This document shows positions 1-64,000 of a stretch of DNA of 64,000 bases, piece after piece. Source of the stretch: Roseovarius sp. (GTDB taxonomy: Bacteria > Pseudomonadota > Alphaproteobacteria > Rhodobacterales > Rhodobacteraceae); NCBI GenBank assembly GCA_014359765.1, contig JACIYT010000002.1:1-64000 (forward strand). The letters are read 5' to 3'. A model generated the notes under the pieces. It saw nothing but the letters and a program-made list of their open reading frames with translations. It searched no databases and was not told where the DNA came from. A program made the translations under genes and the position numbers. Numbering within the stretch: the first letter of the stretch is position 1; the number at the start of each line of letters is the position of its first letter.

Positions 1-41
1 TTGTCAGCCGCGTCCTTCGATGTTCCGGATTTCTTGTTCAT
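1..41 (-). CDS. IS3-family transposase OrfA, N-terminus (cut by window edge)
   Basis: Reading leftwards from an ATG at 41, the visible protein begins MNKKSGTSKDAAD. This matches my recollection of the N-terminus of OrfA (helix-turn-helix subunit) of a common IS3-family transposase in alphaproteobacteria. An AAGGAG ribosome binding site lies about 5 bases before the ATG. Only 13 complete codons are inside the window, so the call rests on a short match and on the IS-like end beside it. OrfA would bind the IS ends and be fused by frameshift to the DDE subunit OrfB outside the window. Confidence 0.6.
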   Translation of the reverse strand, partial: MNKKSGTSKDAAD

Positions 42-125
42 CTTCGCTCCTTGGTGGCTGCGATGAACCAGAAATCCTCCGTTACGAAAACCTCAAATCT
101 GTCCCATAGGCGCTGACGTCAGACA
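1..125 (-). mobile_element. End of an IS3-type insertion sequence
   Basis: Upstream of the OrfA start the minus strand runs about 85 bases to a terminal TGTCTGACGTCAGCGCC, which begins with the 5'-TG typical of IS3-family ends. The boundary at about 125 is inferred from this TG and from the coding-like fragment that follows. The other end and the direct repeat are outside the window. Confidence 0.5.
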
Positions 126-201
126 AATGGTCGAAGCCTTCGCCCAGATCGACAAGGAGGAGATCGACCCCATTCTCAGCATAACCACGAAAGCCGCCTG
201 A
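126..201 (+). pseudogene. Tail of an unidentified gene interrupted by the IS
   Basis: Directly after the IS end an open frame of about 25 codons (ending SITTKAA then TGA at 199-201) has codon-like composition. It looks like the 3' end of a gene or older transposase whose front was cut off by the IS3 element. I do not recognise the family. Bases 202-270 hold no gene that I can see. A stretch near 220-251 (ACACCACCTTGACGGACGTGACC) looks like a transposon terminus of another type, but I could not assign it. Confidence 0.3.
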
Positions 202-270
202 TCATGACCTCAGGCCATCCGGGAAATTACACCACCTTGACGGACGTGACCTGTTTTTATTTTGTAAAAG

Positions 271-345
271 TGGTGCCCGGGGGCGGAATCGAACCACCGA
301 CACGAGGATTTTCAATCCACTGCTCTACCCCTGAGCTACCCGGGC
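271..345 (-). tRNA. tRNA-Phe (anticodon GAA)
   Basis: The reverse complement folds as a 75-base cloverleaf: acceptor GCCCGGG/CCCGGGC, D-stem GCTC/GAGC, anticodon loop TTGAAAA, T-arm GGTGG-TTCGATT-CCGCC, discriminator A and an encoded CCA. The anticodon stem GTGGA/TCCTC has one T-T opposition at positions 28/42. It decodes UUC and UUU. The gene lies next to IS remnants. Confidence 0.96.
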
Positions 346-378
346 ATCGGGGAAGGCGCTTGGCCTTCGGGTGGGGGC

Positions 379-407
379 TTATTAGGCGAGGGTGTGCGGG
401 CTGTCCA
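379..407 (-). promoter_or_regulatory. Sigma-70-type promoter of tRNA-Phe
   Basis: On the minus strand TGGACA and TAATAA are separated by exactly 17 bases. The -10 box ends 33 bases before the tRNA 5' end, so a short leader would be removed by RNase P. Confidence 0.55.
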
Positions 408-564
408 GAGGGATTGCGTGGCGGCTTGCAGGTTTCGCGCCGGTTTTTGCCGGAGCATGTGCGCCGGGCTGTTGAGGGGCGCCGGTTCGGGGCGCGGGTG
501 CGCCCGGGCTCTGGCAGAGTCGGGGCGAATATGCTTGGCTGTCGGCAGGCAGGGGAATTGGGTT

Positions 565-1272
565 GTGTTCAGCTTCGCGGAGATGATGATCGAGGCGTTT
601 GGCCTGATCCTGCGTTGGGAGCGGGATCTGGGCGCGATCGTGCTGCTGTCGCTTCGGGTGACGCTGACGGCGGTGGTGCTGGCCTCTGTGATCGGGCTGC
701 CGCTCGGGGCGCTGGTCGGGGCGTTCCGGTTTCCGGGCCGGGCGGTGGCGACGGTGGTTCTCAATGCGCTGATGGGGCTGCCGCCGGTGGTGGTGGGCCT
801 CGTCGTCTATCTGATGCTCTCGGCCTCGGGGCCGCTCGGGGTGCTGGGGCTGCTCTATACGCCGGCGGCGATGATCATCGCGCAGACGATCCTTGTCACC
901 CCGATCATCGCGGCGCTCACCCGGCAGGTGATCGAGGACCTGCACCGCGAATATGCCGAACAGTTCGCCTCGCTCGGGGTGACGGCGCGGGGGCGGGTGG
1001 CTGCGCTGTTGTGGGATGCTCGCTACAGCCTGCTCACCGTGGCGCTGGCGGGGTTCGGACGCGCCGTGGCCGAGGTGGGCGCGGTGCTGATCGTGGGCGG
1101 CAACATCAACCATGTGACCCGCGTGATGACCACGACCATCGCGCTCGAGACCTCGCGGGGCAACCTGCAACTGGCGCTGGCGCTGGGGGTGGTGCTGCTG
1201 GGGCTGGCGGTCACGGTCAATGCGGCCGTGATGGCGCTGCGCGCCTCGGCGGGGAGGACGGCCTATGCCTGA
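565..1272 (+). CDS. tupB: Tungstate ABC transporter permease TupB
   Basis: Inner-membrane permease of a TupABC-type oxyanion importer, about 235 residues with five or so hydrophobic segments and the MetI-like cytoplasmic loop (EYAEQFASLGVT...G) that docks on the ATPase. The long ORF opens at 394, but the upstream part is not hydrophobic or conserved-looking. GTG at 565 has AGGGGA eight bases before it; ATG at 583 is a weaker alternative. The gene overlaps tupC by 8 bases, and the tupB-tupC-tupA order is the standard one. ModB of molybdate transporters is the nearest alternative; TupA downstream decides the assignment. Confidence 0.85.
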   Translation: MFSFAEMMIEAFGLILRWERDLGAIVLLSLRVTLTAVVLASVIGLPLGALVGAFRFPGRAVATVVLNALMGLPPVVVGLVVYLMLSASGPLGVLGLLYTPAAMIIAQTILVTPIIAALTRQVIEDLHREYAEQFASLGVTARGRVAALLWDARYSLLTVALAGFGRAVAEVGAVLIVGGNINHVTRVMTTTIALETSRGNLQLALALGVVLLGLAVTVNAAVMALRASAGRTAYA

Positions 1273-2017
1273 GCCCGCGCGCACCGCCCCGACGCCCCCT
1301 GCCGCCCCGATCCTGAGCACGCGCGGCCTCGGCTTTGTCGCCAATGGCAGGACGCTTCTCGAGGGGGTCGATGTCGAGATCGCGCGCGGGCGGCGGACGG
1401 TGATCATGGGGGCCAACGGGGCGGGAAAGAGCCTGCTGTTGCGGCTTCTGCACGGGCTTTTGCCGGCTAGTTCGGGGTCGGTTACATGGCATGGCGCGGG
1501 GCCCGCGCGACGGGCGCAGGCGATGGTGTTCCAGCGTCCGGTGATGCTGCGCCGCTCGGTCATCGCCAACCTGCGCTTTGTGCTCCGGGTGCGGGGCCTG
1601 GGCTGGCGCGCGCGCGAGGCGCGGGCGCGCGAGGCGCTGGAGATGGCGCGGCTCGCCGACAAGGCGAGACAAGCCGCGCGCAGCTTGTCGGTCGGCGAGC
1701 AGCAGCGCCTGGCGGTGGCGCGGGCGCTGCTGTGCGAGCCGGAGGTGCTGTTTCTCGACGAGCCAACATCGAGCCTCGATCCCGCCGCGACGCAGATGAT
1801 CGAGCAGCTGACAAGCGCGGCGCATCGGCGCGGCGTCACGGTGGTGATGGTCACCCATGATCGGGGGCAGGCGCGCCGCATGGGGGATGAGGTGATCTTT
1901 CTCCATGCCGGGCGCGTGGTCGAGACGGGGCCCTGCGCCCGGCTGCTCGAGGCGCCGCGCTCGGAGGCGGCGCGCGCGTGGATGGAGGGGCGGCTGCATC
2001 TGGACGACCGGATCTGA
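1265..2017 (+). CDS. tupC: Tungstate ABC transporter ATP-binding protein TupC
   Basis: ATPase that powers tungstate import through TupB. About 250 residues. Walker A is GANGAGKS (near residue 57), the signature is LSVGEQQRL, Walker B is VLFLDEP, and the H-loop is VTHD. It is shorter than ModC and lacks the C-terminal TOBE molybdate-binding domain, as expected for TupC. It overlaps the end of tupB. The tupA start follows its stop by 23 bases, so the three genes should share one mRNA. Confidence 0.88.
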   Translation: MPEPARTAPTPPAAPILSTRGLGFVANGRTLLEGVDVEIARGRRTVIMGANGAGKSLLLRLLHGLLPASSGSVTWHGAGPARRAQAMVFQRPVMLRRSVIANLRFVLRVRGLGWRAREARAREALEMARLADKARQAARSLSVGEQQRLAVARALLCEPEVLFLDEPTSSLDPAATQMIEQLTSAAHRRGVTVVMVTHDRGQARRMGDEVIFLHAGRVVETGPCARLLEAPRSEAARAWMEGRLHLDDRI

Positions 2018-2040
2018 CACTGGAAGGGAGAGAGAGAGAG

Positions 2041-2862
2041 ATGCTCAGACGTTACCTCATGTCGCTGGCGCTTGGCGCGGCGCTTGTATTCGGGGCCGGG
2101 GCGGCCCGGGCGCAGGAATTCATCGTGGTGCAATCCACCACCTCGACGCTGAATTCCGGCCTGTTCGGCCACATCCTGCCGATCTTTCGGGACCGGACCG
2201 GCATCGAGGTGCGCGTGGTCGCGGTCGGCACCGGGCAGGCGATCCGCAATGCCGCCAATGGCGATGGCGACGTGCTCTTCGTCCATGCCCGCGCGGCAGA
2301 AGAGGCATTCGTCGCCGAGGGCCATGGCGTCAGCCGCGCCGACGTGATGTATAACGATTTCGTCATCGTCGGCCCGGCCGCCGATCCTGCCGGCGTGGCC
2401 GGCATGTCGGATGTGGTCGCGGCGCTGGCGCGGATCGCGGGGGCGGAGGCGCCCTTTGTCTCGCGCGGCGATGACAGCGGCACTCACAAGGCCGAGCTAC
2501 GCCTGTGGCAGGAGGCCGGGATCGACGTGCAGGCCGTCTCGGGCGGCTGGTATCGCGAGACCGGTTCCGGCATGGGCGCGACGCTCAACATCGGGACGGC
2601 GATGGGGGCCTATATCCTCACCGACCGGGCCACCTGGATCGCCTTTGGCAACAAGGGCGATCACGCGGTCGCCGTCGCCGGCGACCCGAGGCTGTTCAAC
2701 CAGTATGGCATCATCCTCGTGAACCCTGCCAGGCATCCCGGCGTCAGGGCCGAGGCCGGTCAGGCCTTCATCGACTGGGTGCTTTCGGACGAGGGGCAGG
2801 CGGCCATCGCGGAGTTCAGGGTGGACGGGCAGCAGCTTTTCTTTCCCAATGCCGGCGGATGA
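2041..2862 (+). CDS. tupA: Tungstate-binding periplasmic protein TupA
   Basis: Periplasmic oxyanion receptor, 273 residues. ATG at 2041 is preceded by a GGGAGAGAGAGAG purine tract and starts a Sec signal peptide ending ARAQ. The mature protein begins EFIVVQSTTSTLNSGL, the TTTS-like ligand motif of TupA proteins. The later SRGDDSGTHKAE motif (about residue 141) is also typical of TupA and differs from ModA. The imported tungstate would feed tungsten or molybdenum cofactor enzymes such as formate dehydrogenase. The ORF-track start at 1978 lies inside tupC and lacks the signal peptide. Confidence 0.9.
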   Translation: MLRRYLMSLALGAALVFGAGAARAQEFIVVQSTTSTLNSGLFGHILPIFRDRTGIEVRVVAVGTGQAIRNAANGDGDVLFVHARAAEEAFVAEGHGVSRADVMYNDFVIVGPAADPAGVAGMSDVVAALARIAGAEAPFVSRGDDSGTHKAELRLWQEAGIDVQAVSGGWYRETGSGMGATLNIGTAMGAYILTDRATWIAFGNKGDHAVAVAGDPRLFNQYGIILVNPARHPGVRAEAGQAFIDWVLSDEGQAAIAEFRVDGQQLFFPNAGG

Positions 2863-2887
2863 GCGCCGGGCGCCCCCGAAAGCCGCG

Positions 2888-3772
2888 TCAGAAACGGTTG
2901 ACCGGAAGCTTGAGCATGGGCACGCCGTCGCGGTCGCGGGGCAGGGCGCCCGCGCGCATGTTCACCTGGAGTGAGGGCAGGATCAGGCGCGGCACGGCGA
3001 GGGTGGCGTCGCGCTCGGTGCGAAAGCGGATGAATTCCTCGCGCGTCCTGCCGCCGCCGACATGGATGTTATGCGCCTTTTCCTCGGCGACGGTCGTCTC
3101 CCAGCGGATCTCGCGCCCGTCGGGGCCGTAATCGTGGCACATGAAGAGGCGCATCGTGTCGGGCAGGGCAAGGACCCGCTGGATCGAATCATAGAGCTGC
3201 CCGGCATCGCCGCCGGGAAAATCGGCGCGCGCCGAGCCGCCATCGGGCATGAAGAGCGTATCGCCGACAAATGCCGCATCCCCCATCACATGTGTCATGC
3301 AGGCGGGCGTATGCCCCGGCGTGTGCATGGCAAAACAGGTCATCGTGCCCACCTGATAGGTATCGCCATCGGCGAACAGCCGGTCGAACTGGCTGCCGTC
3401 GCGCTGGAACTCGGTGCCCTCGTTGAAGATCTTGCCAAAGGTGTCCTGCACGATCCGGATATTCGCGCCGATCCCGATCCGCCCGCCGATGCGCTCCTGG
3501 ATATAGGGCGCGGCCGAGAGGTGATCGGCATGGACGTGGGTTTCGATGATCCATTCGACCCGCAGCCCCCGCTCCGCGACATGGGCGATGAGGCGGTCGG
3601 CCCCCTCGTGGGTTATCCGCCCCGGGGCCATGTCGATCTCCATCACCGGATCGACGATTGCGCAGGCGTCGGAGGCGGGATCGCGCACGACGTAGCTGAT
3701 GGTGTTGGTGTCGGCGTCGAGGAACCCCGTCACCTCGGGGCGGGTGTCCATGTCGAGCGGCAGGGCGGTCAT
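2888..3772 (-). CDS. blh: Persulfide-dioxygenase-like metallo-hydrolase (Blh type)
   Basis: Metallo-beta-lactamase-fold enzyme of 294 residues. It has the metal motif THVHADHLSAA (about residues 88-98), then HTPGHTPACM, GDTLF and CHDYGPDG, the pattern of ETHE1/Blh persulfide dioxygenases that oxidise glutathione persulfide to sulfite. It ends the operon pmpA-pmpB-blh and overlaps pmpB by 4 bases. In Xylella, Agrobacterium and Rhodobacter relatives this operon is induced by sulfide through BigR/SqrR. No rhodanese domain is fused. The role is a family-based inference. Confidence 0.82.
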   Translation of the reverse strand: MTALPLDMDTRPEVTGFLDADTNTISYVVRDPASDACAIVDPVMEIDMAPGRITHEGADRLIAHVAERGLRVEWIIETHVHADHLSAAPYIQERIGGRIGIGANIRIVQDTFGKIFNEGTEFQRDGSQFDRLFADGDTYQVGTMTCFAMHTPGHTPACMTHVMGDAAFVGDTLFMPDGGSARADFPGGDAGQLYDSIQRVLALPDTMRLFMCHDYGPDGREIRWETTVAEEKAHNIHVGGGRTREEFIRFRTERDATLAVPRLILPSLQVNMRAGALPRDRDGVPMLKLPVNRF

Positions 3773-4200
3773 GTCGCCGCCCGCGCCGCGCCGCGCGCCT
3801 GTGCCAGGCGCGCCACGACGATCCCCGCGACCAGCGCCACGACAAAGGCCGCCACCTCTCCCTTGCCCGAGCCGAGCGCCGGGATCGCGGCACCGGGGCA
3901 GAACCCGGCAATGCCCCAGCCGATGCCAAACACCGCCGAGCCGCCGATCAGCCGCGCGTCGATGTCGCGCGCCGTGGGGATGACAAAGCGCGGCTCGAGC
4001 ACCGGCGCGGGGCGGCGCAGCACGATCCGGTAGCCGAGAAGGGTGGTGGCCAGCGCGCCGCCCATGACGAAGGCGAGGCTCGGATCCCAGGTCCCTGCGA
4101 TGTCAAAGAAATTCAGCACCTTGGCCGGGTTGATCATGCCGGAAACGGCAATGCCCACGCCAAAGATCAGGCCGACGAGGAAGGCGGAGAGAAGGCGCAT
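3769..4200 (-). CDS. YeeE/YedE family membrane protein (PmpB type)
   Basis: Integral membrane protein of 143 residues with four hydrophobic segments and a GWGIAGFCPGAAI motif carrying the conserved cysteine seen in the DUF6691/YeeE half-transporters. It pairs with the next gene upstream (PmpA-like), from which it is separated by 3 bases, and overlaps blh downstream by ATGA. YeeE-type proteins move thiosulfate or other sulfur compounds through cysteine relays, and these two short proteins probably form one channel. Confidence 0.8.
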   Translation of the reverse strand: MRLLSAFLVGLIFGVGIAVSGMINPAKVLNFFDIAGTWDPSLAFVMGGALATTLLGYRIVLRRPAPVLEPRFVIPTARDIDARLIGGSAVFGIGWGIAGFCPGAAIPALGSGKGEVAAFVVALVAGIVVARLAQARGAARAAT

Positions 4201-4203
4201 GGC

Positions 4204-4644
4204 TCAGACCTCCAGGACGTGACGGATGACATGGACCGTGGCAAGGCAGGCCACCATGAAGGTGAGCGTGGCCACGACCGATCGCGGCGAGAGCCGCGCC
4301 ATGCCGCAGATCCCGTGCCCGGTGGTGCACCCCCCGCCATAGGTCACGCCGATGCCCACGATGAAGCCGCCGGTGAGGATCATGGGCAGGCTCACCGGCA
4401 CATCGACGGCAGGCATCTGCCCGGTGACGGCCAGCACCAGCAGCGGCCCGGCGATCATCCCCGCGACCATCGCCGCGCGCCAGCCGCGCTCGCCCGGGGC
4501 GGCGCCGGTGACGAGCCCGGCGAGAATCCCGGTCGCGCCCATGATGCGCCCTTGCAGCGCCATCAGCAGCACCGCCGACACCCCGATCAGAACCCCGCCG
4601 ATCAGCGATTGCAGCGGTGTGAACTCCGTCTCCAGACCTGTCAT
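4204..4644 (-). CDS. YeeE/YedE family membrane protein (PmpA type)
   Basis: First gene of the sulfur operon, 146 residues with about four membrane segments and the motif YGGGCTTGHGICGMARLS, whose two cysteines are the sulfur-relay residues of the YeeE/DUF395 family. The ATG at 4644 has GGAGGG about ten bases before it. With PmpB it would import or export a sulfur species handled by the downstream persulfide dioxygenase. No ArsR-type regulator gene is adjacent. Confidence 0.8.
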   Translation of the reverse strand: MTGLETEFTPLQSLIGGVLIGVSAVLLMALQGRIMGATGILAGLVTGAAPGERGWRAAMVAGMIAGPLLVLAVTGQMPAVDVPVSLPMILTGGFIVGIGVTYGGGCTTGHGICGMARLSPRSVVATLTFMVACLATVHVIRHVLEV

Positions 4645-4670
4645 CTCCGGGATCCCTCCATGATGCGCAG

Positions 4671-4695
4671 CACATATGTCACATCGTGAATATAC
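4671..4695. promoter_or_regulatory. Operator-like palindrome before the pmpA-pmpB-blh operon
   Basis: TCACATCGTGA (4679-4689) is a perfect inverted repeat (TCAC/GTGA around ATC) in an AT-rich patch (ATATG...ATATA) that stands out from the GC-rich surroundings. It lies 35-45 bases upstream of the pmpA start. Its position and symmetry fit a site for an ArsR-family sulfide sensor (BigR/SqrR); the exact match to their known boxes is partial. Confidence 0.4.
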
Positions 4696-4761
4696 CCTCC
4701 GGCCCGCGCGCGAACAAGCCAGCGTGGCAGGGCGCGCGCCGGCGCCCTGCGCGCCCCCGGA

Positions 4762-6153
4762 TCAGTCCGAGGCGATCGCGGCGGGCGTCGTCAGGAGCGA
4801 CGGGATGAACTGCTGCAGCACGCGGTTCCATTTCGTGATCGGCTGTTCCTCGACGAAGATGATGTCGTTGGGGCGCATCTCCAGCCGCGTGGCCAGCGTC
4901 ATGTTGGCGGCGTTGCGCAGGTCCAGATGCCAGGCGGTCACGGCGCCGAATTCCGCCGGGTCCTGCGACGGGCGCAGGACATAGACATTCGCCGGGTTGC
5001 CGGTCTGGGTCGGAAAACCGCCCTCGCCATAGAGAATATCGGCAAGCACCGCCTTGTGCGCATAGGGCAGGGGCACGCGCGTCTGGGTCCGGACCTCGCC
5101 CGCGAGATAGACGTGATCGCGCTGCTCCGCGCCGAGCTTTTCCCGCGCCTCGAAATTCGCGCGCCGTTCGTCGAGCATCGCGCGGCGCATCGACAGTTCC
5201 GTGGCCATCATGTCGAGCGCATCGGTGCGCGCCTGGTTGCGCAGGCGGATCACGTCCACCTCCTGCCGGTAGAAATCGAAGGCACGGTCGATGTCGTAGT
5301 TCAGGTCCACATAGATCGCATCGCCGTCCTGCAGGATCAGCTCGCGCAGGTCGGGGCGCGCCAGATAATCCTGATAGGGGATCTGGTAGAGTGTGCCGTC
5401 GCGGTAGATCCGGACCGAGGCGAATTCCGGATCGCGCACCTCGACGCCGCCGGTCGCGGTCAGCGCATCACCGAGGGTCAGCGGCACCAGCGTGATCGGC
5501 ACACGCGCCGCGTTGCGCACCGCGCCGCCGACCGTCACGCGCTGCGAGTTGAAACCGCTCACCTCGAGGGCAAAGCCGGGATCGACCTGATTGTCGACCA
5601 GGAAGCGGAACACCCGGTCCTGCGCCTCGGAAATCGTCAGCCCGCCGATCTCGACACGCCCGATATCGGGGATCGAGATCGAGCCATCGTCGGAGACCAC
5701 ATAGCCCTGGCGCTGTTGCTGGGCGGCGAGCAGCCCGGAGAGCTGCTCGACCGAGGTGCTGTTGCCCTTGGTGGCCAGAAGGACGACATCGCCGACCCCG
5801 ATCCGGTAGGGCTCGGGCTGGATGCGCGGCGGCGGGCGCAGATCGAGGCGTTCGGCCCGCCGGTCCGGCGCCTCGGGCGCCTGGGGTATCGCCCCGAGCC
5901 CGGTCACCCCCTGCGAGGCCGCGGCCGCCGAGTAGAATTCCTGCGGCAGGTTGCGCGGGCTGTAGGGGCTGCGATTGGCCAGCAGCACGGTTTCCGGCGT
6001 GACCTTGATCTCGCGCACATCGAGCGAGGTGCCCATGGTCCGGCTGACCCTTGGGCTCTGATAGACGACGCCACAGGCCGATACGGCGAGTGACAGGGCA
6101 AGCGCCATGGCGATTGCCCCCGGTTTCGCGACCCTTGTCATGCCCTCTCCCAT
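4762..6153 (-). CDS. Polysaccharide export outer-membrane lipoprotein (Wza/KpsD family)
   Basis: Lipoprotein of 463 residues with lipobox LAVSAC near residues 22-27. A Poly_export domain follows (YRIGVGDVVLLATKG, about 117-200), then SLBB-like repeats (VTVGGAVRNAARVPI and VYLAGEVRTQTRVPL), and a C-terminal helix (WNRVLQQFIPSL) of the kind that forms the outer-membrane barrel in Wza. It would provide the outer-membrane exit channel for a capsule or exopolysaccharide. Two starts (6153, 6141) both have good ribosome binding sites. It is the last gene of the yjbH-yjbF-wza trio; glycosyltransferases and the Wzc kinase are not in the window. Confidence 0.85.
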   Translation of the reverse strand: MGEGMTRVAKPGAIAMALALSLAVSACGVVYQSPRVSRTMGTSLDVREIKVTPETVLLANRSPYSPRNLPQEFYSAAAASQGVTGLGAIPQAPEAPDRRAERLDLRPPPRIQPEPYRIGVGDVVLLATKGNSTSVEQLSGLLAAQQQRQGYVVSDDGSISIPDIGRVEIGGLTISEAQDRVFRFLVDNQVDPGFALEVSGFNSQRVTVGGAVRNAARVPITLVPLTLGDALTATGGVEVRDPEFASVRIYRDGTLYQIPYQDYLARPDLRELILQDGDAIYVDLNYDIDRAFDFYRQEVDVIRLRNQARTDALDMMATELSMRRAMLDERRANFEAREKLGAEQRDHVYLAGEVRTQTRVPLPYAHKAVLADILYGEGGFPTQTGNPANVYVLRPSQDPAEFGAVTAWHLDLRNAANMTLATRLEMRPNDIIFVEEQPITKWNRVLQQFIPSLLTTPAAIASD

Positions 6154-6181
6154 GCCATTCTCCGAAATCTCCTGATTCTGT

Positions 6182-6808
6182 CTATCCCGATATCCACGTC
6201 GATTCCATGTATCCCGACGCGGGGCCGATCCATTGCCGGGACCGGATCACGGTGCCGGCGGCGTCCATCCAGTAGCTGTTGGCAAAACGATCCTGCGGCG
6301 AGACGCACAGGATCTCGACGCGGCGCAGCCCCGCCTCGGGCGTCACCGCGACGCGGGTGCACTGGTAGCTGCGGAATTCGGTGCGGTCCTCTCCGTCGAG
6401 GCGCGAGCGGATATGCGGCACCGGCCCCGCCGCCCGCTCTGCCCCCGCCCCTGCCGCACCGCGCAGCAGCGCAAGCAGCCCGTCAACCTCCGCCGACATC
6501 AGATCGTCGCCCAGCCCGCGCGTGGCGATCAGGAGCCCCCGGCGCATCGAGAGGGTGATCCCGTCGAGCGTCTGCCAGACGGTGACATCGCCCGTGCGCG
6601 CGACCGGGCCGAGGCGCGCCCGCGCGCCCCGCGCGGGCAGCATCACGTCGAGCCGGTCCCGATCGACGAGCTGCGGTGGCAGCGCGGCGACATTGCCCGA
6701 CAGTTCGAGGCCGCGCAGCGCCGTGCGCGAGGCCTCTTCGCACCCGCCGAGCGCCAGCAGCGCGAACAGGCCCGCGGCGCAGGCGCGTATCAAGCCCCCC
6801 CCGCTCAT
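6182..6808 (-). CDS. yjbF: YjbF/GfcB family lipoprotein
   Basis: Lipoprotein of 208 residues: the signal peptide ends in LALGGC (lipobox around residue 23), followed by a domain with the YjbF features SGNVAALPPQLV, VWQTLDGITLSMRRGLLIATRGLGDDLM and a C-terminal FANSYWMDAAGTVIRSRQWIGP. YjbF/GfcB proteins are periplasmic partners in exopolysaccharide and group-4 capsule secretion; their biochemical role is unknown. It overlaps yjbH by 4 bases and precedes the Wza-like gene by 28, so the three are probably co-transcribed. Confidence 0.8.
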   Translation of the reverse strand: MSGGGLIRACAAGLFALLALGGCEEASRTALRGLELSGNVAALPPQLVDRDRLDVMLPARGARARLGPVARTGDVTVWQTLDGITLSMRRGLLIATRGLGDDLMSAEVDGLLALLRGAAGAGAERAAGPVPHIRSRLDGEDRTEFRSYQCTRVAVTPEAGLRRVEILCVSPQDRFANSYWMDAAGTVIRSRQWIGPASGYMESTWISG

Positions 6809-8946
6809 CGCCAGAACCTCCCCCAGCCGCGCTGGAGCGCCGGCTTGTGCAGCGGGCGCACGCGTTCGTAGAGCCGCCCGCCAACATCGAGCCGTGCCCC
6901 CCCGTCGCGCAGCAGCGGGCGGATGGTCGTGCTGTAGCGGGTCTTGTTCGGCTCGCCCACGATCCAGGACAGCGGGATGGTGATGCGAATGCCCTTGTCA
7001 AAGGAACCCTCGCCGAAATCGTCCTCCGAGACATCGGTGAAGGTCGCGAAGGCCCCGACCCGCCAGCCGTTGCCGAATTCGCGGTCGAGGGCGAAGGTCG
7101 CCCCCCAGTCGCGCGCGAGATAGCGCCCGGCATCGACCTGCGCATGAAAGCCGCCGCCCAGTTCCAGATAGGCCGAGACATGGCCGGTGGTGACGCTGTA
7201 ATCCTGAAACCCGAAAAGCTGGTCGAAATCGCGCTGCTGGACGTGGTTGACCTCGATCCCGAGGGCAAAGGGGCTCTCGGTGCGCTTCCACAGCAGTTCG
7301 CCCGACACCCCTCCGAACATCCGTTCGAGATAGCCGGCGGTGAGGCGGCCATAGAGATTTTCGCCCGGCTTGAAGTAATAGGCCGCGGTCAGGTCGGGGA
7401 TCGTCGGATCGCCCTCCCGGTCGTAGATGTTGAACTCGCTGCGCACCCGCGGCAGGACCGAATTGGATTGCCGGGTGGATTCGTCGAGATTGCCGATCAC
7501 CCGCTTGCGCAATGCGCCGCCGAATTCGAGCCCCGGCGCCGCCTCGAACAGCACGCGCAGCTCGGCGCCGAGATCTGCGCGCACGGGATCGTCGGGATCG
7601 AAGAGGCTGGTGAGCAGGTAGGGCTTGAGCCCCCATTCGAAACCGGGATAGCGCGTGTCGAGCGGCGCGACCGGCCCGGCCGGCGAGGACAGGCGCGCGC
7701 GGGCAAAGCTCTTCCAGGCGCCGTCGAGATCGTGTTCGAGCGTCTCCATGTCGCTCCGGGCGATGACCAGTGTCGTGACCGGCATCCCGCTGCTGACGAG
7801 CACGATCTCGAAATGCTCGATCCCGGGGGGTAATTCCCGCGACAGCACGCGCGCCGTGCGCCCGACGGCCTGCGCCTCCTGCGGCCAGGCGAGGTTCTCG
7901 ATCTCGACGCGGGCGCGATCGTCCGACAGGGCAAGCCCGTGCAGCCGCACCCCCTGACCGGCGAGCGCCGCCGCCAGGCGGCGGTCGGCATGGTCGGCAT
8001 CATCGCTGCCCTGCTCCTGCGCGAGGTGCCCCCCCCAGGAGAGCGCCGCCCCCGGCGCCATCCCCCGCACGAGCACGGGCGGCGGCGCCGGTTCGCGCCC
8101 GCCGTGATTGGGCGGGTTCTTGGGGTTGAGCGCGGTCGAGAGCTGCACGCCGATCTCGCTGCCATAAAGCCAGCGCAGCGAAATGTCGGTCATCGGCCCG
8201 ATGCCGTAAGTCACGCCGAGGTTGATCTGACTGTCGCGCTCGAAGGCCGTCGGCTCCTCGCGCGGGTAGGCGTCCGAGGAATATTCGGCGGTGAACCGGA
8301 GCCTGTCGGTCGCCTGCCATTCGATGCCGCCGAAAAACGCCGCATCGCCACGAAAGAACTGCTGGGACGCGACCTTGCCGCCGCGGCCGGTGTCGCGCGC
8401 GGGCCTTGTTTCGAGCTTGTCGCCGAACACCGACAGCGGGTTGCGGAACCCGCCCGATGTCCCGAGGCGCCCCCAGCCGAGGCCGCCGGTCACGCGCACG
8501 CGCTCGCCGATGGTCTTGGTCGCCACCAGATATTCCGAGGAATAGATGCCGGTGCCAAGAAAATCGTTCAGCCCCACCGCCATCGCGGGCCGCCACCAGG
8601 TCTCGTCGGCAAAGCGGAAATGGACCGAGAAACTGCGGTCGTAATTGGTCACCGTGCCGCCGCTGAGCGGAAAATTCTCGAGCCGCGTGTAGCGAAAGCT
8701 GCCCGAGAGCCGCGGCAGGAGCTGGAAGGTCAGCGTGTTGCGGGTCTGGCCGGCGAAATCGCTGATGGAAAAGGCCAGCTCGCCATCGGGCCGGCTATGG
8801 GCCACCGGCATGTCGATCATGCCGGGATAGCCATAGCTGTTGTATCCGGTCTCGATCCTGGGCGCGGTTTCTCCGGCCATGGCCGAAGTCGCGCAAAGCG
8901 CCGCACCCATCGCTCCCGCGACGGTGGTTTTCCATCCCCGAGTCAT
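6805..8946 (-). CDS. yjbH: YjbH/GfcD family outer-membrane beta-barrel protein
   Basis: Large secreted protein of 713 residues with a signal peptide ending SAMAGE. Its front half begins NSYGYPGMIDMPVAHSRPDG, the hallmark of YjbH/GfcD proteins, and the C-terminal part alternates aromatic and polar residues as in beta-barrels. YjbH is thought to form an outer-membrane porin-like route for exopolysaccharide. First gene of the operon; the upstream region 8947-9121 separates it from the divergent dnaK promoter. Confidence 0.82.
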   Translation of the reverse strand: MTRGWKTTVAGAMGAALCATSAMAGETAPRIETGYNSYGYPGMIDMPVAHSRPDGELAFSISDFAGQTRNTLTFQLLPRLSGSFRYTRLENFPLSGGTVTNYDRSFSVHFRFADETWWRPAMAVGLNDFLGTGIYSSEYLVATKTIGERVRVTGGLGWGRLGTSGGFRNPLSVFGDKLETRPARDTGRGGKVASQQFFRGDAAFFGGIEWQATDRLRFTAEYSSDAYPREEPTAFERDSQINLGVTYGIGPMTDISLRWLYGSEIGVQLSTALNPKNPPNHGGREPAPPPVLVRGMAPGAALSWGGHLAQEQGSDDADHADRRLAAALAGQGVRLHGLALSDDRARVEIENLAWPQEAQAVGRTARVLSRELPPGIEHFEIVLVSSGMPVTTLVIARSDMETLEHDLDGAWKSFARARLSSPAGPVAPLDTRYPGFEWGLKPYLLTSLFDPDDPVRADLGAELRVLFEAAPGLEFGGALRKRVIGNLDESTRQSNSVLPRVRSEFNIYDREGDPTIPDLTAAYYFKPGENLYGRLTAGYLERMFGGVSGELLWKRTESPFALGIEVNHVQQRDFDQLFGFQDYSVTTGHVSAYLELGGGFHAQVDAGRYLARDWGATFALDREFGNGWRVGAFATFTDVSEDDFGEGSFDKGIRITIPLSWIVGEPNKTRYSTTIRPLLRDGGARLDVGGRLYERVRPLHKPALQRGWGRFWR

Positions 8947-9121
8947 GATCCTGCCCTATCACACGGCCCGGGAAATGGAATATGCGATCTTGCGCCGGGA
9001 TGCGCCCTGTCGCCGGGGCGTGGTCGCGTGGTCACAGGTGTCAGGCGCGGGCCTGCCCCCGGCACCGCGCCTGGCCGTGGCCGATTTCCTCCAGTTTGCG
9101 CGAAAGGCGTGATTTCCGCCG

Positions 9122-9150
9122 CTTGCAGGCGCCCGGGCCCCCACCTATAT
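9122..9150 (+). promoter_or_regulatory. RpoH (sigma-32) promoter of dnaK
   Basis: CTTG at 9122-9125 and CCTATAT at 9144-9150, 18 bases apart, match the alphaproteobacterial RpoH consensus CTTG-N17/18-CYTATNT. Transcription would start near 9157, leaving a leader of about 105 bases before dnaK. The rpoH gene itself is at 46629. The gene-less stretch 8947-9262 also holds the yjbH upstream region; I see nothing else in it. Confidence 0.75.
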
Positions 9151-9262
9151 ACGCCGGGACAGACGGCGGCGAGGCCAGTTCGCCACCGTGCCAAACCGGG
9201 GGCTGGATGCCGGAACGGGTCGGGTCTCCGCAACATCGCCTGAATCAGAAGGGATCGAAAAC

Positions 9263-11176
<1,914 letters not shown>

Positions 11177-11191
11177 CGCCGCATCCCGAGA

Positions 11192-11214
11192 GCCGGGGCC
11201 CCCGCGGCCCCGGC
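11192..11214 (+). promoter_or_regulatory. Intercistronic hairpin between dnaK and dnaJ
   Basis: GCCGGGGCC and GGCCCCGGC form a perfect 9-bp stem around a CCCGC loop. It sits 15 bases after the dnaK stop and 22 before dnaJ, without a T-run, so it would protect or partly attenuate the mRNA and let DnaK exceed DnaJ. Confidence 0.6.
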
Positions 11215-11236
11215 CTTCGTCTGAAGGAGTTCCCCG

Positions 11237-12394
11237 ATGGCCAAACGCGATTATTACGAGGTGCTCGGGCTGAAGCGGGGCGCCTCGGCGGACGAGATCA
11301 AGAAGGCCTACCGCCAGAAGGCCAAGGACCTGCATCCCGACCGCAACAAGGACAACCCCGATGCCGAACGCCTCTTCAAGGAGGCGGGCGAAGCCTATGA
11401 CGTGCTCAAGGACCCCGAGAAGAAGGCCGCCTATGACCGCTTCGGCCATGCCGCCTTTGAGGGGGGCATGGGCGGTGGCGGGCCGCGCCCGGGCGGTGGC
11501 GGCTTCAGCGGGCAGGGCGATTTCTCGTCGGCCTTTTCCGACGTGTTCGACGACCTGTTCGGCGATTTCATGGGCGGCGGGCGCGGCGGCGGCGGGCGGC
11601 AACGCGCGGCGCGCGGCGCCGATCTGCGCTACAATCTGCGCGTGACGCTCGAAGAGGCCTATTCCGGCCTGCAGAAGACCATCAAGGTCACCAGCGCCGT
11701 CGCCTGCGATGCCTGTGACGGCTCCGGCGCCGAGGGCGGTGCGCAGCCCACCACCTGCCCGACCTGTTCGGGCATGGGCAAGGTGCGCGCGCAGCAGGGC
11801 TTTTTCACGGTCGAACGCACCTGCCCGACCTGTGGCGGGCTGGGCCAGATCGTCAAGAACCCGTGCAAGGCCTGCCAGGGCCAGGGCCGCGTGCCAAAGG
11901 AGCGCGCGCTCAGCGTCAACATCCCCGCCGGCGTCGAGACCGGCACCCGCATCCGTCTCTCGGGTGAGGGCGAGGCCGGGATGCGCGGCGGCCCGCCGGG
12001 GGATCTCTACATCTTCATCGAGGTGGCGCCGCATGACATCTTCGAGCGCGAGGAGACGAACCTCTTTTGCCGTGTGCCCGTGTCGATGACCAAGGCGGCG
12101 CTCGGCGGCGATATCGAGGTGCCGACGATCGATGGCGGGCGGGCGCGGGTGAGCATCCCGGCCGGTTCCCAGACGGGGCGGCGGATGCGCCTGCGCGGCA
12201 AGGGGATGCCTGCGCTGCGCGGCGGCGCCCGGGGCGACATGATGATCGAGCTGGTGGTCGAGACGCCGGTCAATCTCACGCCGCGGCAAAAGGAGCTGTT
12301 GCGCGAGTTCGAGGCGCTCAGCGAGGACAACAATCCCAAGAGCAAGAGCTTCTTCTCCTCGGTGCGCAGCTTCTGGGATTCGATGAAGAGCTGA
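11237..12394 (+). CDS. dnaJ: Chaperone DnaJ (Hsp40)
   Basis: DnaK co-chaperone of 385 residues. J domain with HPD ([10 protein letters not shown], about 33-42), a Gly/Phe-rich linker (about 75-120), four zinc-finger CxxCxGxG motifs ([32 protein letters not shown]) and C-terminal substrate-binding domains. Start ATG has GAAGGAG nine bases before it. Type-I DnaJ of normal length. Confidence 0.98.
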
Positions 12395-12408
12395 GCGGCG
12401 CGCGCGCG

Positions 12409-12423
12409 TTAACGGCTTGTCAA
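12409..12423 (+). promoter_or_regulatory. CtrA-like motif before radC
   Basis: TTAA-CGGCTTG-TCAA (N7 spacing) differs from the CtrA consensus TTAA-N7-TTAA at one base. It ends 23 bases before the radC start. In Rhodobacterales CtrA controls motility, competence-like and gene-transfer-agent functions, so a link to radC is plausible but unproven. Confidence 0.35.
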
Positions 12424-12446
12424 TTCCTTGATGCGACAAGGGGGGC

Positions 12447-13199
12447 ATGAGCCAGTCGCGCGCCTTTCACGACCTGTCCCTGCCGCTGTTCGAGGGCGCG
12501 CCGTCCCCGCCGGGGGCGGCGCGCCAGCCCTCCTATATCCGCGACCATCGCAGTCGCCTGCGCGCGCGCTTTCTCGACGGGGGCGCGGCGGCGATGCCCG
12601 ATTACGAACTGCTCGAACTGGTGCTTTTCCGCGCCATCCCGCGCCGCGACGTGAAGCCGCTGGCGCGCGCCCTGCTCGATCGGTTCGGCGATTTCGCGGC
12701 CGTGATTTCCGCCCCGCCCGAACGCCTGTGCGAGGTGGCGGGGATCGGCCCCGCGGTGGTGGTCGAGCTCAAGATCGTCGAGGCCGCGGCGCACCGGCTG
12801 GCGCAGGCCCGGGTCGTCGGGCGGCCGGTGATTGCCTCCTGGGAGGCGCTCATCGCCTATTGCCGGGCCAGCATGGCGCATCTCGGCACCGAACAGTTCC
12901 GGGTGTTCTACCTCGACCGCAAGAACGTGCTCATCGCCGATGAGGAGCAGGCGCGCGGCACGGTCGATCACGTCCCGGTCTATCCGCGCGAGGTGGTCAA
13001 GCGTGCGCTCATGCTCGATGCCAGCGCGCTCATCCTCGTGCACAATCATCCCTCGGGCGATCCGACCCCCTCGCAGGCCGATATCGCCATGACCGCCGAG
13101 GTGCAGCGCGCCGCCGCCGCCCTCGGGCTGGTGCTGCACGATCATGTGGTGATCGGTCGGTCCGGCGAGGTGAGTTTCCGCGCCGAGGGCTACCTGTGA
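12447..13199 (+). CDS. radC: RadC family JAB-domain protein
   Basis: 250-residue protein with an N-terminal helix-hairpin-helix-like region (PERLCEVAGIGPAVVVELK) and a C-terminal JAB1/MPN metalloprotease-like domain with the zinc motif HNHPSGDPTPSQAD (about 195-208). The family is named RadC but its link to DNA repair is doubtful; homologues occur with competence and mobile-DNA functions. ATG follows AAGGGGGGC. It stands alone between dnaJ and the convergent secA. Confidence 0.92.
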   Translation: MSQSRAFHDLSLPLFEGAPSPPGAARQPSYIRDHRSRLRARFLDGGAAAMPDYELLELVLFRAIPRRDVKPLARALLDRFGDFAAVISAPPERLCEVAGIGPAVVVELKIVEAAAHRLAQARVVGRPVIASWEALIAYCRASMAHLGTEQFRVFYLDRKNVLIADEEQARGTVDHVPVYPREVVKRALMLDASALILVHNHPSGDPTPSQADIAMTAEVQRAAAALGLVLHDHVVIGRSGEVSFRAEGYL

Positions 13200-13212
13200 G
13201 GCCCGCCCGCGA

Positions 13213-15915
13213 TCAGGCCAGCCGCCCGTGGCAATGCTTGAACTTGCGGCCCGAGCCACAGGGGCAGGGATCGTTGCGCCCCGGATCGCCCCAGGTGGCG
13301 GGGTCGGTTTCGTCGAAGCCGGGGATCGCGTCGGCCGAGGGCGCATGCGCATCCGCGGCCGGGTCTGCCGCCGCCGCCGCCATAGCCGCGCGCTGCTGCG
13401 CGAGGTCCTGCATGAGCGCGGCCTGTTCGGCCTCGGTCATCGGGCGGATCTGCGCGAGTTTGCGGGTCACGTCGGCGCGCAGGCTGTCGAGCATCGTCTC
13501 GAAGAGCTGGAATGCCTCGGTCTTGTATTCGTTGAGCGGATCGCGCTGGGCATAGCCGCGAAAGCCCACCACCGAGCGCAGATGTTCGAGCGTCAGCAGA
13601 TGCTCGCGCCACTTGGCGTCGATGGTCTGCAGCAGCACCTGCTTTTCGATCATGCGCATCGTCTCGGGGCCGAATTGCGCGGTCTTGGCGGCCATCATCT
13701 CGTTGGCGGCGCGCTCCAGCCGGTCGATGATCTCCTCGTCGTCCACGCCTTCCTCGGCGGCCCAGTCCACCACCGGCAGATCCATGTTGAGACGATCCCG
13801 CACCGCGTCGCGCAGACCCTCTGTATCCCATTGATCGGCATAGGTTTTCGGGGGCATGAATTCATCGACCAGATCGGCGATGACCTCGGCGCGCATGTCG
13901 CCGATGATGCCGCTGAGATCGTCGGCCTTCATGATGTCGAGGCGCTGCTTGAAGATCACCTTGCGCTGCTCGTTCATCACGTCGTCGAATTTCAGCAGCT
14001 GCTTGCGAATGTCGAAATTGCGCGCCTCGACCTTGGCCTGCGCGCGCTCCAGCGACTTGTTGACCCAGGGGTGGATGATCGCCTCGCCCTCTTTCATGCC
14101 AAGCGTCGAGAGCACCTTTTCCAGCCGCTCGGAACCGAAGATGCGCATCAGGTCATCCTCGAGGCTGAGAAAGAAGGCCGAACGCCCGGGATCGCCCTGA
14201 CGGCCCGAGCGCCCGCGCAGCTGGTTGTCGATGCGGCGGCTTTCATGGCGTTCGGTGGCGAGCACGAAGAGCCCGCCCGCCTGTTTCACGGCCTCCTCGT
14301 CGGCGGCGTGCTCCTCCTCGATCCGGGCCCGGATCGCCTCGGGGTCGGCCTCGGGATCGGCGGCGATGGCCTCCATGATCTTGAATTCGACATTGCCGCC
14401 GAGCTTGATGTCGGTGCCGCGCCCGGCCATGTTGGTCGCGATGGTGACGGCGCCGAGCTTGCCGGCGTCGGCGATGATCTGCGCCTCCTGCGCGTGCTGG
14501 CGCGCGTTGAGCACGTTGTGGGGGATCTTCGCCTCGGTCAGCAGCCGGCTCAGCATCTCGGATTTCTCGATCGAGGTGGTGCCGACGAGGATCGGCTGGC
14601 CCTTGGCGTGAGCCTCGCGGATTTCCGCGACGATGGCCTCGTATTTCTCGCGCGCGGTGCGATAGACGGCGTCGTCCTGGTCGATCCGGGCGATCGGGCG
14701 GTTGGTCGGCACCTCGACCACGCCAAGGCCGTAGATCTCCATGAATTCCTCGGCCTCGGTGAGGGCGGTGCCGGTCATGCCGGCGAGCTTGTCGTAGAGG
14801 CGGAAATAATTCTGGAAGGTCACGCTCGCCAGCGTGACGTTCTCGGGCTGGATGTCGCAGCCCTCCTTGGCCTCGATCGCCTGGTGGAGCCCGTCCGAGA
14901 GGCGCCGCCCCGCCATCATCCGGCCGGTGAATTCGTCGATCAGCACCACCTCGCCACCGCGGACGATATATTCCTTGTCCTTGTGAAAGAGCTTGTGCGC
15001 GCGCAGGCCCTGATTGACATGGTGCACAAGGGTCGTGCTCTCGGGATCGTAGAGCGATTGCCCCTCGGGAAGCAGGCCGCGTTCGTGCAGGAGGTTTTCG
15101 AGAAACTCGTTGCCCTCGTCGGTATAGGTGACGGAGCGGGTCTTTTCGTCGAGCTTGAAATGCTCGTCGCGCAACTCGGGAATCACCGTGTCGATGGCAC
15201 GGTAGAGATCGCTGCGGTCCTGGCTCGGCCCCGAGATGATGAGCGGCGTGCGCGCCTCGTCGATCAGGATGCTGTCCACCTCGTCCACGATGGCGAAATT
15301 GTGGCCGCGCTGGCTCATTTCCTCGATCGAGGATTTCATGTTGTCGCGCAGATAATCGAAGCCCAGCTCGTTATTCGTGGCATAGGTCACGTCGGCGGCA
15401 TAGGCGGCCTTCTTCTCATGCTCGGGCTGCTGGGGATAGACCACGCCGGTGGTCATGCCGAGCGCGGCAAAGACCTTGCCCATCCATTCGGCATCGCGCC
15501 GGGCGAGGTAGTCGTTGACCGTGACGATATGCACGCCCTTGCCCGTGAGCGCGTTGAGATAGGCGGGAAAGGTGGCGACGAGGGTCTTGCCCTCGCCGGT
15601 CTTCATCTCGGCGATATTGCCCTGATGCAGGAAGATCCCGCCCATGAGCTGCACGTCAAAGGCCCGCAGCCCGAGCGCGCGGCGCGCCGCCTCGCGGCAA
15701 TTGGCGAACGCCTCGGGCAGGAGCGCGTCGAGGCTCTCGCCGCTGGCGGCGCGCTTGCGCAATTCCTCGGTCCTGGCCATCAGCCCGGCATCGTCGAGCG
15801 CCTCGAATTCGGGCTCCAGGGCGTTGATCTGCGCGATCAGCGGGCGGGTGGCCTTGATCTTGCGGTCGTTCGGCGTGCCGAAAACCTTTCTGGCAAGCGA
15901 TCCAATTCCCAGCAT
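13213..15915 (-). CDS. secA: Preprotein translocase ATPase SecA
   Basis: Motor ATPase of the Sec pathway, 900 residues, working at the inner face of the membrane on SecYEG. Walker A is [11 protein letters not shown] (near 104), the DEAD motif is [17 protein letters not shown] (near 207), and [11 protein letters not shown] marks motif VI. The C-terminus carries the SecB-binding zinc tail [18 protein letters not shown]. Full length. Its start faces the PPIase gene, with about 190 bases between them that must hold both promoters. Confidence 0.98.
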
Positions 15916-16103
15916 GTCCTGTCCGTTTCCGCCGTTTTACCCGTTCGTGACCGGCAATCGCTTGCCCCGTCTGCGCGCGCATTCTAGAAAGGCGCGAAAG
16001 GGCCGCGCTCATCACGACCTAGGGCGATGTAAGCGGCGGCCCCCGAAGTGTCAACGTCGCGCGCCCGGGCCGGGCCGCGGCCTTCTGGATGAAGGATAGC
16101 CTC

Positions 16104-16952
16104 ATGTTCCGACAGTTTCTTGCCACGGTCGCGGCGGCGGCGCTCATGTCCGGCGCGCCCGCGATGGCGCAGGACGCGCCCTCGCGCGATGCCGTGATGG
16201 CCAGGGTGGGCGAGACCGAGATCACGCTCGGCCATATCCTCGCGCTCCGGGCGAGCCTGCCCGAGCAATACACGCAATTGCCGCCCGAGGTCCTGTTCAA
16301 GGGGGTGCTGGACCAGCTCGTGCAGCAGACGCTCCTGATGCAGGCGCAGGAGGGCGAGCCCTCGGCGCTGGCGCGGCTGCGCCTCGAGAACGAGCGGCGC
16401 GCGATCCTTGCCGCGGATGTCATCACCCGCGTGACCGGCGAGGCGGTGAGCGAGGCGGCATTGCAGGCCGCCTATGATGCGGAATTCGCCGAGGCCGGGG
16501 AGGAGACCGAGTATCACGCCGCCCATATACTCGTGGAGACCGAGGAAGAGGCCGCGAAACTGGTCGAGGAGCTCGCGGCGGGCGCGAATTTCGCCGCGCT
16601 GGCGCAGGAACATTCGATCGGCCCCACGGGGCCTTCGGGGGGCGATCTGGGCTGGTTCGGCGAGGGCGTGATGGTGCCGGAATTCTTCGACGCGGTGGCG
16701 GCGCTGGAGGCGGGGGAGGTCTCGGCGCCGGTGCAGACCCAGTTCGGCTGGCACGTCATCCGCCTCAACGAGACCCGGATCAAGGCTCAGCCGACGCTCG
16801 AGGAGATGCGCCCCGAGTTGACCGACGCGCTTCAGTGGCAGGCATTCGAGGCCTATCTGGCCACGCTCGAGGCCGCGACCCCCATCGAGCGCGCCGCAGG
16901 CGATGCCGCCGATCCCGCGCTGATCAACCGGCTCGACCTTCTGGAGAACTGA
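16104..16952 (+). CDS. Periplasmic parvulin-type peptidyl-prolyl isomerase
   Basis: Secreted foldase of about 282 residues. ATG at 16104 has AAGGA seven bases before it and gives a signal peptide ending PAMAQD; the ORF-track ATG at 16089 lacks a ribosome binding site. The rotamase domain (about 145-235) shows HAAHILVETEEEA, IGPTGPSGGDLGWF and FGWHVIRL, the PpiC/PrsA pattern. It would assist folding of exported proteins. argJ follows after 4 bases. Confidence 0.9.
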   Translation: MFRQFLATVAAAALMSGAPAMAQDAPSRDAVMARVGETEITLGHILALRASLPEQYTQLPPEVLFKGVLDQLVQQTLLMQAQEGEPSALARLRLENERRAILAADVITRVTGEAVSEAALQAAYDAEFAEAGEETEYHAAHILVETEEEAAKLVEELAAGANFAALAQEHSIGPTGPSGGDLGWFGEGVMVPEFFDAVAALEAGEVSAPVQTQFGWHVIRLNETRIKAQPTLEEMRPELTDALQWQAFEAYLATLEAATPIERAAGDAADPALINRLDLLEN

Positions 16953-16956
16953 CGCC

Positions 16957-18186
16957 ATGGGCAAGCCCGCGCCGCTCTCGCCGCTCGCTCCGGCGGCCTT
17001 TCCCGACCTTCCGGAAATCGGCGGGGTGCGTTTCGCCACCGCGCAGGCCGGGGTGCGCTACAAGGGGCGCACCGATGTGTTGCTCGTGAGCCTCGCGCCG
17101 GGCACGGCCATGGCCGGGGTGTTCACCAGGTCGGCCACGCGCTCGGCGGCGGTGCTCGAATGTCAGGCCAGGATCGGCGGCGATCCCGCGCCGGGGGCCG
17201 CGATCCTCGTCAATTCGGGGAATGCCAATGCCTTTACCGGGCGGCGCGGGGTGGCCTCGGTGCTGGCGCTGACGGAGGCGGTCGCCGAGCGGCTGGGCAT
17301 TCCGGCGGCGCGGGTCTTTACCTCGTCCACGGGCGTGATCGGCGAGCCCCTGCCGCATGAGCGCATCACCGCCTGTCTGGACGACCTTGCCGGGCGTCTC
17401 GATCCCGGCGGCATCGAGGCTGCGGCGCGCGCGATCATGACCACCGACACCTTTGCCAAGGGCGCCGGCGAGACCGTGATCATCGGCGGGCAGCGCGTCA
17501 GGATCGCAGGGATTGCCAAGGGCTCGGGGATGATCGCCCCCGACATGGCGACGATGCTGGTCTATATCTTTACCGATGCGGCGGTGGATCAGGGCGTGTT
17601 GCAGGACATGGTCAGCGCGCTCAACCGCACCACGTTCAACTGCATCACCGTGGATAGCGATACCTCCACCTCCGACACGCTGCTGGTGGCGGCGACGGGC
17701 GCCTCGGGCGTGCGCGTGAGCGCCGATGATGGCGCCTTTGTCGAGGCGCTGCACCGGGTCATGCGCGACCTCGCGCATCAGGTGGTGCGCGACGGCGAGG
17801 GGGCGACGAAATTCGTCGAGGTCGCCGTGACGGGCGCGGCCTCGGATGCCGATGCGCATGTCCATGCCAAGGCGATTGCCAATTCGCCGCTGGTCAAGAC
17901 CGCGATCGCGGGCGAGGATCCCAACTGGGGGCGGGTTGTCATGGCCGTGGGCAAATCGGGCGCGCGCGCCGATCGTGACCGGCTCTCGATCCGGTTCGGC
18001 GATCTGGAGGTGGCGCGCGACGGCGAGGTGAGCCCGGCCTATAGCGAGGCGCAGGCGGCCGCCTACATGAAGGGCCAGGAGATCGTGATCCGTGTGGATC
18101 TGGGCCTCGGCGGCGGCACGGCGCGGGTCTGGACCTGTGACCTGACCCATGGCTATATCGAGATCAACGCGGATTACCGTTCTTGA
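16957..18186 (+). CDS. argJ: Bifunctional ornithine acetyltransferase / N-acetylglutamate synthase ArgJ
   Basis: 409-residue enzyme of arginine biosynthesis that moves the acetyl group from N-acetylornithine to glutamate and, in bifunctional forms, also uses acetyl-CoA. The self-cleavage site is visible as GMIAPDMATMLVYIFTDA, where the threonine of ATM becomes the N-terminal nucleophile of the beta chain. Other family motifs are SGNANAFTG, TSSTGVIG and GEDPNWGR. argH lies at 33686, so arginine genes are scattered. It overlaps mutT by 4 bases. Confidence 0.95.
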   Translation: MGKPAPLSPLAPAAFPDLPEIGGVRFATAQAGVRYKGRTDVLLVSLAPGTAMAGVFTRSATRSAAVLECQARIGGDPAPGAAILVNSGNANAFTGRRGVASVLALTEAVAERLGIPAARVFTSSTGVIGEPLPHERITACLDDLAGRLDPGGIEAAARAIMTTDTFAKGAGETVIIGGQRVRIAGIAKGSGMIAPDMATMLVYIFTDAAVDQGVLQDMVSALNRTTFNCITVDSDTSTSDTLLVAATGASGVRVSADDGAFVEALHRVMRDLAHQVVRDGEGATKFVEVAVTGAASDADAHVHAKAIANSPLVKTAIAGEDPNWGRVVMAVGKSGARADRDRLSIRFGDLEVARDGEVSPAYSEAQAAAYMKGQEIVIRVDLGLGGGTARVWTCDLTHGYIEINADYRS

Positions 18187-18581
18187 AGGTCATTCTTGTT
18201 TCGGCGGTCGCGCTCATCGATGTCGATGGGCGCGTGCTCCTGGCGCAGCGGCCCGAGGGCAAGCCCATGGCCGGGCTGTGGGAATTTCCCGGCGGCAAGG
18301 TCGAGCCGGGCGAGACCCCCGAAGCGGCGCTGATCCGCGAATTGCACGAGGAACTGGGGATCGACACCTGGGCATCCTGTCTCGCGCCGCTGACCTTCGC
18401 CAGCCACGGCTATGCCGATTTTCACCTCCTGATGCCGCTTTTCGCCTGCCGCAAGTGGCAGGGGATGCCGCAGGGGCGTGAGGGGCAGGCGTTGCGCTGG
18501 GTGCGCGCGCAGGACCTGCGCAGCTATCCCATGCCGCCGGCCGATCTGCCGCTGATCCCGATCCTGCGCGACTGGCTCTGA
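18183..18581 (+). CDS. mutT: Nudix hydrolase, 8-oxo-dGTP diphosphatase MutT
   Basis: 132-residue sanitising enzyme that hydrolyses 8-oxo-dGTP. The Nudix box is complete: GKVEPGETPEAALIRELHEE followed by LGI. The start is a TTG at 18183 that overlaps the argJ stop as TTGA, so translation is probably coupled to argJ. No nearby ATG or GTG gives the conserved MKVILVSAVALID beginning. Confidence 0.9.
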   Translation: MKVILVSAVALIDVDGRVLLAQRPEGKPMAGLWEFPGGKVEPGETPEAALIRELHEELGIDTWASCLAPLTFASHGYADFHLLMPLFACRKWQGMPQGREGQALRWVRAQDLRSYPMPPADLPLIPILRDWL

Positions 18582-18587
18582 CCGGGG

Positions 18588-19358
18588 TCACTTGTCCTCC
18601 ACCCTTTGTTCGGGCACCAGAACGAGCGGGAGCGAGGGCAGCGACACGTTGCGCGCATGGCGCGCGGCGGTGGCGAGGTCGCCACGCAAGGGGCCCTTGT
18701 CACCATCGCGCATCAGCCCGCCAGTGTCGCCCTCGGCGCGGGACGCGGCGAGCGCCGCGCGCATCTGCGCGATGGTGTTGCGTTGCCCGCCGGGTCCGGG
18801 AGTGGCCATCCGGGGATCGGCCTTGTCGCGGATCCGTTCCGGATCGTGCCCGGGATCGCCCTGCAACGGCATCCCGGCGGATCCTGTGTGCAGCGGGGCA
18901 TCCGCGGCGGGACGCGCGGCGCGTTCGGCATCGATCAGGGCCAGTTCGCGTTGCAGATCGGCCTCCTGCCCGGGGCTGAGCGGCGTATCGTCCGCAGCGA
19001 CGGAAGGGCGCGGGGGAAGGGCGCCGGCCGCATCCGAAAGGCCCGCGGCGCGCGCGGCCTCGAATGTCGCGCGCCTGATCTTCAGCACGCGCGCGGCGGG
19101 TGCGCCCGCCACCCGGAGCACGATCCGGCCCTCATGCGCCTGCGCCTCGATCCGGCACCCGAGCACGCGCCCGGCGATGCCCGCGATCGTCGCGAGATCG
19201 GGGGGGGGCGCATCGGCGCCACCATGTCGGGGATCGGCGGCGCGTTCGCGCAGGTGATCGGCAATCGCGCGCATCGCTTCGAAGGGCTCGTCTATCCCCG
19301 CCAGCGTGCAGGAAATCCCGCCATGCGAAAATGTCAGGATCGTTTCGTCATCCGTCAT
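18588..19358 (-). CDS. Conserved protein of unknown function (Rhodobacteraceae family often labelled CheA-like)
   Basis: 256 residues. ATG at 19358 has AAGGAGG seven bases before it; the longer track ORF runs over the thiN promoter and is not credible. The N-terminal ~90 residues (ILTFSHGGISCTLAGIDEPF, AMRAIADHLRERAADPRHGG, LATIAGIAG) are the conserved block of a family I associate with Rhodobacteraceae. The rest is Ala/Pro/Arg-rich and probably disordered, with short hydrophobic stretches near the end. No kinase, HPt or response-regulator features are visible, so a chemotaxis label would be unsupported. Related proteins are, from memory, usually longer. Confidence 0.7.
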   Translation of the reverse strand: MTDDETILTFSHGGISCTLAGIDEPFEAMRAIADHLRERAADPRHGGADAPPPDLATIAGIAGRVLGCRIEAQAHEGRIVLRVAGAPAARVLKIRRATFEAARAAGLSDAAGALPPRPSVAADDTPLSPGQEADLQRELALIDAERAARPAADAPLHTGSAGMPLQGDPGHDPERIRDKADPRMATPGPGGQRNTIAQMRAALAASRAEGDTGGLMRDGDKGPLRGDLATAARHARNVSLPSLPLVLVPEQRVEDK

Positions 19359-19506
19359 CGCGATCCTCCTTCCGGCGCGCCCGCGAGGGCGATGCCGGCC
19401 TTGTCTGGCCTGTCCAAGCTTGCCTTCTCCCCTGACCTTTACAATATCGCGTCTTGATCGGAATGTGGCATCGCAACAATTAAGAAAATGCCAACGGCGC
19501 AAGATC

Positions 19507-20181
19507 ATGATCCTTCGTGAAAACCGGCCCGTCCTTCTCATCGGCGCGGGCGACGTTGCGCCGGCGCGCCTCGGCGCCGCGCTGCGCCTTGCGCCGCGGG
19601 TGGTCGCGGCCGATGGCGGGGCCGATGCCGCGCTGGCGGCAGGGCTCATGCCGCGCGCGGTGATCGGCGATTTCGACAGCATCAGCGCCGCGGCGCGCAC
19701 CCGCCTTCCCGAAGAGATCCTGCACGCCATCGACGACCAGGAGACGACCGATTTCGAGAAATGCCTCGCGCGGGTCAGCGCCCCGCTGCTGATCGGTCTG
19801 GGATTCATCGGCGACCGGCTCGATCACCAGATGGCCGCCTGCACCGCGCTGGTGCGCCACGCCGCGCGGCGCTGTGTCCTGCTGGGCGCCGAGGATCTGA
19901 TGTTCCTCTGCCCGCCGGTGCTCTCGCTGCCGCTTGGCGCGGGGTGTCGCGTGTCGCTCTTTCCGATGGGGACGGTGGAGGGGGAATCAGAGGGGCTGCG
20001 CTGGCCGATCGGCGGGCTGCGCCTGGCGCCCGACGGGCGGATCGCGACCTCGAACCGCGCCGAGGGGCCGGTGCGGATCGAGGTGAACGCGCCGAAGCTG
20101 CTGGTGATCCTGCCTGCGGCGGTGCTCGATCTGGTGGTGCCGGCGCTGCTTGGGGCGCCGGCCGCATGGGGAGAGGCATGA
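19507..20181 (+). CDS. thiN: Thiamine pyrophosphokinase
   Basis: 224-residue cytoplasmic enzyme that converts thiamine plus ATP to thiamine pyrophosphate. Family motifs: VVAADGGADAAL (about 35-46), VIGDFDSI (about 56-63), DQETTDFEKCL (about 78-88) and GFIGDRLDHQMA (about 99-110). ATG at 19507 starts MILRENRPVLLIG; the earlier frame lies over the divergent intergenic region. It overlaps the next gene (a membrane transporter) by ATGA. Confidence 0.9.
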   Translation: MILRENRPVLLIGAGDVAPARLGAALRLAPRVVAADGGADAALAAGLMPRAVIGDFDSISAAARTRLPEEILHAIDDQETTDFEKCLARVSAPLLIGLGFIGDRLDHQMAACTALVRHAARRCVLLGAEDLMFLCPPVLSLPLGAGCRVSLFPMGTVEGESEGLRWPIGGLRLAPDGRIATSNRAEGPVRIEVNAPKLLVILPAAVLDLVVPALLGAPAAWGEA

Positions 20182-21812
20182 GCCCCGCCGCGCGCATCGG
20201 GGAATGGCTCGATGCCGTCGTGTTCGATCTCGGGCGGCAGATGCGCTGGACCTTCCTGCCGCCGCTCATGGTCTATTTCGCCGCCGGCTTCTCGGGGCTG
20301 ACGATGATCGTGGGCACGTTCTTCGTGAAGGAATATCTCGACCTTTCCGCCGCTTTCCTCGCCGGGCTCGCCTTCTGGGCGGGGCTGCCCTGGGCGCTCA
20401 AGATGCCGCTGGGGCATCTGGTCGATATCATGTGGCGGTGGAAATGGCTGCTGGTCTATCTTGGCGCGGGGCTGATCGCGGGGTCGGTTTTCATCATGTA
20501 TCTGCTGCTGACGCAGACCGACATGATGACCGCGATCATGCCGATGCATGCGTGGTATGTGACCTCCTACCTGCTCGCGCCCTCGGGGCTGGTGATCCAG
20601 GACGCGGTGGCCGATGCGATGTCGGTGGAGGCGGTGCCGCGCGTGGACGAGCAGGGCCGCGAGATCGACGCCGAGACGTCGCGCGCGCTGCATACCACGA
20701 TGCAGACGCTGGGGCGCTTTGCGCTCATCAGCGGCACGGTGGCGGTGGCGGTGCTCAATATCAGGATGTTTGCCGGGATCGAGGCGCTCGATGCGGGGGC
20801 CAAGCGCGCGGTCTATGCCGATATCTACCTCGCGGCGCTGGCGATTCCTCTGGTTTCGGTGTCGGGTGTGATCCTGGCGGGGGTGCAGAAATGGCGCGCG
20901 CGCCGGGGGCTTCTGGGGCGCGGGCTGACCGAGGCCGAGGCCGACGCGCTCTTTGAGCGTGCGGACGAGGAGACCAGGCCGAACCCGTGGTATTTCATCG
21001 GCGGGGCGGGGTTTGTCGCGCTGTCGCTCACCATCGGGCTGAGCGACCTGGCGATGGGGCAGGAGATCGTCTTTGTGGGGTCGCTGGCGATCGTGCTCCT
21101 GCTCATGCGCCAGCTGATCGCGGTGCTGCCCGTGGCGCAGGCGCGCACCCTGATCGGCACCGCGGTCCTCGTCTTCATCTTTCGTGCCGTGCCGCGGGTG
21201 GGCGATGGCTATACCTGGTTTTCCATCGACGTGCTGGGGTTTGACCAGCAGTTTCTCTCGGTGCTGTCGCTCATTGCCTCGCTGCTGACGCTCGCGGGGA
21301 TGGTGATCCTGCGCCCGCTGATCGCCAGCCGGACGATGGTCAACATCATCGTGATCCTCTCGGTCGCGGGGGGGGTGCTGTCGCTGCCCAATATCGGGCT
21401 CTACTACGGGATCCACAACGTGACCGCGCCGCTCACCGGGGGCGTGGTCGATGCGCGGTTCATCGCGATCATGGATACCGCGCTCGAATCGCCCCTGGGC
21501 CAGATCGCCATGATCCCGATGCTGGCCTGGATCGCGCGCAACGCGCCGCCCGATCTCAAGGCCACGTTCTTTGCCGTGATGGCGTCGTTTACCAATCTCG
21601 CGCTCTCGGCCTCGTCGCTCCTGACCAGGTATCTCAACCAGATCTTCGTCGTCACCCGCGAGGTGCGCGACCCGGCCAGCGGCGCGGTTCTCATCCCCGC
21701 CGATTACAGCCAGCTTGGCCTGCTGATCCTGATCGCGAGCGGGCTGGGCGTGGCGCTGCCGCTGCTGGCGGCGGTTCTGGTGCAGCGCAGCCGTTTCCGG
21801 AGCGTGGACTGA
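20178..21812 (+). CDS. Folate/biopterin transporter-like (BT1/MFS) membrane protein
   Basis: 544 residues with about 12 membrane segments. The N-terminus (LPPLMVYFAAGFSGLTM, FFVKEYLDLSAAFLAG, LPWALKMPLGHLVDI) matches the layout of the folate-biopterin transporter family, in which a short helix pair precedes a PW.K P.G..SD-like loop. ATG at 20178 overlaps the thiN stop, giving strong translational coupling. A role in uptake of thiamine, its phosphates or precursors is an inference from this coupling. A general MFS transporter is the alternative. Confidence 0.65.
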   Translation: MSPAARIGEWLDAVVFDLGRQMRWTFLPPLMVYFAAGFSGLTMIVGTFFVKEYLDLSAAFLAGLAFWAGLPWALKMPLGHLVDIMWRWKWLLVYLGAGLIAGSVFIMYLLLTQTDMMTAIMPMHAWYVTSYLLAPSGLVIQDAVADAMSVEAVPRVDEQGREIDAETSRALHTTMQTLGRFALISGTVAVAVLNIRMFAGIEALDAGAKRAVYADIYLAALAIPLVSVSGVILAGVQKWRARRGLLGRGLTEAEADALFERADEETRPNPWYFIGGAGFVALSLTIGLSDLAMGQEIVFVGSLAIVLLLMRQLIAVLPVAQARTLIGTAVLVFIFRAVPRVGDGYTWFSIDVLGFDQQFLSVLSLIASLLTLAGMVILRPLIASRTMVNIIVILSVAGGVLSLPNIGLYYGIHNVTAPLTGGVVDARFIAIMDTALESPLGQIAMIPMLAWIARNAPPDLKATFFAVMASFTNLALSASSLLTRYLNQIFVVTREVRDPASGAVLIPADYSQLGLLILIASGLGVALPLLAAVLVQRSRFRSVD

Positions 21813-21824
21813 GCAGGCGCGCGC

Positions 21825-22898
21825 TCAGCGCGACAGCCCGCCATGCAGCGTCGGCACGTCGAGCGCGGCAAATCCGTAATGGCGCAGCCAGCGCAGGTCC
21901 GAATCGAAGAAGGCCCGCAGGTCGGGGATGCCGTATTTCAGCATGGCGATGCGGTCGATTCCCATGCCGAAGGCAAAGCCCTGCCATTCCTCCGGGTCGA
22001 TCCCGCCCGCGCGCAGCACATGCGGATGCACCATGCCGGAGCCGAGGATCTCCAGCCAGTCGTCGCCCTCGCCCACCTTGAGCGTGCCGCCCTCCCAGCT
22101 ACAGCGGATATCGACCTCGGCCGAGGGCTCGGTGAAGGGGAAATGCGAGGCGCGAAAGCGCAGATCGACATGATCCACCTCGAAAAAGGCCTTCACGAAT
22201 TCCTCCAACACCCATTTCAGGTTGGCCATGGAGATGTCGCGATCGACGGCCAATCCCTCGACCTGGTGGAACATCGGCGTGTGGGTCTGGTCGTAATCGG
22301 CGCGATAGACGCGCCCCGGCGCGATGACCCGGATCGGCGCACCCTGTGCCTGCATGGCGCGGATCTGCACCGGGCTGGTATGGGTGCGCAGCACATGGGG
22401 CGGGCGGTCGTCGCCTGCCGCGCGATGGATGTAGAACGTATCCATCTCGGCGCGGGCGGGATGGTGGCCGGGGATGTTGAGCGCGTCGAAATTATACCAG
22501 TCGCTCTCGATCTGCGGGCCCTCTGCCACCGCGAATCCCATATCGGCGAAAATCGCCGTGACCTCCTCGGTCACCTGGCTGACGGGGTGGATGCTGCCCT
22601 GCCTGCGCGGGCGCGCGGGCAGCGTCACGTCGAGCCATTCACCGCGCAGCCGCTCATCCAGCGCGGCATCGGCGAGCGCTGCCTTGCGCGCGGCGAGCGC
22701 CGAGGTGATCTCGTCGCGGAGGGCGTTGAGACGGGGGCCGGCCTCGCGCCGTTCCTCGGCGCTCATTCGGCCGAGTTCGCGCAGGGCGAGGCTGATCTCG
22801 CCCTTCTTGCCGAGGGCCCGCACGCGCAAGCCCTCGAGCGCGGCCTCGTCGGTCGCCTCGGCAATCGCCTTGAGATAGGTCTCGCGCAGATCGCTCAT
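21825..22898 (-). CDS. pheS: Phenylalanyl-tRNA synthetase alpha subunit
   Basis: 357-residue catalytic subunit of the alpha2-beta2 PheRS. An N-terminal coiled coil (about 1-90) is followed by class II motifs: [19 protein letters not shown], motif 2 around [13 protein letters not shown] and [20 protein letters not shown], and motif 3 [18 protein letters not shown]. The beta subunit gene pheT is not next to it: downstream lies a convergent transporter, and no pheT appears anywhere in the window. Confidence 0.97.
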
Positions 22899-23014
22899 CG
22901 CTCTTCCCCCGCTACTGTCAGGCGCGGGTTAGCGCGCACCGGCGCGGGGTGCAAGCGCACTCGGCGCGGAGGCGTGATTCAGCCCGAATGAACCGGCGCC
23001 ATGCTTGATCCGGA

Positions 23015-23698
23015 TCAGGAGGCGCGCGCGGCGCGGATCTGGTCCCAGGCGCGGTTGATGTCCTTGAGCCGCTTTTCGGCGAGGCGCACCGCCTCTTCGG
23101 GGACGCCGCGCGCCTGCATCCGGTCGGGGTGACAGTCGCGCACCATCTGCCGCCAGACGGCGCGGATCTCGTCAAGCGGCATCTCCGCCGTCACCCCCAG
23201 CACCGACCAGGGATCGGGCGCGGCATCGGGGACAAAGCGCGCGCGCAGGGCGCGGAATTGCGCCTCGGACAGGCCGAAGATCGTGGCCACCCGTTCGAGA
23301 AAGGCGTCCTCGGCGGAGTGATAGACCCCGTCGGCCATGGCGATGTGAAACAGCCCCTCCATCAGATCGCGGAGCGTCTCGGGCGCGGCCTCGAACATGC
23401 GCGCGATGCGCCCGGCATAGTCCTCGAACCCTGCCACGTCCTGCCTCGCGAGGTTGAAGACGCGGGCGGCATTGGCCTCTTCCCCCGGCGGAATGTTGAA
23501 CACCTCGCGGAAGGCCGTCACCTCGTCGCGCGTCACGAGGCCGTCGGCCTTGGCCATCTTGGCCGAGAGCGCGATCACCGCGATGGTAAAGGCGATGCTG
23601 CGCTCGGGCGGGCTTCGGAGGCGGTCGAAGACGGCGGCGAGGCTCTCGCCCGTGGCGAGCGCCTGAAGCGCCTCGATGATGCGGGTCCAGATCGACAT
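23015..23698 (-). CDS. TerB-J domain protein (DjlA-like, soluble)
   Basis: 227 residues. A TerB-like helical domain (about 30-145; ALSAKMAKADGLVTRDEV and ...LFHIAMADGVYHSAEDAFL) is followed by a C-terminal J domain (about 160-227) with DCHPDRMQ. This is the DjlA arrangement, but no N-terminal membrane helix like that of E. coli DjlA is apparent, so it is probably a cytosolic DnaK co-chaperone. It lies upstream of pheS on the same strand with 116 bases between. Confidence 0.85.
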   Translation of the reverse strand: MSIWTRIIEALQALATGESLAAVFDRLRSPPERSIAFTIAVIALSAKMAKADGLVTRDEVTAFREVFNIPPGEEANAARVFNLARQDVAGFEDYAGRIARMFEAAPETLRDLMEGLFHIAMADGVYHSAEDAFLERVATIFGLSEAQFRALRARFVPDAAPDPWSVLGVTAEMPLDEIRAVWRQMVRDCHPDRMQARGVPEEAVRLAEKRLKDINRAWDQIRAARAS

Positions 23699-23743
23699 GC
23701 GCGGGACCCTATCGCGGAACGCCGGGGCTGTCAGCGCAAACCG

Positions 23744-24223
23744 TCACAGGATCTTCTGCACGAGCACAAGATCGAGCCATTGCCCGAATTTCCGCCCGAC
23801 CTGTGGCAGGTGTCCCACACGGGCGAAACCGAGAGCCTCGTGAAAGGCGATGGCGCCGGGATTCGCGCCGCTCACGCCACCGATGAGGGCGTGGATGTCC
23901 GCGTCGCGCGCCACCGTCTCGAGCCGGGACATGAGCGCGCGGCCCGTCCCCTGCCCGCGCGCGGCGGCGGCGAGGATGATGGTGTGCTCGGCGCTATGGG
24001 CATAGCCCGGCCCGCCGCGAAACGGCCCGCAGGTGGCCAGGCCCAGCAGCACGCCCGCGCGTTCGGCCACCAGAAAGGCCGGGCCGCGCGCGGCGATATC
24101 GGCGGCGAGGCTTCGGGGCGTCTTCTCGACGGTGGTGAAGGTCACCGTGGTGTCGCGGATGATCGGATTCCAGATGGCGAGGATCGCGGGGATATCCTCG
24201 GGGGTCGCGGGGCGGATGATCAT
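23744..24223 (-). CDS. GNAT N-acetyltransferase (phosphinothricin acetyltransferase-like)
   Basis: 159 residues. It begins MIIRPATPEDIPAILAIWN; the acetyl-CoA motif is ARGQGTGRALMSRL (about 92-105), followed by ANPGAIAFHEALGFARVGHL. The pattern fits the PAT/MddA group that acetylates L-phosphinothricin, methionine sulfoximine or related amino acids. The start overlaps the end of the VOC gene by 4 bases. The substrate is unknown. Confidence 0.82.
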   Translation of the reverse strand: MIIRPATPEDIPAILAIWNPIIRDTTVTFTTVEKTPRSLAADIAARGPAFLVAERAGVLLGLATCGPFRGGPGYAHSAEHTIILAAAARGQGTGRALMSRLETVARDADIHALIGGVSGANPGAIAFHEALGFARVGHLPQVGRKFGQWLDLVLVQKIL

Positions 24224-24825
24224 TCGAGCACGCGCGCCCCATGGGGGGTGCTGAATTCGGCCCTGAGCGCGGGCGCGCCCGGCTCGAAGGCGACGCGCGG
24301 ATCGGCGAGATCCGCGAGGCCCGCGCGCAGCGCCCCCGCCTCGGGATGGGAGATGATGAGCCGGGTGAGACGCGCGCCGCTATTTGCCAGCCGCTGCACC
24401 GGGTGGGCCGTGCCCTGCCATTCGATCAGCGCCGGAAAGCGGTTGTCGAAGGGCAGCACGCCGCTTTTCGGCACGGCCATGCGCCAGCGCAGATCGCCGC
24501 GCGCCAGATCGCACGGCGCGCCCGCCTGCGGGTGACGGGCGAGCGCCGCGTCGAGATCGGCCACCCGGCAGATCCAGGTGCGCAGATGCGCCGGGCCGTC
24601 GAGCCGGTCGAGATCGAACCAGCGGGGGTGCTCGGGCGCGGGCGCGGCGGGGTCGATGGCGATCGCCTCGAGATAGAGCCCGTCGGCAAGCCCCAGAAGC
24701 CGGTTATGCGTGCCAAAGCGCGCGTGCGCGCCGCCCGGTTGCAGCGGCAGGCCGAGCGCCGCCTCCAGATGCGCCGCAGCCTCGTCGAGGGTGCGGCCCG
24801 CGACCGCGAGATGATCGAGTTGCAT
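24220..24825 (-). CDS. VOC-superfamily (glyoxalase-like) protein
   Basis: About 201 residues beginning MQLDHLAVAGRTLDEAAAHL, a glyoxalase-like (Glyoxalase_3 type) beta-alpha-beta module with LDHLAV as the first metal-ligand strand and a second half around VPKSGVLPFDN...IEWQG. ATG at 24825 with GGAGGGAG upstream is preferred over the track start at 24864. It is probably an uncharacterised metal-dependent lyase, isomerase or dioxygenase-fold protein. It sits between suhB and the GNAT gene on one strand, likely one operon. Confidence 0.75.
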   Translation of the reverse strand: MQLDHLAVAGRTLDEAAAHLEAALGLPLQPGGAHARFGTHNRLLGLADGLYLEAIAIDPAAPAPEHPRWFDLDRLDGPAHLRTWICRVADLDAALARHPQAGAPCDLARGDLRWRMAVPKSGVLPFDNRFPALIEWQGTAHPVQRLANSGARLTRLIISHPEAGALRAGLADLADPRVAFEPGAPALRAEFSTPHGARVLE

Positions 24826-24879
24826 GGGCGCGCTCCCTCCTGTTGGCGAGGGGATGTCTGCCATGGGGGGCGCGCGCTG

Positions 24880-25674
24880 TCACGCCTCGTTGCGGATCAC
24901 GCGGGCGAACTTGTCGAACATGGCCTCGTTGGCGGCGATCACCTCGCCGTCGCCGAGGATGTCGCCATCCTTGCGCAGGGGCTCCACGAGGCCGCCCGCC
25001 TCGCGCACGATGAGGATGCCCGCGGCCAGATCCCAGGCGTTGAGCCGCCGCTCCCAGAAGCCGTCATAGCGCCCGGCGGCGACATAGGCCAGATCGAGCG
25101 CGGCAGACCCCCAGCGGCGCACCCCGGCGCAGGCGGGCAGGAGGCGCGCGAGATCCTGCAAGGTCTCGGGCAGGTCGGCGCGCCCGCCAAAGGGCAGGCC
25201 GGTGGCAAAGATCGCCTCGATCATCCGGTTGCGCGCCGAGACGCGCAGCCGCCTGTCGTTCATCCAGGCGCCGGCACCCTTCTCGGCAAAGAAGGTCTCG
25301 TCCCTGACGGGATCGTGGATCACGCCGGCCACCACCTCGCCCTTGTGCTCGAGTGCGACGGAGACCGCCCAGTGCGGCAGCCCGTGGAGGAAATTCGTGG
25401 TGCCGTCCAGCGGATCGACGATCCAGCGCCGGGTGGGATCGGTGCCCGGCTCCTCGCCGCCCTCCTCGGCGGCCCAGCCGTAATTGGGGCGCGCGCCCGT
25501 CAGTTCGGCCTTGAGGGCCTTTTCGGCGGCGATGTCGGCGCGGCTCACGAAATCGCCCGCGCCCTTCATCGAGACCTGAAGGTTCTCGACCTCGCCGAAA
25601 TCCTTGAGCAGCAGGCGCCCGGCCTTGCGCGCGGCCTTGAGCATGACGTTGAGATTGGCGCTGCCTTGCATCAC
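24880..25674 (-). CDS. suhB: Inositol monophosphatase family protein (SuhB-like)
   Basis: 264 residues. Metal and phosphate motifs: WAAEEGGEEPG (about 67-77), IVDPLDGTTNFLHGLP (about 84-99) and NAWDLAAGILIVREAGG (about 213-229). The family hydrolyses inositol-1-phosphate or related sugar phosphates, and SuhB also joins antitermination complexes in E. coli. Full length; the first gene of a probable operon with VOC and GNAT genes. Confidence 0.88.
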   Translation of the reverse strand: MMQGSANLNVMLKAARKAGRLLLKDFGEVENLQVSMKGAGDFVSRADIAAEKALKAELTGARPNYGWAAEEGGEEPGTDPTRRWIVDPLDGTTNFLHGLPHWAVSVALEHKGEVVAGVIHDPVRDETFFAEKGAGAWMNDRRLRVSARNRMIEAIFATGLPFGGRADLPETLQDLARLLPACAGVRRWGSAALDLAYVAAGRYDGFWERRLNAWDLAAGILIVREAGGLVEPLRKDGDILGDGEVIAANEAMFDKFARVIRNEA

Positions 25675-25762
25675 GGGGCTCCTTTGCGGTCAGGGCGGGG
25701 CTATACGCCGGGGGCCGCGCGCGGACAAGGGGCCAATGGCCCCGGCGCGGCGCGGCGCGGCA

Positions 25763-27328
25763 TCAGCCGCGCGGCGCGGGACGCGCGACAGAGGGCCGGA
25801 TCTCGGCCTGCGCCCGGAGCGCCGCGCAGAGCGCGGCAAAGCGCGCGCGCGCCACCTCGCCGAATAGTGGCGTCGCCTCGGGCGAGAGGCGCAGCTCGAG
25901 CACCTTGCGCTTGGGAAACCAGCGCATCTCGCCCAGATGTGCATCCTCCTTGAGCCAGAGCATCGCGGCAAAGCGCATCGCCCGGCCGAGAACCTCGGCC
26001 TCGTGGCGCTCGCGTTCGGTGATCAGCCCGGCGAGGCTCTCGAAGCGGGTGCCGTCGCGTTTGCTCGAATAGCGGTAGAGCAGCGCGAGACCGAGCGCCA
26101 CGCGCTCGGAATGCTTCAGCCCGCCGAGATTGGCGCGGGTGGCGTTGTCGAAACAGTCCTCGGCGCGGTAATCAGGATGCGCGCGCCAGCTCACGTCATG
26201 GAGCAGGCAGGCGGCCTTGACGATGCGCAGCCGTTCGGGACCCGCCGATTTGAAGAGCGGCAGGATGAAATCATAGAGCACCCGGCCGAAACCCGGCAGG
26301 CGCGCATCCTTGGCCTCGGCAAAGCGGCAGGCCTCGATCAGCGGATCGCGGTCGCGCAGCATCTGCGGCATCTGCTCGTAGAGCAGGCCCTCGCGAATGC
26401 CGTAGCTCGATATCGCAATGTCATGCGGGTGAAAGATGCGCACCACCTCGCGCAGCACCTCCGCCGCATAGGGCACCAGCGCGATGCGCGCCGACGAGGC
26501 GCCCGATTGTGCGCGCAGGCCCTCGGGGGCGGTCTTCTCGATATGCTTGATGGTGGCGCGCACATCTGCGGCACTCATGCGGTATTCGTGCAGCACATGC
26601 AGCGGATAGCTGCGCCGTGCCATGTCGATCCGGGCAAAGGCCCGCCACGAGCCGCCAACGAGGAACAGCCGGTTCTTCTGCTCGCCCAGTTCCGCGCGCA
26701 GCCCCTCGAGCGTGGCCCGGATATGCGCGCGGCGCGCCTTCTTGCCGCCCTTGATGTCGCGCAGCTTGAGCGGGCCGAGCGGGGAGGTGACGCAGCGCCC
26801 GACGCGCCCGCCGTCGATCTCGGCCAGTTCCATCGACGCGCCGCCCATGTCGCAGACAAGGCCATAAGCCCCCGGCCAGCCCAGCAGCACCCCCTGCGCC
26901 GAGAGGCGCGCCTCCTCCGGCCCGTCGATGACAAAGAGGCGGATGCCGGTCTCGCGCAGGACCTCGGCGCGGAATTCCTCGCCATCGGCGGCCTCGCGCA
27001 CCGCCGCCGTGGCCACGGCATTGAGCGGGCCGGTGCCCATCCCCTCGGCCAGCAGCGCGAAGCGCTTGAGCGCGTCGAGCGCGCGCGCGCGCCCCTCGGG
27101 GTTGAGCCGGCCGGTCACCGAGAGGCCCGCCCCCAGCCCGCACATGATCTTTTCGTTGTAGAAATAGGCCGGGCTGCGCGCCGCGCCGTCGAACACCACC
27201 ATCCGCACCGAGTTCGAGCCGACATCGACCACCCCGACACGGGAGAGCGCGCGCGCCTCGGGGCTGTCGAAGAGCGGACGACCGAACGGGCCGTCGGGCT
27301 GCTCTGCGGGGGTGTCCACGCCGTCCAT
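25763..27328 (-). CDS. ppx: Exopolyphosphatase / Ppx-GppA phosphatase
   Basis: 521 residues. The ASKHA phosphate motifs are VVDVGSNSVRMVVFDG (about 32-47) and CDMGGASMELAEIDGG (about 157-172); a C-terminal HD-like helical part follows (LLHDVSWRAHPDY). It degrades polyphosphate or converts pppGpp to ppGpp. It is the last gene of perM-hdaA-ppk-ppx, 48 bases after ppk, so synthesis and breakdown of polyphosphate are encoded together. Confidence 0.92.
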   Translation of the reverse strand: MDGVDTPAEQPDGPFGRPLFDSPEARALSRVGVVDVGSNSVRMVVFDGAARSPAYFYNEKIMCGLGAGLSVTGRLNPEGRARALDALKRFALLAEGMGTGPLNAVATAAVREAADGEEFRAEVLRETGIRLFVIDGPEEARLSAQGVLLGWPGAYGLVCDMGGASMELAEIDGGRVGRCVTSPLGPLKLRDIKGGKKARRAHIRATLEGLRAELGEQKNRLFLVGGSWRAFARIDMARRSYPLHVLHEYRMSAADVRATIKHIEKTAPEGLRAQSGASSARIALVPYAAEVLREVVRIFHPHDIAISSYGIREGLLYEQMPQMLRDRDPLIEACRFAEAKDARLPGFGRVLYDFILPLFKSAGPERLRIVKAACLLHDVSWRAHPDYRAEDCFDNATRANLGGLKHSERVALGLALLYRYSSKRDGTRFESLAGLITERERHEAEVLGRAMRFAAMLWLKEDAHLGEMRWFPKRKVLELRLSPEATPLFGEVARARFAALCAALRAQAEIRPSVARPAPRG

Positions 27329-27376
27329 CGCCTGCCTTGCCGGTTTGCCCCCGTCTATGCGCCCGGCGCGCGCGCG

Positions 27377-29551
27377 TCAATCGTCGGTATGGGTGAGGCG
27401 CGGCACATCCGCGGCCCCCGCCGAGCCGCGCCCCGAGAGCGAGGGATATTCCATGAAGAAGCGGTGACAGTTGAAGGAAAACTCGCCCTCCGGCTTGGTC
27501 TCGCGGAGGAAATGGCCATCGGGATACATCACCCAGCTCTGCGCCACATCGGCCAGGTTCGCGGCCATGATCTGGCTCACGATCTGCGCCTTGACGGTGG
27601 GGTTCGTGGTCTCGACCAGCGTTTCCACCCGGCGGTTGAGGTTGCGCCCCATCCAGTCGGCCGACGAGATGAACACCCGCGCCGTCTTCGAGGGCAGCCC
27701 CGCGCCATTGCCGAAACAGACGATCCGCGAATGTTCGAGAAACCGCCCGACGATGGACTTCACCCGGATATTGGACGACAGCCCCTTGATTCCGGGGCGC
27801 AGCCCGCAGATGCCGCGCACCACCAGGTCGATCCGCACACCGGCCTCGGAGGCGGCATAGAGCGCGTCGATCACGTCCGGTTCGATGAGCGAGTTCATCT
27901 TGGCCCAGATCGCGGCGGGCCTGCCTGCGCGGGCATGATCGGCCTCGCGCCCGATGAGTTCGATGAGCCGGGACTTGAGCGATTTGGGCGAAATGGCGAG
28001 GTTTTCCAGCCCCTCGGGCTCGGCATAGCCCGAGAGGTAGTTGAATACCTTGATGGCATCGCGGCCGAGCGCGGGATCGCAGGTGAAGAAGCTCAGATCG
28101 GTATAGATGCGCGCGGTGATCGGGTGATAATTGCCGGTGCCGTAATGGGTGTAGGTCACCAGCCGGTCGCCTTCGCGGCGCACCACGGCGGAGATCTTGG
28201 CGTGGGTCTTGAGGTCGATGAAGCCATAGACCACATGCGCGCCCGCGCGCTCCAGCCGCCGCGACTGCCGGATATTGGCCGCCTCGTCGAAGCGCGCCTT
28301 GAGTTCCACCAGCGCGGTCACGGATTTGCCGTCCTCGGCCGCCTCGCAGAGCGCCTCGACGATCGGCGAGTTGCGCGAGGTGCGATAGAGCGTCTGCCTG
28401 ATCGCCAGCACGTCGGGATCGCGCGCCGCCTGCTGGAGAAAGCGCACCACCATGTCGAAGGTCTCGTAGGGGTGGTGGAGCAGCATGTCCTTCTGCCGGA
28501 TCGCGGCGAACATGTCGCCGCCATGATCCTGCACGCGCTCGGGCACGCGCGGGGTGAAGGGCGGCCAGAGCAGATCGGGGCGCGAATCGAGCACCAGTTC
28601 CTTGAGATCGGCGAGCCCGATCATCCCCTCGACCTCCACCACCTCGTCGGGGTGGACGTGCAATTCCTCGGTGATCACCTCGCGCAGCGCCTCGGGCGCG
28701 CCGGCGGTGATCTTCATGCGCACTACCTCGCCGCGGCGGCGGCGCTTCAGGGCCACCTCGAATTCGCGCACCAGATCCTCGGCCTCTTCCTCGACCTCCA
28801 GATCGCTGTCGCGCAGCACGCGAAAGGCACAGTGCGCGACATAGCGATATCCGGGAAAGAGGCTGTTGAGATGCAGCAGCAGCACCTCCTCGAGCGGGAT
28901 CGTGCGATGCGCGCCCTCGGGGGCGGGCAGGCAAACGAAACGGTCGATCTGCTGCGGGATCGGCAGGAGCGCCTGAAGCGGGCGGCGATCGGCCTTGCGT
29001 TCCAGTTGCAGCGCCAGCACGAAGCCGAGATTGGGGATGAACGGAAACGGATGCGCCGGGTCGATCGCCAGCGGCGAGAGCACCGGGAAGATGCTGCGCA
29101 GGAACACCTCGTCGAGATGCGCGCGGTCGGCCTCGTCGAGCGCGTCATGGGTCAGGATCGCGATGCGCTCGCGCTCCATCTCGGCGCGCAGGGTCTCGAA
29201 GGTGTCCTGCTGCGCGTCGAGCAGCTCGCGGGCGTTCTCGTTGATCAGCACGAGCTGTTCGGCGGGCGTCAGCCCGTCGGCGGCAGGCGTGGTGTTGCCG
29301 GTCTTGGCCAGTTCGCGCAGGCCGGCGACGCGCACGTTGTAGAATTCGTCGAGATTGGTGGCCGAGATCGACAGGAAGCGCAGCCGCTCCAGGAGCGGCA
29401 CGCGCGGGTTCTGCGCCTCTTCCAGAACCCGCCAGTTGAAGCCGAGCCAGCTCAGCTCGCGATTGTGAAAGCGGCCCGGCCCGGTGATGTCGAGATCGGG
29501 CAGATCGACCGGTTCGGGGGGAGGGTGCTTGAGGAAATCGGCATGTGTCAT
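27377..29551 (-). CDS. ppk: Polyphosphate kinase 1
   Basis: 724-residue membrane-associated enzyme making polyphosphate from ATP. The N-terminal domain begins [20 protein letters not shown]; the catalytic phospholipase-D-like half contains the autophosphorylated histidine in [20 protein letters not shown] (about 465-484) and a second PLD-like region ([15 protein letters not shown]). Full length. Followed by ppx and preceded by hdaA. Confidence 0.96.
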
Positions 29552-29602
29552 GGCGGGGTTATGGCGACGGCCTGTAACGGTTCGATGACGCCGAAACTGG
29601 CC

Positions 29603-30280
29603 TCAGCGCGCGGCTTTGTCCAGCATTTCGGCGGCGAGCGCGCGGGTGATCGCCCGCCCCTCGGCCAGCGCGCGCGCATCGAGCGCCGCCACCACCTCAT
29701 GCGCGGCCTCGAAGCTGCGCTCGATTCGCCGCACGAGATAGGGCACGGTGTCGGGGCTGGGTGACAGCTGACGGTCGGCAAAGAGCTTGGCGAGCAGCGC
29801 CGCAAGCAGCGCGTCATCGGGTGGCGCAAGCCGCGCGAGCAGCGTGCCCTCCATCCGGCTCGCCAGATCGGGCAGGCCGAGCCCCCAGCGCACCGGCGCC
29901 GCGCGCGCCGTGACCAGCAGCGCGTGCCCCTCGGCCAGCACCAGGTTGTGCAGGTGGAAAAGCGCCTCCTCGGCGGCACGGTCGCCGGCGATCCTCTGGG
30001 CATCCTCGATCGCCACCGGCCCCGCGGCGAGCGCCGGGATATCGGCCTGCGCCAGCGTCCCGGCGGCCACGATGCGCGCCCCCGACAGCCCCGCCCAGAC
30101 ATGCGCCAGATGGGTCTTGCCCGCGCCCGGCGGCCCGGCCAGCAGCAGCTTGCGCGCGGGCCAGTCGCGCCAGGCCTCGATCAGCGCGACGGCTTCGGCA
30201 TTGGCGGGCGAGACGAAGAAATCGTCGCGCCCGAGCGCCGGGCGCGCAGGCAGATCGAAGCTCAGTTGCCGCGCGCTCAT
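29603..30280 (-). CDS. hdaA: DnaA-related regulator HdaA (Hda)
   Basis: 225-residue AAA+ protein. The N-terminal QLSFDLP is the sliding-clamp-binding motif of Hda proteins; Walker A is AGPPGAGKTHLAHVWA (about 48-63). It lacks the DNA-binding domain IV of DnaA. Bound to DNA-loaded clamp it stimulates ATP hydrolysis by DnaA and so prevents re-initiation of replication. It overlaps perM by 4 bases and precedes ppk by 51. Confidence 0.9.
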   Translation of the reverse strand: MSARQLSFDLPARPALGRDDFFVSPANAEAVALIEAWRDWPARKLLLAGPPGAGKTHLAHVWAGLSGARIVAAGTLAQADIPALAAGPVAIEDAQRIAGDRAAEEALFHLHNLVLAEGHALLVTARAAPVRWGLGLPDLASRMEGTLLARLAPPDDALLAALLAKLFADRQLSPSPDTVPYLVRRIERSFEAAHEVVAALDARALAEGRAITRALAAEMLDKAAR

Positions 30281-31356
30281 CCGTCGCCCTGCTCCGCACC
30301 CTGCGCGTCCAGCCCGCGATAGAGCCGCCCGTTCCGGTATTCCCCGATGGCAAAGCGCGCGATGACGCCCAGCGCCGCCGCCACCGGCACCGCCACCAGC
30401 ATCCCCACGAAGCCGAACAGCGTCCCGAAGGCCGACAGCGCAAAGATGAGCCAGACCGGGTGCAACCCAACCGAAGAGCCGACGAGGCGCGGCGTGAGGA
30501 AGTTACCCTCGATCATCTGCCCCGAGACGAAGATCCCCGCCACCAGCGCGATGCTGACCCAGTCGCCCCAGAACTGAAAGAGCGCGAGGCCCATGGCCAG
30601 CGCCCCGCCGAAGATCGCGCCGACATAGGGGATGAAGGTCACCAGCCCCGCCAGCGCCCCCACCACGAGGCCGAATTGCAGCCCCACCAGCATCAGTGCC
30701 ACCGCGTAATAGGTGCCGAGGATCAGGCAGACCGTGCCCATGCCGCGAACGAACCCCGCCAGCGTCGCGTCGATCTGGCCCGCCAGCCGGCGGATGGTCG
30801 GTGCATGGTCGCGCGGCAGCAACTGGTCGATTTGGGCGATCATGCGATCCCAGTCATGGAGCAGGTAAACCGCCACCACCGGCGCCACCACCAGCAACAC
30901 CACGATGTTGAGCAGCGAAGCGGCCGAGCTGAGCGCGCCCTGGAGGAGCCGCGCGCCCTGCTCGCGGATCGTCTCCCCCAGCGATTGCAGCGACTGGTTG
31001 AGCGCCGAATCGGGCACATAGAGCGCGGGGAATTTCGCGCTGAGAAAGCCCTGGAGATCGCGCGCCAGATGCGGCGCGACCTCGAAGAGGGCAACCGCCT
31101 GATTGACCACCGTCGGAATGATCAGCAGCACCGCGATGACCAGCAAGAGCACCGCCACCGCCGTGATCACCGCCACCGCCGCCGCGCGCCCGAGCCCCAT
31201 GCGCTCCAGCCGGTCGGCGACCGGGTCGAGGAAATAGGCAATCGCCGCGCCCAGCACGAAGGGCATCATCACATCGCCCAGAAGCCACAGCACCACCAGC
31301 GCGACCGCCGCCGCGATGCCCCAGTATTTCACCTGATCCCGAACCGGCAAGGCCAT
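30277..31356 (-). CDS. AI-2E (PerM/TqsA) family transporter
   Basis: 359 residues and about eight membrane segments, with the family region [24 protein letters not shown] and [25 protein letters not shown] near the C-terminus. Substrates of this family are unclear (autoinducer-2 export, Na+/H+ antiport or permease-like roles). ATG at 31356 with GGGGAG upstream is preferred to the track start at 31524, which overlaps the proS start region. First gene of the operon perM-hdaA-ppk-ppx. Confidence 0.85.
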
Positions 31357-31522
31357 GCGTGCGCTCCCCTGTGCGGCTCCTGTCTCGCCTCTCGGGGCAG
31401 CGCTTTCAAGAAAAAACGCCGGGGAAAATGCCGCGCGCGCCGCCTTGCCCGCTGTCTTGCCCCCTGTGGCGTTCCCGTCTAGAACGCGCCCGAGTTGCCG
31501 CCCCCAGCCAGAAGGCCCGCCC

Positions 31523-32878
31523 ATGCGTCTGAGCCGCTATTTCCTGCCCGTTCTCAAGGAAACCCCCGCCGAGGCGCAGATCGCCAGCCACCGGCTGATG
31601 CTGCGCGCGGGCATGATCAAGCAGGCGAGCGCCGGGATCTATTCCTGGCTGCCGCTGGGCTTCAAGGTGCTGCGCAAGCTGGAAAACATCGTGCACGAGG
31701 AACAGCTGCGCGCAGGCCATATCCCGATGCTCATGCCGACGCTGCAATCGGCGGATCTGTGGCGCGAGAGCGGGCGCTATGACGATTACGGCGCCGAGAT
31801 GCTGCGCATCAAGGATCGGCACGGGCGCGACATGCTCTACGGCCCGACCAACGAGGAGCTGATCACCGACATATTCCGCGCCCATGTCGGCAGCTACAAG
31901 GATCTGCCGCTCACGCTCTACCATATCCAGTGGAAATTCCGCGACGAGGTGCGCCCGCGCTTCGGCGTGATGCGGGGCCGCGAATTCCTGATGAAGGACG
32001 GCTACAATTTCGACCTGACCAGGGAGGACGCGCTGCACAGCTACAACCGCCACCTGGTGAGCTACCTGCGCACCTATGAGCGGATGGGGCTTCAGGCGAT
32101 CCCGATGCGCGCCGACAGCGGCCCCATCGGCGGCGATGACACGCATGAATTCCTGGTGCTGGCCGATACGGGCGAATCGGAGGTGTTCTACGACAGCGCG
32201 ATCACCGATCTGCGCTTTGGCGACCGCGATATCGACTATGACGATCCCGCGCAGTGCCGCGCTGTGCTCGAGGAATTCACCTCGCGCTATGCCCGCACCG
32301 ACGAGACCCATGACGAGGCGCTCTTCAACGCCATCCCCGAGGAGCGCCGCCGTGTCGCGCGCGGCATCGAGGTGGGGCAGATCTTCTACTTCGGCACCAA
32401 GTATTCCGAGCCGATGGGCGCCACCGTGCAGGGGCCGGACGGCAAGCAGGTGCCGGTCCATATGGGCAGCCACGGTATCGGCGTCTCGCGCCTTGTCGGC
32501 GCGATCATCGAGGCGTCGCACGACGAGCGTGGCATCATCTGGCCCGAAGGTGTGACGCCCTTCCACGCGGGCATCGTCAACCTCAAGCAGGGCGATCCGC
32601 AGGCCGACGCCGCCTGCGAGGCGCTTTATCGCGCGCTTGTCGCGCGCGGGCTCGAGCCGCTCTATGACGACCGCGACGAGCGCGCGGGCGGCAAGTTCGC
32701 CACGATGGACCTGATCGGCCTGCCCTGGCGGATCACCGTGGGGCCGCGCGGGTTGAAGAACGGGGTGGTGGAACTCACCTCGCGGCGCACCGGCGAGAGC
32801 GAGGAAATGCCCCCCGAAACGGCGGTGGAGCGGTTGGCGCAGATTTATGCCGGCCATCTGGCGCGCATCGTTTCGTGA
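31523..32878 (+). CDS. proS: Prolyl-tRNA synthetase (short alphaproteobacterial form)
   Basis: 451-residue class II synthetase. Start [19 protein letters not shown] at 31523 with GAAGG seven bases before it. Motifs include [51 protein letters not shown] and the anticodon-binding domain at the end. It lacks the ~180-residue INS editing domain found in E. coli ProRS, as is usual in alphaproteobacteria; editing of Ala-tRNA-Pro then relies on a separate protein not seen here. Confidence 0.95.
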
Positions 32879-32942
32879 TCCCGTTCCCCGCGCCGGCAGG
32901 CTCTTGACTCGGCGGTCGAAATCACGCAAACGGTCCGCCGAT

Positions 32943-33018
<76 letters not shown>

Positions 33019-33088
33019 TTCCACGCCGATACCTGCCAGTCCCGATCCCTGCCCGGTTCGTCCGCCGATCCGTCGTGGCGCGCGCGGC

Positions 33089-33661
33089 TCAGCCCGCGGT
33101 CCCCAGCAGCGCGCCGATGATCGCCAGCGCGCTCTCGCTGTCCCAGTCGGCATCGCCAGTGAGGCGGGCAATCTCGTTGCCCTCGGGGTCGAGGATCACG
33201 GTGACGGGCAGGCCCAGAACGCCCATCTCGCGCGCCAGCGCGCTCCTGGGGTCGCGGTGCAGCGGCAGGTTGGTGATACCGATATCGTCGAAGAATTTCT
33301 TCATTGCCGGCGGCGGGTTGCGGCCCGTGGCGATGGTCACGACGGAAAACGCACCGCCCCCCATCTCGGTCTGGAGCCGCGCCAGCGTCGGCATCTCGGC
33401 GCGGCAGGGCGCGCACCAGGTCGCCCAGAAATTCAGCACCACATGCTGCCCGCGATAATCGGCGAGCGTGCCGGGCGTGCCGTCGGCGCGCTCGAATTCG
33501 GTCAGCGGAACGGGCCGGGGGGTATCGTGGAGCACCAGTTTCTTCATGTGCCCCTCGCGCAGCGCCGCGACTGCGGCGATATCGGCGGCGGCGGCGGGCG
33601 TGGCAAGGTTTGCACCGAGCGCAAGCCCCATATAAAGGACGATCGCGAGACAACGTTTCAT
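33089..33661 (-). CDS. TlpA-family thiol:disulfide oxidoreductase
   Basis: 190 residues. ATG at 33661 has GGAGGG nine bases before it and starts a signal peptide ([18 protein letters not shown]...). The thioredoxin fold carries [20 protein letters not shown] (active site WCAPC, about residue 75) and a cis-proline region [13 protein letters not shown]. Periplasmic reductant, perhaps for cytochrome c maturation or copper delivery. Divergent from argH with 24 bases between the start codons. Confidence 0.9.
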
Positions 33662-33685
33662 TTTCCCTCCAGAGGGCCGCAACAG

Positions 33686-35077
33686 ATGACCGACACGACC
33701 TCGAACCAGATGTGGGGCGGCCGCTTTGCCGCCGGGCCCGATGCGATCATGGAGGCGATCAACGCCTCGATCGGCTTCGACAGGCGGCTGGCGGCGCAGG
33801 ATATCGCCGGGTCGCGCGCCCATGCCGCCATGCTGGCGGCCACAGGCATCATCAGTGATAGGGATGCGGAGGCGATCAGGGAAGGGCTGCTCACGGTCTT
33901 GTCAGAGATCGAGGAGGGGCGTTTGCGGTTTTCCACCGCGCTCGAGGATATCCACATGAACGTGGAGGCGCGCCTGCGTGAGCTCATCGGCGCGCCGGCC
34001 GGGCGGCTGCATACCGCGCGTTCGCGCAATGACCAGGTGGCGACCGATTTCCGCCTCTGGGTGCGCGATCAGCTCGATGCGGTGGAGCAGGGGCTTCTGG
34101 CGCTGATTCGCGCCTTCCTCGTTCAGGCCGAGGCGGGGGCGGATTGGGTGATGCCCGGTTTCACCCATTTGCAGACCGCACAACCCGTCACCTGGGGCCA
34201 TCACATGATGGCCTATGTCGAGATGTTCGCCCGTGACCTCAGCCGGGTGCGGGACGCGCGCGCGCGGATGAACGAATGCCCGCTGGGGGCTGCGGCGCTG
34301 GCGGGGACCTCCTTTCCGATTGATCGGGAGATGACGGCGCAGGCGCTGGGCTTTGACCGGCCTTGCGCCAATTCGCTCGATGCCGTGAGCGACCGCGATT
34401 TCGCGCTGGAATTCCTCGGGCTGGCCAGCATCTGCGCGATGCATCTCAGCCGGTTCGCCGAGGAGCTGGTGATCTGGTCCTCGGCGCAGTTCCGCTTTGT
34501 GGCCTTGTCGGACCGGTTTTCCACCGGATCGAGCATCATGCCGCAGAAGAAGAACCCCGATGCGGCGGAGCTTATTCGCGCCAAGGTGGGGCGCATCTTC
34601 GGGGCGAACGTGGCGCTGATGATGGTGATGAAGGGCCTGCCCTTGGCCTATTCCAAGGACATGCAGGAGGACAAGGAACAGGTTTTCGACGCCGCCGACA
34701 ACCTCATGCTCGCGCTCGCCGCGATGGAGGGGATGGTGCGCGACATGGAGGCGCAAAGGGACAATCTGGAGGCGGCGGCGGCCTCGGGCTTTTCCACCGC
34801 GACGGATCTCGCCGACTGGCTGGTGCGTGCCCTCGGGATGCCGTTCCGCGAGGCGCATCACGTCACCGGCGCGCTGGTGGCAAAGGCCGAGGCCAAGGGC
34901 TGTGATCTACCCGACCTCAGCCTGGACGAGATGCAGGCGGTGCATGGCGACATCACCGAAGCGGTCTATGATGTGCTCGGCGTCCACAACTCGGTGGCGT
35001 CAAGGATGAGCTATGGCGGCACCGCGCCCGACCAGGTGCGCGCGCAGGTCGCCCGGTGGAAGGAGCGTCTGGCATGA
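33686..35077 (+). CDS. argH: Argininosuccinate lyase
   Basis: 463-residue last enzyme of arginine synthesis, splitting argininosuccinate to arginine and fumarate. The superfamily signature [12 protein letters not shown] (about residue 282) is intact, and [13 protein letters not shown] and [16 protein letters not shown] are also typical. ATG at 33686; the track ORF begins earlier inside the divergent tlpA-like gene. It overlaps the next lipoprotein gene by ATGA. Confidence 0.96.
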
Positions 35078-35277
35078 GGGCCGCGATGGCACTGGCCCTG
35101 CTCGCGCTGGCGGCAGGCTGCGGGGTGGAGGGCGATCCGGTGCGGCCGAAGGTGGGCACCGTGGTGAGCGCGGGCTCGGGCGGCAATGTCTCGGCCGGGG
35201 TCGGCGTGACGGTGGGCCGGGTGACCGCCGGGGCCACGAACAAGGGCGTGAACGTCGGCGTCGGGGTCGGGCTGTGA
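35074..35277 (+). CDS. Small lipoprotein, LptM-like
   Basis: 67 residues: a signal peptide, lipobox LAAGCG, then [10 protein letters not shown], close to the GCGxKGPLxxP start of LptM (YifL). The rest is an unusual Gly/Val/Ala-rich tail with near-repeats ([16 protein letters not shown]). It lies between argH and lysA, where LptM-like lipoproteins are common in proteobacteria. LptM in E. coli helps LptD assembly; the tail here differs, so function is inferred. ATGA overlap with argH and GTGA overlap with the next gene. Confidence 0.75.
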
Positions 35278-35582
35278 GATGGGTCTGGCTCGGGCTGGCG
35301 CTCTGGGGTGCGGTGCATCCGATGGCGTGGTTTCTCGCGTGGTTTTCGGCGAACGGGTTCGACCTGATGGGCATGGTCGATGCCTGGCACGCGAATGCGG
35401 CGACGAGCGGGCTGGTGTGGGATCTGACCATCGCGGCGGTGACGCTGACGGTCTGGGTCATCGTCGAGAGCGTGGAGCGGCGCGCCTGGCTGGGCTTGCT
35501 GGCGATCCCGGCGACCTTCGGCATCGGTGTCAGCTGTGGCCTGCCGCTCTATCTCTTCCTGCGCGGCCTGTGGCGGGCGTGA
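35274..35582 (+). CDS. DUF2834-type small membrane protein
   Basis: 102 residues with three membrane segments (LGLALWGAVHPMAWFLAWF, WDLTIAAVTLTVWVIVE, LGLLAIPATFGIGVSCGLPLYLF). This is the layout of DUF2834 proteins, whose role is unknown. It starts with GTG at 35274 overlapping the lipoprotein stop, so it is co-translated in the argH-lysA operon. The longer track frame runs antisense to nothing useful and lacks the conserved start. Confidence 0.75.
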   Translation: MRWVWLGLALWGAVHPMAWFLAWFSANGFDLMGMVDAWHANAATSGLVWDLTIAAVTLTVWVIVESVERRAWLGLLAIPATFGIGVSCGLPLYLFLRGLWRA

Positions 35583-35622
35583 GGATTTCGAGTATTTCAG
35601 GAAAGATGAAGCGGGGTCAGGC

Positions 35623-36888
35623 GTGGATCATTTTCTCTATCGCGACGGCGTGCTCCATGCTGAGGACGTGCCGCTGCCCGAGATCGCGGCGGCGGTGGGC
35701 ACACCGTTCTATTGTTATTCCACCGCGACGCTGGTGCGGCATTATCGCCTCTTCGACGAGGCGCTGTCGGGGATGGATCACCTTGTCTGCTATGCCGTGA
35801 AGGCGGCGAGCAACCAGGCGATCCTGCGCACGCTGGGCGCCCTCGGGGCGGGGATGGACGTGGTCTCGGGCGGGGAATACGCGCGCGCCATCGCCGCAGG
35901 TGTGCCGGGCGAGCGGATCGTGTTCTCGGGCGTGGGCAAGACGGCCGAGGAGATGCGCGTGGCGCTTCAGGGCGGCATCCGGCAGTTCAACGTCGAGAGC
36001 GAGCCCGAGTTGCGCGCGCTGAGCGAGGTGGCGGCCGGGCTGGGCAAGGTCGCGCCGATCACCATCCGGGTGAACCCGGACGTGGACGCGATGACCCATG
36101 CCAAGATCGCCACCGGCAAGAGCGAGAACAAGTTCGGCATTCCCATTGCCCGCGCCCGCGCCGTCTATGCCGAGGCGGCATCCCTGCCGGGGCTCGAGGT
36201 GGTGGGGATCGACGTGCATATCGGCAGTCAACTGACCGATCTGGCCCCGTTTCGCGCGGCCTTCGGCAAGGTGGCGGAGCTGACGGAGGTGCTGCGCGCC
36301 GATGGCCACGACATCCGGCGGCTCGATCTGGGGGGTGGGCTGGGGATTCCCTATACCCGCTCGAACGGGGCGCCGCCGCTGCCGACCGAATATGGCGCGC
36401 TCATTCGCGAGGTTCTGGGGCATCTGGGCTGCGAGATCGAGATCGAGCCGGGCCGTCTCATCGTCGGCAATGCCGGTATCCTCGTGAGTTCGGTGATCTA
36501 TGTGAAACAGGGCGAGGGGCGCGATTTCCTGATCCTCGACGCGGCGATGAACGATCTCGTCCGCCCTGCCATGTATGACGCCCATCACGATATCGTGCCC
36601 GTGGTGGAGCCCGCGCCGGGCACCGAGGCGCGCCCTTATGACGTGGTGGGCCCGGTCTGCGAGACCGGCGACACCTTTGCCCGTGCGCGCCATCTGCCGC
36701 CGCTCGCGGCGGGCGATCTGGTGGCCTTTCGCAGCGCCGGGGCCTATGGCGCGGTGATGGCGAGCGAATACAACACCCGCCCGCTGATCCCCGAGGTTCT
36801 CGTGAACGGGCGTGACTTTGCCGTGATCCGCCCGCGCCCGGGCTTTGACGAAATGCTCAATCGCGATACCATCCCCGAATGGCTCTGA
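35623..36888 (+). CDS. lysA: Diaminopimelate decarboxylase
   Basis: 421-residue PLP enzyme making lysine from meso-diaminopimelate. CYAVKAASN holds the PLP lysine (near residue 60); GIDVHIGSQLTD, LGGGLGIPY, EPGRLIVGNAGI, CETGDTFA and SAGAYGAVMASEYN are family motifs. The frame has no ATG near the conserved start, so GTG at 35623 (MDHFLYRDGVLHAEDV) is chosen, with only a weak GGGG upstream. It follows the lipoprotein/DUF2834 pair by 40 bases. Confidence 0.95.
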   Translation: MDHFLYRDGVLHAEDVPLPEIAAAVGTPFYCYSTATLVRHYRLFDEALSGMDHLVCYAVKAASNQAILRTLGALGAGMDVVSGGEYARAIAAGVPGERIVFSGVGKTAEEMRVALQGGIRQFNVESEPELRALSEVAAGLGKVAPITIRVNPDVDAMTHAKIATGKSENKFGIPIARARAVYAEAASLPGLEVVGIDVHIGSQLTDLAPFRAAFGKVAELTEVLRADGHDIRRLDLGGGLGIPYTRSNGAPPLPTEYGALIREVLGHLGCEIEIEPGRLIVGNAGILVSSVIYVKQGEGRDFLILDAAMNDLVRPAMYDAHHDIVPVVEPAPGTEARPYDVVGPVCETGDTFARARHLPPLAAGDLVAFRSAGAYGAVMASEYNTRPLIPEVLVNGRDFAVIRPRPGFDEMLNRDTIPEWL

Positions 36889-36927
36889 CGCTTGGCGCGT
36901 CGGGAACCGGAGAGGGATGCGACCGCG

Positions 36928-39507
36928 ATGGCCGAGCAAGGCGAGCTTCTGATCCCGATCCCGGCGCGGCTGCGCCGGGCGGTGGGGCTGACCCGGGCGG
37001 GGCTCGTCGTCGAGCGGCTGGTGCGCGCCTTCTGGCGGGCCTGGAGCCTGCTGGCGGCGGCGGCGGGGCTGGTGCTGCTGGGGCTGCACGAGATGGTGGC
37101 GCCGGGCGTGGCGCAGGCCGGGGCGGTGGCGATCGTGCTCGCGCTGGTCGGGCTTGGCGTGCATGGCGCGCGGCGGTTCCGCTGGCCCTCGCGCGGTGAG
37201 GCGCTGACGCGGATCGACGAAGGGCTGCCGGGGCGGCCCCTGGCGGCGCTGGGTGACAGGCAGGCGGTGGGTGCCTCCGATACGGCTTCGGTCGCTCTCT
37301 GGCAAGCGCATCGGGCGCGCATGGCCGCGCAGGCCGGGGGGGCGCGCGCGGTGCCGCCCGACCTGCGGTTGGCGCGGCGCGATCCCCTTGGCCTGCGCCA
37401 TGTGGCGTTGCTGATGCTGGTGACGGGGCTTGTCTTCGGCTCGGTCTGGCGCGCGGGCACGGTGGGGCAGCTCGTGCCGGGAGCGGCGGGCGGCGGCGTG
37501 GCGCTCGCCTCTGGGCCGGCCTGGGAGGGCTGGATCGCGCCGCCCGCCCATACCGGCCTGCCGAGCCTCTATCTCGCCGATCAGGGCGCGACGATCCGCG
37601 CCCCCGAGGGCAGCCGGGTCACGGTCCGTTTCTATGGCGAGGTGGGGGCGCTGCGGCTGGAGGAGAGCGTGTCGGGCGCGCCGCTGACCACGCCCGAGGC
37701 CCCCGAGCAGAGCCTCACCATCGCGCGCGACGGCGCGATCGCCATTGCCGGGCCGGGGGGGCGCGGCTGGCAGGTGGTGGCGATCCCCGATGCCGCGCCG
37801 GAGGTGGCGATCCTCGAGGGCGGGGCCAGGACCAGCTTTGACGGGCAGATGCGCCAGCCTTTCGAGGCGCGCGACGATTACGGCGTGACCGGGGGCGAGG
37901 CGGTGTTCAGGCTGGACATGGCGCGCGTGTCGCGCCGTCATGGCCTGGTGCCCGCGCCCGAGCCGCGCGCGCCGATCACGCTCGATCTGCCGATGCCGCT
38001 GAGGGGGGACCGGGCCGCGTTCACCGAGGTGCTGATCGAGAACCTCTCCGCGCATCCCTGGGCGCATCTGCCGGTCACGCTGCAATTGCGGGTGGTGGAT
38101 GCGGCGGGGCAGGAGGGGCTGTCGGAGCCGGTCGCGATGACCCTGCCTGCGCGGCGTTTCTTCAACCCGCTGGCGGCGGCGGTGATCGAGCAGCGGCGTG
38201 ATCTTCTGTGGACGCGCGCCAATGCGCCCCGCGTGGCGCAGGTGCTGCGGGCGGTGTCCTACAAGCCGCGCGAGGGGCTCTTTCGTTCGGCCGGGGCCTA
38301 TCTGCGGCTGCGGGTGATCGTGCGGCAACTCGAGGCGAAGACCGCCGCCGGGCTCGACGAGGCGGGGCGCGACGAGATCGCGCAGGCGCTGTGGGATCTG
38401 GCGCTGCTGCTCGAGGATGGCGATGTGGGCGACGCGCTGGAGCGGATGCGCGCCGCGCAGGAGCGCCTCAGCGAGGCGATGAAGAACGGCGCCACCCCCG
38501 AGGAGATCGCGCGGCTCATGCAGGAATTGCGCGATGCGACGCAGGATTACCTGCGTCAGAGGATGGCCGAGGCGCAGCGCGGGGACGAGGAGGGCGGCAG
38601 CCAGCAGGGCGCCGGGAACATGATGCAGATGACCGACCAGGATCTGCAGGACATGATGGACCGCATCCAGGAATTGATGGAGCAGGGCCGCTTTGCCGAG
38701 GCGCAACAGGCGCTGGAGGAATTCCAGCGCATGATGGAGAACATGCAGGTCACGCAGGGCCAGGGCCAGTCGCAGGGCCAGCAGGCGATGGAGGGGCTGG
38801 CCGAGACCCTGCGCCAGCAGCAGGGCCTGTCGGATCAGGCGTTCCGCGATCTTCAGGAACAGTTCAACCCCGACGCGCAGCGCGGCCAGTCGCGCCAGAA
38901 CGAGGGCCGTTCGGGCGGCGACGGGCGCGGCCAGAGCCATGACGGCCAGCAGGGGCAGGGCGGCGGCGAGGGCGGCGCGCGCCCCGGCGGTCAGGGTCAG
39001 GGTCAGGACCAGGCCGAGGGCGGATCGCTCGCCGACCGGCAGGAGGCGCTGCGCCGCGAGCTCGAGCGTCAGCGCGACGGCCTGCCGCAGCTGGACGGCG
39101 AGGCGGGGCAGGCCGCGCGCGACGCGCTGGAGCGCGCCGAACGCGCGATGGAGGGCGCGGCCGAGGCGCTGCGAGGTGGCGATTTCGCGGGCGCGCTGGG
39201 TGAGCAGGCCGATGCCATGGAGGCGCTGCGCGAGGGGATGCGCAACATGGGCGAGGCGATGGCGCAGGAGGGCCAGCCCGGTGGTCAGGGCAGCGAGCGC
39301 GGCCAGCCGGGTATGGCCGAGGTCGATCCTCTGGGCCGTCCGCTCGGTCAGGGTCCCCGGGCCGGCACGCAGGAAAACCTGCTCCAGGGCGAGGATGTCT
39401 ATCGCCGCGCGCGCGACCTTCTCGACGAGATCCGCCGCCGCTCGGGCGAGGGGGCGCGCCCGGATGTCGAACTCGAATATCTCCGGCGATTGCTGGAGCG
39501 GTTCTGA
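36928..39507 (+). CDS. TIGR02302/DUF4175 family membrane protein
   Basis: About 859 residues. Two or three N-terminal membrane segments (around residues 30-75 and 160-180), a periplasmic beta-rich middle, then a long helical C-terminal half with Gln/Gly/Met-rich low-complexity repeats (QGQGQSQGQQ, GGQGQGQDQ) and coiled-coil-like stretches. The TIGR02302 family is known by sequence only and typically follows lysA. ATG at 36928 with GGAGAGGGA upstream is preferred to the TTG at 36892. It could be a cell-envelope scaffold, but no activity can be assigned. Confidence 0.8.
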   Translation: MAEQGELLIPIPARLRRAVGLTRAGLVVERLVRAFWRAWSLLAAAAGLVLLGLHEMVAPGVAQAGAVAIVLALVGLGVHGARRFRWPSRGEALTRIDEGLPGRPLAALGDRQAVGASDTASVALWQAHRARMAAQAGGARAVPPDLRLARRDPLGLRHVALLMLVTGLVFGSVWRAGTVGQLVPGAAGGGVALASGPAWEGWIAPPAHTGLPSLYLADQGATIRAPEGSRVTVRFYGEVGALRLEESVSGAPLTTPEAPEQSLTIARDGAIAIAGPGGRGWQVVAIPDAAPEVAILEGGARTSFDGQMRQPFEARDDYGVTGGEAVFRLDMARVSRRHGLVPAPEPRAPITLDLPMPLRGDRAAFTEVLIENLSAHPWAHLPVTLQLRVVDAAGQEGLSEPVAMTLPARRFFNPLAAAVIEQRRDLLWTRANAPRVAQVLRAVSYKPREGLFRSAGAYLRLRVIVRQLEAKTAAGLDEAGRDEIAQALWDLALLLEDGDVGDALERMRAAQERLSEAMKNGATPEEIARLMQELRDATQDYLRQRMAEAQRGDEEGGSQQGAGNMMQMTDQDLQDMMDRIQELMEQGRFAEAQQALEEFQRMMENMQVTQGQGQSQGQQAMEGLAETLRQQQGLSDQAFRDLQEQFNPDAQRGQSRQNEGRSGGDGRGQSHDGQQGQGGGEGGARPGGQGQGQDQAEGGSLADRQEALRRELERQRDGLPQLDGEAGQAARDALERAERAMEGAAEALRGGDFAGALGEQADAMEALREGMRNMGEAMAQEGQPGGQGSERGQPGMAEVDPLGRPLGQGPRAGTQENLLQGEDVYRRARDLLDEIRRRSGEGARPDVELEYLRRLLERF

Positions 39508-39528
39508 ACCACGCACCGGCTCCGGGGG

Positions 39529-40239
39529 TCAGAACCTTTCCAGCAGCCCCGCCACCGCCTCGGACAGTATCGCCCGCAGCGCGTCCACGGCGGCAACATA
39601 CTGGCCGGTCACGCCTTCGAGACCGGGGGCGAATGCGGCGATCCGGGGGGCTGTCAGATAGACGATCAGCGCCAGCACACAAACGAGCACCGCGCACCAG
39701 AACCCCACGCGAAAGCCCCTCCTCCGCCGCGGCGCGGCGCGGGCCGCCTCGGAGGGGGTCAGGCGGGGCGCGGCCATGCCCGGCCCTGCGGCGGCGCTGA
39801 GGGAGGAATTGATCGCCTCGATATCGGGCAGCAAGTCGCGCCGGGAGGGCGGAGCGGTGCTGTCGGGGGGCGTGTCGTGGGCGGGCGGGCCGGTCTCGCC
39901 GGGGGCGATGTCGTCGGGGCCGGGATCGGGCCGCGCCCGGGGCGGGGCGTCGGCCTCGCTGGCGCGCGCCGCGCGCTCGCGCTCGGCCTCGGCGCGCAGG
40001 ATTTCGACGATCTCGGGCGCGATCGGGCGCGGCGCGGGCGCGGACTCGGGCGCGGACTCGGGCGCGGCTTCCGGGGGCATCGCCGGGGGCGCCGCGCCGA
40101 CCTCGCCGGTGGGGTGATCGGGATGGGGCTGAAACCAGGTGGTGCCGCAATCGGAGCATTGCACCTCGCGGCCCTCGGTCGGGATCGCCGTGTCGGGCAC
40201 CTCGTAGCGTGCCGTGCATTTCGGACAAGTCAGCCTCAT
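39529..40239 (-). CDS. MJ0042-type zinc-ribbon membrane protein
   Basis: 236 residues. The N-terminus MRLTCPKCTARYEVPD...VQCSDCGTTWF is a two-CxxC zinc ribbon of the MJ0042 family. A Pro/Ala/Glu-rich linker (about 45-160) follows, then one membrane helix (VGFWCAVLVCVLALIVYLTA, about 176-195) and a short extracytoplasmic tail. Such proteins are often next to ftsE/ftsX or plsC in Rhodobacteraceae; here plsC is divergent. Possibly a regulatory or assembly factor; function unknown. Confidence 0.8.
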   Translation of the reverse strand: MRLTCPKCTARYEVPDTAIPTEGREVQCSDCGTTWFQPHPDHPTGEVGAAPPAMPPEAAPESAPESAPAPRPIAPEIVEILRAEAERERAARASEADAPPRARPDPGPDDIAPGETGPPAHDTPPDSTAPPSRRDLLPDIEAINSSLSAAAGPGMAAPRLTPSEAARAAPRRRRGFRVGFWCAVLVCVLALIVYLTAPRIAAFAPGLEGVTGQYVAAVDALRAILSEAVAGLLERF

Positions 40240-40454
40240 TCCACCCCCTGCCGCCTCTTGCCGCCAAGTGCGCCATGCGCCCCGCGCAGCATAAGCCCTC
40301 TTGCGCCCGTGAAAAGGGCAAAGCGAACCGGTCAGCCGACGGCGGCATCCCGGCCTGGCGCCCGCCCGGATTTCGGGGCTGGCACTTGTGCGGGGGGTCG
40401 ATTATTCCGCTGCTGACCGGGAGGGCGGCAGCGCCGGGCGCTGGAGGAGATGCC

Positions 40455-41183
40455 ATGAAATACACCGTGCAATGGCTGCGTTCGCTGATCTTCGTCGTGC
40501 AGATGTATCTGGCCATGGCGGTTCTCGGGATCGTCTTTCTGCCCTGGGCGCTGATCAGCGCGCGCGGCGCGCGCGTGGCCTGCAGGGCCTATTGCCGCTG
40601 GGTGCGCTGGAGCGCCGCCTGGATGGTGGGGCTGCGCACCGAGGTGCGCGGCACACCGCCCACAGAGGAGGTGCTCATCGCCGCCAAGCACCAGAGCTTT
40701 CTCGACATCATCCTGATCTTCGGCGCCGTTCCAGCCGGCAAGTTCATCATGAAGCGAGAGCTGATGTGGGCGCCGGTCATCGGCCAGTATGCGCTGCGCA
40801 TCGGCTGCGTGCCGGTGGACCGGGGCAAGCGCGGCCAGGCGATCCGCAAGATGGTGGCCGATGTGGCGCGCGGGCGCCAGCAGCCCGGGCAGCTCATCAT
40901 CTACGCCCAGGGCACGCGGGTGGCGCCGGGGGTCGTGCGGCCCTACAAGGTCGGCACCGCGGTGCTCTATGCCGAGCTGGGCCAGCCCTGCGTTCCGGTG
41001 GCGACCAATGTGGGCGTGTTCTGGCCGCGCCGGGGCATCTACCGCAAGCCGGGCCTCGCCGTGGTCGAATTCCTGCCCCCGATTGCGCCCGGCCTCGACA
41101 GGGAGAGCTTTCTGGCGCGGCTGGAGGCGGAGGTCGAAGGGGCGTCCAACCGGCTGATGCGCGAGGCGGGGTTCGAGGTCTGA
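40455..41183 (+). CDS. plsC: 1-acyl-sn-glycerol-3-phosphate acyltransferase
   Basis: 242 residues with an N-terminal membrane helix and the acyltransferase motifs KHQSFLD (HX4D, about 75), [11 protein letters not shown] and [10 protein letters not shown] (about 154, in place of the common EGTR). It acylates lysophosphatidate in phospholipid synthesis. ATG at 40455 with GGAGGAG upstream; the track ORF starts earlier within the intergenic region. The glutamine in the EGTR position is a small deviation seen in part of the family. Confidence 0.88.
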
Positions 41184-41200
41184 GCGCGCCCCGAACCCAC

Positions 41201-41240
41201 GGCATCGCTCGGCATCACTCGGCATCACTCGGCATCGTGC
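41201..41240. repeat. Four tandem decamers GGCATCACTC
   Basis: Four head-to-tail 10-base units: ggcatcgctc, ggcatcactc, ggcatcactc, ggcatcgtgc. They begin 17 bases after plsC. The middle two are identical and the outer two are diverged. Copy number may vary between strains. Confidence 0.8.
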
Positions 41241-41264
41241 CGTTTCAGATCCGTGCGCCCCGCG

Positions 41265-41330
41265 CCATCCCCGCGAAGGCGGGTGCCTCCCGGCGCGCCG
41301 CGCCTCTCGGGACAGGCCCGAGGGTGACGC
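41265..41330. repeat. REP-like palindromic intergenic element
   Basis: Two hairpins in a row: CCCGC-GAAG-GCGGG (41270-41283) and CTCGGG-ACAGG-CCCGAG (41306-41322), ending in GGGTGACGCG. The words CCCCGCGAAGGCGGG and CCCGAGGGTGACG resemble a dispersed extragenic repeat common in alphaproteobacteria. It may also end the plsC transcript. Confidence 0.55.
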
Positions 41331-41434
41331 GCGGCGGTCACACCCGCCGCCATGCGCGCCCTCTGGGCTGCGTTTCAATCTTTCCTTGCCCCGCGCCCGG
41401 CGCTAGACACGCACCTGGCCAAGGAGAGACCGCC

Positions 41435-42520
41435 ATGACCCAGATCCTGCCGCAGCCCGGTATCCTCGACATCGCCCTCTACGAGGGCGGCGCGTCGCAT
41501 GTCGAGGGCGTGGCCAATGTGGTCAAGCTCAGCTCCAACGAAAACCCGTTCGGCCCCTCCGATGCCGCGCGCGAGGCGTTCCGCCGCGCCGCCTTTGACC
41601 TGCACCGCTACCCGTCCACCGATCACGCCGCGCTGCGCACCGCCATCGGCGAGGTGCTGGGCCTCGATCCCGCGCGCATCGTCTGCGGCGTGGGCAGCGA
41701 CGAGATCATCGCCTTTCTCTGCCAGGCCTATGCCGGGCCGGGCGACGAGGTGATCCATACCGAGCACGGGTTCGCCATGTATCGCATCAGCGCGCTGGCC
41801 AATGGCGCGACACCTGTCGAGGTGCCCGAGCGCGAGCGCGTGACCGATGTGGACGCGATCCTTGCCGCCTGCACCGAACGCACCCGGCTGGTCTTCATCG
41901 CCAATCCCAACAACCCCACCGGCACGATGGTGGGCGAGGCCGAATTGCGCCGCCTCGCCGAGGGGCTGCCGCCCCGCGCGCTGCTGGTGCTCGACGGTGC
42001 CTATGCCGAATATGTCGAGGGCCATGACGGCGGCGCGTCCCTTGTCGAGGCGCGCGAGAACGTGGTGATGACGCGCACCTTCTCCAAGATCCACGGGCTG
42101 GGCGGCCTTCGCGTCGGCTGGGGCTATGGCCCGTCCCATGTGGTCGATGTGCTCAATCGCGTGCGCGGCCCCTTCAACCTGTCCACCGCCGCGCTGATGA
42201 CGGCCGAGGCGGCGATTCGCGATACCGCATGGACGGTGAAATGCCGCGAGGAGAATACCCGCCTGCGCGCCTGGCTGGCCGAGGCGCTGGCCGAGCATGG
42301 CGTGCCCTCGGACACCTCGACCGCGAATTTCATCCTCGCCCGGTTTGGCAGCCGCGCGGAGGCCGAGGCCTGCGATGCCTTCCTGCGCTCCGAGGGGCTG
42401 ATCGTGCGCCGCGTCGCGGGCTACAAGCTGCCCAACTGCCTGCGCATCACCGTGGGCGACGAACCTGCCTGCCGCCGCGTGGCCCATGCCATCGGCCAGT
42501 TCAAGGCGGGCGCGCGATGA
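41435..42520 (+). CDS. hisC: Histidinol-phosphate / aromatic aminotransferase
   Basis: 361-residue fold-type I PLP enzyme. [13 protein letters not shown] is the family start, [11 protein letters not shown] the cofactor region, and [18 protein letters not shown] holds the PLP lysine (near 214). ATG at 41435 has AAGGAGAG eight bases before it. It overlaps tyrA by ATGA, so this paralogue may also transaminate aromatic amino acids (arogenate or phenylpyruvate routes) besides serving histidine synthesis. Confidence 0.92.
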
Positions 42521-43434
42521 GTGTCATCTACCAGCAGGTCGCGCTGATCGGGCTGGGGCTGATTGCCTCGTCAATGGCTCATGCGATGCGACGCGCGGGC
42601 GTCGCGGGCGAGATCACCGGCTACGCCCGCAGCCCCGAGACCCGCGCCACCGCCCGCGAGATCGGCCTGTGCGACCGCGTCTGCGAGAGCGCCGCCGAGG
42701 CGGCGACAGGGGCCGATCTGGTGGTGCTCTGCGTGCCGGTGGGGGCGATGGGGGAGGTGGCGGCCGAGATCGGCCCGGTGCTCGAACCCGGGGCCACGGT
42801 GAGCGATGTGGGCTCGGTCAAGCGCGCGGTGATCGAGGCGGTGGCCCCCCATCTGCCCGAGGGCGTGCATTTCGTGCCCGCGCATCCCCTGGCCGGGACC
42901 GAACATTCGGGGCCGCGCGCGGGCTTTGCCGAGCTGTTCGACAACCGCTGGTGCCTGATCGTGCCGCAACCGGGCAGCGACCGCGCCGCCATCGCGCGGC
43001 TTGAGGCGTTCTGGCAGGCGCTCGGCGCGAATACCGAGGAGATGGAGGCCGAGCATCACGACCTGGTGCTCGCCGTGACATCTCACGCGCCGCATCTCAT
43101 TGCCTACACGATGGTGGGCGTGGCCGATGACCTCGGCCGCGTCACCGACAGTGAGGTGATCAAGTATTCCGCCGCCGGTTTTCGCGATTTCACGCGCATC
43201 GCGGCCTCCGATCCGACCATGTGGCGCGATGTGTTCCTTAACAACAAGGAGGCGACCCTGGAAATTCTCGGCCGCTTCACCGAGGAGCTTTTCGCGCTGC
43301 AACGCGCCATCCGCACCGGCGACGGCGACCATCTGCACGCCTATTTCACCCGCACCCGCGCCATTCGCCGCGGCATCATCGAGGCGGGGCAGGATGTGGA
43401 CGCGCCCGATTTCGGCCGCATCAGGAAGGGCTGA
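42517..43434 (+). CDS. tyrA: Prephenate/arogenate dehydrogenase
   Basis: 305-residue NAD-dependent enzyme of tyrosine synthesis. Rossmann start [17 protein letters not shown], then [25 protein letters not shown] (catalytic histidine) and the C-terminal helical domain ([32 protein letters not shown]). No ACT or chorismate mutase domain is fused. Coupled to hisC, forming a two-gene aromatic unit ended by a terminator at 43447. Confidence 0.93.
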
Positions 43435-43446
43435 GGCACACAGACG

Positions 43447-43472
43447 CGCGCCCCTGAGGGGGGCGCGAATTT
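43447..43472 (+). terminator. Terminator-like hairpin after hisC-tyrA
   Basis: CGCGCCCC (43447-43454) pairs with GGGGCGCG (43460-43467) around a TGAGG loop, followed by AATTT. It lies 12 bases past the tyrA stop. Confidence 0.6.
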
Positions 43473-43490
43473 CTGCCGCAGCCGGGGCGC

Positions 43491-43518
43491 TTGTAATCGT
43501 TTGTTTACGGCTTAGGCT
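43491..43518 (+). promoter_or_regulatory. Possible promoter of the small membrane protein gene
   Basis: TTGTAA and TAGGCT are 16 bases apart in a locally AT-richer patch 27 bases upstream of the 43545 start, just after the tyrA terminator. Confidence 0.35.
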
Positions 43519-43544
43519 CATGCTGCGGGAAAAGGAGAATCGCC

Positions 43545-43865
43545 ATGCCCCGGCTCATACGGCTCTATATCGTGCAGGTTGCGCTTGGCTTTGGTCTTGC
43601 GGGCGCTTTCGTGGCAATGCTGCTGTGGTTCAACATCGCCAACCTGTGGCATCTCGTGACCCATTCGGAGCAGGGCGCGCTGGCCGTGCTGATCCTGTGG
43701 TTCGCCAATGGCATCGTCTTTGCCGGGGTGCAATTCGCCATTGCCATCATGCGGATGGCGGACGATGGCGGGCCGCGTGGCGGCCGGCGGTTGCCTGTGC
43801 TGCGGCATGACTTCGCGACCGTCCCGCTGCGCGCGGACCCCGACGCGCGGCCATTCGGACGCTGA
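43545..43865 (+). CDS. Small membrane protein of unknown function
   Basis: 106 residues with two membrane helices (VALGFGLAGAFVAMLLWFNI and QGALAVLILWFANGIVFAGVQFAIAIM) and a basic C-terminal tail. ATG has AAAAGGAG seven bases before it. It sits alone between a terminator and a probable 6S RNA gene. The composition is like its neighbours, so no sign of recent transfer. I do not recognise a named family. Confidence 0.75.
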   Translation: MPRLIRLYIVQVALGFGLAGAFVAMLLWFNIANLWHLVTHSEQGALAVLILWFANGIVFAGVQFAIAIMRMADDGGPRGGRRLPVLRHDFATVPLRADPDARPFGR

Positions 43866-43945
43866 GCCCCTGGCCTCTGCCGGACGCGGTCGCAATCGCG
43901 CCAACGGCGCGGGAAAGGGGAGCGAAGGCGGGAGGAAGGCGGGAA

Positions 43946-44109
43946 TGTGACGGGCCCGCTGCAGCCGTTCGGTGTTCTCATTCCCGAGGACCTGTTCATA
44001 CAGGTGGGCGTCGGATAACCGGACCTGGATCCGGACAGAGCCAACTCCCTCGGAGTTGCTTAAGGCCACCGGAATGCAACCGTTCTCGAGAAGAGCAGCA
44101 CCCGTCACA
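43946..44109 (+). ncRNA. ssrS: Probable 6S RNA
   Basis: About 164 bases without an open frame that fold as a 6S-like rod. The closing stem is TGTGACGGG/CCCGTCACA (9 bp) plus GCTGC/GCAGC (5 bp). An internal bubble of 16 and 18 bases follows, the 3' strand of which contains TTCTCGAGAA. The upper arm begins CATTCC/GGAATG and continues GGTGG/CCACC with further hairpins (CAACTCC/GGAGTTG). Size, closing stem, bubble and the following terminator fit 6S RNA, which mimics an open promoter and holds sigma-70 RNA polymerase in stationary phase. It fills the gene-less stretch 43866-44181. Another structured RNA cannot be excluded. Confidence 0.7.
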
Positions 44110-44126
44110 CCCCGCAGGTAGGGGCT

Positions 44127-44168
44127 TTGCCGCCCGGCGGCAAGGGGTTGCGTTTGTTTTCGTTTTGT
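44127..44168 (+). terminator. Intrinsic terminator of the 6S-like RNA
   Basis: TTGCCGC-CCG-GCGGCAA forms a 7-bp stem (44127-44143). After GGGG comes a T-rich run (TTGCGTTTGTTTTCGTTTTG). It separates the RNA gene from mmcB. Confidence 0.6.
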
Positions 44169-44181
44169 TCATCATGGTGCC

Positions 44182-44622
44182 ATGTCTCGCCCTGCCCGCG
44201 CCCTCCTGCCCGGCCAGCGCCTTGCGCGCGGTGTCTGCCGGCATCTGGCCAGCCGCGATTTCGCCGCGCTGGAGGAATTCGTGCCTGAACGCGGGCGGCG
44301 CGTCGATGTCATGGCGCTCGGTCCCCGGGGCGAAATCTGGGTGGTGGAATGCAAGTCGGGCCGCGCCGATTACCGGGCCGATGGCAAGTGGCAGGGCTAT
44401 CTGTCCTGGTGCGACCGCTATTTCTGGGCGGTGGACAAGACCTTTCCGACCGGGCTGTTGCCCGGGGATACCGGCGTCATCATTGCCGATGATTTCGATG
44501 CCGAAATCCTGCGCATGGCGCCCGAGACCCGGCTTGCGCCGGCGCGGCGCGCCGCCCTCATCCGCCGCTTCGCCCGCGACGCCGCGCGGCGCGTTCGGCG
44601 GTTGACCGATCCCGCGCCGTGA
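44182..44622 (+). CDS. mmcB: MmcB family DNA repair protein
   Basis: 146 residues. The core RRVDVMALGPRGEIWVVECKSGRADYRADGKW is a PD-(D/E)XK nuclease-like motif set (D...ECK), followed by YLSWCDRYFWAVD and LLPGDTGVIIADDFDAEIL. MmcB proteins (DUF2130-unrelated; Caulobacter MmcB) take part in a LexA-independent response to mitomycin-C damage. ATG at 44182 has no clear ribosome binding site. It follows the 6S RNA terminator. Confidence 0.85.
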   Translation: MSRPARALLPGQRLARGVCRHLASRDFAALEEFVPERGRRVDVMALGPRGEIWVVECKSGRADYRADGKWQGYLSWCDRYFWAVDKTFPTGLLPGDTGVIIADDFDAEILRMAPETRLAPARRAALIRRFARDAARRVRRLTDPAP

Positions 44623-44673
44623 CCCGGCGCGATCGTGCGGCGCAAGGCCCCGTCGCCCGACGAAGGGATCGCG

Positions 44674-44862
44674 TCACGCGCCCCGGCTGCGCGCGACGGC
44701 AGCGGCCGCGCGGATTTCCTCGGCGATTTCCTCGGCCTCCTCGGGATCGAAATCCATCGGGATCTCGAGCCCCTGCGCCTCAATGAAGAGGCGCACCATG
44801 CCCCGGTCCGTCGGCCCGATCTGAAGATTGGCCTCGATGTCGCGCTCGCTGTTGATGCCCAT
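44674..44862 (-). CDS. Small DUF6324-type protein
   Basis: 62 residues starting MGINSERDIEANLQIGPTDRG with GAGGAGAGG upstream of the ATG at 44862; it ends in an acidic helix (PEEAEEIAEEIRAAAAVA). The track start at 45021 is an over-extension. The family is small, found in Rhodobacteraceae and uncharacterised. A cytoplasmic protein with no motif beyond the helix. Confidence 0.75.
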   Translation of the reverse strand: MGINSERDIEANLQIGPTDRGMVRLFIEAQGLEIPMDFDPEEAEEIAEEIRAAAAVARSRGA

Positions 44863-45035
44863 TGACCTCTCCTCGGTCGTTTCTCGCCGGCTCGCGGGCT
44901 TCCGCCCCGGATCGGTGCCGTTGCCCGTGCGCGGGATCGAGACCGCACGCCGCCTCCGGGCCTCCTGCTCTATGCGCTCCGCGCCCGGTTGACAAGCCGC
45001 GCCGCGCCGGTGCGGCGACATGCGCCTGATTGGGC

Positions 45036-45064
45036 TTGCAATCGTGCGATCACGCCGGTAAATC
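45036..45064 (+). promoter_or_regulatory. Promoter of tRNA-His
   Basis: TTGCAA and TAAATC are separated by exactly 17 bases; the -10 ends ten bases before the tRNA, leaving a leader of only about four bases. Confidence 0.55.
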
Positions 45065-45074
45065 GCCCCTCAGT

Positions 45075-45151
45075 GCCGCCTTAGCTCAGTTGGTTAGAGC
45101 ACCAGATTGTGGATCTGGGGGTCCCCCGTTCGAGCCGGGGAGGCGGTACCA
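45075..45151 (+). tRNA. tRNA-His (anticodon GTG), alphaproteobacterial type
   Basis: 77-base cloverleaf with acceptor GCCGCCT/AGGCGGT, anticodon loop TTGTGGA, T-arm CCCCG-TTCGAGC-CGGGG and an encoded CCA. The discriminator is A73 and the base before position 1 is T, so the usual encoded G-1:C73 pair is missing. The first acceptor pair is G-U. This is the known exception in many alphaproteobacteria. Confidence 0.95.
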
Positions 45152-45153
45152 TC

Positions 45154-45450
45154 TCAATCGAGCACCACCTCCTGCCGCAGCGTGCCGCCAGCCCGGTCAT
45201 AGATCAGGATGCGCCCGTCATCGGTCACGATGGCGAACCAGTCGCGCCCCTGGGTGAAACCCGTGGCGCGCGCGCCCTCGGGCAGGGTGATGGCCGCGGG
45301 CAGATCGGGCAGCGGCGGGGCGCGGAACCGGGTGACAAGCAGGCCGACGATCACTAGAAGCCCGAGGATCATCGTGGCGGTCAGCACCGTGACCAGCCGC
45401 GTGAGGAATTTCAGCGTCGCCGGGGTGATCGGCGGGGGGCTTTCGGACAT
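45154..45450 (-). CDS. DUF6476-type small membrane protein
   Basis: 98 residues. One N-terminal membrane helix (VLTATMILGLLVIVGLLV, about 18-35) precedes a periplasmic beta-rich segment (LPAAITLPEGARATGFTQGRDWFAIVTDDGRILIYD). The CAT at 45448-45450 places its start on top of the rluD start. It is a Rhodobacteraceae family of unknown role, routinely beside rluD. The stop is two bases from the tRNA-His gene. Confidence 0.75.
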   Translation of the reverse strand: MSESPPPITPATLKFLTRLVTVLTATMILGLLVIVGLLVTRFRAPPLPDLPAAITLPEGARATGFTQGRDWFAIVTDDGRILIYDRAGGTLRQEVVLD

Positions 45451-46495
45451 GGCGCAGGACCTGCTCGGCTTCAGCATCGGGGCGAACCCGCCCCCCCGCC
45501 TTGATAAGGCGCTGGCGCGCGATGTGCCAGAGGCGGCGGCGCTGTCGCGCACACGGCTGGCGCGGCTGATCGAGGAGGGGGCGGTGCGCGTCAACGGCAC
45601 CGTCACCACGGCGATCAAGACAGCCGTGGCCGAGGGCGACCGGATCGAGATCGCCCTGCCCGAGACGCGCGAGAGCCACATGGCCCCCGAGGCGATCGCG
45701 CTTGCCGTGGTGCATGAGGATGACGACCTGATCGTGATCGACAAGCCCGCAGGCATGGTCGTCCACCCCGCGCCGGGCACGCCGTCGGGCACGCTGGTGA
45801 ACGCGCTACTGCATCATTGCGGCGCGGCGCTCTCGGGGGTGGGGGGCGCGCGGCGTCCCGGCATCGTGCACCGGATCGACAAGGACACGAGCGGCCTTCT
45901 GGTGGTGGCCAAGACCGATGCCGCGCATCAGGGCCTGGCCGCGCAATTCGCCGCCCACAGCGTCGAGCGCGCCTATCTCGCCGTGGTCCATGGCGTCCCC
46001 GATCCGGGCGATCCGCGTCTGCGCGGGCTGGCGGGCGTGGCCTTCGAGGCGGGGGGTGTGCTGCGCGTCACTACGCAGCTCGCCCGCCACCGCACCGACC
46101 GGCAGCGGCAGGCGGTGGTGGCCGCGGGCGGGCGGCGCGCGGTGACGCGCGCGCGCGTGATCGAGAGCTTTGGCAAGGTGGCGGCGCTGCTCGATTGTCG
46201 GCTGGAAACCGGGCGCACCCATCAGATCCGCGTCCACATGGCCCATGCCGGCCACGGGCTCATCGGCGATCCGGTCTATGGCGGGCAGCGCCGCCTGCCG
46301 GCGCGCGCCCTGCCCGAGGGCGGGGCCGCGGCGGCCGGGGCCTTTCCCCGGCAGGCGCTACATGCCCGGCTGCTGGGCTTTGTCCATCCGATCACGGGAG
46401 AGGCGCTGCGCTTTGAGGCGCCGCTGCCCGCCGACATGCGCGCCCTTCTCGCGGCGCTGCGCGGGGGCGATGAAAACCCCATGATTTTGAAATGA
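45449..46495 (+). CDS. rluD: 23S rRNA pseudouridine synthase (RluD/RluA family)
   Basis: 348 residues. An S4 RNA-binding domain (LSRTRLARLIEEGAVRVNG, about 35-53) precedes the catalytic domain with HRIDKDTSGLLVVAKT (catalytic Asp, near 145) and ETGRTHQIRVHMAHAGHGLIGDPVYGG. It modifies uridines in 23S rRNA (1911/1915/1917 if RluD proper). ATG at 45449 shares two bases with the opposite-strand start of the DUF6476 gene. rpoH follows 133 bases downstream. Confidence 0.92.
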   Translation: MAQDLLGFSIGANPPPRLDKALARDVPEAAALSRTRLARLIEEGAVRVNGTVTTAIKTAVAEGDRIEIALPETRESHMAPEAIALAVVHEDDDLIVIDKPAGMVVHPAPGTPSGTLVNALLHHCGAALSGVGGARRPGIVHRIDKDTSGLLVVAKTDAAHQGLAAQFAAHSVERAYLAVVHGVPDPGDPRLRGLAGVAFEAGGVLRVTTQLARHRTDRQRQAVVAAGGRRAVTRARVIESFGKVAALLDCRLETGRTHQIRVHMAHAGHGLIGDPVYGGQRRLPARALPEGGAAAAGAFPRQALHARLLGFVHPITGEALRFEAPLPADMRALLAALRGGDENPMILK

Positions 46496-46566
46496 TTTCC
46501 AGAAATATTTTACGGATTGCGTCGGAAATCGCGTCATCGCGCGTTAATACACATGACCTAGACTGT

Positions 46567-46595
46567 CCCGCAGCCGCGGGAGGCCCGTTCGGGCC
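46567..46595 (+). promoter_or_regulatory. Two tandem hairpins in the rpoH leader
   Basis: CCCGC-AGCC-GCGGG (46567-46580) and GGCCC-GTTC-GGGCC (46582-46595) sit back to back 33 bases before the rpoH start. The AT-rich stretch 46496-46560 upstream probably holds the promoter, but I cannot pick boxes with confidence. The hairpins could affect stability or translation of rpoH mRNA. Confidence 0.4.
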
Positions 46596-46628
46596 CTGAG
46601 AAACAAGACGATCAGGAGGGACGACAGC

Positions 46629-47525
46629 ATGGGCAATTTCGCAAACCTGCCTGCGCCGACGCCGGAGGGCGGGCTCAACCGCTACATGCAGGAGATCCGC
46701 AAGTTTCCGCTACTCGAGCCGGAAGAGGAATACATGCTCGCCAAACGCTGGGTGGAGGAGCACGATACCGAGGCCGCGCACAAGATGGTCACCAGCCACC
46801 TGCGCCTCGCCGCCAAGATCGCCATGGGCTATCGCGGCTATGGCCTGCCGCTGGCCGAGGTCATCTCGGAGGCGAATGTCGGGCTGATGCAGGCGGTCAA
46901 GCGGTTCGACCCGGAAAAGGGCTTTCGCCTCGCCACCTATGCGATGTGGTGGATCCGCGCCTCGATTCAGGAATATATCCTGCGCTCCTGGAGCCTTGTG
47001 AAGCTTGGCACCACCTCGGCGCAGAAGAAGCTCTTCTTCAACCTGCGCAAGGCCAAGGCGCGGCTCGGCGCGCTGGAAGAGGGCGATCTGCGCCCCGAGG
47101 CGGTGAAGAAGATCGCCCACGATCTCGGCGTGTCCGAAGAGGATGTGATCAGCATGAACCGCCGCATGTCCGGCGGCGATGCCTCGCTCAACGCCACCAT
47201 CGGGTCCGACGGCGACGGCGCGATGCAGTGGCAGGACTGGCTCGAGGATGAGGATGCCGATCAGGCCAGCGATTTCGAGGCGCGCGAGGAACTGGAGGCG
47301 CGGCGCGAATTGCTGGCGCAGGCGATGGACGTGCTCAACGAGCGCGAGCGCGACATCCTGACCCAACGCCGCCTGAGCGATGAGGTCGTCACGCTCGAGG
47401 ATCTGAGCACCCGCTATGGCGTGAGCCGCGAGCGGATCCGCCAGATCGAGGTGCGCGCCTTCGAGAAGCTGCAAAAGCGGATGCGCACCCTGGCCCAGGA
47501 AAAAGGCATGCTCGTCAGCAACTGA
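46629..47525 (+). CDS. rpoH: Heat-shock sigma factor RpoH (sigma-32)
   Basis: 298 residues with sigma regions 2 (EANVGLMQAVKRFDPEKGFRLATYAMWWIRASIQEYI), the RpoH box (QKKLFFNLRKAK) that separates sigma-32 from RpoD, and region 4 (LSTRYGVSRERIRQIEVRAFEKLQ). It directs RNA polymerase to heat-shock promoters such as the one before dnaK in this window. Rhodobacterales often carry two RpoH proteins; which one this is cannot be told here. Ribosome binding site AGGAGGGA before the ATG. Confidence 0.96.
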   Translation: MGNFANLPAPTPEGGLNRYMQEIRKFPLLEPEEEYMLAKRWVEEHDTEAAHKMVTSHLRLAAKIAMGYRGYGLPLAEVISEANVGLMQAVKRFDPEKGFRLATYAMWWIRASIQEYILRSWSLVKLGTTSAQKKLFFNLRKAKARLGALEEGDLRPEAVKKIAHDLGVSEEDVISMNRRMSGGDASLNATIGSDGDGAMQWQDWLEDEDADQASDFEAREELEARRELLAQAMDVLNERERDILTQRRLSDEVVTLEDLSTRYGVSRERIRQIEVRAFEKLQKRMRTLAQEKGMLVSN

Positions 47526-47592
47526 GCCTTGGCGCCTGCGCGCGGCTCGCATATCAAGGACACGGGGCCTGATGGGGGCGAGGGAGGCGGCG

Positions 47593-48648
47593 ATGCGGAT
47601 CGCGCACGGGTTGGCACTGGTTCTCGTCATGGTGATCGGGGCCTGTTCGCCGCGCCCCGTGGCGATGCGCGCCGAGCCGGTGCCCGAGGCCACCATCGTG
47701 CCGGTCTTTGGCGTCGCCGGGCGGCAGCTCGATACCGGCGAGTCGCTCTTTGGAAATGACCGGCCCCGCGACGTGACGCCGTTCCGCATCGACGTCTCGG
47801 TGCCGCCCACGCATCGCCCCGGACGGATCGCCTGGCCCAAGGTGGAACCTGACGCCGCCACCGATTTCGTCGTCGCCGATGCCGGCGTCTATCCCGACAT
47901 GCGGGCCATGGTTCGCGACATTCGCCGCAGCAGCCCCGAGCGCGAGACGCTGCTTTTCGTGCATGGCTACAACACCACCTTTTCCGAGGCGGTGTTCCGC
48001 ACCGCGCAGATCGTCACCGATTTCGAGGTGACGATGCCCGCGGTGGTCTTTGCCTGGCCCTCGGCGGGCGATCCGCGCGGCTATCTCTACGACCGCGACA
48101 GCGTGCTTTTCGCGCGCGATGATCTCGAGCGGACGCTGCGCGCGCTGCTTTCGCGGCCTGGCGAGAGGGTGTTCCTGATGGCGCATTCGATGGGCGCGCA
48201 TCTGACCATGGAGGCGCTGCGCCAGATCGCCCTCAAGGGCGATCGTGCGTTGCTCGACCGGCTGAGCGGTGTCGTGCTCGTCGCCCCCGATATCGACCCG
48301 GATATCTTCTCCCGTCAGGCGGCGGCGATCGGCACCCTGCCGCAGCCCTTCCTCATCTTCATCACCCAGCGGGATCGCGCGCTCAGCCTCTCGGGCTTCA
48401 TCACCGGGCGCAAGCCGCGTCTCGGCGTGCTCGCCGAGCCCGGCCAGATCGACCGCAGCGACGTGCAGGTGATCGACGTGAGCGATCTTGCGGAGGGTGG
48501 CCCGGCGCTCAATCATTCGGTGCCGTTCACCTCACCCACGGCGATTTCGCTGCTCAATTCGGTGATGACCCGGGCCGAGCGCGAGGGCCGGGGCCTCCTG
48601 CGCGCCATGGCCGATCATTTGCCGCTGATCCCGACCGGCCCTTACTGA
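47593..48648 (+). CDS. Alpha/beta-hydrolase lipoprotein (DUF900)
   Basis: 351 residues. Start ATG at 47593 with GAGGGAGG upstream; the lipobox VIGACS predicts an outer or inner membrane lipoprotein. DUF900 features: ERETLLFVHGYNTTFSEAVFR (oxyanion region), AHSMGAHLTMEALRQ (nucleophile Ser, near 197), VAPDIDPDIF and a C-terminal His (NHSVPF). Probably an esterase or lipase of unknown substrate. It is downstream of rpoH by 67 bases and on the same strand. Confidence 0.82.
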   Translation: MRIAHGLALVLVMVIGACSPRPVAMRAEPVPEATIVPVFGVAGRQLDTGESLFGNDRPRDVTPFRIDVSVPPTHRPGRIAWPKVEPDAATDFVVADAGVYPDMRAMVRDIRRSSPERETLLFVHGYNTTFSEAVFRTAQIVTDFEVTMPAVVFAWPSAGDPRGYLYDRDSVLFARDDLERTLRALLSRPGERVFLMAHSMGAHLTMEALRQIALKGDRALLDRLSGVVLVAPDIDPDIFSRQAAAIGTLPQPFLIFITQRDRALSLSGFITGRKPRLGVLAEPGQIDRSDVQVIDVSDLAEGGPALNHSVPFTSPTAISLLNSVMTRAEREGRGLLRAMADHLPLIPTGPY

Positions 48649-48687
48649 ACCCGTCTCCGCGGGCGTGAGGGGCGCAGGGCCGCGCCC

Positions 48688-49833
48688 TCACATCGCCGCG
48701 CGAAAGAGACGGTCGAGGGCTTCCCTTGTCAGGGGCACCGGGTTGCCGCCGCAGGACGGATCGGTGATGGCGCCCTGCACCAGATCGGGGATCGCCGCCT
48801 CGGTCACGCCGAGTGCGGCCAGCCCGCGGGGGATCCCGAGACTGTCGTTGAAGTCCTGCACAAAGGCGCGGAACCCGTCGAAGCCGCCCGCAATGCCCAG
48901 ATAGGCCGCCGCCCGGTCAAATCGGTCGCGGATCGCGCCCGCGTTGAAATCGAGCACGGCGGGCATGCAGACCGCGTTCGTGGTGCCGTGATGGGTGTTG
49001 AAACGGGCGCCCACCGGGTGGCTCATGGCATGGATCGCGCCAAGCCCCTTCTGGAACGCCGTCGCGCCCATGGCCGCCGCGCTCATCATCTGCGCGCGCG
49101 CCTCGATATCGCTGCCGTCGGCATAGGCGCGCGGCAGGTTCTCGATCACCAGCCGCATCCCTTCAAGCGCTATCCCGGCGCTCATCGGGTGGTAATGGGG
49201 CGAGGAAAACGCCTCGACGCAATGGGCAAAGGCGTCGAGCCCGGTGCCGGCGGTGATCGCGCGCGGCATTCCCACGGTCAGTTCCGGGTCGCAGATCACC
49301 ACCGTGGGCAGCATCCTGGGGTGAAAGATGATCTTCTTGGCATGGCTGACCGAATCGGTGATGACGCTTGCGCGCCCGACCTCGGACCCGGTTCCGGCGG
49401 TGGTGGGCACGGCGATGATGGGGGCGATGGCCTCCGAACTGGCGCGCGTCCACCAATCGCCCACATCCTCGAAATCCCACACAGGCCGCGTCTGGCCGGC
49501 CATGAAGGCCACGCATTTGCCAAGATCGAGCCCCGAGCCGCCGCCGAAGGCGATCACCCCGTCATGCCCGCCCGCCTTGAAGGCGGCGACACCGGCGGCA
49601 AGGTTCACCTCGTCGGGATTGGGATCGACCTCGGCGAAAAGCCCCGGCTCCAGCCCCGCCGCGCGCAGGATATCGAGCGCGCGCGCGGTGATCGGCAGGG
49701 GGGCAAGCCCCCGGTCGGTGATCAGCAGGGGCCGGGTGATCCCCGCCTGCGCGCAGGCGGCGGGCAGTTCCGCGATGCGGCCTGCCCCGAACCTGATCGC
49801 GGTCGGATAGGACCAGTTGGCGATGAGCGTCAT
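48688..49833 (-). CDS. Iron-containing alcohol dehydrogenase
   Basis: 381-residue NAD(P)-dependent group III dehydrogenase. GGGSGLDLGKCVAFM and VPTTAGTGSEVGRASV bind the nucleotide; the iron ligands lie in GTGLDAFAHCVEAFSS and HAMSHPVGARFNTHHG. ATG at 49833 with GAAGG upstream; the track start at 50157 runs through the aldehyde dehydrogenase relic. Its ATGA overlap with that relic's stop shows the two were once translated together. Substrate unknown; see the findings for a proposed amino-alcohol pathway. Confidence 0.9.
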   Translation of the reverse strand: MTLIANWSYPTAIRFGAGRIAELPAACAQAGITRPLLITDRGLAPLPITARALDILRAAGLEPGLFAEVDPNPDEVNLAAGVAAFKAGGHDGVIAFGGGSGLDLGKCVAFMAGQTRPVWDFEDVGDWWTRASSEAIAPIIAVPTTAGTGSEVGRASVITDSVSHAKKIIFHPRMLPTVVICDPELTVGMPRAITAGTGLDAFAHCVEAFSSPHYHPMSAGIALEGMRLVIENLPRAYADGSDIEARAQMMSAAAMGATAFQKGLGAIHAMSHPVGARFNTHHGTTNAVCMPAVLDFNAGAIRDRFDRAAAYLGIAGGFDGFRAFVQDFNDSLGIPRGLAALGVTEAAIPDLVQGAITDPSCGGNPVPLTREALDRLFRAAM

Positions 49834-50069
49834 GACGTGACCTTCTCGATGTGACAGGATTTCGTACGGGTGAGGTTGTGATGGCCGATGATCGGGAGCG
49901 CGCCGCCGCGCCCGGTCTGCTGGCCGCCGGTCCGGCACAGGCCCGGGTCGGGGTAATCGGCGCGGTTCATGCGGACGGTGCCGGTCTCGATCGCATCCCC
50001 CACCCGCACCGCGCGCGCCACATCGGCGGTCCGGAGCGAGGCGGTGAGGGCGAAGGGGCTGTCCTTCAC
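49830..50069 (-). pseudogene. Aldehyde dehydrogenase C-terminal relic
   Basis: About 79 codons in frame with the track ORF 49830-50795 match the end of NAD-dependent aldehyde dehydrogenases: VKDSPFALTASLRTADVARA, AIETGTVRMNRADYPDPGL, GRGGALPIIGHHNLTRTKS. The catalytic Cys/Glu core and NAD-binding domain are gone; the sequence upstream to the glutamine-synthetase stop (50070-50182) is not recognisable. Altered positions (for example CRTGGQQTGRG where W-TG--D-GRG is usual) suggest it is drifting. Its stop still overlaps the FeADH start as ATGA. Confidence 0.75.
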
Positions 50070-50182
50070 GCGACGGGTCGTCTTTTCGCCGAACCCGATA
50101 TCGCAAGGCGCGCCCCTTGCGCGTGGGCGGCGCGCCCGTTGCTTCATCTTTCCACAAATACTCATATCCGGCCTTGCCGCCC

Positions 50183-51544
50183 TCATGCCCGCTCGAAACC
50201 GCGCGCGATCTCGTAATCGGTCACGGCGCGGTCGAAATCCTCCTGCTCGACCTCGGCGGCACGGGTATAATGATCGACCACCCCATCGCCGAAGGCGCTG
50301 CGCAGCATGGTGGAGTGGCGAAATGCCTCCGTGGCCCGCGCCAGCGTGCGCGGCATGTCGCTCACATCCGCCATGCCATAGACATCGCCGCGCACCGGCT
50401 CGGGCAGGTCCAGCCCCTCCTCGATCCCCGCCAGCCCCGCCGCAAGCTGGCCGGCACAGGCGAGATAGGGGTTCATGTCCGAGCCGGGGATGCGGCATTC
50501 GATGCGCACGGCGCTGGTGCCCTCGCCGACGAGGCGAAAGCCGGCGGTGCGGTTGTCGATCGACCAGGCCACCTTGGTCGGCGCAAAGGTGCCCGGCACG
50601 AAACGCTTGTAGCTGTTGATACAGGGCGCCATCAGCAACATGCAGTCGGGCGCGTATTTCAGCAGCCCCGCCACATAGTGCCGCATCAGCGCCGACATGC
50701 CATGCGCGGCGCCCGCCTCGTGAAAGCCGTTCGCGCCGTCGCGAAACAGCGACTGGTGGATATGGGCGGCGCTGCCGACCCGGCGCGCGTGCCATTTGGG
50801 CAGGAAGGTCGCGGCATGGCCTTTCTGCGCGGCGATCTCCTTGATCGTGTGCTTGGCCAGCGTGTGCCGATCGCAGGCGGAGACCGCATCGCCGTAGCGG
50901 ATATTGAGCTCTTCCTGCCCGGCCTCGGCCTCGCCCTTCGAGTTCTCCACAGGGATGCCCATGGCAAAGAGCGCGTTGCGCACCGGACGCAGCACATGCT
51001 CGTCGCGGGTCGAGAACTGGATCGAGTAATCCTGGTTGTATTTCACCAGCGGGTCGAGCGCGCGAAAGCCGCTCTCGCGGATCGCGTCATAGCTGCGCTC
51101 GAAGAGAAAGAATTCCAGCTCGGTCGCCATCATCGGCGTCAGGCCCATGGCCTCGGCGCGGGCCACCTGCGCCTTGAGGATCTGGCGCGGGCTGTGCGGC
51201 ACCGGCGCATGGCTGTGGTGATCGAGGAAATCGCACAGCACCAGCGCCGTGCCCTCCAGCCAGGGCACCGGGCAGAGCGTCGCGAGGTCGGGCTTCATCG
51301 TGTAATCGCCATAGCCCGCTGCCCAGCTTGTCGCGGCATAGCCGTCGGGCGTGGCCATTTCCAGATCGGTGGCCAGCAGGTAATTGCAGCAATGGGTTTC
51401 CACATGCCCGCTTTCGAGGAAATTGGCGACGTGGAAGCGTTTGCCGACAAGGCGGCCCTGCATGTCCACGGCGCAGGCCAGAACGGTGTCGATCTCGCCG
51501 CTGTCGGCCTTGATCCTGAGGGCATCGAGAGTGAGGGCTGTCAT
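50183..51544 (-). CDS. Glutamine-synthetase-family gamma-glutamyl ligase
   Basis: 453 residues. The N-terminal beta-grasp half has DMQGRLVGKRF; the catalytic half shows ATELEFFLF (metal glutamate), AAHIHQSLF, NSYKRFVPGTFAPTKVAWSIDNRTAGFR and AVRIECRIPGSDMNPYLA. This is the pattern of PuuA/GlnA3/GlnA4/IpuC-type ligases that join glutamate to amines rather than ammonia. It has none of the adenylylation-site context of GlnA. Located between a TRAP transporter and dehydrogenase genes, it probably activates an imported amine. Confidence 0.85.
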   Translation of the reverse strand: MTALTLDALRIKADSGEIDTVLACAVDMQGRLVGKRFHVANFLESGHVETHCCNYLLATDLEMATPDGYAATSWAAGYGDYTMKPDLATLCPVPWLEGTALVLCDFLDHHSHAPVPHSPRQILKAQVARAEAMGLTPMMATELEFFLFERSYDAIRESGFRALDPLVKYNQDYSIQFSTRDEHVLRPVRNALFAMGIPVENSKGEAEAGQEELNIRYGDAVSACDRHTLAKHTIKEIAAQKGHAATFLPKWHARRVGSAAHIHQSLFRDGANGFHEAGAAHGMSALMRHYVAGLLKYAPDCMLLMAPCINSYKRFVPGTFAPTKVAWSIDNRTAGFRLVGEGTSAVRIECRIPGSDMNPYLACAGQLAAGLAGIEEGLDLPEPVRGDVYGMADVSDMPRTLARATEAFRHSTMLRSAFGDGVVDHYTRAAEVEQEDFDRAVTDYEIARGFERA

Positions 51545-51568
51545 GGTCTTGTGCTCCGGTGGGGCTTG

Positions 51569-51599
51569 GGAAGGGGGCCCGGCGCGCCGGCCCCCTTCC
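51569..51599 (-). promoter_or_regulatory. Strong intercistronic hairpin after dctP
   Basis: GGAAGGGGGCC and GGCCCCCTTCC form a perfect 11-bp stem around CGGCGCGCC, itself largely self-complementary. It lies 19 bases past the dctP stop and 25 before the ligase start. There is no T-run. Such hairpins protect the mRNA of binding-protein genes and reduce expression of what follows. Confidence 0.65.
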
Positions 51600-51617
51600 T
51601 GCGTTTCATGCGCGGTC

Positions 51618-52655
51618 TCAGCCGTTGGTATAGGGCGGGCCGGCCTGGTTGATGACCTCGTTATACTCGCGGAAGATGCCGACGATCTTCTGCTCGATTT
51701 CGCCTTCCTGCGCCACCTCGTTCCAGAAATCCTTGGCGGCGTTTTCCACCTCGGCCCATTCCTCGGCGGGCACGGTGCGCAGTTCCAGCTTGTCGCCGCG
51801 CGCCCTGAGCCGCGCCTCGCCGCCCCAATACCACTGGTTGCGATAGGTGTGGCTGGCCTCGGTCGCGGCCATCACCAGCTGCTTGAGATGGTCGGGCAGG
51901 TCGTTCCACTGGCGCTGGTTGACGAACCACGACCCGATCCAGGCACCCGAGATGTTGTTGGTCAGGAAATAGTCGGTCACATTCGCCCAGCCCACCGTGT
52001 AATCCTCGGTGATCCCCGACCAGGCCATGCCGTCAAGCTCGCCGGTCTGCACCGCGACCTCGGCATCCTCGTAGGGGATGTTCACCGGCACCACGCCGAA
52101 TTTCGCCAGGAACCGCCCCGCCGTCGGGAAGGTATAGAGCTTGAGCCCGTCGAGATCGGCGACCGACCTGATTTCCTTCCTGGTGTTGAAGTTGCACGGA
52201 TCCTGCCCCGCGGCCGAGATCCATTGCACGCCGACCTTGGCGTATTCCTCGCGCCATATATCGGCGAGGCCATACTGGTTGAAGAGCACGGGCACGTCGA
52301 GGATATGCTTGGTGGCGAAGGGGAAATAGCCGCCGAACTGCCGCAGCGGCGTGGGCGAGGCCATCGAATCGTCGTCTGAGTGCACCGCGTCGATGGTGCC
52401 GCGCTGAAGCGCCTGGAAGAGCTCGCCGGTGGGCACGATCTGATCGGCATAGAAGAGCTCGATCTCCATCTCGCCATTGGCCGCCTTGTTGACGTAATCG
52501 ACCATGGGCTTGGTCACATGCTCGCCCAGCGCGCCGCCGGCATAGGTCTGCATCCGCCAGCGGATCGGGGCCTGGGCCTTGACGATGGCGGGGCTGGCGA
52601 GCGTCGCCGCAGCACCCACCCCGGCGGTGGTGAGAAACTTTCTTCGGGTGGTCAT
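51618..52655 (-). CDS. dctP: TRAP transporter substrate-binding protein DctP (TakP-like)
   Basis: 345-residue periplasmic receptor with a Tat-type signal (TTRRKFLTTAGVGAAATLAS, cleavage after VKAQ). The body has DDDSMASPTPL, FPTAGRFLAKFGVVP, WSGITEDYTVGWANVTDYFL and SWFVNQRQWNDLP, very like the TakP-type subgroup that binds 2-oxo acids in Rhodobacter. The true ligand may differ given the island context. It follows dctM by 66 bases. Confidence 0.9.
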   Translation of the reverse strand: MTTRRKFLTTAGVGAAATLASPAIVKAQAPIRWRMQTYAGGALGEHVTKPMVDYVNKAANGEMEIELFYADQIVPTGELFQALQRGTIDAVHSDDDSMASPTPLRQFGGYFPFATKHILDVPVLFNQYGLADIWREEYAKVGVQWISAAGQDPCNFNTRKEIRSVADLDGLKLYTFPTAGRFLAKFGVVPVNIPYEDAEVAVQTGELDGMAWSGITEDYTVGWANVTDYFLTNNISGAWIGSWFVNQRQWNDLPDHLKQLVMAATEASHTYRNQWYWGGEARLRARGDKLELRTVPAEEWAEVENAAKDFWNEVAQEGEIEQKIVGIFREYNEVINQAGPPYTNG

Positions 52656-52721
52656 GTCGTCGTCCTCCTGCTGTTTGCTCGAATGGATCTGCTCCCTTGG
52701 CGGAGTTCTGGGGTTATCGCG

Positions 52722-54044
52722 TCATCCATAGACCAGCCGTGGCAGCCACAGCGCGATCTGCGGAAAGGCCATCACCAGCGCCAGCGCCACCGCCATCACC
52801 AGCACGAAAGGCAGGATCGAGCGGTAGATGTCGCGCAGGGTGATCTCGGGCGGGGCCATGGCCCGCATCAGAAACAGGTTGTAGCCGAAGGGCGGCGTCA
52901 TGTAGGCGATCTGCGTGGTGATCGTGTAGAGGACGCCATACCAGATCAGATCGAAGCCGAGCGCGCCCACAAGCGGCACATAGAGCGGCGCCACGATCAC
53001 CAGCATCGCCGTGTCGTCGAGAAACGTGCCCATGACGATGAAGCTGAGCTGCATCAGGATCAGGATCAGCCAGGGATCGAGGCCGAGCCTCCGTGTAAAG
53101 AGACTGTCGATCGCCTTGACCGCGCCCAGCCCGTCGAACACCGCGCCAAAGGCCAGCGCCGCGAGGATGATCCACATGAACATGCACGAGATCCCCAGCG
53201 TCATGCGCACCGAGGTCTCGAACACGGCGCGCGTCATCCGCCCCTTGATCACGGCGGCCATGAAGGCCGTCATCGCGCCGATGGCCGAGCTTTCGACCAG
53301 CGAGGTCCAGCCGTTGACGAAGGGCACCATCATCGCCGCGAAGATGAAGAGCGGCAAGAGCCCCGCGCGCAACAGCCGCAGCTTCTCGCGCATCGGCATG
53401 GTGCGTTCCTCGGGTGGCAGCACCGGGCCGAGCTGCGGCCGGAGGCGGCAGCGCAGCCAGATATAGAGGATGAAGAGCGCCGCCATCATCAGCCCCGGAA
53501 CGATCCCGGCAAGCCAGAGCTGCCCCACCGGCTGGCGCGCGATCATCGCATAGAGCACCAGCACCACCGAGGGCGGCACCAGGATCCCGAGGCTCGATCC
53601 GGCCTGAATGACGCCTGTCACCATGATCTTGTCATAGCCGCGGCGCAGCAGTTCGGGCAGCGCGATCGTCGCCCCGATCGCCATGCCCGCCACCGAAAGC
53701 CCGTTCATCGCCGAGACGAGCACCATCAGCCCGATCGTGCCGATGGCCAGCCCGCCCGGCACCGGCCCCATCCAGACGTGAAACATCCGGTAAAGGTCAT
53801 CGGCGATGCGGCTCTCGCTCATGACATAGCCCATGAAGATGAACATCGGCAGCGTCAGCAGCGGATACCATTTCATCAGCTTGATCGCCGAGGCAAAGGC
53901 GATGTCGAACCCGCCCCTGTCCCCCCAGAGCATCAGCGCGGCGATGACCGCGACAAAGCCGATCGCCCCGAACACGCGCTGCCCGGTGAACAGCATCGCC
54001 ATCATGGTCGCGAACATGAAGAGCGCGATCATCTCATGGGACAT
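52722..54044 (-). CDS. dctM: TRAP transporter large permease DctM
   Basis: 440 residues with about 12 membrane segments. Typical stretches: FGAIGFVAVIAALMLWG, GTIGLMVLVSAMNGLSVAGMAIGATIALPELLRRGYD and VPPSVVLVLYAMIARQPVGQLW, and a C-terminal GTFLDDTAMLVIVAPLYVPL. It carries Na+-coupled transport together with DctQ and DctP. It overlaps dctQ by 11 bases. Confidence 0.93.
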   Translation of the reverse strand: MSHEMIALFMFATMMAMLFTGQRVFGAIGFVAVIAALMLWGDRGGFDIAFASAIKLMKWYPLLTLPMFIFMGYVMSESRIADDLYRMFHVWMGPVPGGLAIGTIGLMVLVSAMNGLSVAGMAIGATIALPELLRRGYDKIMVTGVIQAGSSLGILVPPSVVLVLYAMIARQPVGQLWLAGIVPGLMMAALFILYIWLRCRLRPQLGPVLPPEERTMPMREKLRLLRAGLLPLFIFAAMMVPFVNGWTSLVESSAIGAMTAFMAAVIKGRMTRAVFETSVRMTLGISCMFMWIILAALAFGAVFDGLGAVKAIDSLFTRRLGLDPWLILILMQLSFIVMGTFLDDTAMLVIVAPLYVPLVGALGFDLIWYGVLYTITTQIAYMTPPFGYNLFLMRAMAPPEITLRDIYRSILPFVLVMAVALALVMAFPQIALWLPRLVYG

Positions 54045-54642
54045 CGGCGGTCTCCTCTCCGCGCAGGCGCAGGATGTCGCGGCAAAGCTCGGCCACCGCC
54101 TGCAACAGCATGAGGAAAACGCCGAAGACGAGGATCGTCTTGATCGGCCAGATCACCGGGCGCCACACGGTCGAACTGCGCTCCAGAACCCCGGTCATCT
54201 CCGCCACTCCCGCGCGCCCCTCGGTCACGAAGCTGCGCAGCAGGTCCCGGAAAAACACCAGCGGCTCGGTGCCGAAATAGCCCAGCGAATAGGCGGTGGA
54301 ACTGATCCCGCCATAGAGCAGAACGCCCAGGTAGAAGAGCAGGAAGAACACCGTGACGGCATCGACCATGGCGCGCTTGCGGGCCGACCACTCGCCGTAA
54401 AAGAGATCCATCCGCACATGCGATCCCATCTGGATCGAATAAGGTCCGCCCAGAACGTAATAGGCTACCATCACGAATTGCGCCGTCTCCAGCGTCCAGA
54501 GCGCGGGGCTGAGGAAGGTCTTGGAGAGCGAGGACCACAGCAGCACCCCCATCAACGCGAAGATGAGATACATGGCGATACGCCCGATAAAGCGGTTCAT
54601 CCGGTCGATGGCCCCGATGTAGCCGCGCATGAGATCACGCAT
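54034..54642 (-). CDS. dctQ: TRAP transporter small permease DctQ
   Basis: 202 residues with four membrane helices and the family region WTLETAQFVMVAYYVLGGPYSIQMGSHVRMDLFYGEWSARKRAMVD. Start at 54642 (MRDLMRGYIGAIDRMN) overlaps the amidohydrolase stop by 8 bases and has GAGG six bases upstream; 54630 is possible. The track start at 54777 lies inside the neighbouring gene. Works with DctM and DctP. Confidence 0.88.
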   Translation of the reverse strand: MRDLMRGYIGAIDRMNRFIGRIAMYLIFALMGVLLWSSLSKTFLSPALWTLETAQFVMVAYYVLGGPYSIQMGSHVRMDLFYGEWSARKRAMVDAVTVFFLLFYLGVLLYGGISSTAYSLGYFGTEPLVFFRDLLRSFVTEGRAGVAEMTGVLERSSTVWRPVIWPIKTILVFGVFLMLLQAVAELCRDILRLRGEETADVP

Positions 54643-55399
54643 CCTGCGCCTCCCCGAGGCCGAGCGCGGCCAGCGCCGGGCGCAGCAGCGTGAGGATCTC
54701 CTCCGCCCGCGCGCGCTGGGCCGCGGGGGTTGCCAGAAGGTCCTGCCGCACCTCCAGCATGACATTGGGCAGGCCATTCGCCAGCCCGTGCCGCCGCAGC
54801 GTGTGGGTCACGCCGTCCTGTGGCCCGTAGGGCGCATTGCGCACGATACGGCGGTCGGTCAGGGCAGGGGCGCGGGCCAGCATCAGATCGGCAAGCCGCG
54901 CGTCGGCGTCGTGCAGGATGCCGATTTCCACCGCGCGCGGGGCCCCGAACCAGATGGGCGAGAAACTGTGCACCGTCACCAGCGCCACCGGCACCTTGCG
55001 CGCCGCGATCATCGCGGCGAGCGCCTCGGTGAACGGCTCGTAAACCGCTCTGGCGCGCGCCGCGCGGGCCGGCGCGTCGAGGCCCCGGTTGCCCGGCACC
55101 TCGATGGTCTCGCTCCGCTCGGGCATGGCCGACGGCGCCTCGGGCGGGCGATTGCAATCATAGACAAGCCGCGAGACGCGGCCCGCGACCAGCGGCGCGT
55201 CGAGCGCCTGCACGAGGTGCCGCGCCAGCGGCTCGGCGCCGGGGTCCCAGGCCGCGTGGCTTTGCCGCGCCGCCGCGTCGAGCCCGAGGCCGCGATAGGC
55301 GTCGGGGATGTGGTTCGAGGCGTGTTCGCAGACGAGAATCACCGCGCCGCGCCCATCCGGGTTCACGATTGCCACCGGGTTTCTGTCGATCTCGGTCAT
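54635..55399 (-). CDS. N-formylglutamate amidohydrolase-like protein
   Basis: 254 residues from ATG 55399 (MTEIDRNPVAIVNPDG). The FGase motifs are VILVCEHASNHIP (about 22-34), HAAWDPGAEPLARHL, SRLVYDCNRPPEAPSAMPE and TVHSFSPIWFG. The family hydrolyses N-formylglutamate in histidine breakdown, but no hut genes are near. In this operon it may cleave a gamma-glutamyl or other amide made by the ligase at 50183. First gene of the TRAP operon, divergent from rpiR. Confidence 0.85.
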   Translation of the reverse strand: MTEIDRNPVAIVNPDGRGAVILVCEHASNHIPDAYRGLGLDAAARQSHAAWDPGAEPLARHLVQALDAPLVAGRVSRLVYDCNRPPEAPSAMPERSETIEVPGNRGLDAPARAARARAVYEPFTEALAAMIAARKVPVALVTVHSFSPIWFGAPRAVEIGILHDADARLADLMLARAPALTDRRIVRNAPYGPQDGVTHTLRRHGLANGLPNVMLEVRQDLLATPAAQRARAEEILTLLRPALAALGLGEAQDA

Positions 55400-55414
55400 G
55401 CGTGCCTCTCGCGT

Positions 55415-55430
55415 TGGAAAAAGCTTTCCA
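55415..55430. promoter_or_regulatory. Palindromic operator TGGAAA-N4-TTTCCA
   Basis: Perfect 6-base arms with spacer AAGC lie in the 130-base space between the amidohydrolase and rpiR starts. A half-site TTTTCCA recurs at 55455-55461. GAAA/TTTC dyads are common for RpiR-type regulators, so this is the likely binding site of the adjacent gene product. Confidence 0.55.
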
Positions 55431-55529
55431 TGCCGAATGATTTTCGTCAATATTTTTCCAGACATGCCGTCGCGGTGCCGCCCCGTCGCGGCGCGGCTGC
55501 CGCGAAATCCATCATCGGAGGCTCGCCCC

Positions 55530-56426
55530 GTGCCTGACCGCGCGCCCGAACCCACGCCCCAGACCGCCGCGGCCCCCACCGTGCGCCAGCTCATCCGCCG
55601 GCATTATGCTGCGCTGACGCAGTCCGAGCGCCGTTTCGCCAACGCGCTGCTGGAGAATTACCCCGGCGCGGGGCTTGCCTCGATCACCGCCGCCGCCGAG
55701 GGCGCGGGTGTCTCGGCCCCGGTGGTGGCGCGGCTGGTGCAAAAGCTCGGCTTCAAGGGCTATCCGCAATTCCATCAGGCGCTGCTGGCCGAGCTTCAGG
55801 CCAAGGTCTCGGGGCCTGCTGCGCGGCGCGCGGTCTGGGCCGCCGAGGCGCCGTCTTCGCATCTGCTCAACCGGTTCGCCGCCGCCGTCACCCAGAACCT
55901 CGCCCAGACCTTCGCCAATATCGACACCGCCCAGTTCGACGCGGCGGCGCGCGCGCTGGCCACCGCGCCGGGGCTCTATGTCGTGGGGGGGCGCATCACC
56001 CGGTCGCTGGCCGAATACGCCTTTACCCATTTTCAGGCGATCCGCGACGGAGTGCGCCATCTCTCGGCCGCGCCGGCAAGCTGGCCGCAATACGTGATCG
56101 ACATGGGTGCGGGCGATGCGCTTCTGATCTTCGACATGCGCCGCTACGAGGACAACCTGCTGCGCCTTGCGCGCATCGCCGCCGAGCGCGGGGTGCGCGT
56201 GATCCTCGTCACCGACCAATGGGCCAGCCCGGTCGCGGGCGTGGCCGAGATCACCTTCAACTGCTGGGGCGAGATCCCCTCGGCCTGGGACAGCAATATC
56301 GCCACGCTGTCGCTGGTCGAATCGCTCATCGCGGCCACCCAGGAGGAGCGCTGGCCCGATGCGCGCGACCGTTTCGAGCGGCTCGACCGGCTGTTCGAGA
56401 TGATCCGCCTCTTCCGCGATCCCTGA
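55530..56426 (+). CDS. MurR/RpiR family transcriptional regulator
   Basis: 298 residues. GTG at 55530 has CGGAGG nine bases before it and starts MPDRAPEPT; ATG at 55464 is less likely. The N-terminal HTH_6 domain covers about residues 15-90 (QSERRFANALLENYPGAGLASITAAAEGAGVSAPVVARLVQKLGFKGY). The C-terminal SIS-type domain (GLYVVGGRITRSLAEYAFTHFQ) would bind the pathway ligand. Divergent from the TRAP/ligase operon, which it probably controls. Confidence 0.88.
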   Translation: MPDRAPEPTPQTAAAPTVRQLIRRHYAALTQSERRFANALLENYPGAGLASITAAAEGAGVSAPVVARLVQKLGFKGYPQFHQALLAELQAKVSGPAARRAVWAAEAPSSHLLNRFAAAVTQNLAQTFANIDTAQFDAAARALATAPGLYVVGGRITRSLAEYAFTHFQAIRDGVRHLSAAPASWPQYVIDMGAGDALLIFDMRRYEDNLLRLARIAAERGVRVILVTDQWASPVAGVAEITFNCWGEIPSAWDSNIATLSLVESLIAATQEERWPDARDRFERLDRLFEMIRLFRDP

Positions 56427-56442
56427 GCGTCGCGGCGCGTCG

Positions 56443-57174
56443 TCACATATATCCCCGCACGAGGCTTGCCGCGATCAGCGACCAGCCGTCGGCGATCACG
56501 AAGAACGCCAGCTTGAACGGCAGCGAGACGATGGCGGGCGGCACCATCATCATGCCCATCGACATGAGCACCGCCGCAATCACCAGGTCGATGATCAGGA
56601 ACGGGAGGAAGATCAGGAACCCCACCTGGAACGCGCGCGCGATCTCCGAGAGCATGAAGCTCGGCACCAGCACCGAGAGCGGCGCGTCCGGGCCGGGGGG
56701 GATGGCCGCGGCATCCGGGCGCAGCGCGGCCATGGCGGCGAAGGTCTCGCCGTCGATCCGCGCCGCCATGAATCCGCGAAACGGCTCGATCGCCCGCGCC
56801 AGCCCCTCGGTCAGCTCCACCTCCTCGGCCACCAGCGGCGCGATGCCCTGGTCCCAGGCGGCGGTGAATGTCGGCTCCATCACGAACCAGGTCAGGAACA
56901 GCGCAAGGCTCACCAGCAGCATGTTGGGCGGCGATTGTTGCAGGCCGATCCCCTGGCGCAGGATCGACAGCACGGTGATGATGAACGGAAAGGCGGTGAT
57001 CATGATCGCCAGCCCCGGCGCGAGGCTCAGCACCGTGATCAGCGCGATGAGCTGCACCGTGCGCGCCGAGATCGACCCGCCCTCACCGAGCGAGATCGAC
57101 AGCTCCTGCGCGGCGACCGGCCATGGCAGCGTGACCAGCACCAGCGCCACGATGAGGGCGCGCATCCAGCTCAA
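56443..57174 (-). CDS. fliP: Flagellar export protein FliP
   Basis: 243 residues with a cleavable signal (ending VAAQ) and four membrane segments. Family motifs: TVQLIALITVLSLAPGLAIMITAFPFIITVLSILRQGIG and FLIFLPFLIIDLVIAAVLMSMGMMMVPP. It is a core subunit of the FliPQR export gate. It overlaps fliN by 4 bases and is the last gene of the fliF-fliH-fliN-fliP unit; fliQ and fliR are not in the window. Confidence 0.96.
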   Translation of the reverse strand: MSWMRALIVALVLVTLPWPVAAQELSISLGEGGSISARTVQLIALITVLSLAPGLAIMITAFPFIITVLSILRQGIGLQQSPPNMLLVSLALFLTWFVMEPTFTAAWDQGIAPLVAEEVELTEGLARAIEPFRGFMAARIDGETFAAMAALRPDAAAIPPGPDAPLSVLVPSFMLSEIARAFQVGFLIFLPFLIIDLVIAAVLMSMGMMMVPPAIVSLPFKLAFFVIADGWSLIAASLVRGYM

Positions 57175-57467
57175 GCGAGCCCGTCCCGGAGATCGGCGAC
57201 CTCGGTCAGACGCACCGCGAGCTGCCCCTGCGCGTCGCCCTCGATCTCCTCGAGCTGGCCGCGCGCGATCATCCGCTCGCCGATATAGAGCTCGACCGCG
57301 TCATCGACCCGGCGATCGAGCGCGAGCACCGTATCCCGACCCATCCGGAGCAGGTCCCGGATCAGCGGGCGGGCACGGCCGACGCAGACGGTGATCTCGA
57401 TGGGGACGCCCGAGAACGGGCTCTCGGTCCCGGCGGTTGCGGGGGCGCGGTCGGTGGTGTCGGTCAT
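57171..57467 (-). CDS. fliN: Flagellar motor switch protein FliN
   Basis: 98 residues, a single SpoA domain: VPIEITVCVGRARPLIRDLLRMGRDTVLALDRRVDDAVELYIGERMIARGQLEEI. It forms the C-ring with FliM and FliG. Overlaps fliH and fliP by 4 bases each, so the four genes are translationally chained. Confidence 0.92.
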   Translation of the reverse strand: MTDTTDRAPATAGTESPFSGVPIEITVCVGRARPLIRDLLRMGRDTVLALDRRVDDAVELYIGERMIARGQLEEIEGDAQGQLAVRLTEVADLRDGLA

Positions 57468-58051
57468 GCGATGGCCTTTCCTTCTGGTTGCGCGTCGAAA
57501 AAGCCGCTCACGGCGGCGGTGATGCCCGCGAGAACCTCGGGCAGGTCGATTTCGGCCTCGCTCTCGCCGAAGCGCAGATAGACCTGCCCGGCACCGAGCG
57601 TGTCATCGGCGACCAGGCGCAGCTCCAGCCCACCATCGGCGAGGTGCTCGAGGCGCGGGAGGTCCTCGGGCGCGGCGGCGATCTCGATCGGCTGGCGGCC
57701 AAGCGCGCGGGCGTGATCGTGCAGCATCTCGGCGATGCGCGGCGCGAGGCTCTCCCTGGCCATCTGCGGCAGCACGGATGCCGTCATCTCGGTCAGCAGA
57801 GGGCGCAGCGCCGCCATCACCGCGCTGTAGGCTTCCTCGTAGGTGAAGCGCAGATCCTGAAGGTTCTGGGCCAGATCGGCGGTGATTCGGTGCCCCTCTT
57901 CCGATTGCGCCCGGACCGCGTCATCCCAGCCCGCCTGATAGCCCTTCTCGAAGGCGGCGAGGCGTTCTTCCTCCAGCGCGACATCGGTCATGGCGCGTTC
58001 CGTGCCCTCCCCGGCATCGCCGAATTCCTCGAGAAGATGGGCGATCGACAT
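57464..58051 (-). CDS. fliH: FliH-like flagellar assembly protein
   Basis: 195 residues from ATG 58051 (MSIAHLLEEFGDAGEGTE), after GAGGAGGAG. The N-terminal helix region (AFEKGYQAGWDDAV) and a C-terminal domain (ELRLVADDTLGAGQVYLRFGESEAEIDLPEVL) fit the FliH/SctL family, whose members restrain the FliI ATPase. The sequence is divergent, so the call rests partly on the position between fliF and fliN. Its start shares one base with the fliF stop. Confidence 0.75.
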   Translation of the reverse strand: MSIAHLLEEFGDAGEGTERAMTDVALEEERLAAFEKGYQAGWDDAVRAQSEEGHRITADLAQNLQDLRFTYEEAYSAVMAALRPLLTEMTASVLPQMARESLAPRIAEMLHDHARALGRQPIEIAAAPEDLPRLEHLADGGLELRLVADDTLGAGQVYLRFGESEAEIDLPEVLAGITAAVSGFFDAQPEGKAIA

Positions 58052-59622
58052 CAGACCCGCTCCTCCTCGCCCTCGAGCCATGTGCGCAGGATCTCCACGG
58101 TTTCCTCCTGGCGTTCGCCGATCAGCGCGCGCAGCCGCGCCACCGGGTCATCGGGGCGCGCCGGCCCGTCGGACCAGGAGCCGATCGCGTCCTGCCCTTC
58201 CGTGACCATCGCGAGCGCGGGCTCGTCGAACGCCCCGGTCTCGATCTCGCCGGTCAGCGCCTCCTCTGCCTCGCCCCCCGGAGGCGGGGGGATCTGCGCG
58301 GGCGCCGCCGGTGCGGGGCGCATCAGCACCGGCCGCAACACGAACAGCCCGAGCACCAGCGCGACAATCGCCAGCACCGCCGCCTGCACAAGCGCCATCG
58401 TGTCGAGCGCCAGCCTGTCCAGCAGGCCGGGCGTGGCCAGCGTGCCCTCGGGCACGATCGTCTCGAAGGGCAGCGCCCGGAGCGTCAGCACGTCGCCGCG
58501 CGTCTCGTCGAAGCCCACAGCCGACCCGACCAGATCGCGCAGCGCCGCCAGTTCCTCGTCCGGGCGGGGATCGCCCCCCCCGGGCAGGGCGTTCACCAGA
58601 ACGGCCACGCTCATTCGCCGGATCGCGCCGGGGCCGCGCAGGATCTCGCGCTCGGTCGAGGAGACCTCGTAGTTCACCCGCTCGCGAAGCTCGTCGCTGC
58701 GGCTGCTGGATGGCGCGCCCCCGGCGCCGTCGCCCTCGGGCAGGTTCGAGGCCACGGTGACGCTGCCGCCCTGATCCGAGGAATTCCGGCTGTTCTCCTC
58801 GGTGTCGGTGCTGATGGCCACGCGGCTTTCCGGGTCGAGCCGCCGCTCGCGAATCGATTCGGTCTCGGTCACGGTGTCGAGCGTCACCTCCACCACTGCA
58901 TTGCCGCGTCCGACGCGGGCCTCCAGCAGCCGCAGCGCCCGCAGCCGCAGCGCCTCGGCGCGGTCGTCGGGGGCGTTCGCGGGGGCTTCCTCGGCGCCGA
59001 GAAGCCCGCCTTCCGAATCGATCACGGCCACGTCCTCGGGCAAGAGCCCCGCGACCGCGGACGCCACCAGGAACTGGAGGGCGCGCGCATGTCCCGGCGA
59101 GAGGCCCGCGCCCCTCGTCGTCACCGAGACCGAGGCGGATTGCCGGGTGTTTCGCTGGAACGGGGCGGCGCCGCCGGAGGCGAGATGAACCCGCGCGGCG
59201 ACGATCTGGGGGTGGGCCAGGATGGTGCGCGCGAGCTCACCTTCCTTGGCGCGCCAGTAGGCGGCGTCGAACATCTGCGATGTGGTGCCGAACCCCGACA
59301 GCCCGTCGAGGATCTCGTATCCGCGTGCCGTGCCCGAGGGCAGCCCCTCGCCGGCGAGCACCATGCGCAGACTGTCGCGTTGCGCGCTTGCCACATAGAT
59401 CGCGTCGCCGCGCACCTCATGGGCGATGCCCCGCTGTTCGAGCGCGGCCACCACCTCGCCGGCTGCGGCGCCTTCGAGCCCGGCATAGAGCAGGCTCATG
59501 CCGGGGTTCGCGGCGAGGCGCGCGAGGCCCAGAACGGCCAGGAACACGCCGACCGTTGCCGCGGCCACGATCGCGCGCCGGCGCATGTCGAGCGATTGCC
59601 AGAGGGTAAGGAACTGTTGCAC
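58051..59622 (-). CDS. fliF: Flagellar MS-ring protein FliF
   Basis: 523 residues. GTG at 59622 (MQQFLTLWQSLDMRRR) has GGGAG eight bases before it; the ATG at 59670 in the track lacks one. Membrane helix at about 17-37, the YscJ/FliF domain with MSLLYAGLE, GTARGYEILDGLSGFGTTSQMFDAAYWRAKEGELARTI, a beta-collar domain, a second helix (about 410-430) and the C-terminal FliG-binding segment (RLRALIGERQEETVEILRTWLEGE). It is the base on which the motor and export gate assemble. Confidence 0.93.
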   Translation of the reverse strand: MQQFLTLWQSLDMRRRAIVAAATVGVFLAVLGLARLAANPGMSLLYAGLEGAAAGEVVAALEQRGIAHEVRGDAIYVASAQRDSLRMVLAGEGLPSGTARGYEILDGLSGFGTTSQMFDAAYWRAKEGELARTILAHPQIVAARVHLASGGAAPFQRNTRQSASVSVTTRGAGLSPGHARALQFLVASAVAGLLPEDVAVIDSEGGLLGAEEAPANAPDDRAEALRLRALRLLEARVGRGNAVVEVTLDTVTETESIRERRLDPESRVAISTDTEENSRNSSDQGGSVTVASNLPEGDGAGGAPSSSRSDELRERVNYEVSSTEREILRGPGAIRRMSVAVLVNALPGGGDPRPDEELAALRDLVGSAVGFDETRGDVLTLRALPFETIVPEGTLATPGLLDRLALDTMALVQAAVLAIVALVLGLFVLRPVLMRPAPAAPAQIPPPPGGEAEEALTGEIETGAFDEPALAMVTEGQDAIGSWSDGPARPDDPVARLRALIGERQEETVEILRTWLEGEEERV

Positions 59623-59683
59623 GTCGATATCTCCCGGTGATCGGCCTTCTGCCGGTCCTCGGGTCATCATTGACGGATGGGGC

Positions 59684-59698
59684 TTAAGATTCGGTTAG
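59684..59698. promoter_or_regulatory. CtrA-like site between fliF and fliL
   Basis: TTAA-GATTCGG-TTAG matches CtrA consensus TTAA-N7-TTAA at 7 of 8 positions. It is 45 bases before fliL and 61 before fliF, placed to control both directions. CtrA drives flagellar genes in Rhodobacterales. Confidence 0.55.
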
Positions 59699-59742
59699 CC
59701 TCTCTGGGTCATAGTGCCAGTGTCAGGAAAAGAGGGGGCATC

Positions 59743-60240
59743 ATGGCCGTGGCCGACGAAACCACTGAAAAAACGCCGGAAAATAGCCCACACTCGCGTC
59801 TGCCGCTGATTCTCGGGCTGGTGCTGGCGCTGGTCGGGGGCGCGGGCGGGTTCCTTGTCGTGCGCGCCGGGCTGCTGCCATTCCCGGGGGCGGGGCAGGG
59901 CGCCGGCGCCCCCGCCGCTCCGCAGGTGGTCGATTTCGGGCATCTCGTCTTCGTGCCGGTCGAACCGCTCGTCGTCTCCTATGCCGAGGCCGGGCGCAGC
60001 CGGCACCTGCGCTTTCGCGCCGAACTCGAGGTGCCGGCGGCACAGGCCGCCGAGGTGACGCGCGTGATGCCGCGCGTGGTCGATGTTCTCAATACCTACC
60101 TGCGCGCGCTGCGGCTCACCGACCTCGAGGAGAGCGGCGCGCTGCTGCGGTTGCGTGGCCAGATGTTGCGCCGGGTGCAGGCGGTGGTGGGCGAAGGGCG
60201 GGTCAACGACCTCCTGGTGATGGAATTCGTGCTGGACTGA
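59743..60240 (+). CDS. fliL: Flagellar basal-body protein FliL
   Basis: 165 residues from ATG 59743 with AGAGGGGG upstream. One membrane helix (LPLILGLVLALVGGAGGFLVV, about 19-39) and a periplasmic FliL domain (FVPVEPLVVSYAEAGRSRHLRFRAELEV, VVDVLNTYLRALRLTDLEES). FliL rings surround the stator and raise its output. Start of the unit fliL-hyp-motE-motA-62136. Confidence 0.9.
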   Translation: MAVADETTEKTPENSPHSRLPLILGLVLALVGGAGGFLVVRAGLLPFPGAGQGAGAPAAPQVVDFGHLVFVPVEPLVVSYAEAGRSRHLRFRAELEVPAAQAAEVTRVMPRVVDVLNTYLRALRLTDLEESGALLRLRGQMLRRVQAVVGEGRVNDLLVMEFVLD

Positions 60241-60249
60241 GGGAAAAAG

Positions 60250-60618
60250 ATGGAACTTGTCGCAGATATCCTGCTCGTTGCCGGCGCGCTCGGCGCGGCG
60301 GTCTATTGTCATGTCCTGGCGCGCCGGCTCAGCCGCTTCAACGATCTCGAGAACGGCGTCGGTGGCGCGGTGGCCGTGCTCTCGGCGCAGGTTGACGATC
60401 TCGCGCGGACGCTGCGCGCGGCGCAGGCAACGGCCAACAGCTCCACCGGGTCGCTCGATGCGCTGACCGAACGGGCCGAGGGTGTGGCCAAGCGATTGGA
60501 ATTGCTGCTGGCATCAATGCATGACCTCCCCGATGTCGCGCCGTCCCCGTCCCCGGCACCGCCCGCCGGTCCGGTCTTTCGCCGTCATCCGCCAGAAGGC
60601 GCGGAGGAGCGGACATGA
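60250..60618 (+). CDS. Flagellar-cluster membrane protein of unknown function
   Basis: 122 residues: an N-terminal membrane helix (ILLVAGALGAAVYCHVLA), a coiled-coil-like middle (DLENGVGGAVAVLSAQVDDLARTLRAA) and a proline-rich end. Nine bases after fliL and overlapping motE by 4. Similar short proteins (DUF6468-like) occur in alphaproteobacterial flagellar operons; the match is from memory. A stator or basal-body accessory is possible. Confidence 0.7.
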   Translation: MELVADILLVAGALGAAVYCHVLARRLSRFNDLENGVGGAVAVLSAQVDDLARTLRAAQATANSSTGSLDALTERAEGVAKRLELLLASMHDLPDVAPSPSPAPPAGPVFRRHPPEGAEERT

Positions 60619-61190
60619 GCGGCACGCGCCGCCGGCAGGCGCGCGGCACGCTCATGGTCATCGCGATGCTTCTCCTGGCTTCGGCGGTGGTGCGTGTGGG
60701 CGACGGTATCGGACAGGCGATGGCGCGGGCCACGCCCGGCGAGCCGGTCGCGCGCCACGCCGCGACGGGGGCGCAATGCGAACAGCCCGAGGATCTGCGG
60801 ATCCTTCTCGACACGCTCAAGGACCGCGAGGCGCGCCTCACCGGCCGCGAGCGTGCGCTCGAGGACCGGATGCAGGCGCTCGCCATCGCCGATGAGCAGA
60901 TCACGCGTCGGCTGGCGGCGCTTGCCGAGGCCGAGGAATCGCTCCGCCGGAGCTTTGCCATCGCCGAGACCGCTGCCGAGGACGATCTCGACAGGCTGAC
61001 CCGCGTTTACGAGACGATGAAGCCGAAACAGGCCGCCGCCCTCTTCGAGAAGATGGATGCGCGCTTTGCCGCAGGGTTTCTTGCGCGGATGCGGCCCGAG
61101 GCGGCGGCGGCGATCATGGCCGGGCTCAGCCCCGAGGCCGCGCATCTCTTCAGCGTGGTGCTCGCGGGGCGAAATGCCGCCGTGGAGTGA
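60615..61190 (+). CDS. motE: MotE family motility chaperone
   Basis: 191 residues. An N-terminal signal/anchor (LMVIAMLLLASAVVRVG), a long coiled coil (about 60-125) and a C-terminal MgtE-N-like domain (ETMKPKQAAALFEKMDARFAAGFLARMRPEAAAAIMAGLSPEAA). This is the MotE layout; in Rhizobium MotE is a periplasmic chaperone for MotC. Overlaps the preceding gene by 4 bases; motA follows after 79. Confidence 0.85.
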   Translation: MSGTRRRQARGTLMVIAMLLLASAVVRVGDGIGQAMARATPGEPVARHAATGAQCEQPEDLRILLDTLKDREARLTGRERALEDRMQALAIADEQITRRLAALAEAEESLRRSFAIAETAAEDDLDRLTRVYETMKPKQAAALFEKMDARFAAGFLARMRPEAAAAIMAGLSPEAAHLFSVVLAGRNAAVE

Positions 61191-61200
61191 ACAGCGGCGC

Positions 61201-61215
61201 TTAACGGTCGGGTAA
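61201..61215 (+). promoter_or_regulatory. CtrA-like site before motA
   Basis: TTAAC-GGTCGG-GTAAC, that is TTAA-N7-GTAA, differs by one base from the CtrA consensus. It lies 54 bases before the motA start in the only larger gap of the gene string. Confidence 0.5.
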
Positions 61216-61269
61216 CCGGCAGGTGTCAGGATCGCAGGATGGCAGCATGGCGCTGCGACGGAGAGGGTG

Positions 61270-62139
61270 ATGATCGGACTTATCGGCATCGTGATCGTTT
61301 TCATCATGGTTTTCGGTGGCTATCTGGCCGCCGGAGGAAAGCTTGGAATCATCGTGGCGGCGCTTCCCTTCGAGATGATGATCATCGCCGGGGCCGCGGT
61401 GGGCGCCTTTCTGATCAGCAATGACGCCACCACGGTCAAGCATACGCTCAAGGATATCGGCAAGGTCTTCAGAGGCCCGCGCTGGAAACCCGAGGATTAC
61501 CGCGATCTGCTGTGTCTGCTCTTCAGCCTCATTCGCCTCGCGCGGCAAAACCCGGTGGCGGCGGAGGAACATATAGAGAATCCTTCCGAATCGTCGATCT
61601 TCACCCGCTATCCCCGGATCCTCGCCGATGCCGAGGCCGTGGCGCTCATCGGTGATACCTTGCGCGCGGCCTCGATGAATTACGACGACCCGCACCAGGT
61701 CGAGGAAGTGCTCGACAAGCGCATGGAGGCCCAGCACCATCACGCCCTGCAATCCAGCCATGCGCTTCAGACCATGGCGGACGGACTGCCCGCGCTCGGC
61801 ATCGTCGCGGCTGTTCTGGGGGTGATCAAGACCATGGCCTCGATCGACCAGCCCCCCGAAATCCTCGGCAAGATGATCGGCGGGGCGCTGGTCGGCACGT
61901 TTCTGGGCGTGTTCCTCGCCTATGGTTTCGTCGGTCCCTTCTCCAACAAGCTGCGCGAGGTGGTCGAGGAGGATGCCCATTTCTACCGCCTGATCCGCGA
62001 GGTTCTGGTCGCCAACCTGCACAACCATGCCGCCAATATCTGCATCGAGGTGGGCCGCCAGAACACGCCCGGCCATAACCGGCCAAGCTTTGACGATCTC
62101 GATGAGGCGCTCAGGGCCCTCAGGCAGGAGGTCGCATGA
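61270..62139 (+). CDS. motA: Flagellar motor stator protein MotA
   Basis: 289 residues with four membrane helices. MIGLIGIVIVFIMVFGGYLAAGGKLGIIV starts the family; the cytoplasmic loop holds EEHIENPSESSIFTRYP and the conserved ADGLPALGIVAAVLGVIKTM is helix 3. It forms the proton-driven stator with MotB (not in the window). ATG at 61270; the GTG just before is an alternative. Overlaps the next gene by ATGA. Confidence 0.95.
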   Translation: MIGLIGIVIVFIMVFGGYLAAGGKLGIIVAALPFEMMIIAGAAVGAFLISNDATTVKHTLKDIGKVFRGPRWKPEDYRDLLCLLFSLIRLARQNPVAAEEHIENPSESSIFTRYPRILADAEAVALIGDTLRAASMNYDDPHQVEEVLDKRMEAQHHHALQSSHALQTMADGLPALGIVAAVLGVIKTMASIDQPPEILGKMIGGALVGTFLGVFLAYGFVGPFSNKLREVVEEDAHFYRLIREVLVANLHNHAANICIEVGRQNTPGHNRPSFDDLDEALRALRQEVA

Positions 62140-64000
62140 TCCGCACGGCGCTGTTCGTCCTGTCGCTGCTCTTCACCGCGCCCGTCATGGCGCAGGGCGT
62201 GCCCGTTCGCTCGGGGGCGCATGACGGGTTCGACCGGCTGACAATCGATTTGCCCCGCCGGATCGCCTATCGAATCGAGCCGGACGCGGACGGGGCGACA
62301 ATCGTCTTCGATGCGCAGGGCCTGCGGTTTGACCTCGGTGCCGTCTTTGCCCGTATCGACCGAAGGCGCCTGCGCGATGTCGTCGCGCCCCCGGGGCAGG
62401 GGCGCTTGCGCCTCGAGCTTGCTTGCGATTGTGAACTGCGCCCGTTCTGGCATGGTCGGGCGCTGCTTGTCATCGACATCGCCGAACGGCCGTCTGGCCC
62501 GAGGCGCGCGTCCCCCGTGTCGCGGCCTGCCCTGCGTCCCGTGCTCCCCGTGCCGTCCCCCGCCGCCGATGCGCTGGCCGCGCGTCTCGGCCCGCCGCCG
62601 GTGCCGGAGATGACCGCCGAATCCCCCCCACCGGCGCCGCCTCCCGATCTCGAGGCGATGCGCGCGGCCTTGCTGAATCAGCTCGGACGCGCCGTGAGCC
62701 AGGGCCTTGTCTCGGCTGCGCCGGAGGCGCACCAGCGCGATCTCGTGCCCCCCGCGGCCGAGGCACCCGGCCCTGTTGTGGACGATACCGCGCCATTGCC
62801 GCCCGAGCGCCCCGCTGCCCCCGCTGCCCCTGTCTCCCTGCGCGCCCGCACCAGCATGGACCGCGATGTGACGGGGCCGCGCGTTCACGCGGCCCCACCT
62901 TCGCCCGCGCCGGACTGTCCTGCAACAGAGCTCCTCGACGTTCCGTCCTGGGGTGGCCCCGAGGGTCTGCCGGCCGATATGGGGCGCCTTTACCGCGCTC
63001 TTTTCGGCGAGTTTGATGTGGTTGACCCGAAAGCGGCACAGGCGCTTGCGCGGCTCTACATTCATCACGGCTTTGGCGCCGAGGCGCGCCAGGTTCTCGG
63101 CCTTGCGGGGCGGGCTGATAGCGAGGTCAGGTTGCTCGGGGAACTCGCGCTTCTCGTCGATCAGGAGCTTCTGCCCGGCGACTCCGTGTTGCGCCGGTCC
63201 ATCGACTGTGGCGAGCCGGCGGTGTTCTGGGCGCTGCTGGCGCTCGGGTCAGTTGACGAGGCGCTGGTCTTCGACCATGCGGCGCTGAGGCGCAGTTTCG
63301 CCGCCCTGCCTGCCGGGTTGCGCAACCGTCTTGGCCCGGGGCTCGTGCGCCGCCTGGTGGCGGTCGGCCATTTCGACACGGCCCGACATCTCCAGCGCAT
63401 GATCGACCGGGTTGCCGAACCGGGAGAGCCTGAAATCGGGCTCGCGCGCGCCGATCTGGCCGAACATGCGGCACAACCGGACGCGCAGGCGCTGGCCGAG
63501 GTCAGTCGCACCAACTCTGCCCAGGCCGCCGAGGCGCTTGCCCGCGAAATCGAAGGCGCCCTTGCGCGGGGTGTGCCGGTAACCATGGACAAGGCACAGC
63601 TGGCCGGGGCCTATGCGCTCGAGTTGCGCGACACGCCGATCGGCGGGCGGCTGGCGGTGGCTCATGTCTCGGCGCTGGCAGCATCCGGGGCCTTTGACGA
63701 GGCCGCGACCGAGTTCGACCGCCTCGCTCCCGATCCGGCGCATCCCGTCGCGCGGGCCATGGGCGCGAATGTCCTGAGGGAGATCACCCGTTCCGCCGAC
63801 GATCTCACCTTCCTGCGATATGTGCTCGGCGACCGTTTCCTGCCTCCCGGGGCCATGCCCGAATCGCTTGCCGCGGCGATTGCCCGCCGCCTGCTGGATA
63901 CCGGCTTTGCCGAGGCGGCCGATCGCATCCTGCAGCCGGGGGCGACGGATCCGGCCCTGCGCCTCCTGCGCGCCGAGAGCGCCCTGATGCAGCAGCGTCC
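62136..64000 (+). CDS. Large periplasmic protein downstream of motA (partial)
   Basis: The frame opens at 62136 (ATGA overlap with motA) and stays open for 621 codons to the window end; it is absent from the ORF track because it has no stop. A signal peptide ends PVMAQG. An N-terminal AMIN-like beta domain (about 25-125: FDRLTIDLPRRIAYRIEPD, GRLRLELACDCELRPFW) precedes a Pro/Ala-rich linker (130-265), then helical repeat-like segments to the end. This resembles Rhodobacteraceae motility-linked proteins with MotC-like roles. Function unknown; with MotE nearby, a stator-interacting periplasmic protein is plausible. Confidence 0.75.
   Translation, partial: MIRTALFVLSLLFTAPVMAQGVPVRSGAHDGFDRLTIDLPRRIAYRIEPDADGATIVFDAQGLRFDLGAVFARIDRRRLRDVVAPPGQGRLRLELACDCELRPFWHGRALLVIDIAERPSGPRRASPVSRPALRPVLPVPSPAADALAARLGPPPVPEMTAESPPPAPPPDLEAMRAALLNQLGRAVSQGLVSAAPEAHQRDLVPPAAEAPGPVVDDTAPLPPERPAAPAAPVSLRARTSMDRDVTGPRVHAAPPSPAPDCPATELLDVPSWGGPEGLPADMGRLYRALFGEFDVVDPKAAQALARLYIHHGFGAEARQVLGLAGRADSEVRLLGELALLVDQELLPGDSVLRRSIDCGEPAVFWALLALGSVDEALVFDHAALRRSFAALPAGLRNRLGPGLVRRLVAVGHFDTARHLQRMIDRVAEPGEPEIGLARADLAEHAAQPDAQALAEVSRTNSAQAAEALAREIEGALARGVPVTMDKAQLAGAYALELRDTPIGGRLAVAHVSALAASGAFDEAATEFDRLAPDPAHPVARAMGANVLREITRSADDLTFLRYVLGDRFLPPGAMPESLAAAIARRLLDTGFAEAADRILQPGATDPALRLLRAESALMQQR

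Follow-up and report, generated by a model that had tools for sequence, protein, structure and literature searches.

Described systems for the gamma-glutamylation of ethanolamine

The operon of Phaeobacter sp. MED193 (MED193_10021-10056) encodes an RpiR regulator, the gamma-glutamylglycine amidohydrolase (GGAH), the TRAP transporter EtoVWX, the ethanolamine gamma-glutamylase (ETAGA), an aldehyde dehydrogenase (ALDH), which acts as the gamma-glutamyl-aldehyde dehydrogenase (GAADDH), and an alcohol dehydrogenase, the gamma-glutamylethanolamide dehydrogenase (GETADH) (Westermann et al. 2023, PMC10132767). Several of the operon proteins rise on phosphorylethanolamine, recombinant EtoX binds ethanolamine with a Kd of 7.9 uM, the enzyme of the alcohol step is named as a dehydrogenase only, and prior work on Chromohalobacter salexigens and Agrobacterium is cited in the same paper (PMC10132767). 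In Streptomyces, an enzyme of the FGase family has been predicted for gamma-glutamylglycine, and the ligase GlnA4 carries F331 at the position of E327 of glutamine synthetase (GS) (PMC6529630). An arginine at the position of SiaP Arg-147 is found in 96.8% of the wider TRAP receptor family (PMC4646407), while Csal_0678 of C. salexigens has no Arg-147 equivalent and binds ethanolamine (PMC4646407); its structures, 4UAB and 4XF5, are attributed to Vetting et al. 2015 (PMC4646407, PMC5812351).

Organization and conservation of the Roseovarius locus

The analysed window, i.e., the whole stretch of 64,000 nucleotides, comprises the positions 1-64,000 of the contig JACIYT010000002.1 of Roseovarius sp. 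(GCA_014359765.1; a 2.65 Mb draft genome in 41 contigs), with the island studied at 48688-56426. The RpiR-family regulator (about 55464-56426, plus strand, with a predicted start codon; HTH_6 domain PF01418, 5.1e-14, and SIS domain PF01380, 2e-16) is divergent from a minus-strand operon, in which follow, in the order away from the regulator, an FGase-family amidohydrolase as the putative GGAH counterpart (54635-55399; PF05013, 1.9e-41; PDB 2odf, Atu2144, 4.6e-72), the small TRAP permease DctQ as the counterpart of EtoV (54034-54639; PF04290, 5.5e-16; its start deduced from the overlap with the FGase gene and from the relatives), the large permease DctM as that of EtoW (52722-54044; PF06808, 2.9e-65), the substrate-binding protein DctP as that of EtoX (51618-52655), a GS-fold ligase of 453 aa as that of ETAGA (50183-51544; PF00120, Gln-synt_C, 1.2e-98), a relic of the ALDH gene (about 49836-50072) and an iron-type alcohol dehydrogenase, FeADH, of 381 aa as the counterpart of GETADH (48688-49833; PF00465, 6.8e-48; PF25137, 1e-42). 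The FeADH end was at first placed at 50157 and was corrected to 49833, where its ATG lies. The island directly adjoins flagellar genes, FliP-like and FliF-like by the reading of their translations (56443-59670).

All the genes listed in the earlier note were found, with the families as named there, by profile matches, and its assignment of the ligase, FeADH, ALDH, FGase-type hydrolase and TRAP importer to the steps of a route coincides with that published for MED193. Every gene of the order RpiR/GGAH-EtoVWX-ETAGA-ALDH-ADH is in place, with ALDH as a relic only. The island is, with good probability, a copy of the aerobic operon described for ethanolamine gamma-glutamylation in Rhodobacteraceae, one that has lost its dedicated ALDH by deletion. 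However, the use of a TRAP transporter and an FGase-fold hydrolase, regarded in that note as new to such a route, is already published for the MED193 operon (PMC10132767), and the FGase-family enzyme was predicted in Streptomyces as well (PMC6529630). Compared with MED193, the set of gene families is the same, whereas in the Roseovarius window ALDH is deleted and the receptor belongs to the type designated below as Y. The GlnA4 route of Streptomyces coelicolor (PMC6529630) has in common with the window the four-step logic, the ligase with Phe for E327 and the predicted FGase-family hydrolase; its cluster, however, contains a short-chain dehydrogenase in place of FeADH, and another transporter and regulator.

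By this assignment, ethanolamine or a closely related amino alcohol would enter through the DctQMP system and be joined to glutamate by the GS-fold ligase with the use of ATP, FeADH would convert the alcohol to gamma-glutamyl-aminoacetaldehyde, the linked ALDH of the relatives would convert the aldehyde to gamma-glutamylglycine, and the FGase-family enzyme would release glycine and glutamate from it, with the operon expression presumably controlled by RpiR. Each of these catalytic steps in the present strain is predicted from sequence, as is ethanolamine, rather than a similar amine, as the substrate. Glutamylation reportedly precedes oxidation, as proposed here, in the ipu isopropylamine route of Pseudomonas sp. 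KIE171, for which the genes differ.

The nearest relatives of the operon belong to Roseovarius and allied Rhodobacteraceae, the closest locus being L065 of Roseovarius sp. SP300. The gene order is complete in 79 loci out of the 97 relatives scored, a set in which three are duplicate records of the same genomes, and the order is thus far beyond chance. The ligase was found in 89 of 150 other genera of the family, 80 of these 89 having ALDH, which adjoins the ligase in 78. Thus, the neighbours, whose failure to co-occur elsewhere would have spoken against the pathway, were found together in about 80 genera. As for the alcohol step, the conserved operons of the scored relatives carry the FeADH, and the window enzyme is 57-90% identical to those at the equivalent operon position.

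The divergent promoter region contains an imperfect inverted repeat, TGGAAAAAGCTTTCCA (55415-55430), and TCAATATTTTTCCA (55447-55460), each single-copy in the window, and near-identical in the loci L065, L047, L067 and L071. This region (55415-55460) is a candidate RpiR operator and operon promoter. Beside TGGAAAAAGCTTTCCA, there is also the half-site TTTTTCCA, conserved among close relatives.

The ligase

The ligase scores 241 and 244 bits against the NCBIfam models of GlnA and type III GS, and 219 bits against the PuuA model NF045547, whose cut-off is 650. It matches PDB 5dm3 (E=7.6e-200), which we take to be a C. salexigens protein. In the alignment to the GlnA of the same genome, the equivalents of E129, E131, E212, E220, H269 and E357 (the metal-site glutamates and histidine) are kept, S53 is lost, the DGSS loop is not kept, and the E327 equivalent is Phe. 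The numbering of E327 and D50 was taken from the GlnA4 paper (PMC6529630).

An alternative, in which the ligase would be a usual glutamine synthetase dependent on ammonia and the cluster would have no relation to amine glutamylation, would agree with the presence of the Gln-synt_C domain and with the 241-244 bits against the GlnA and type III GS models. However, these scores are far under the respective cut-offs of 429 and 470 bits, a canonical GlnA that retains FDGSS and E327 is encoded separately on contig 4, and Phe occupies the E327 position in 90 of 90 relatives with a readable motif, so that this explanation is very improbable. The formation of glutamine from ammonia, considered in the earlier note as fatal to the pathway, therefore appears unlikely, the residues for ammonium use being absent from the ligase as far as the sequence allows such a judgement. 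On contig 38 of the same Roseovarius genome (L045:6317-9742), two more GS-like ligase genes lie side by side, followed by an apparent FAD oxidoreductase; this pair possibly represents another glutamylation cluster.

Two types of the DctP receptor

The window DctP matches PDB 4uab/4xf5 with E=3.7e-145, the next match being at 6.1e-21, and is 63.9% identical to 4UAB (Csal_0678), the closest solved receptor. Both are without Arg at the 147 position, where Tyr174 of the window DctP stands against Phe in 4UAB; this absence fits a non-carboxylate ligand in both types of receptor into which the relatives are divided. The DctP groups are separated by a clear gap: the 37 Y-type loci share 76-95% identity with the window and the 51 F-type loci 61-67%, and the two types differ at 27 nearly fixed sites, one of which is the Arg-147 position (Tyr in the Y-type, Phe in the F-type). 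Csal_0678 is of the F-type (76-88% identity of 4UAB to the F-type group and 64% to the window), and thus differs from the Y-type receptor of the window by the 27 type differences. We know of no Y-type DctP with an assayed ligand.

All the genes other than dctP have about equal mean identity to the window in the Y-type and F-type operons, and the receptor type switches 13 times over the ligase tree, which is a quick tree. Both facts argue that dctP alone has been exchanged between the operons (loci L047-L143), and that both receptor types would feed the same enzymes. The existence of two discrete receptor types and this exchange go beyond the cited papers. A mosaic origin of the window, considered on account of the identity of 64% for dctP and 91% for GS to L064, was rejected, since the similarity to L065 is high throughout the operon (dctP 95%, GS 89%, FeADH 90%); the dctP mismatch would thus reflect a type exchange, not a chimera. 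No link of the receptor type with the ALDH loss was seen, the numbers being small.

Because the window DctP is of the Y-type and the proven ethanolamine receptor Csal_0678 of the F-type, ethanolamine is a likely, but not certain, substrate in this Roseovarius. The Y-type receptor might instead import another amine or amino alcohol to be processed by the same enzymes, as the 27 nearly fixed differences, the Arg-147 position among them, and the lack of a known assayed ligand would allow; with only dctP differing between the otherwise alike operons, and its type so often changed on the ligase tree, such a substrate seems rather unlikely.

Deletion of the aldehyde dehydrogenase gene

The stretch of 289 bp that includes the relic and the FeADH start is 87.9% identical in DNA to the intact ALDH-FeADH region of L065, in which the distance from GS to FeADH is 1458 bp versus about 350 here, with about 1.1 kb missing. 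The window retains the GS-ALDH spacer as far as approximately the beginning of ALDH, followed by the last 79 ALDH codons, whose translation has 71% amino acid identity to the intact G033 ALDH at residues 380-458. An ALDH ortholog was not found elsewhere in the assembly, the highest identity of any other ALDH being about 33%; PF00171 has nine matches genome-wide, two of them being the relic and a fragment on contig 14, and none is an ortholog. The contig-14 fragment was rejected as the missing piece, being a different C-terminal remnant. Among the five full-length ALDHs typed, two are nearest to succinate-semialdehyde dehydrogenase, one to MMSDH, and two are of uncertain class. Any of these could in principle stand in for the lost one, and the sequence singles out none.

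An assembly error or a chimeric join could be thought of in a draft genome of 41 contigs. However, the relic has diverged neutrally, with about 20 nonsynonymous changes per 79 codons here against 0-2 on the sister branch, as a falsely joined fragment would not, and because of this divergence of its own we hold a false join to be scarcely credible.

Consequently, the four-step route proposed in the earlier note (glutamylation, two oxidations and hydrolysis) agrees in outline with the published operon but is not runnable from this operon alone, since its ALDH is deleted and an ortholog was not found in the assembly. For the same reason, the operon is classed as a broken variant of the Eto operon rather than as a complete member. 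The ALDH step would here be performed by an unlinked ALDH, for which candidates exist, or would be lost.

Constraint on the remaining genes

The ALDH relic evolves neutrally, its pN/pS on the window branch being 1.0-1.45, in comparison with 0.14-0.34 for FGase, DctQ, DctM and GS (p=0.0001 and 0.001 for the relic versus the rest with two outgroups). For FeADH, the values are 0.30-0.62 on the window branch (0.30 with L067 as the outgroup) versus 0.05-0.16 on the branch of L065 (p=0.06), which hints at a relaxed constraint and would fit a decaying pathway.

Thus, a serious rival reading is that the pathway is dead or dying, the ALDH deletion having ended the use of the substrate and the other genes persisting since the loss is fairly recent. 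The loss of ALDH with no ortholog found, the somewhat raised FeADH ratio, and another ALDH-less operon, that of G032 (L049:1313-6071), in which dctP is frameshifted and the reading frame of the regulator truncated, agree with it. However, all seven other genes are open, four of them are constrained while the relic is neutral, and in the ALDH-less operons L108 and L128 the other genes are open, too, so that we consider decay possible but doubtful. The continued function of the operon with the use of an unlinked ALDH is favoured because the rest of the operon is constrained.

Recurrent absence of ALDH among relatives

Five more loci without ALDH, with a GS-FeADH gap of 41-65 bp, were revealed (L049, L071, L108, L128 and L077), and an ALDH ortholog elsewhere in their genomes was not found. 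Roseovarius sp. TE539 is an example of a strain naturally without this ALDH. ALDH is absent in nine of the 89 ligase-bearing genera, in seven of which GS adjoins FeADH. In one of these seven, represented by G191 (L159:7549-7821), a second relic, of the first 89 ALDH codons, lies between GS and FeADH, and dctQMP is present. Bare GS-FeADH pairs, with neither ALDH nor TRAP and FGase genes and with unrelated neighbours, occur in L152, L153, L155, L156, L158, L160 and L077. The ligase tree requires at least nine changes of the ALDH state, as a parsimony minimum on the quick tree with the divergent long-branch rows included, and for some of the pairs the absence of ALDH may be the ancestral state and not a loss. 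The recurrence of both the ALDH-less operons and the bare GS-FeADH pairs goes beyond the cited papers.

Several loci deviate in other ways. In L077, a nitrilase-like gene is close to the GS-FeADH pair; in L142, the loss is opposite, with ALDH kept and FeADH undetected within the 17 kb fetched; and the decay in G032 is more advanced, the dctP and regulator lesions adding to the ALDH absence.

Significance for the ethanolamine-utilizing Rhodobacteraceae

The pathway type is already known, and it is the ALDH loss and the Y-type receptor that distinguish this copy. In ocean metagenomes, EtoX genes have been taken as a marker for the uptake of ethanolamine (PMC10132767). If the Y-type receptor binds something else, or if many operons are without ALDH, the counts of ethanolamine users would be off. 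As a tentative view, less probable than its converse, the family may hold a recurrent ALDH-free form of the operon, in which the aldehyde is passed to unlinked enzymes or has another fate, together with a receptor swap between types differing in ligand or affinity, so that one enzyme set would serve more than one amino alcohol. The repeated loss of a single step beside the neighbours that are kept offers a natural test of which steps may be replaced by an unlinked enzyme.
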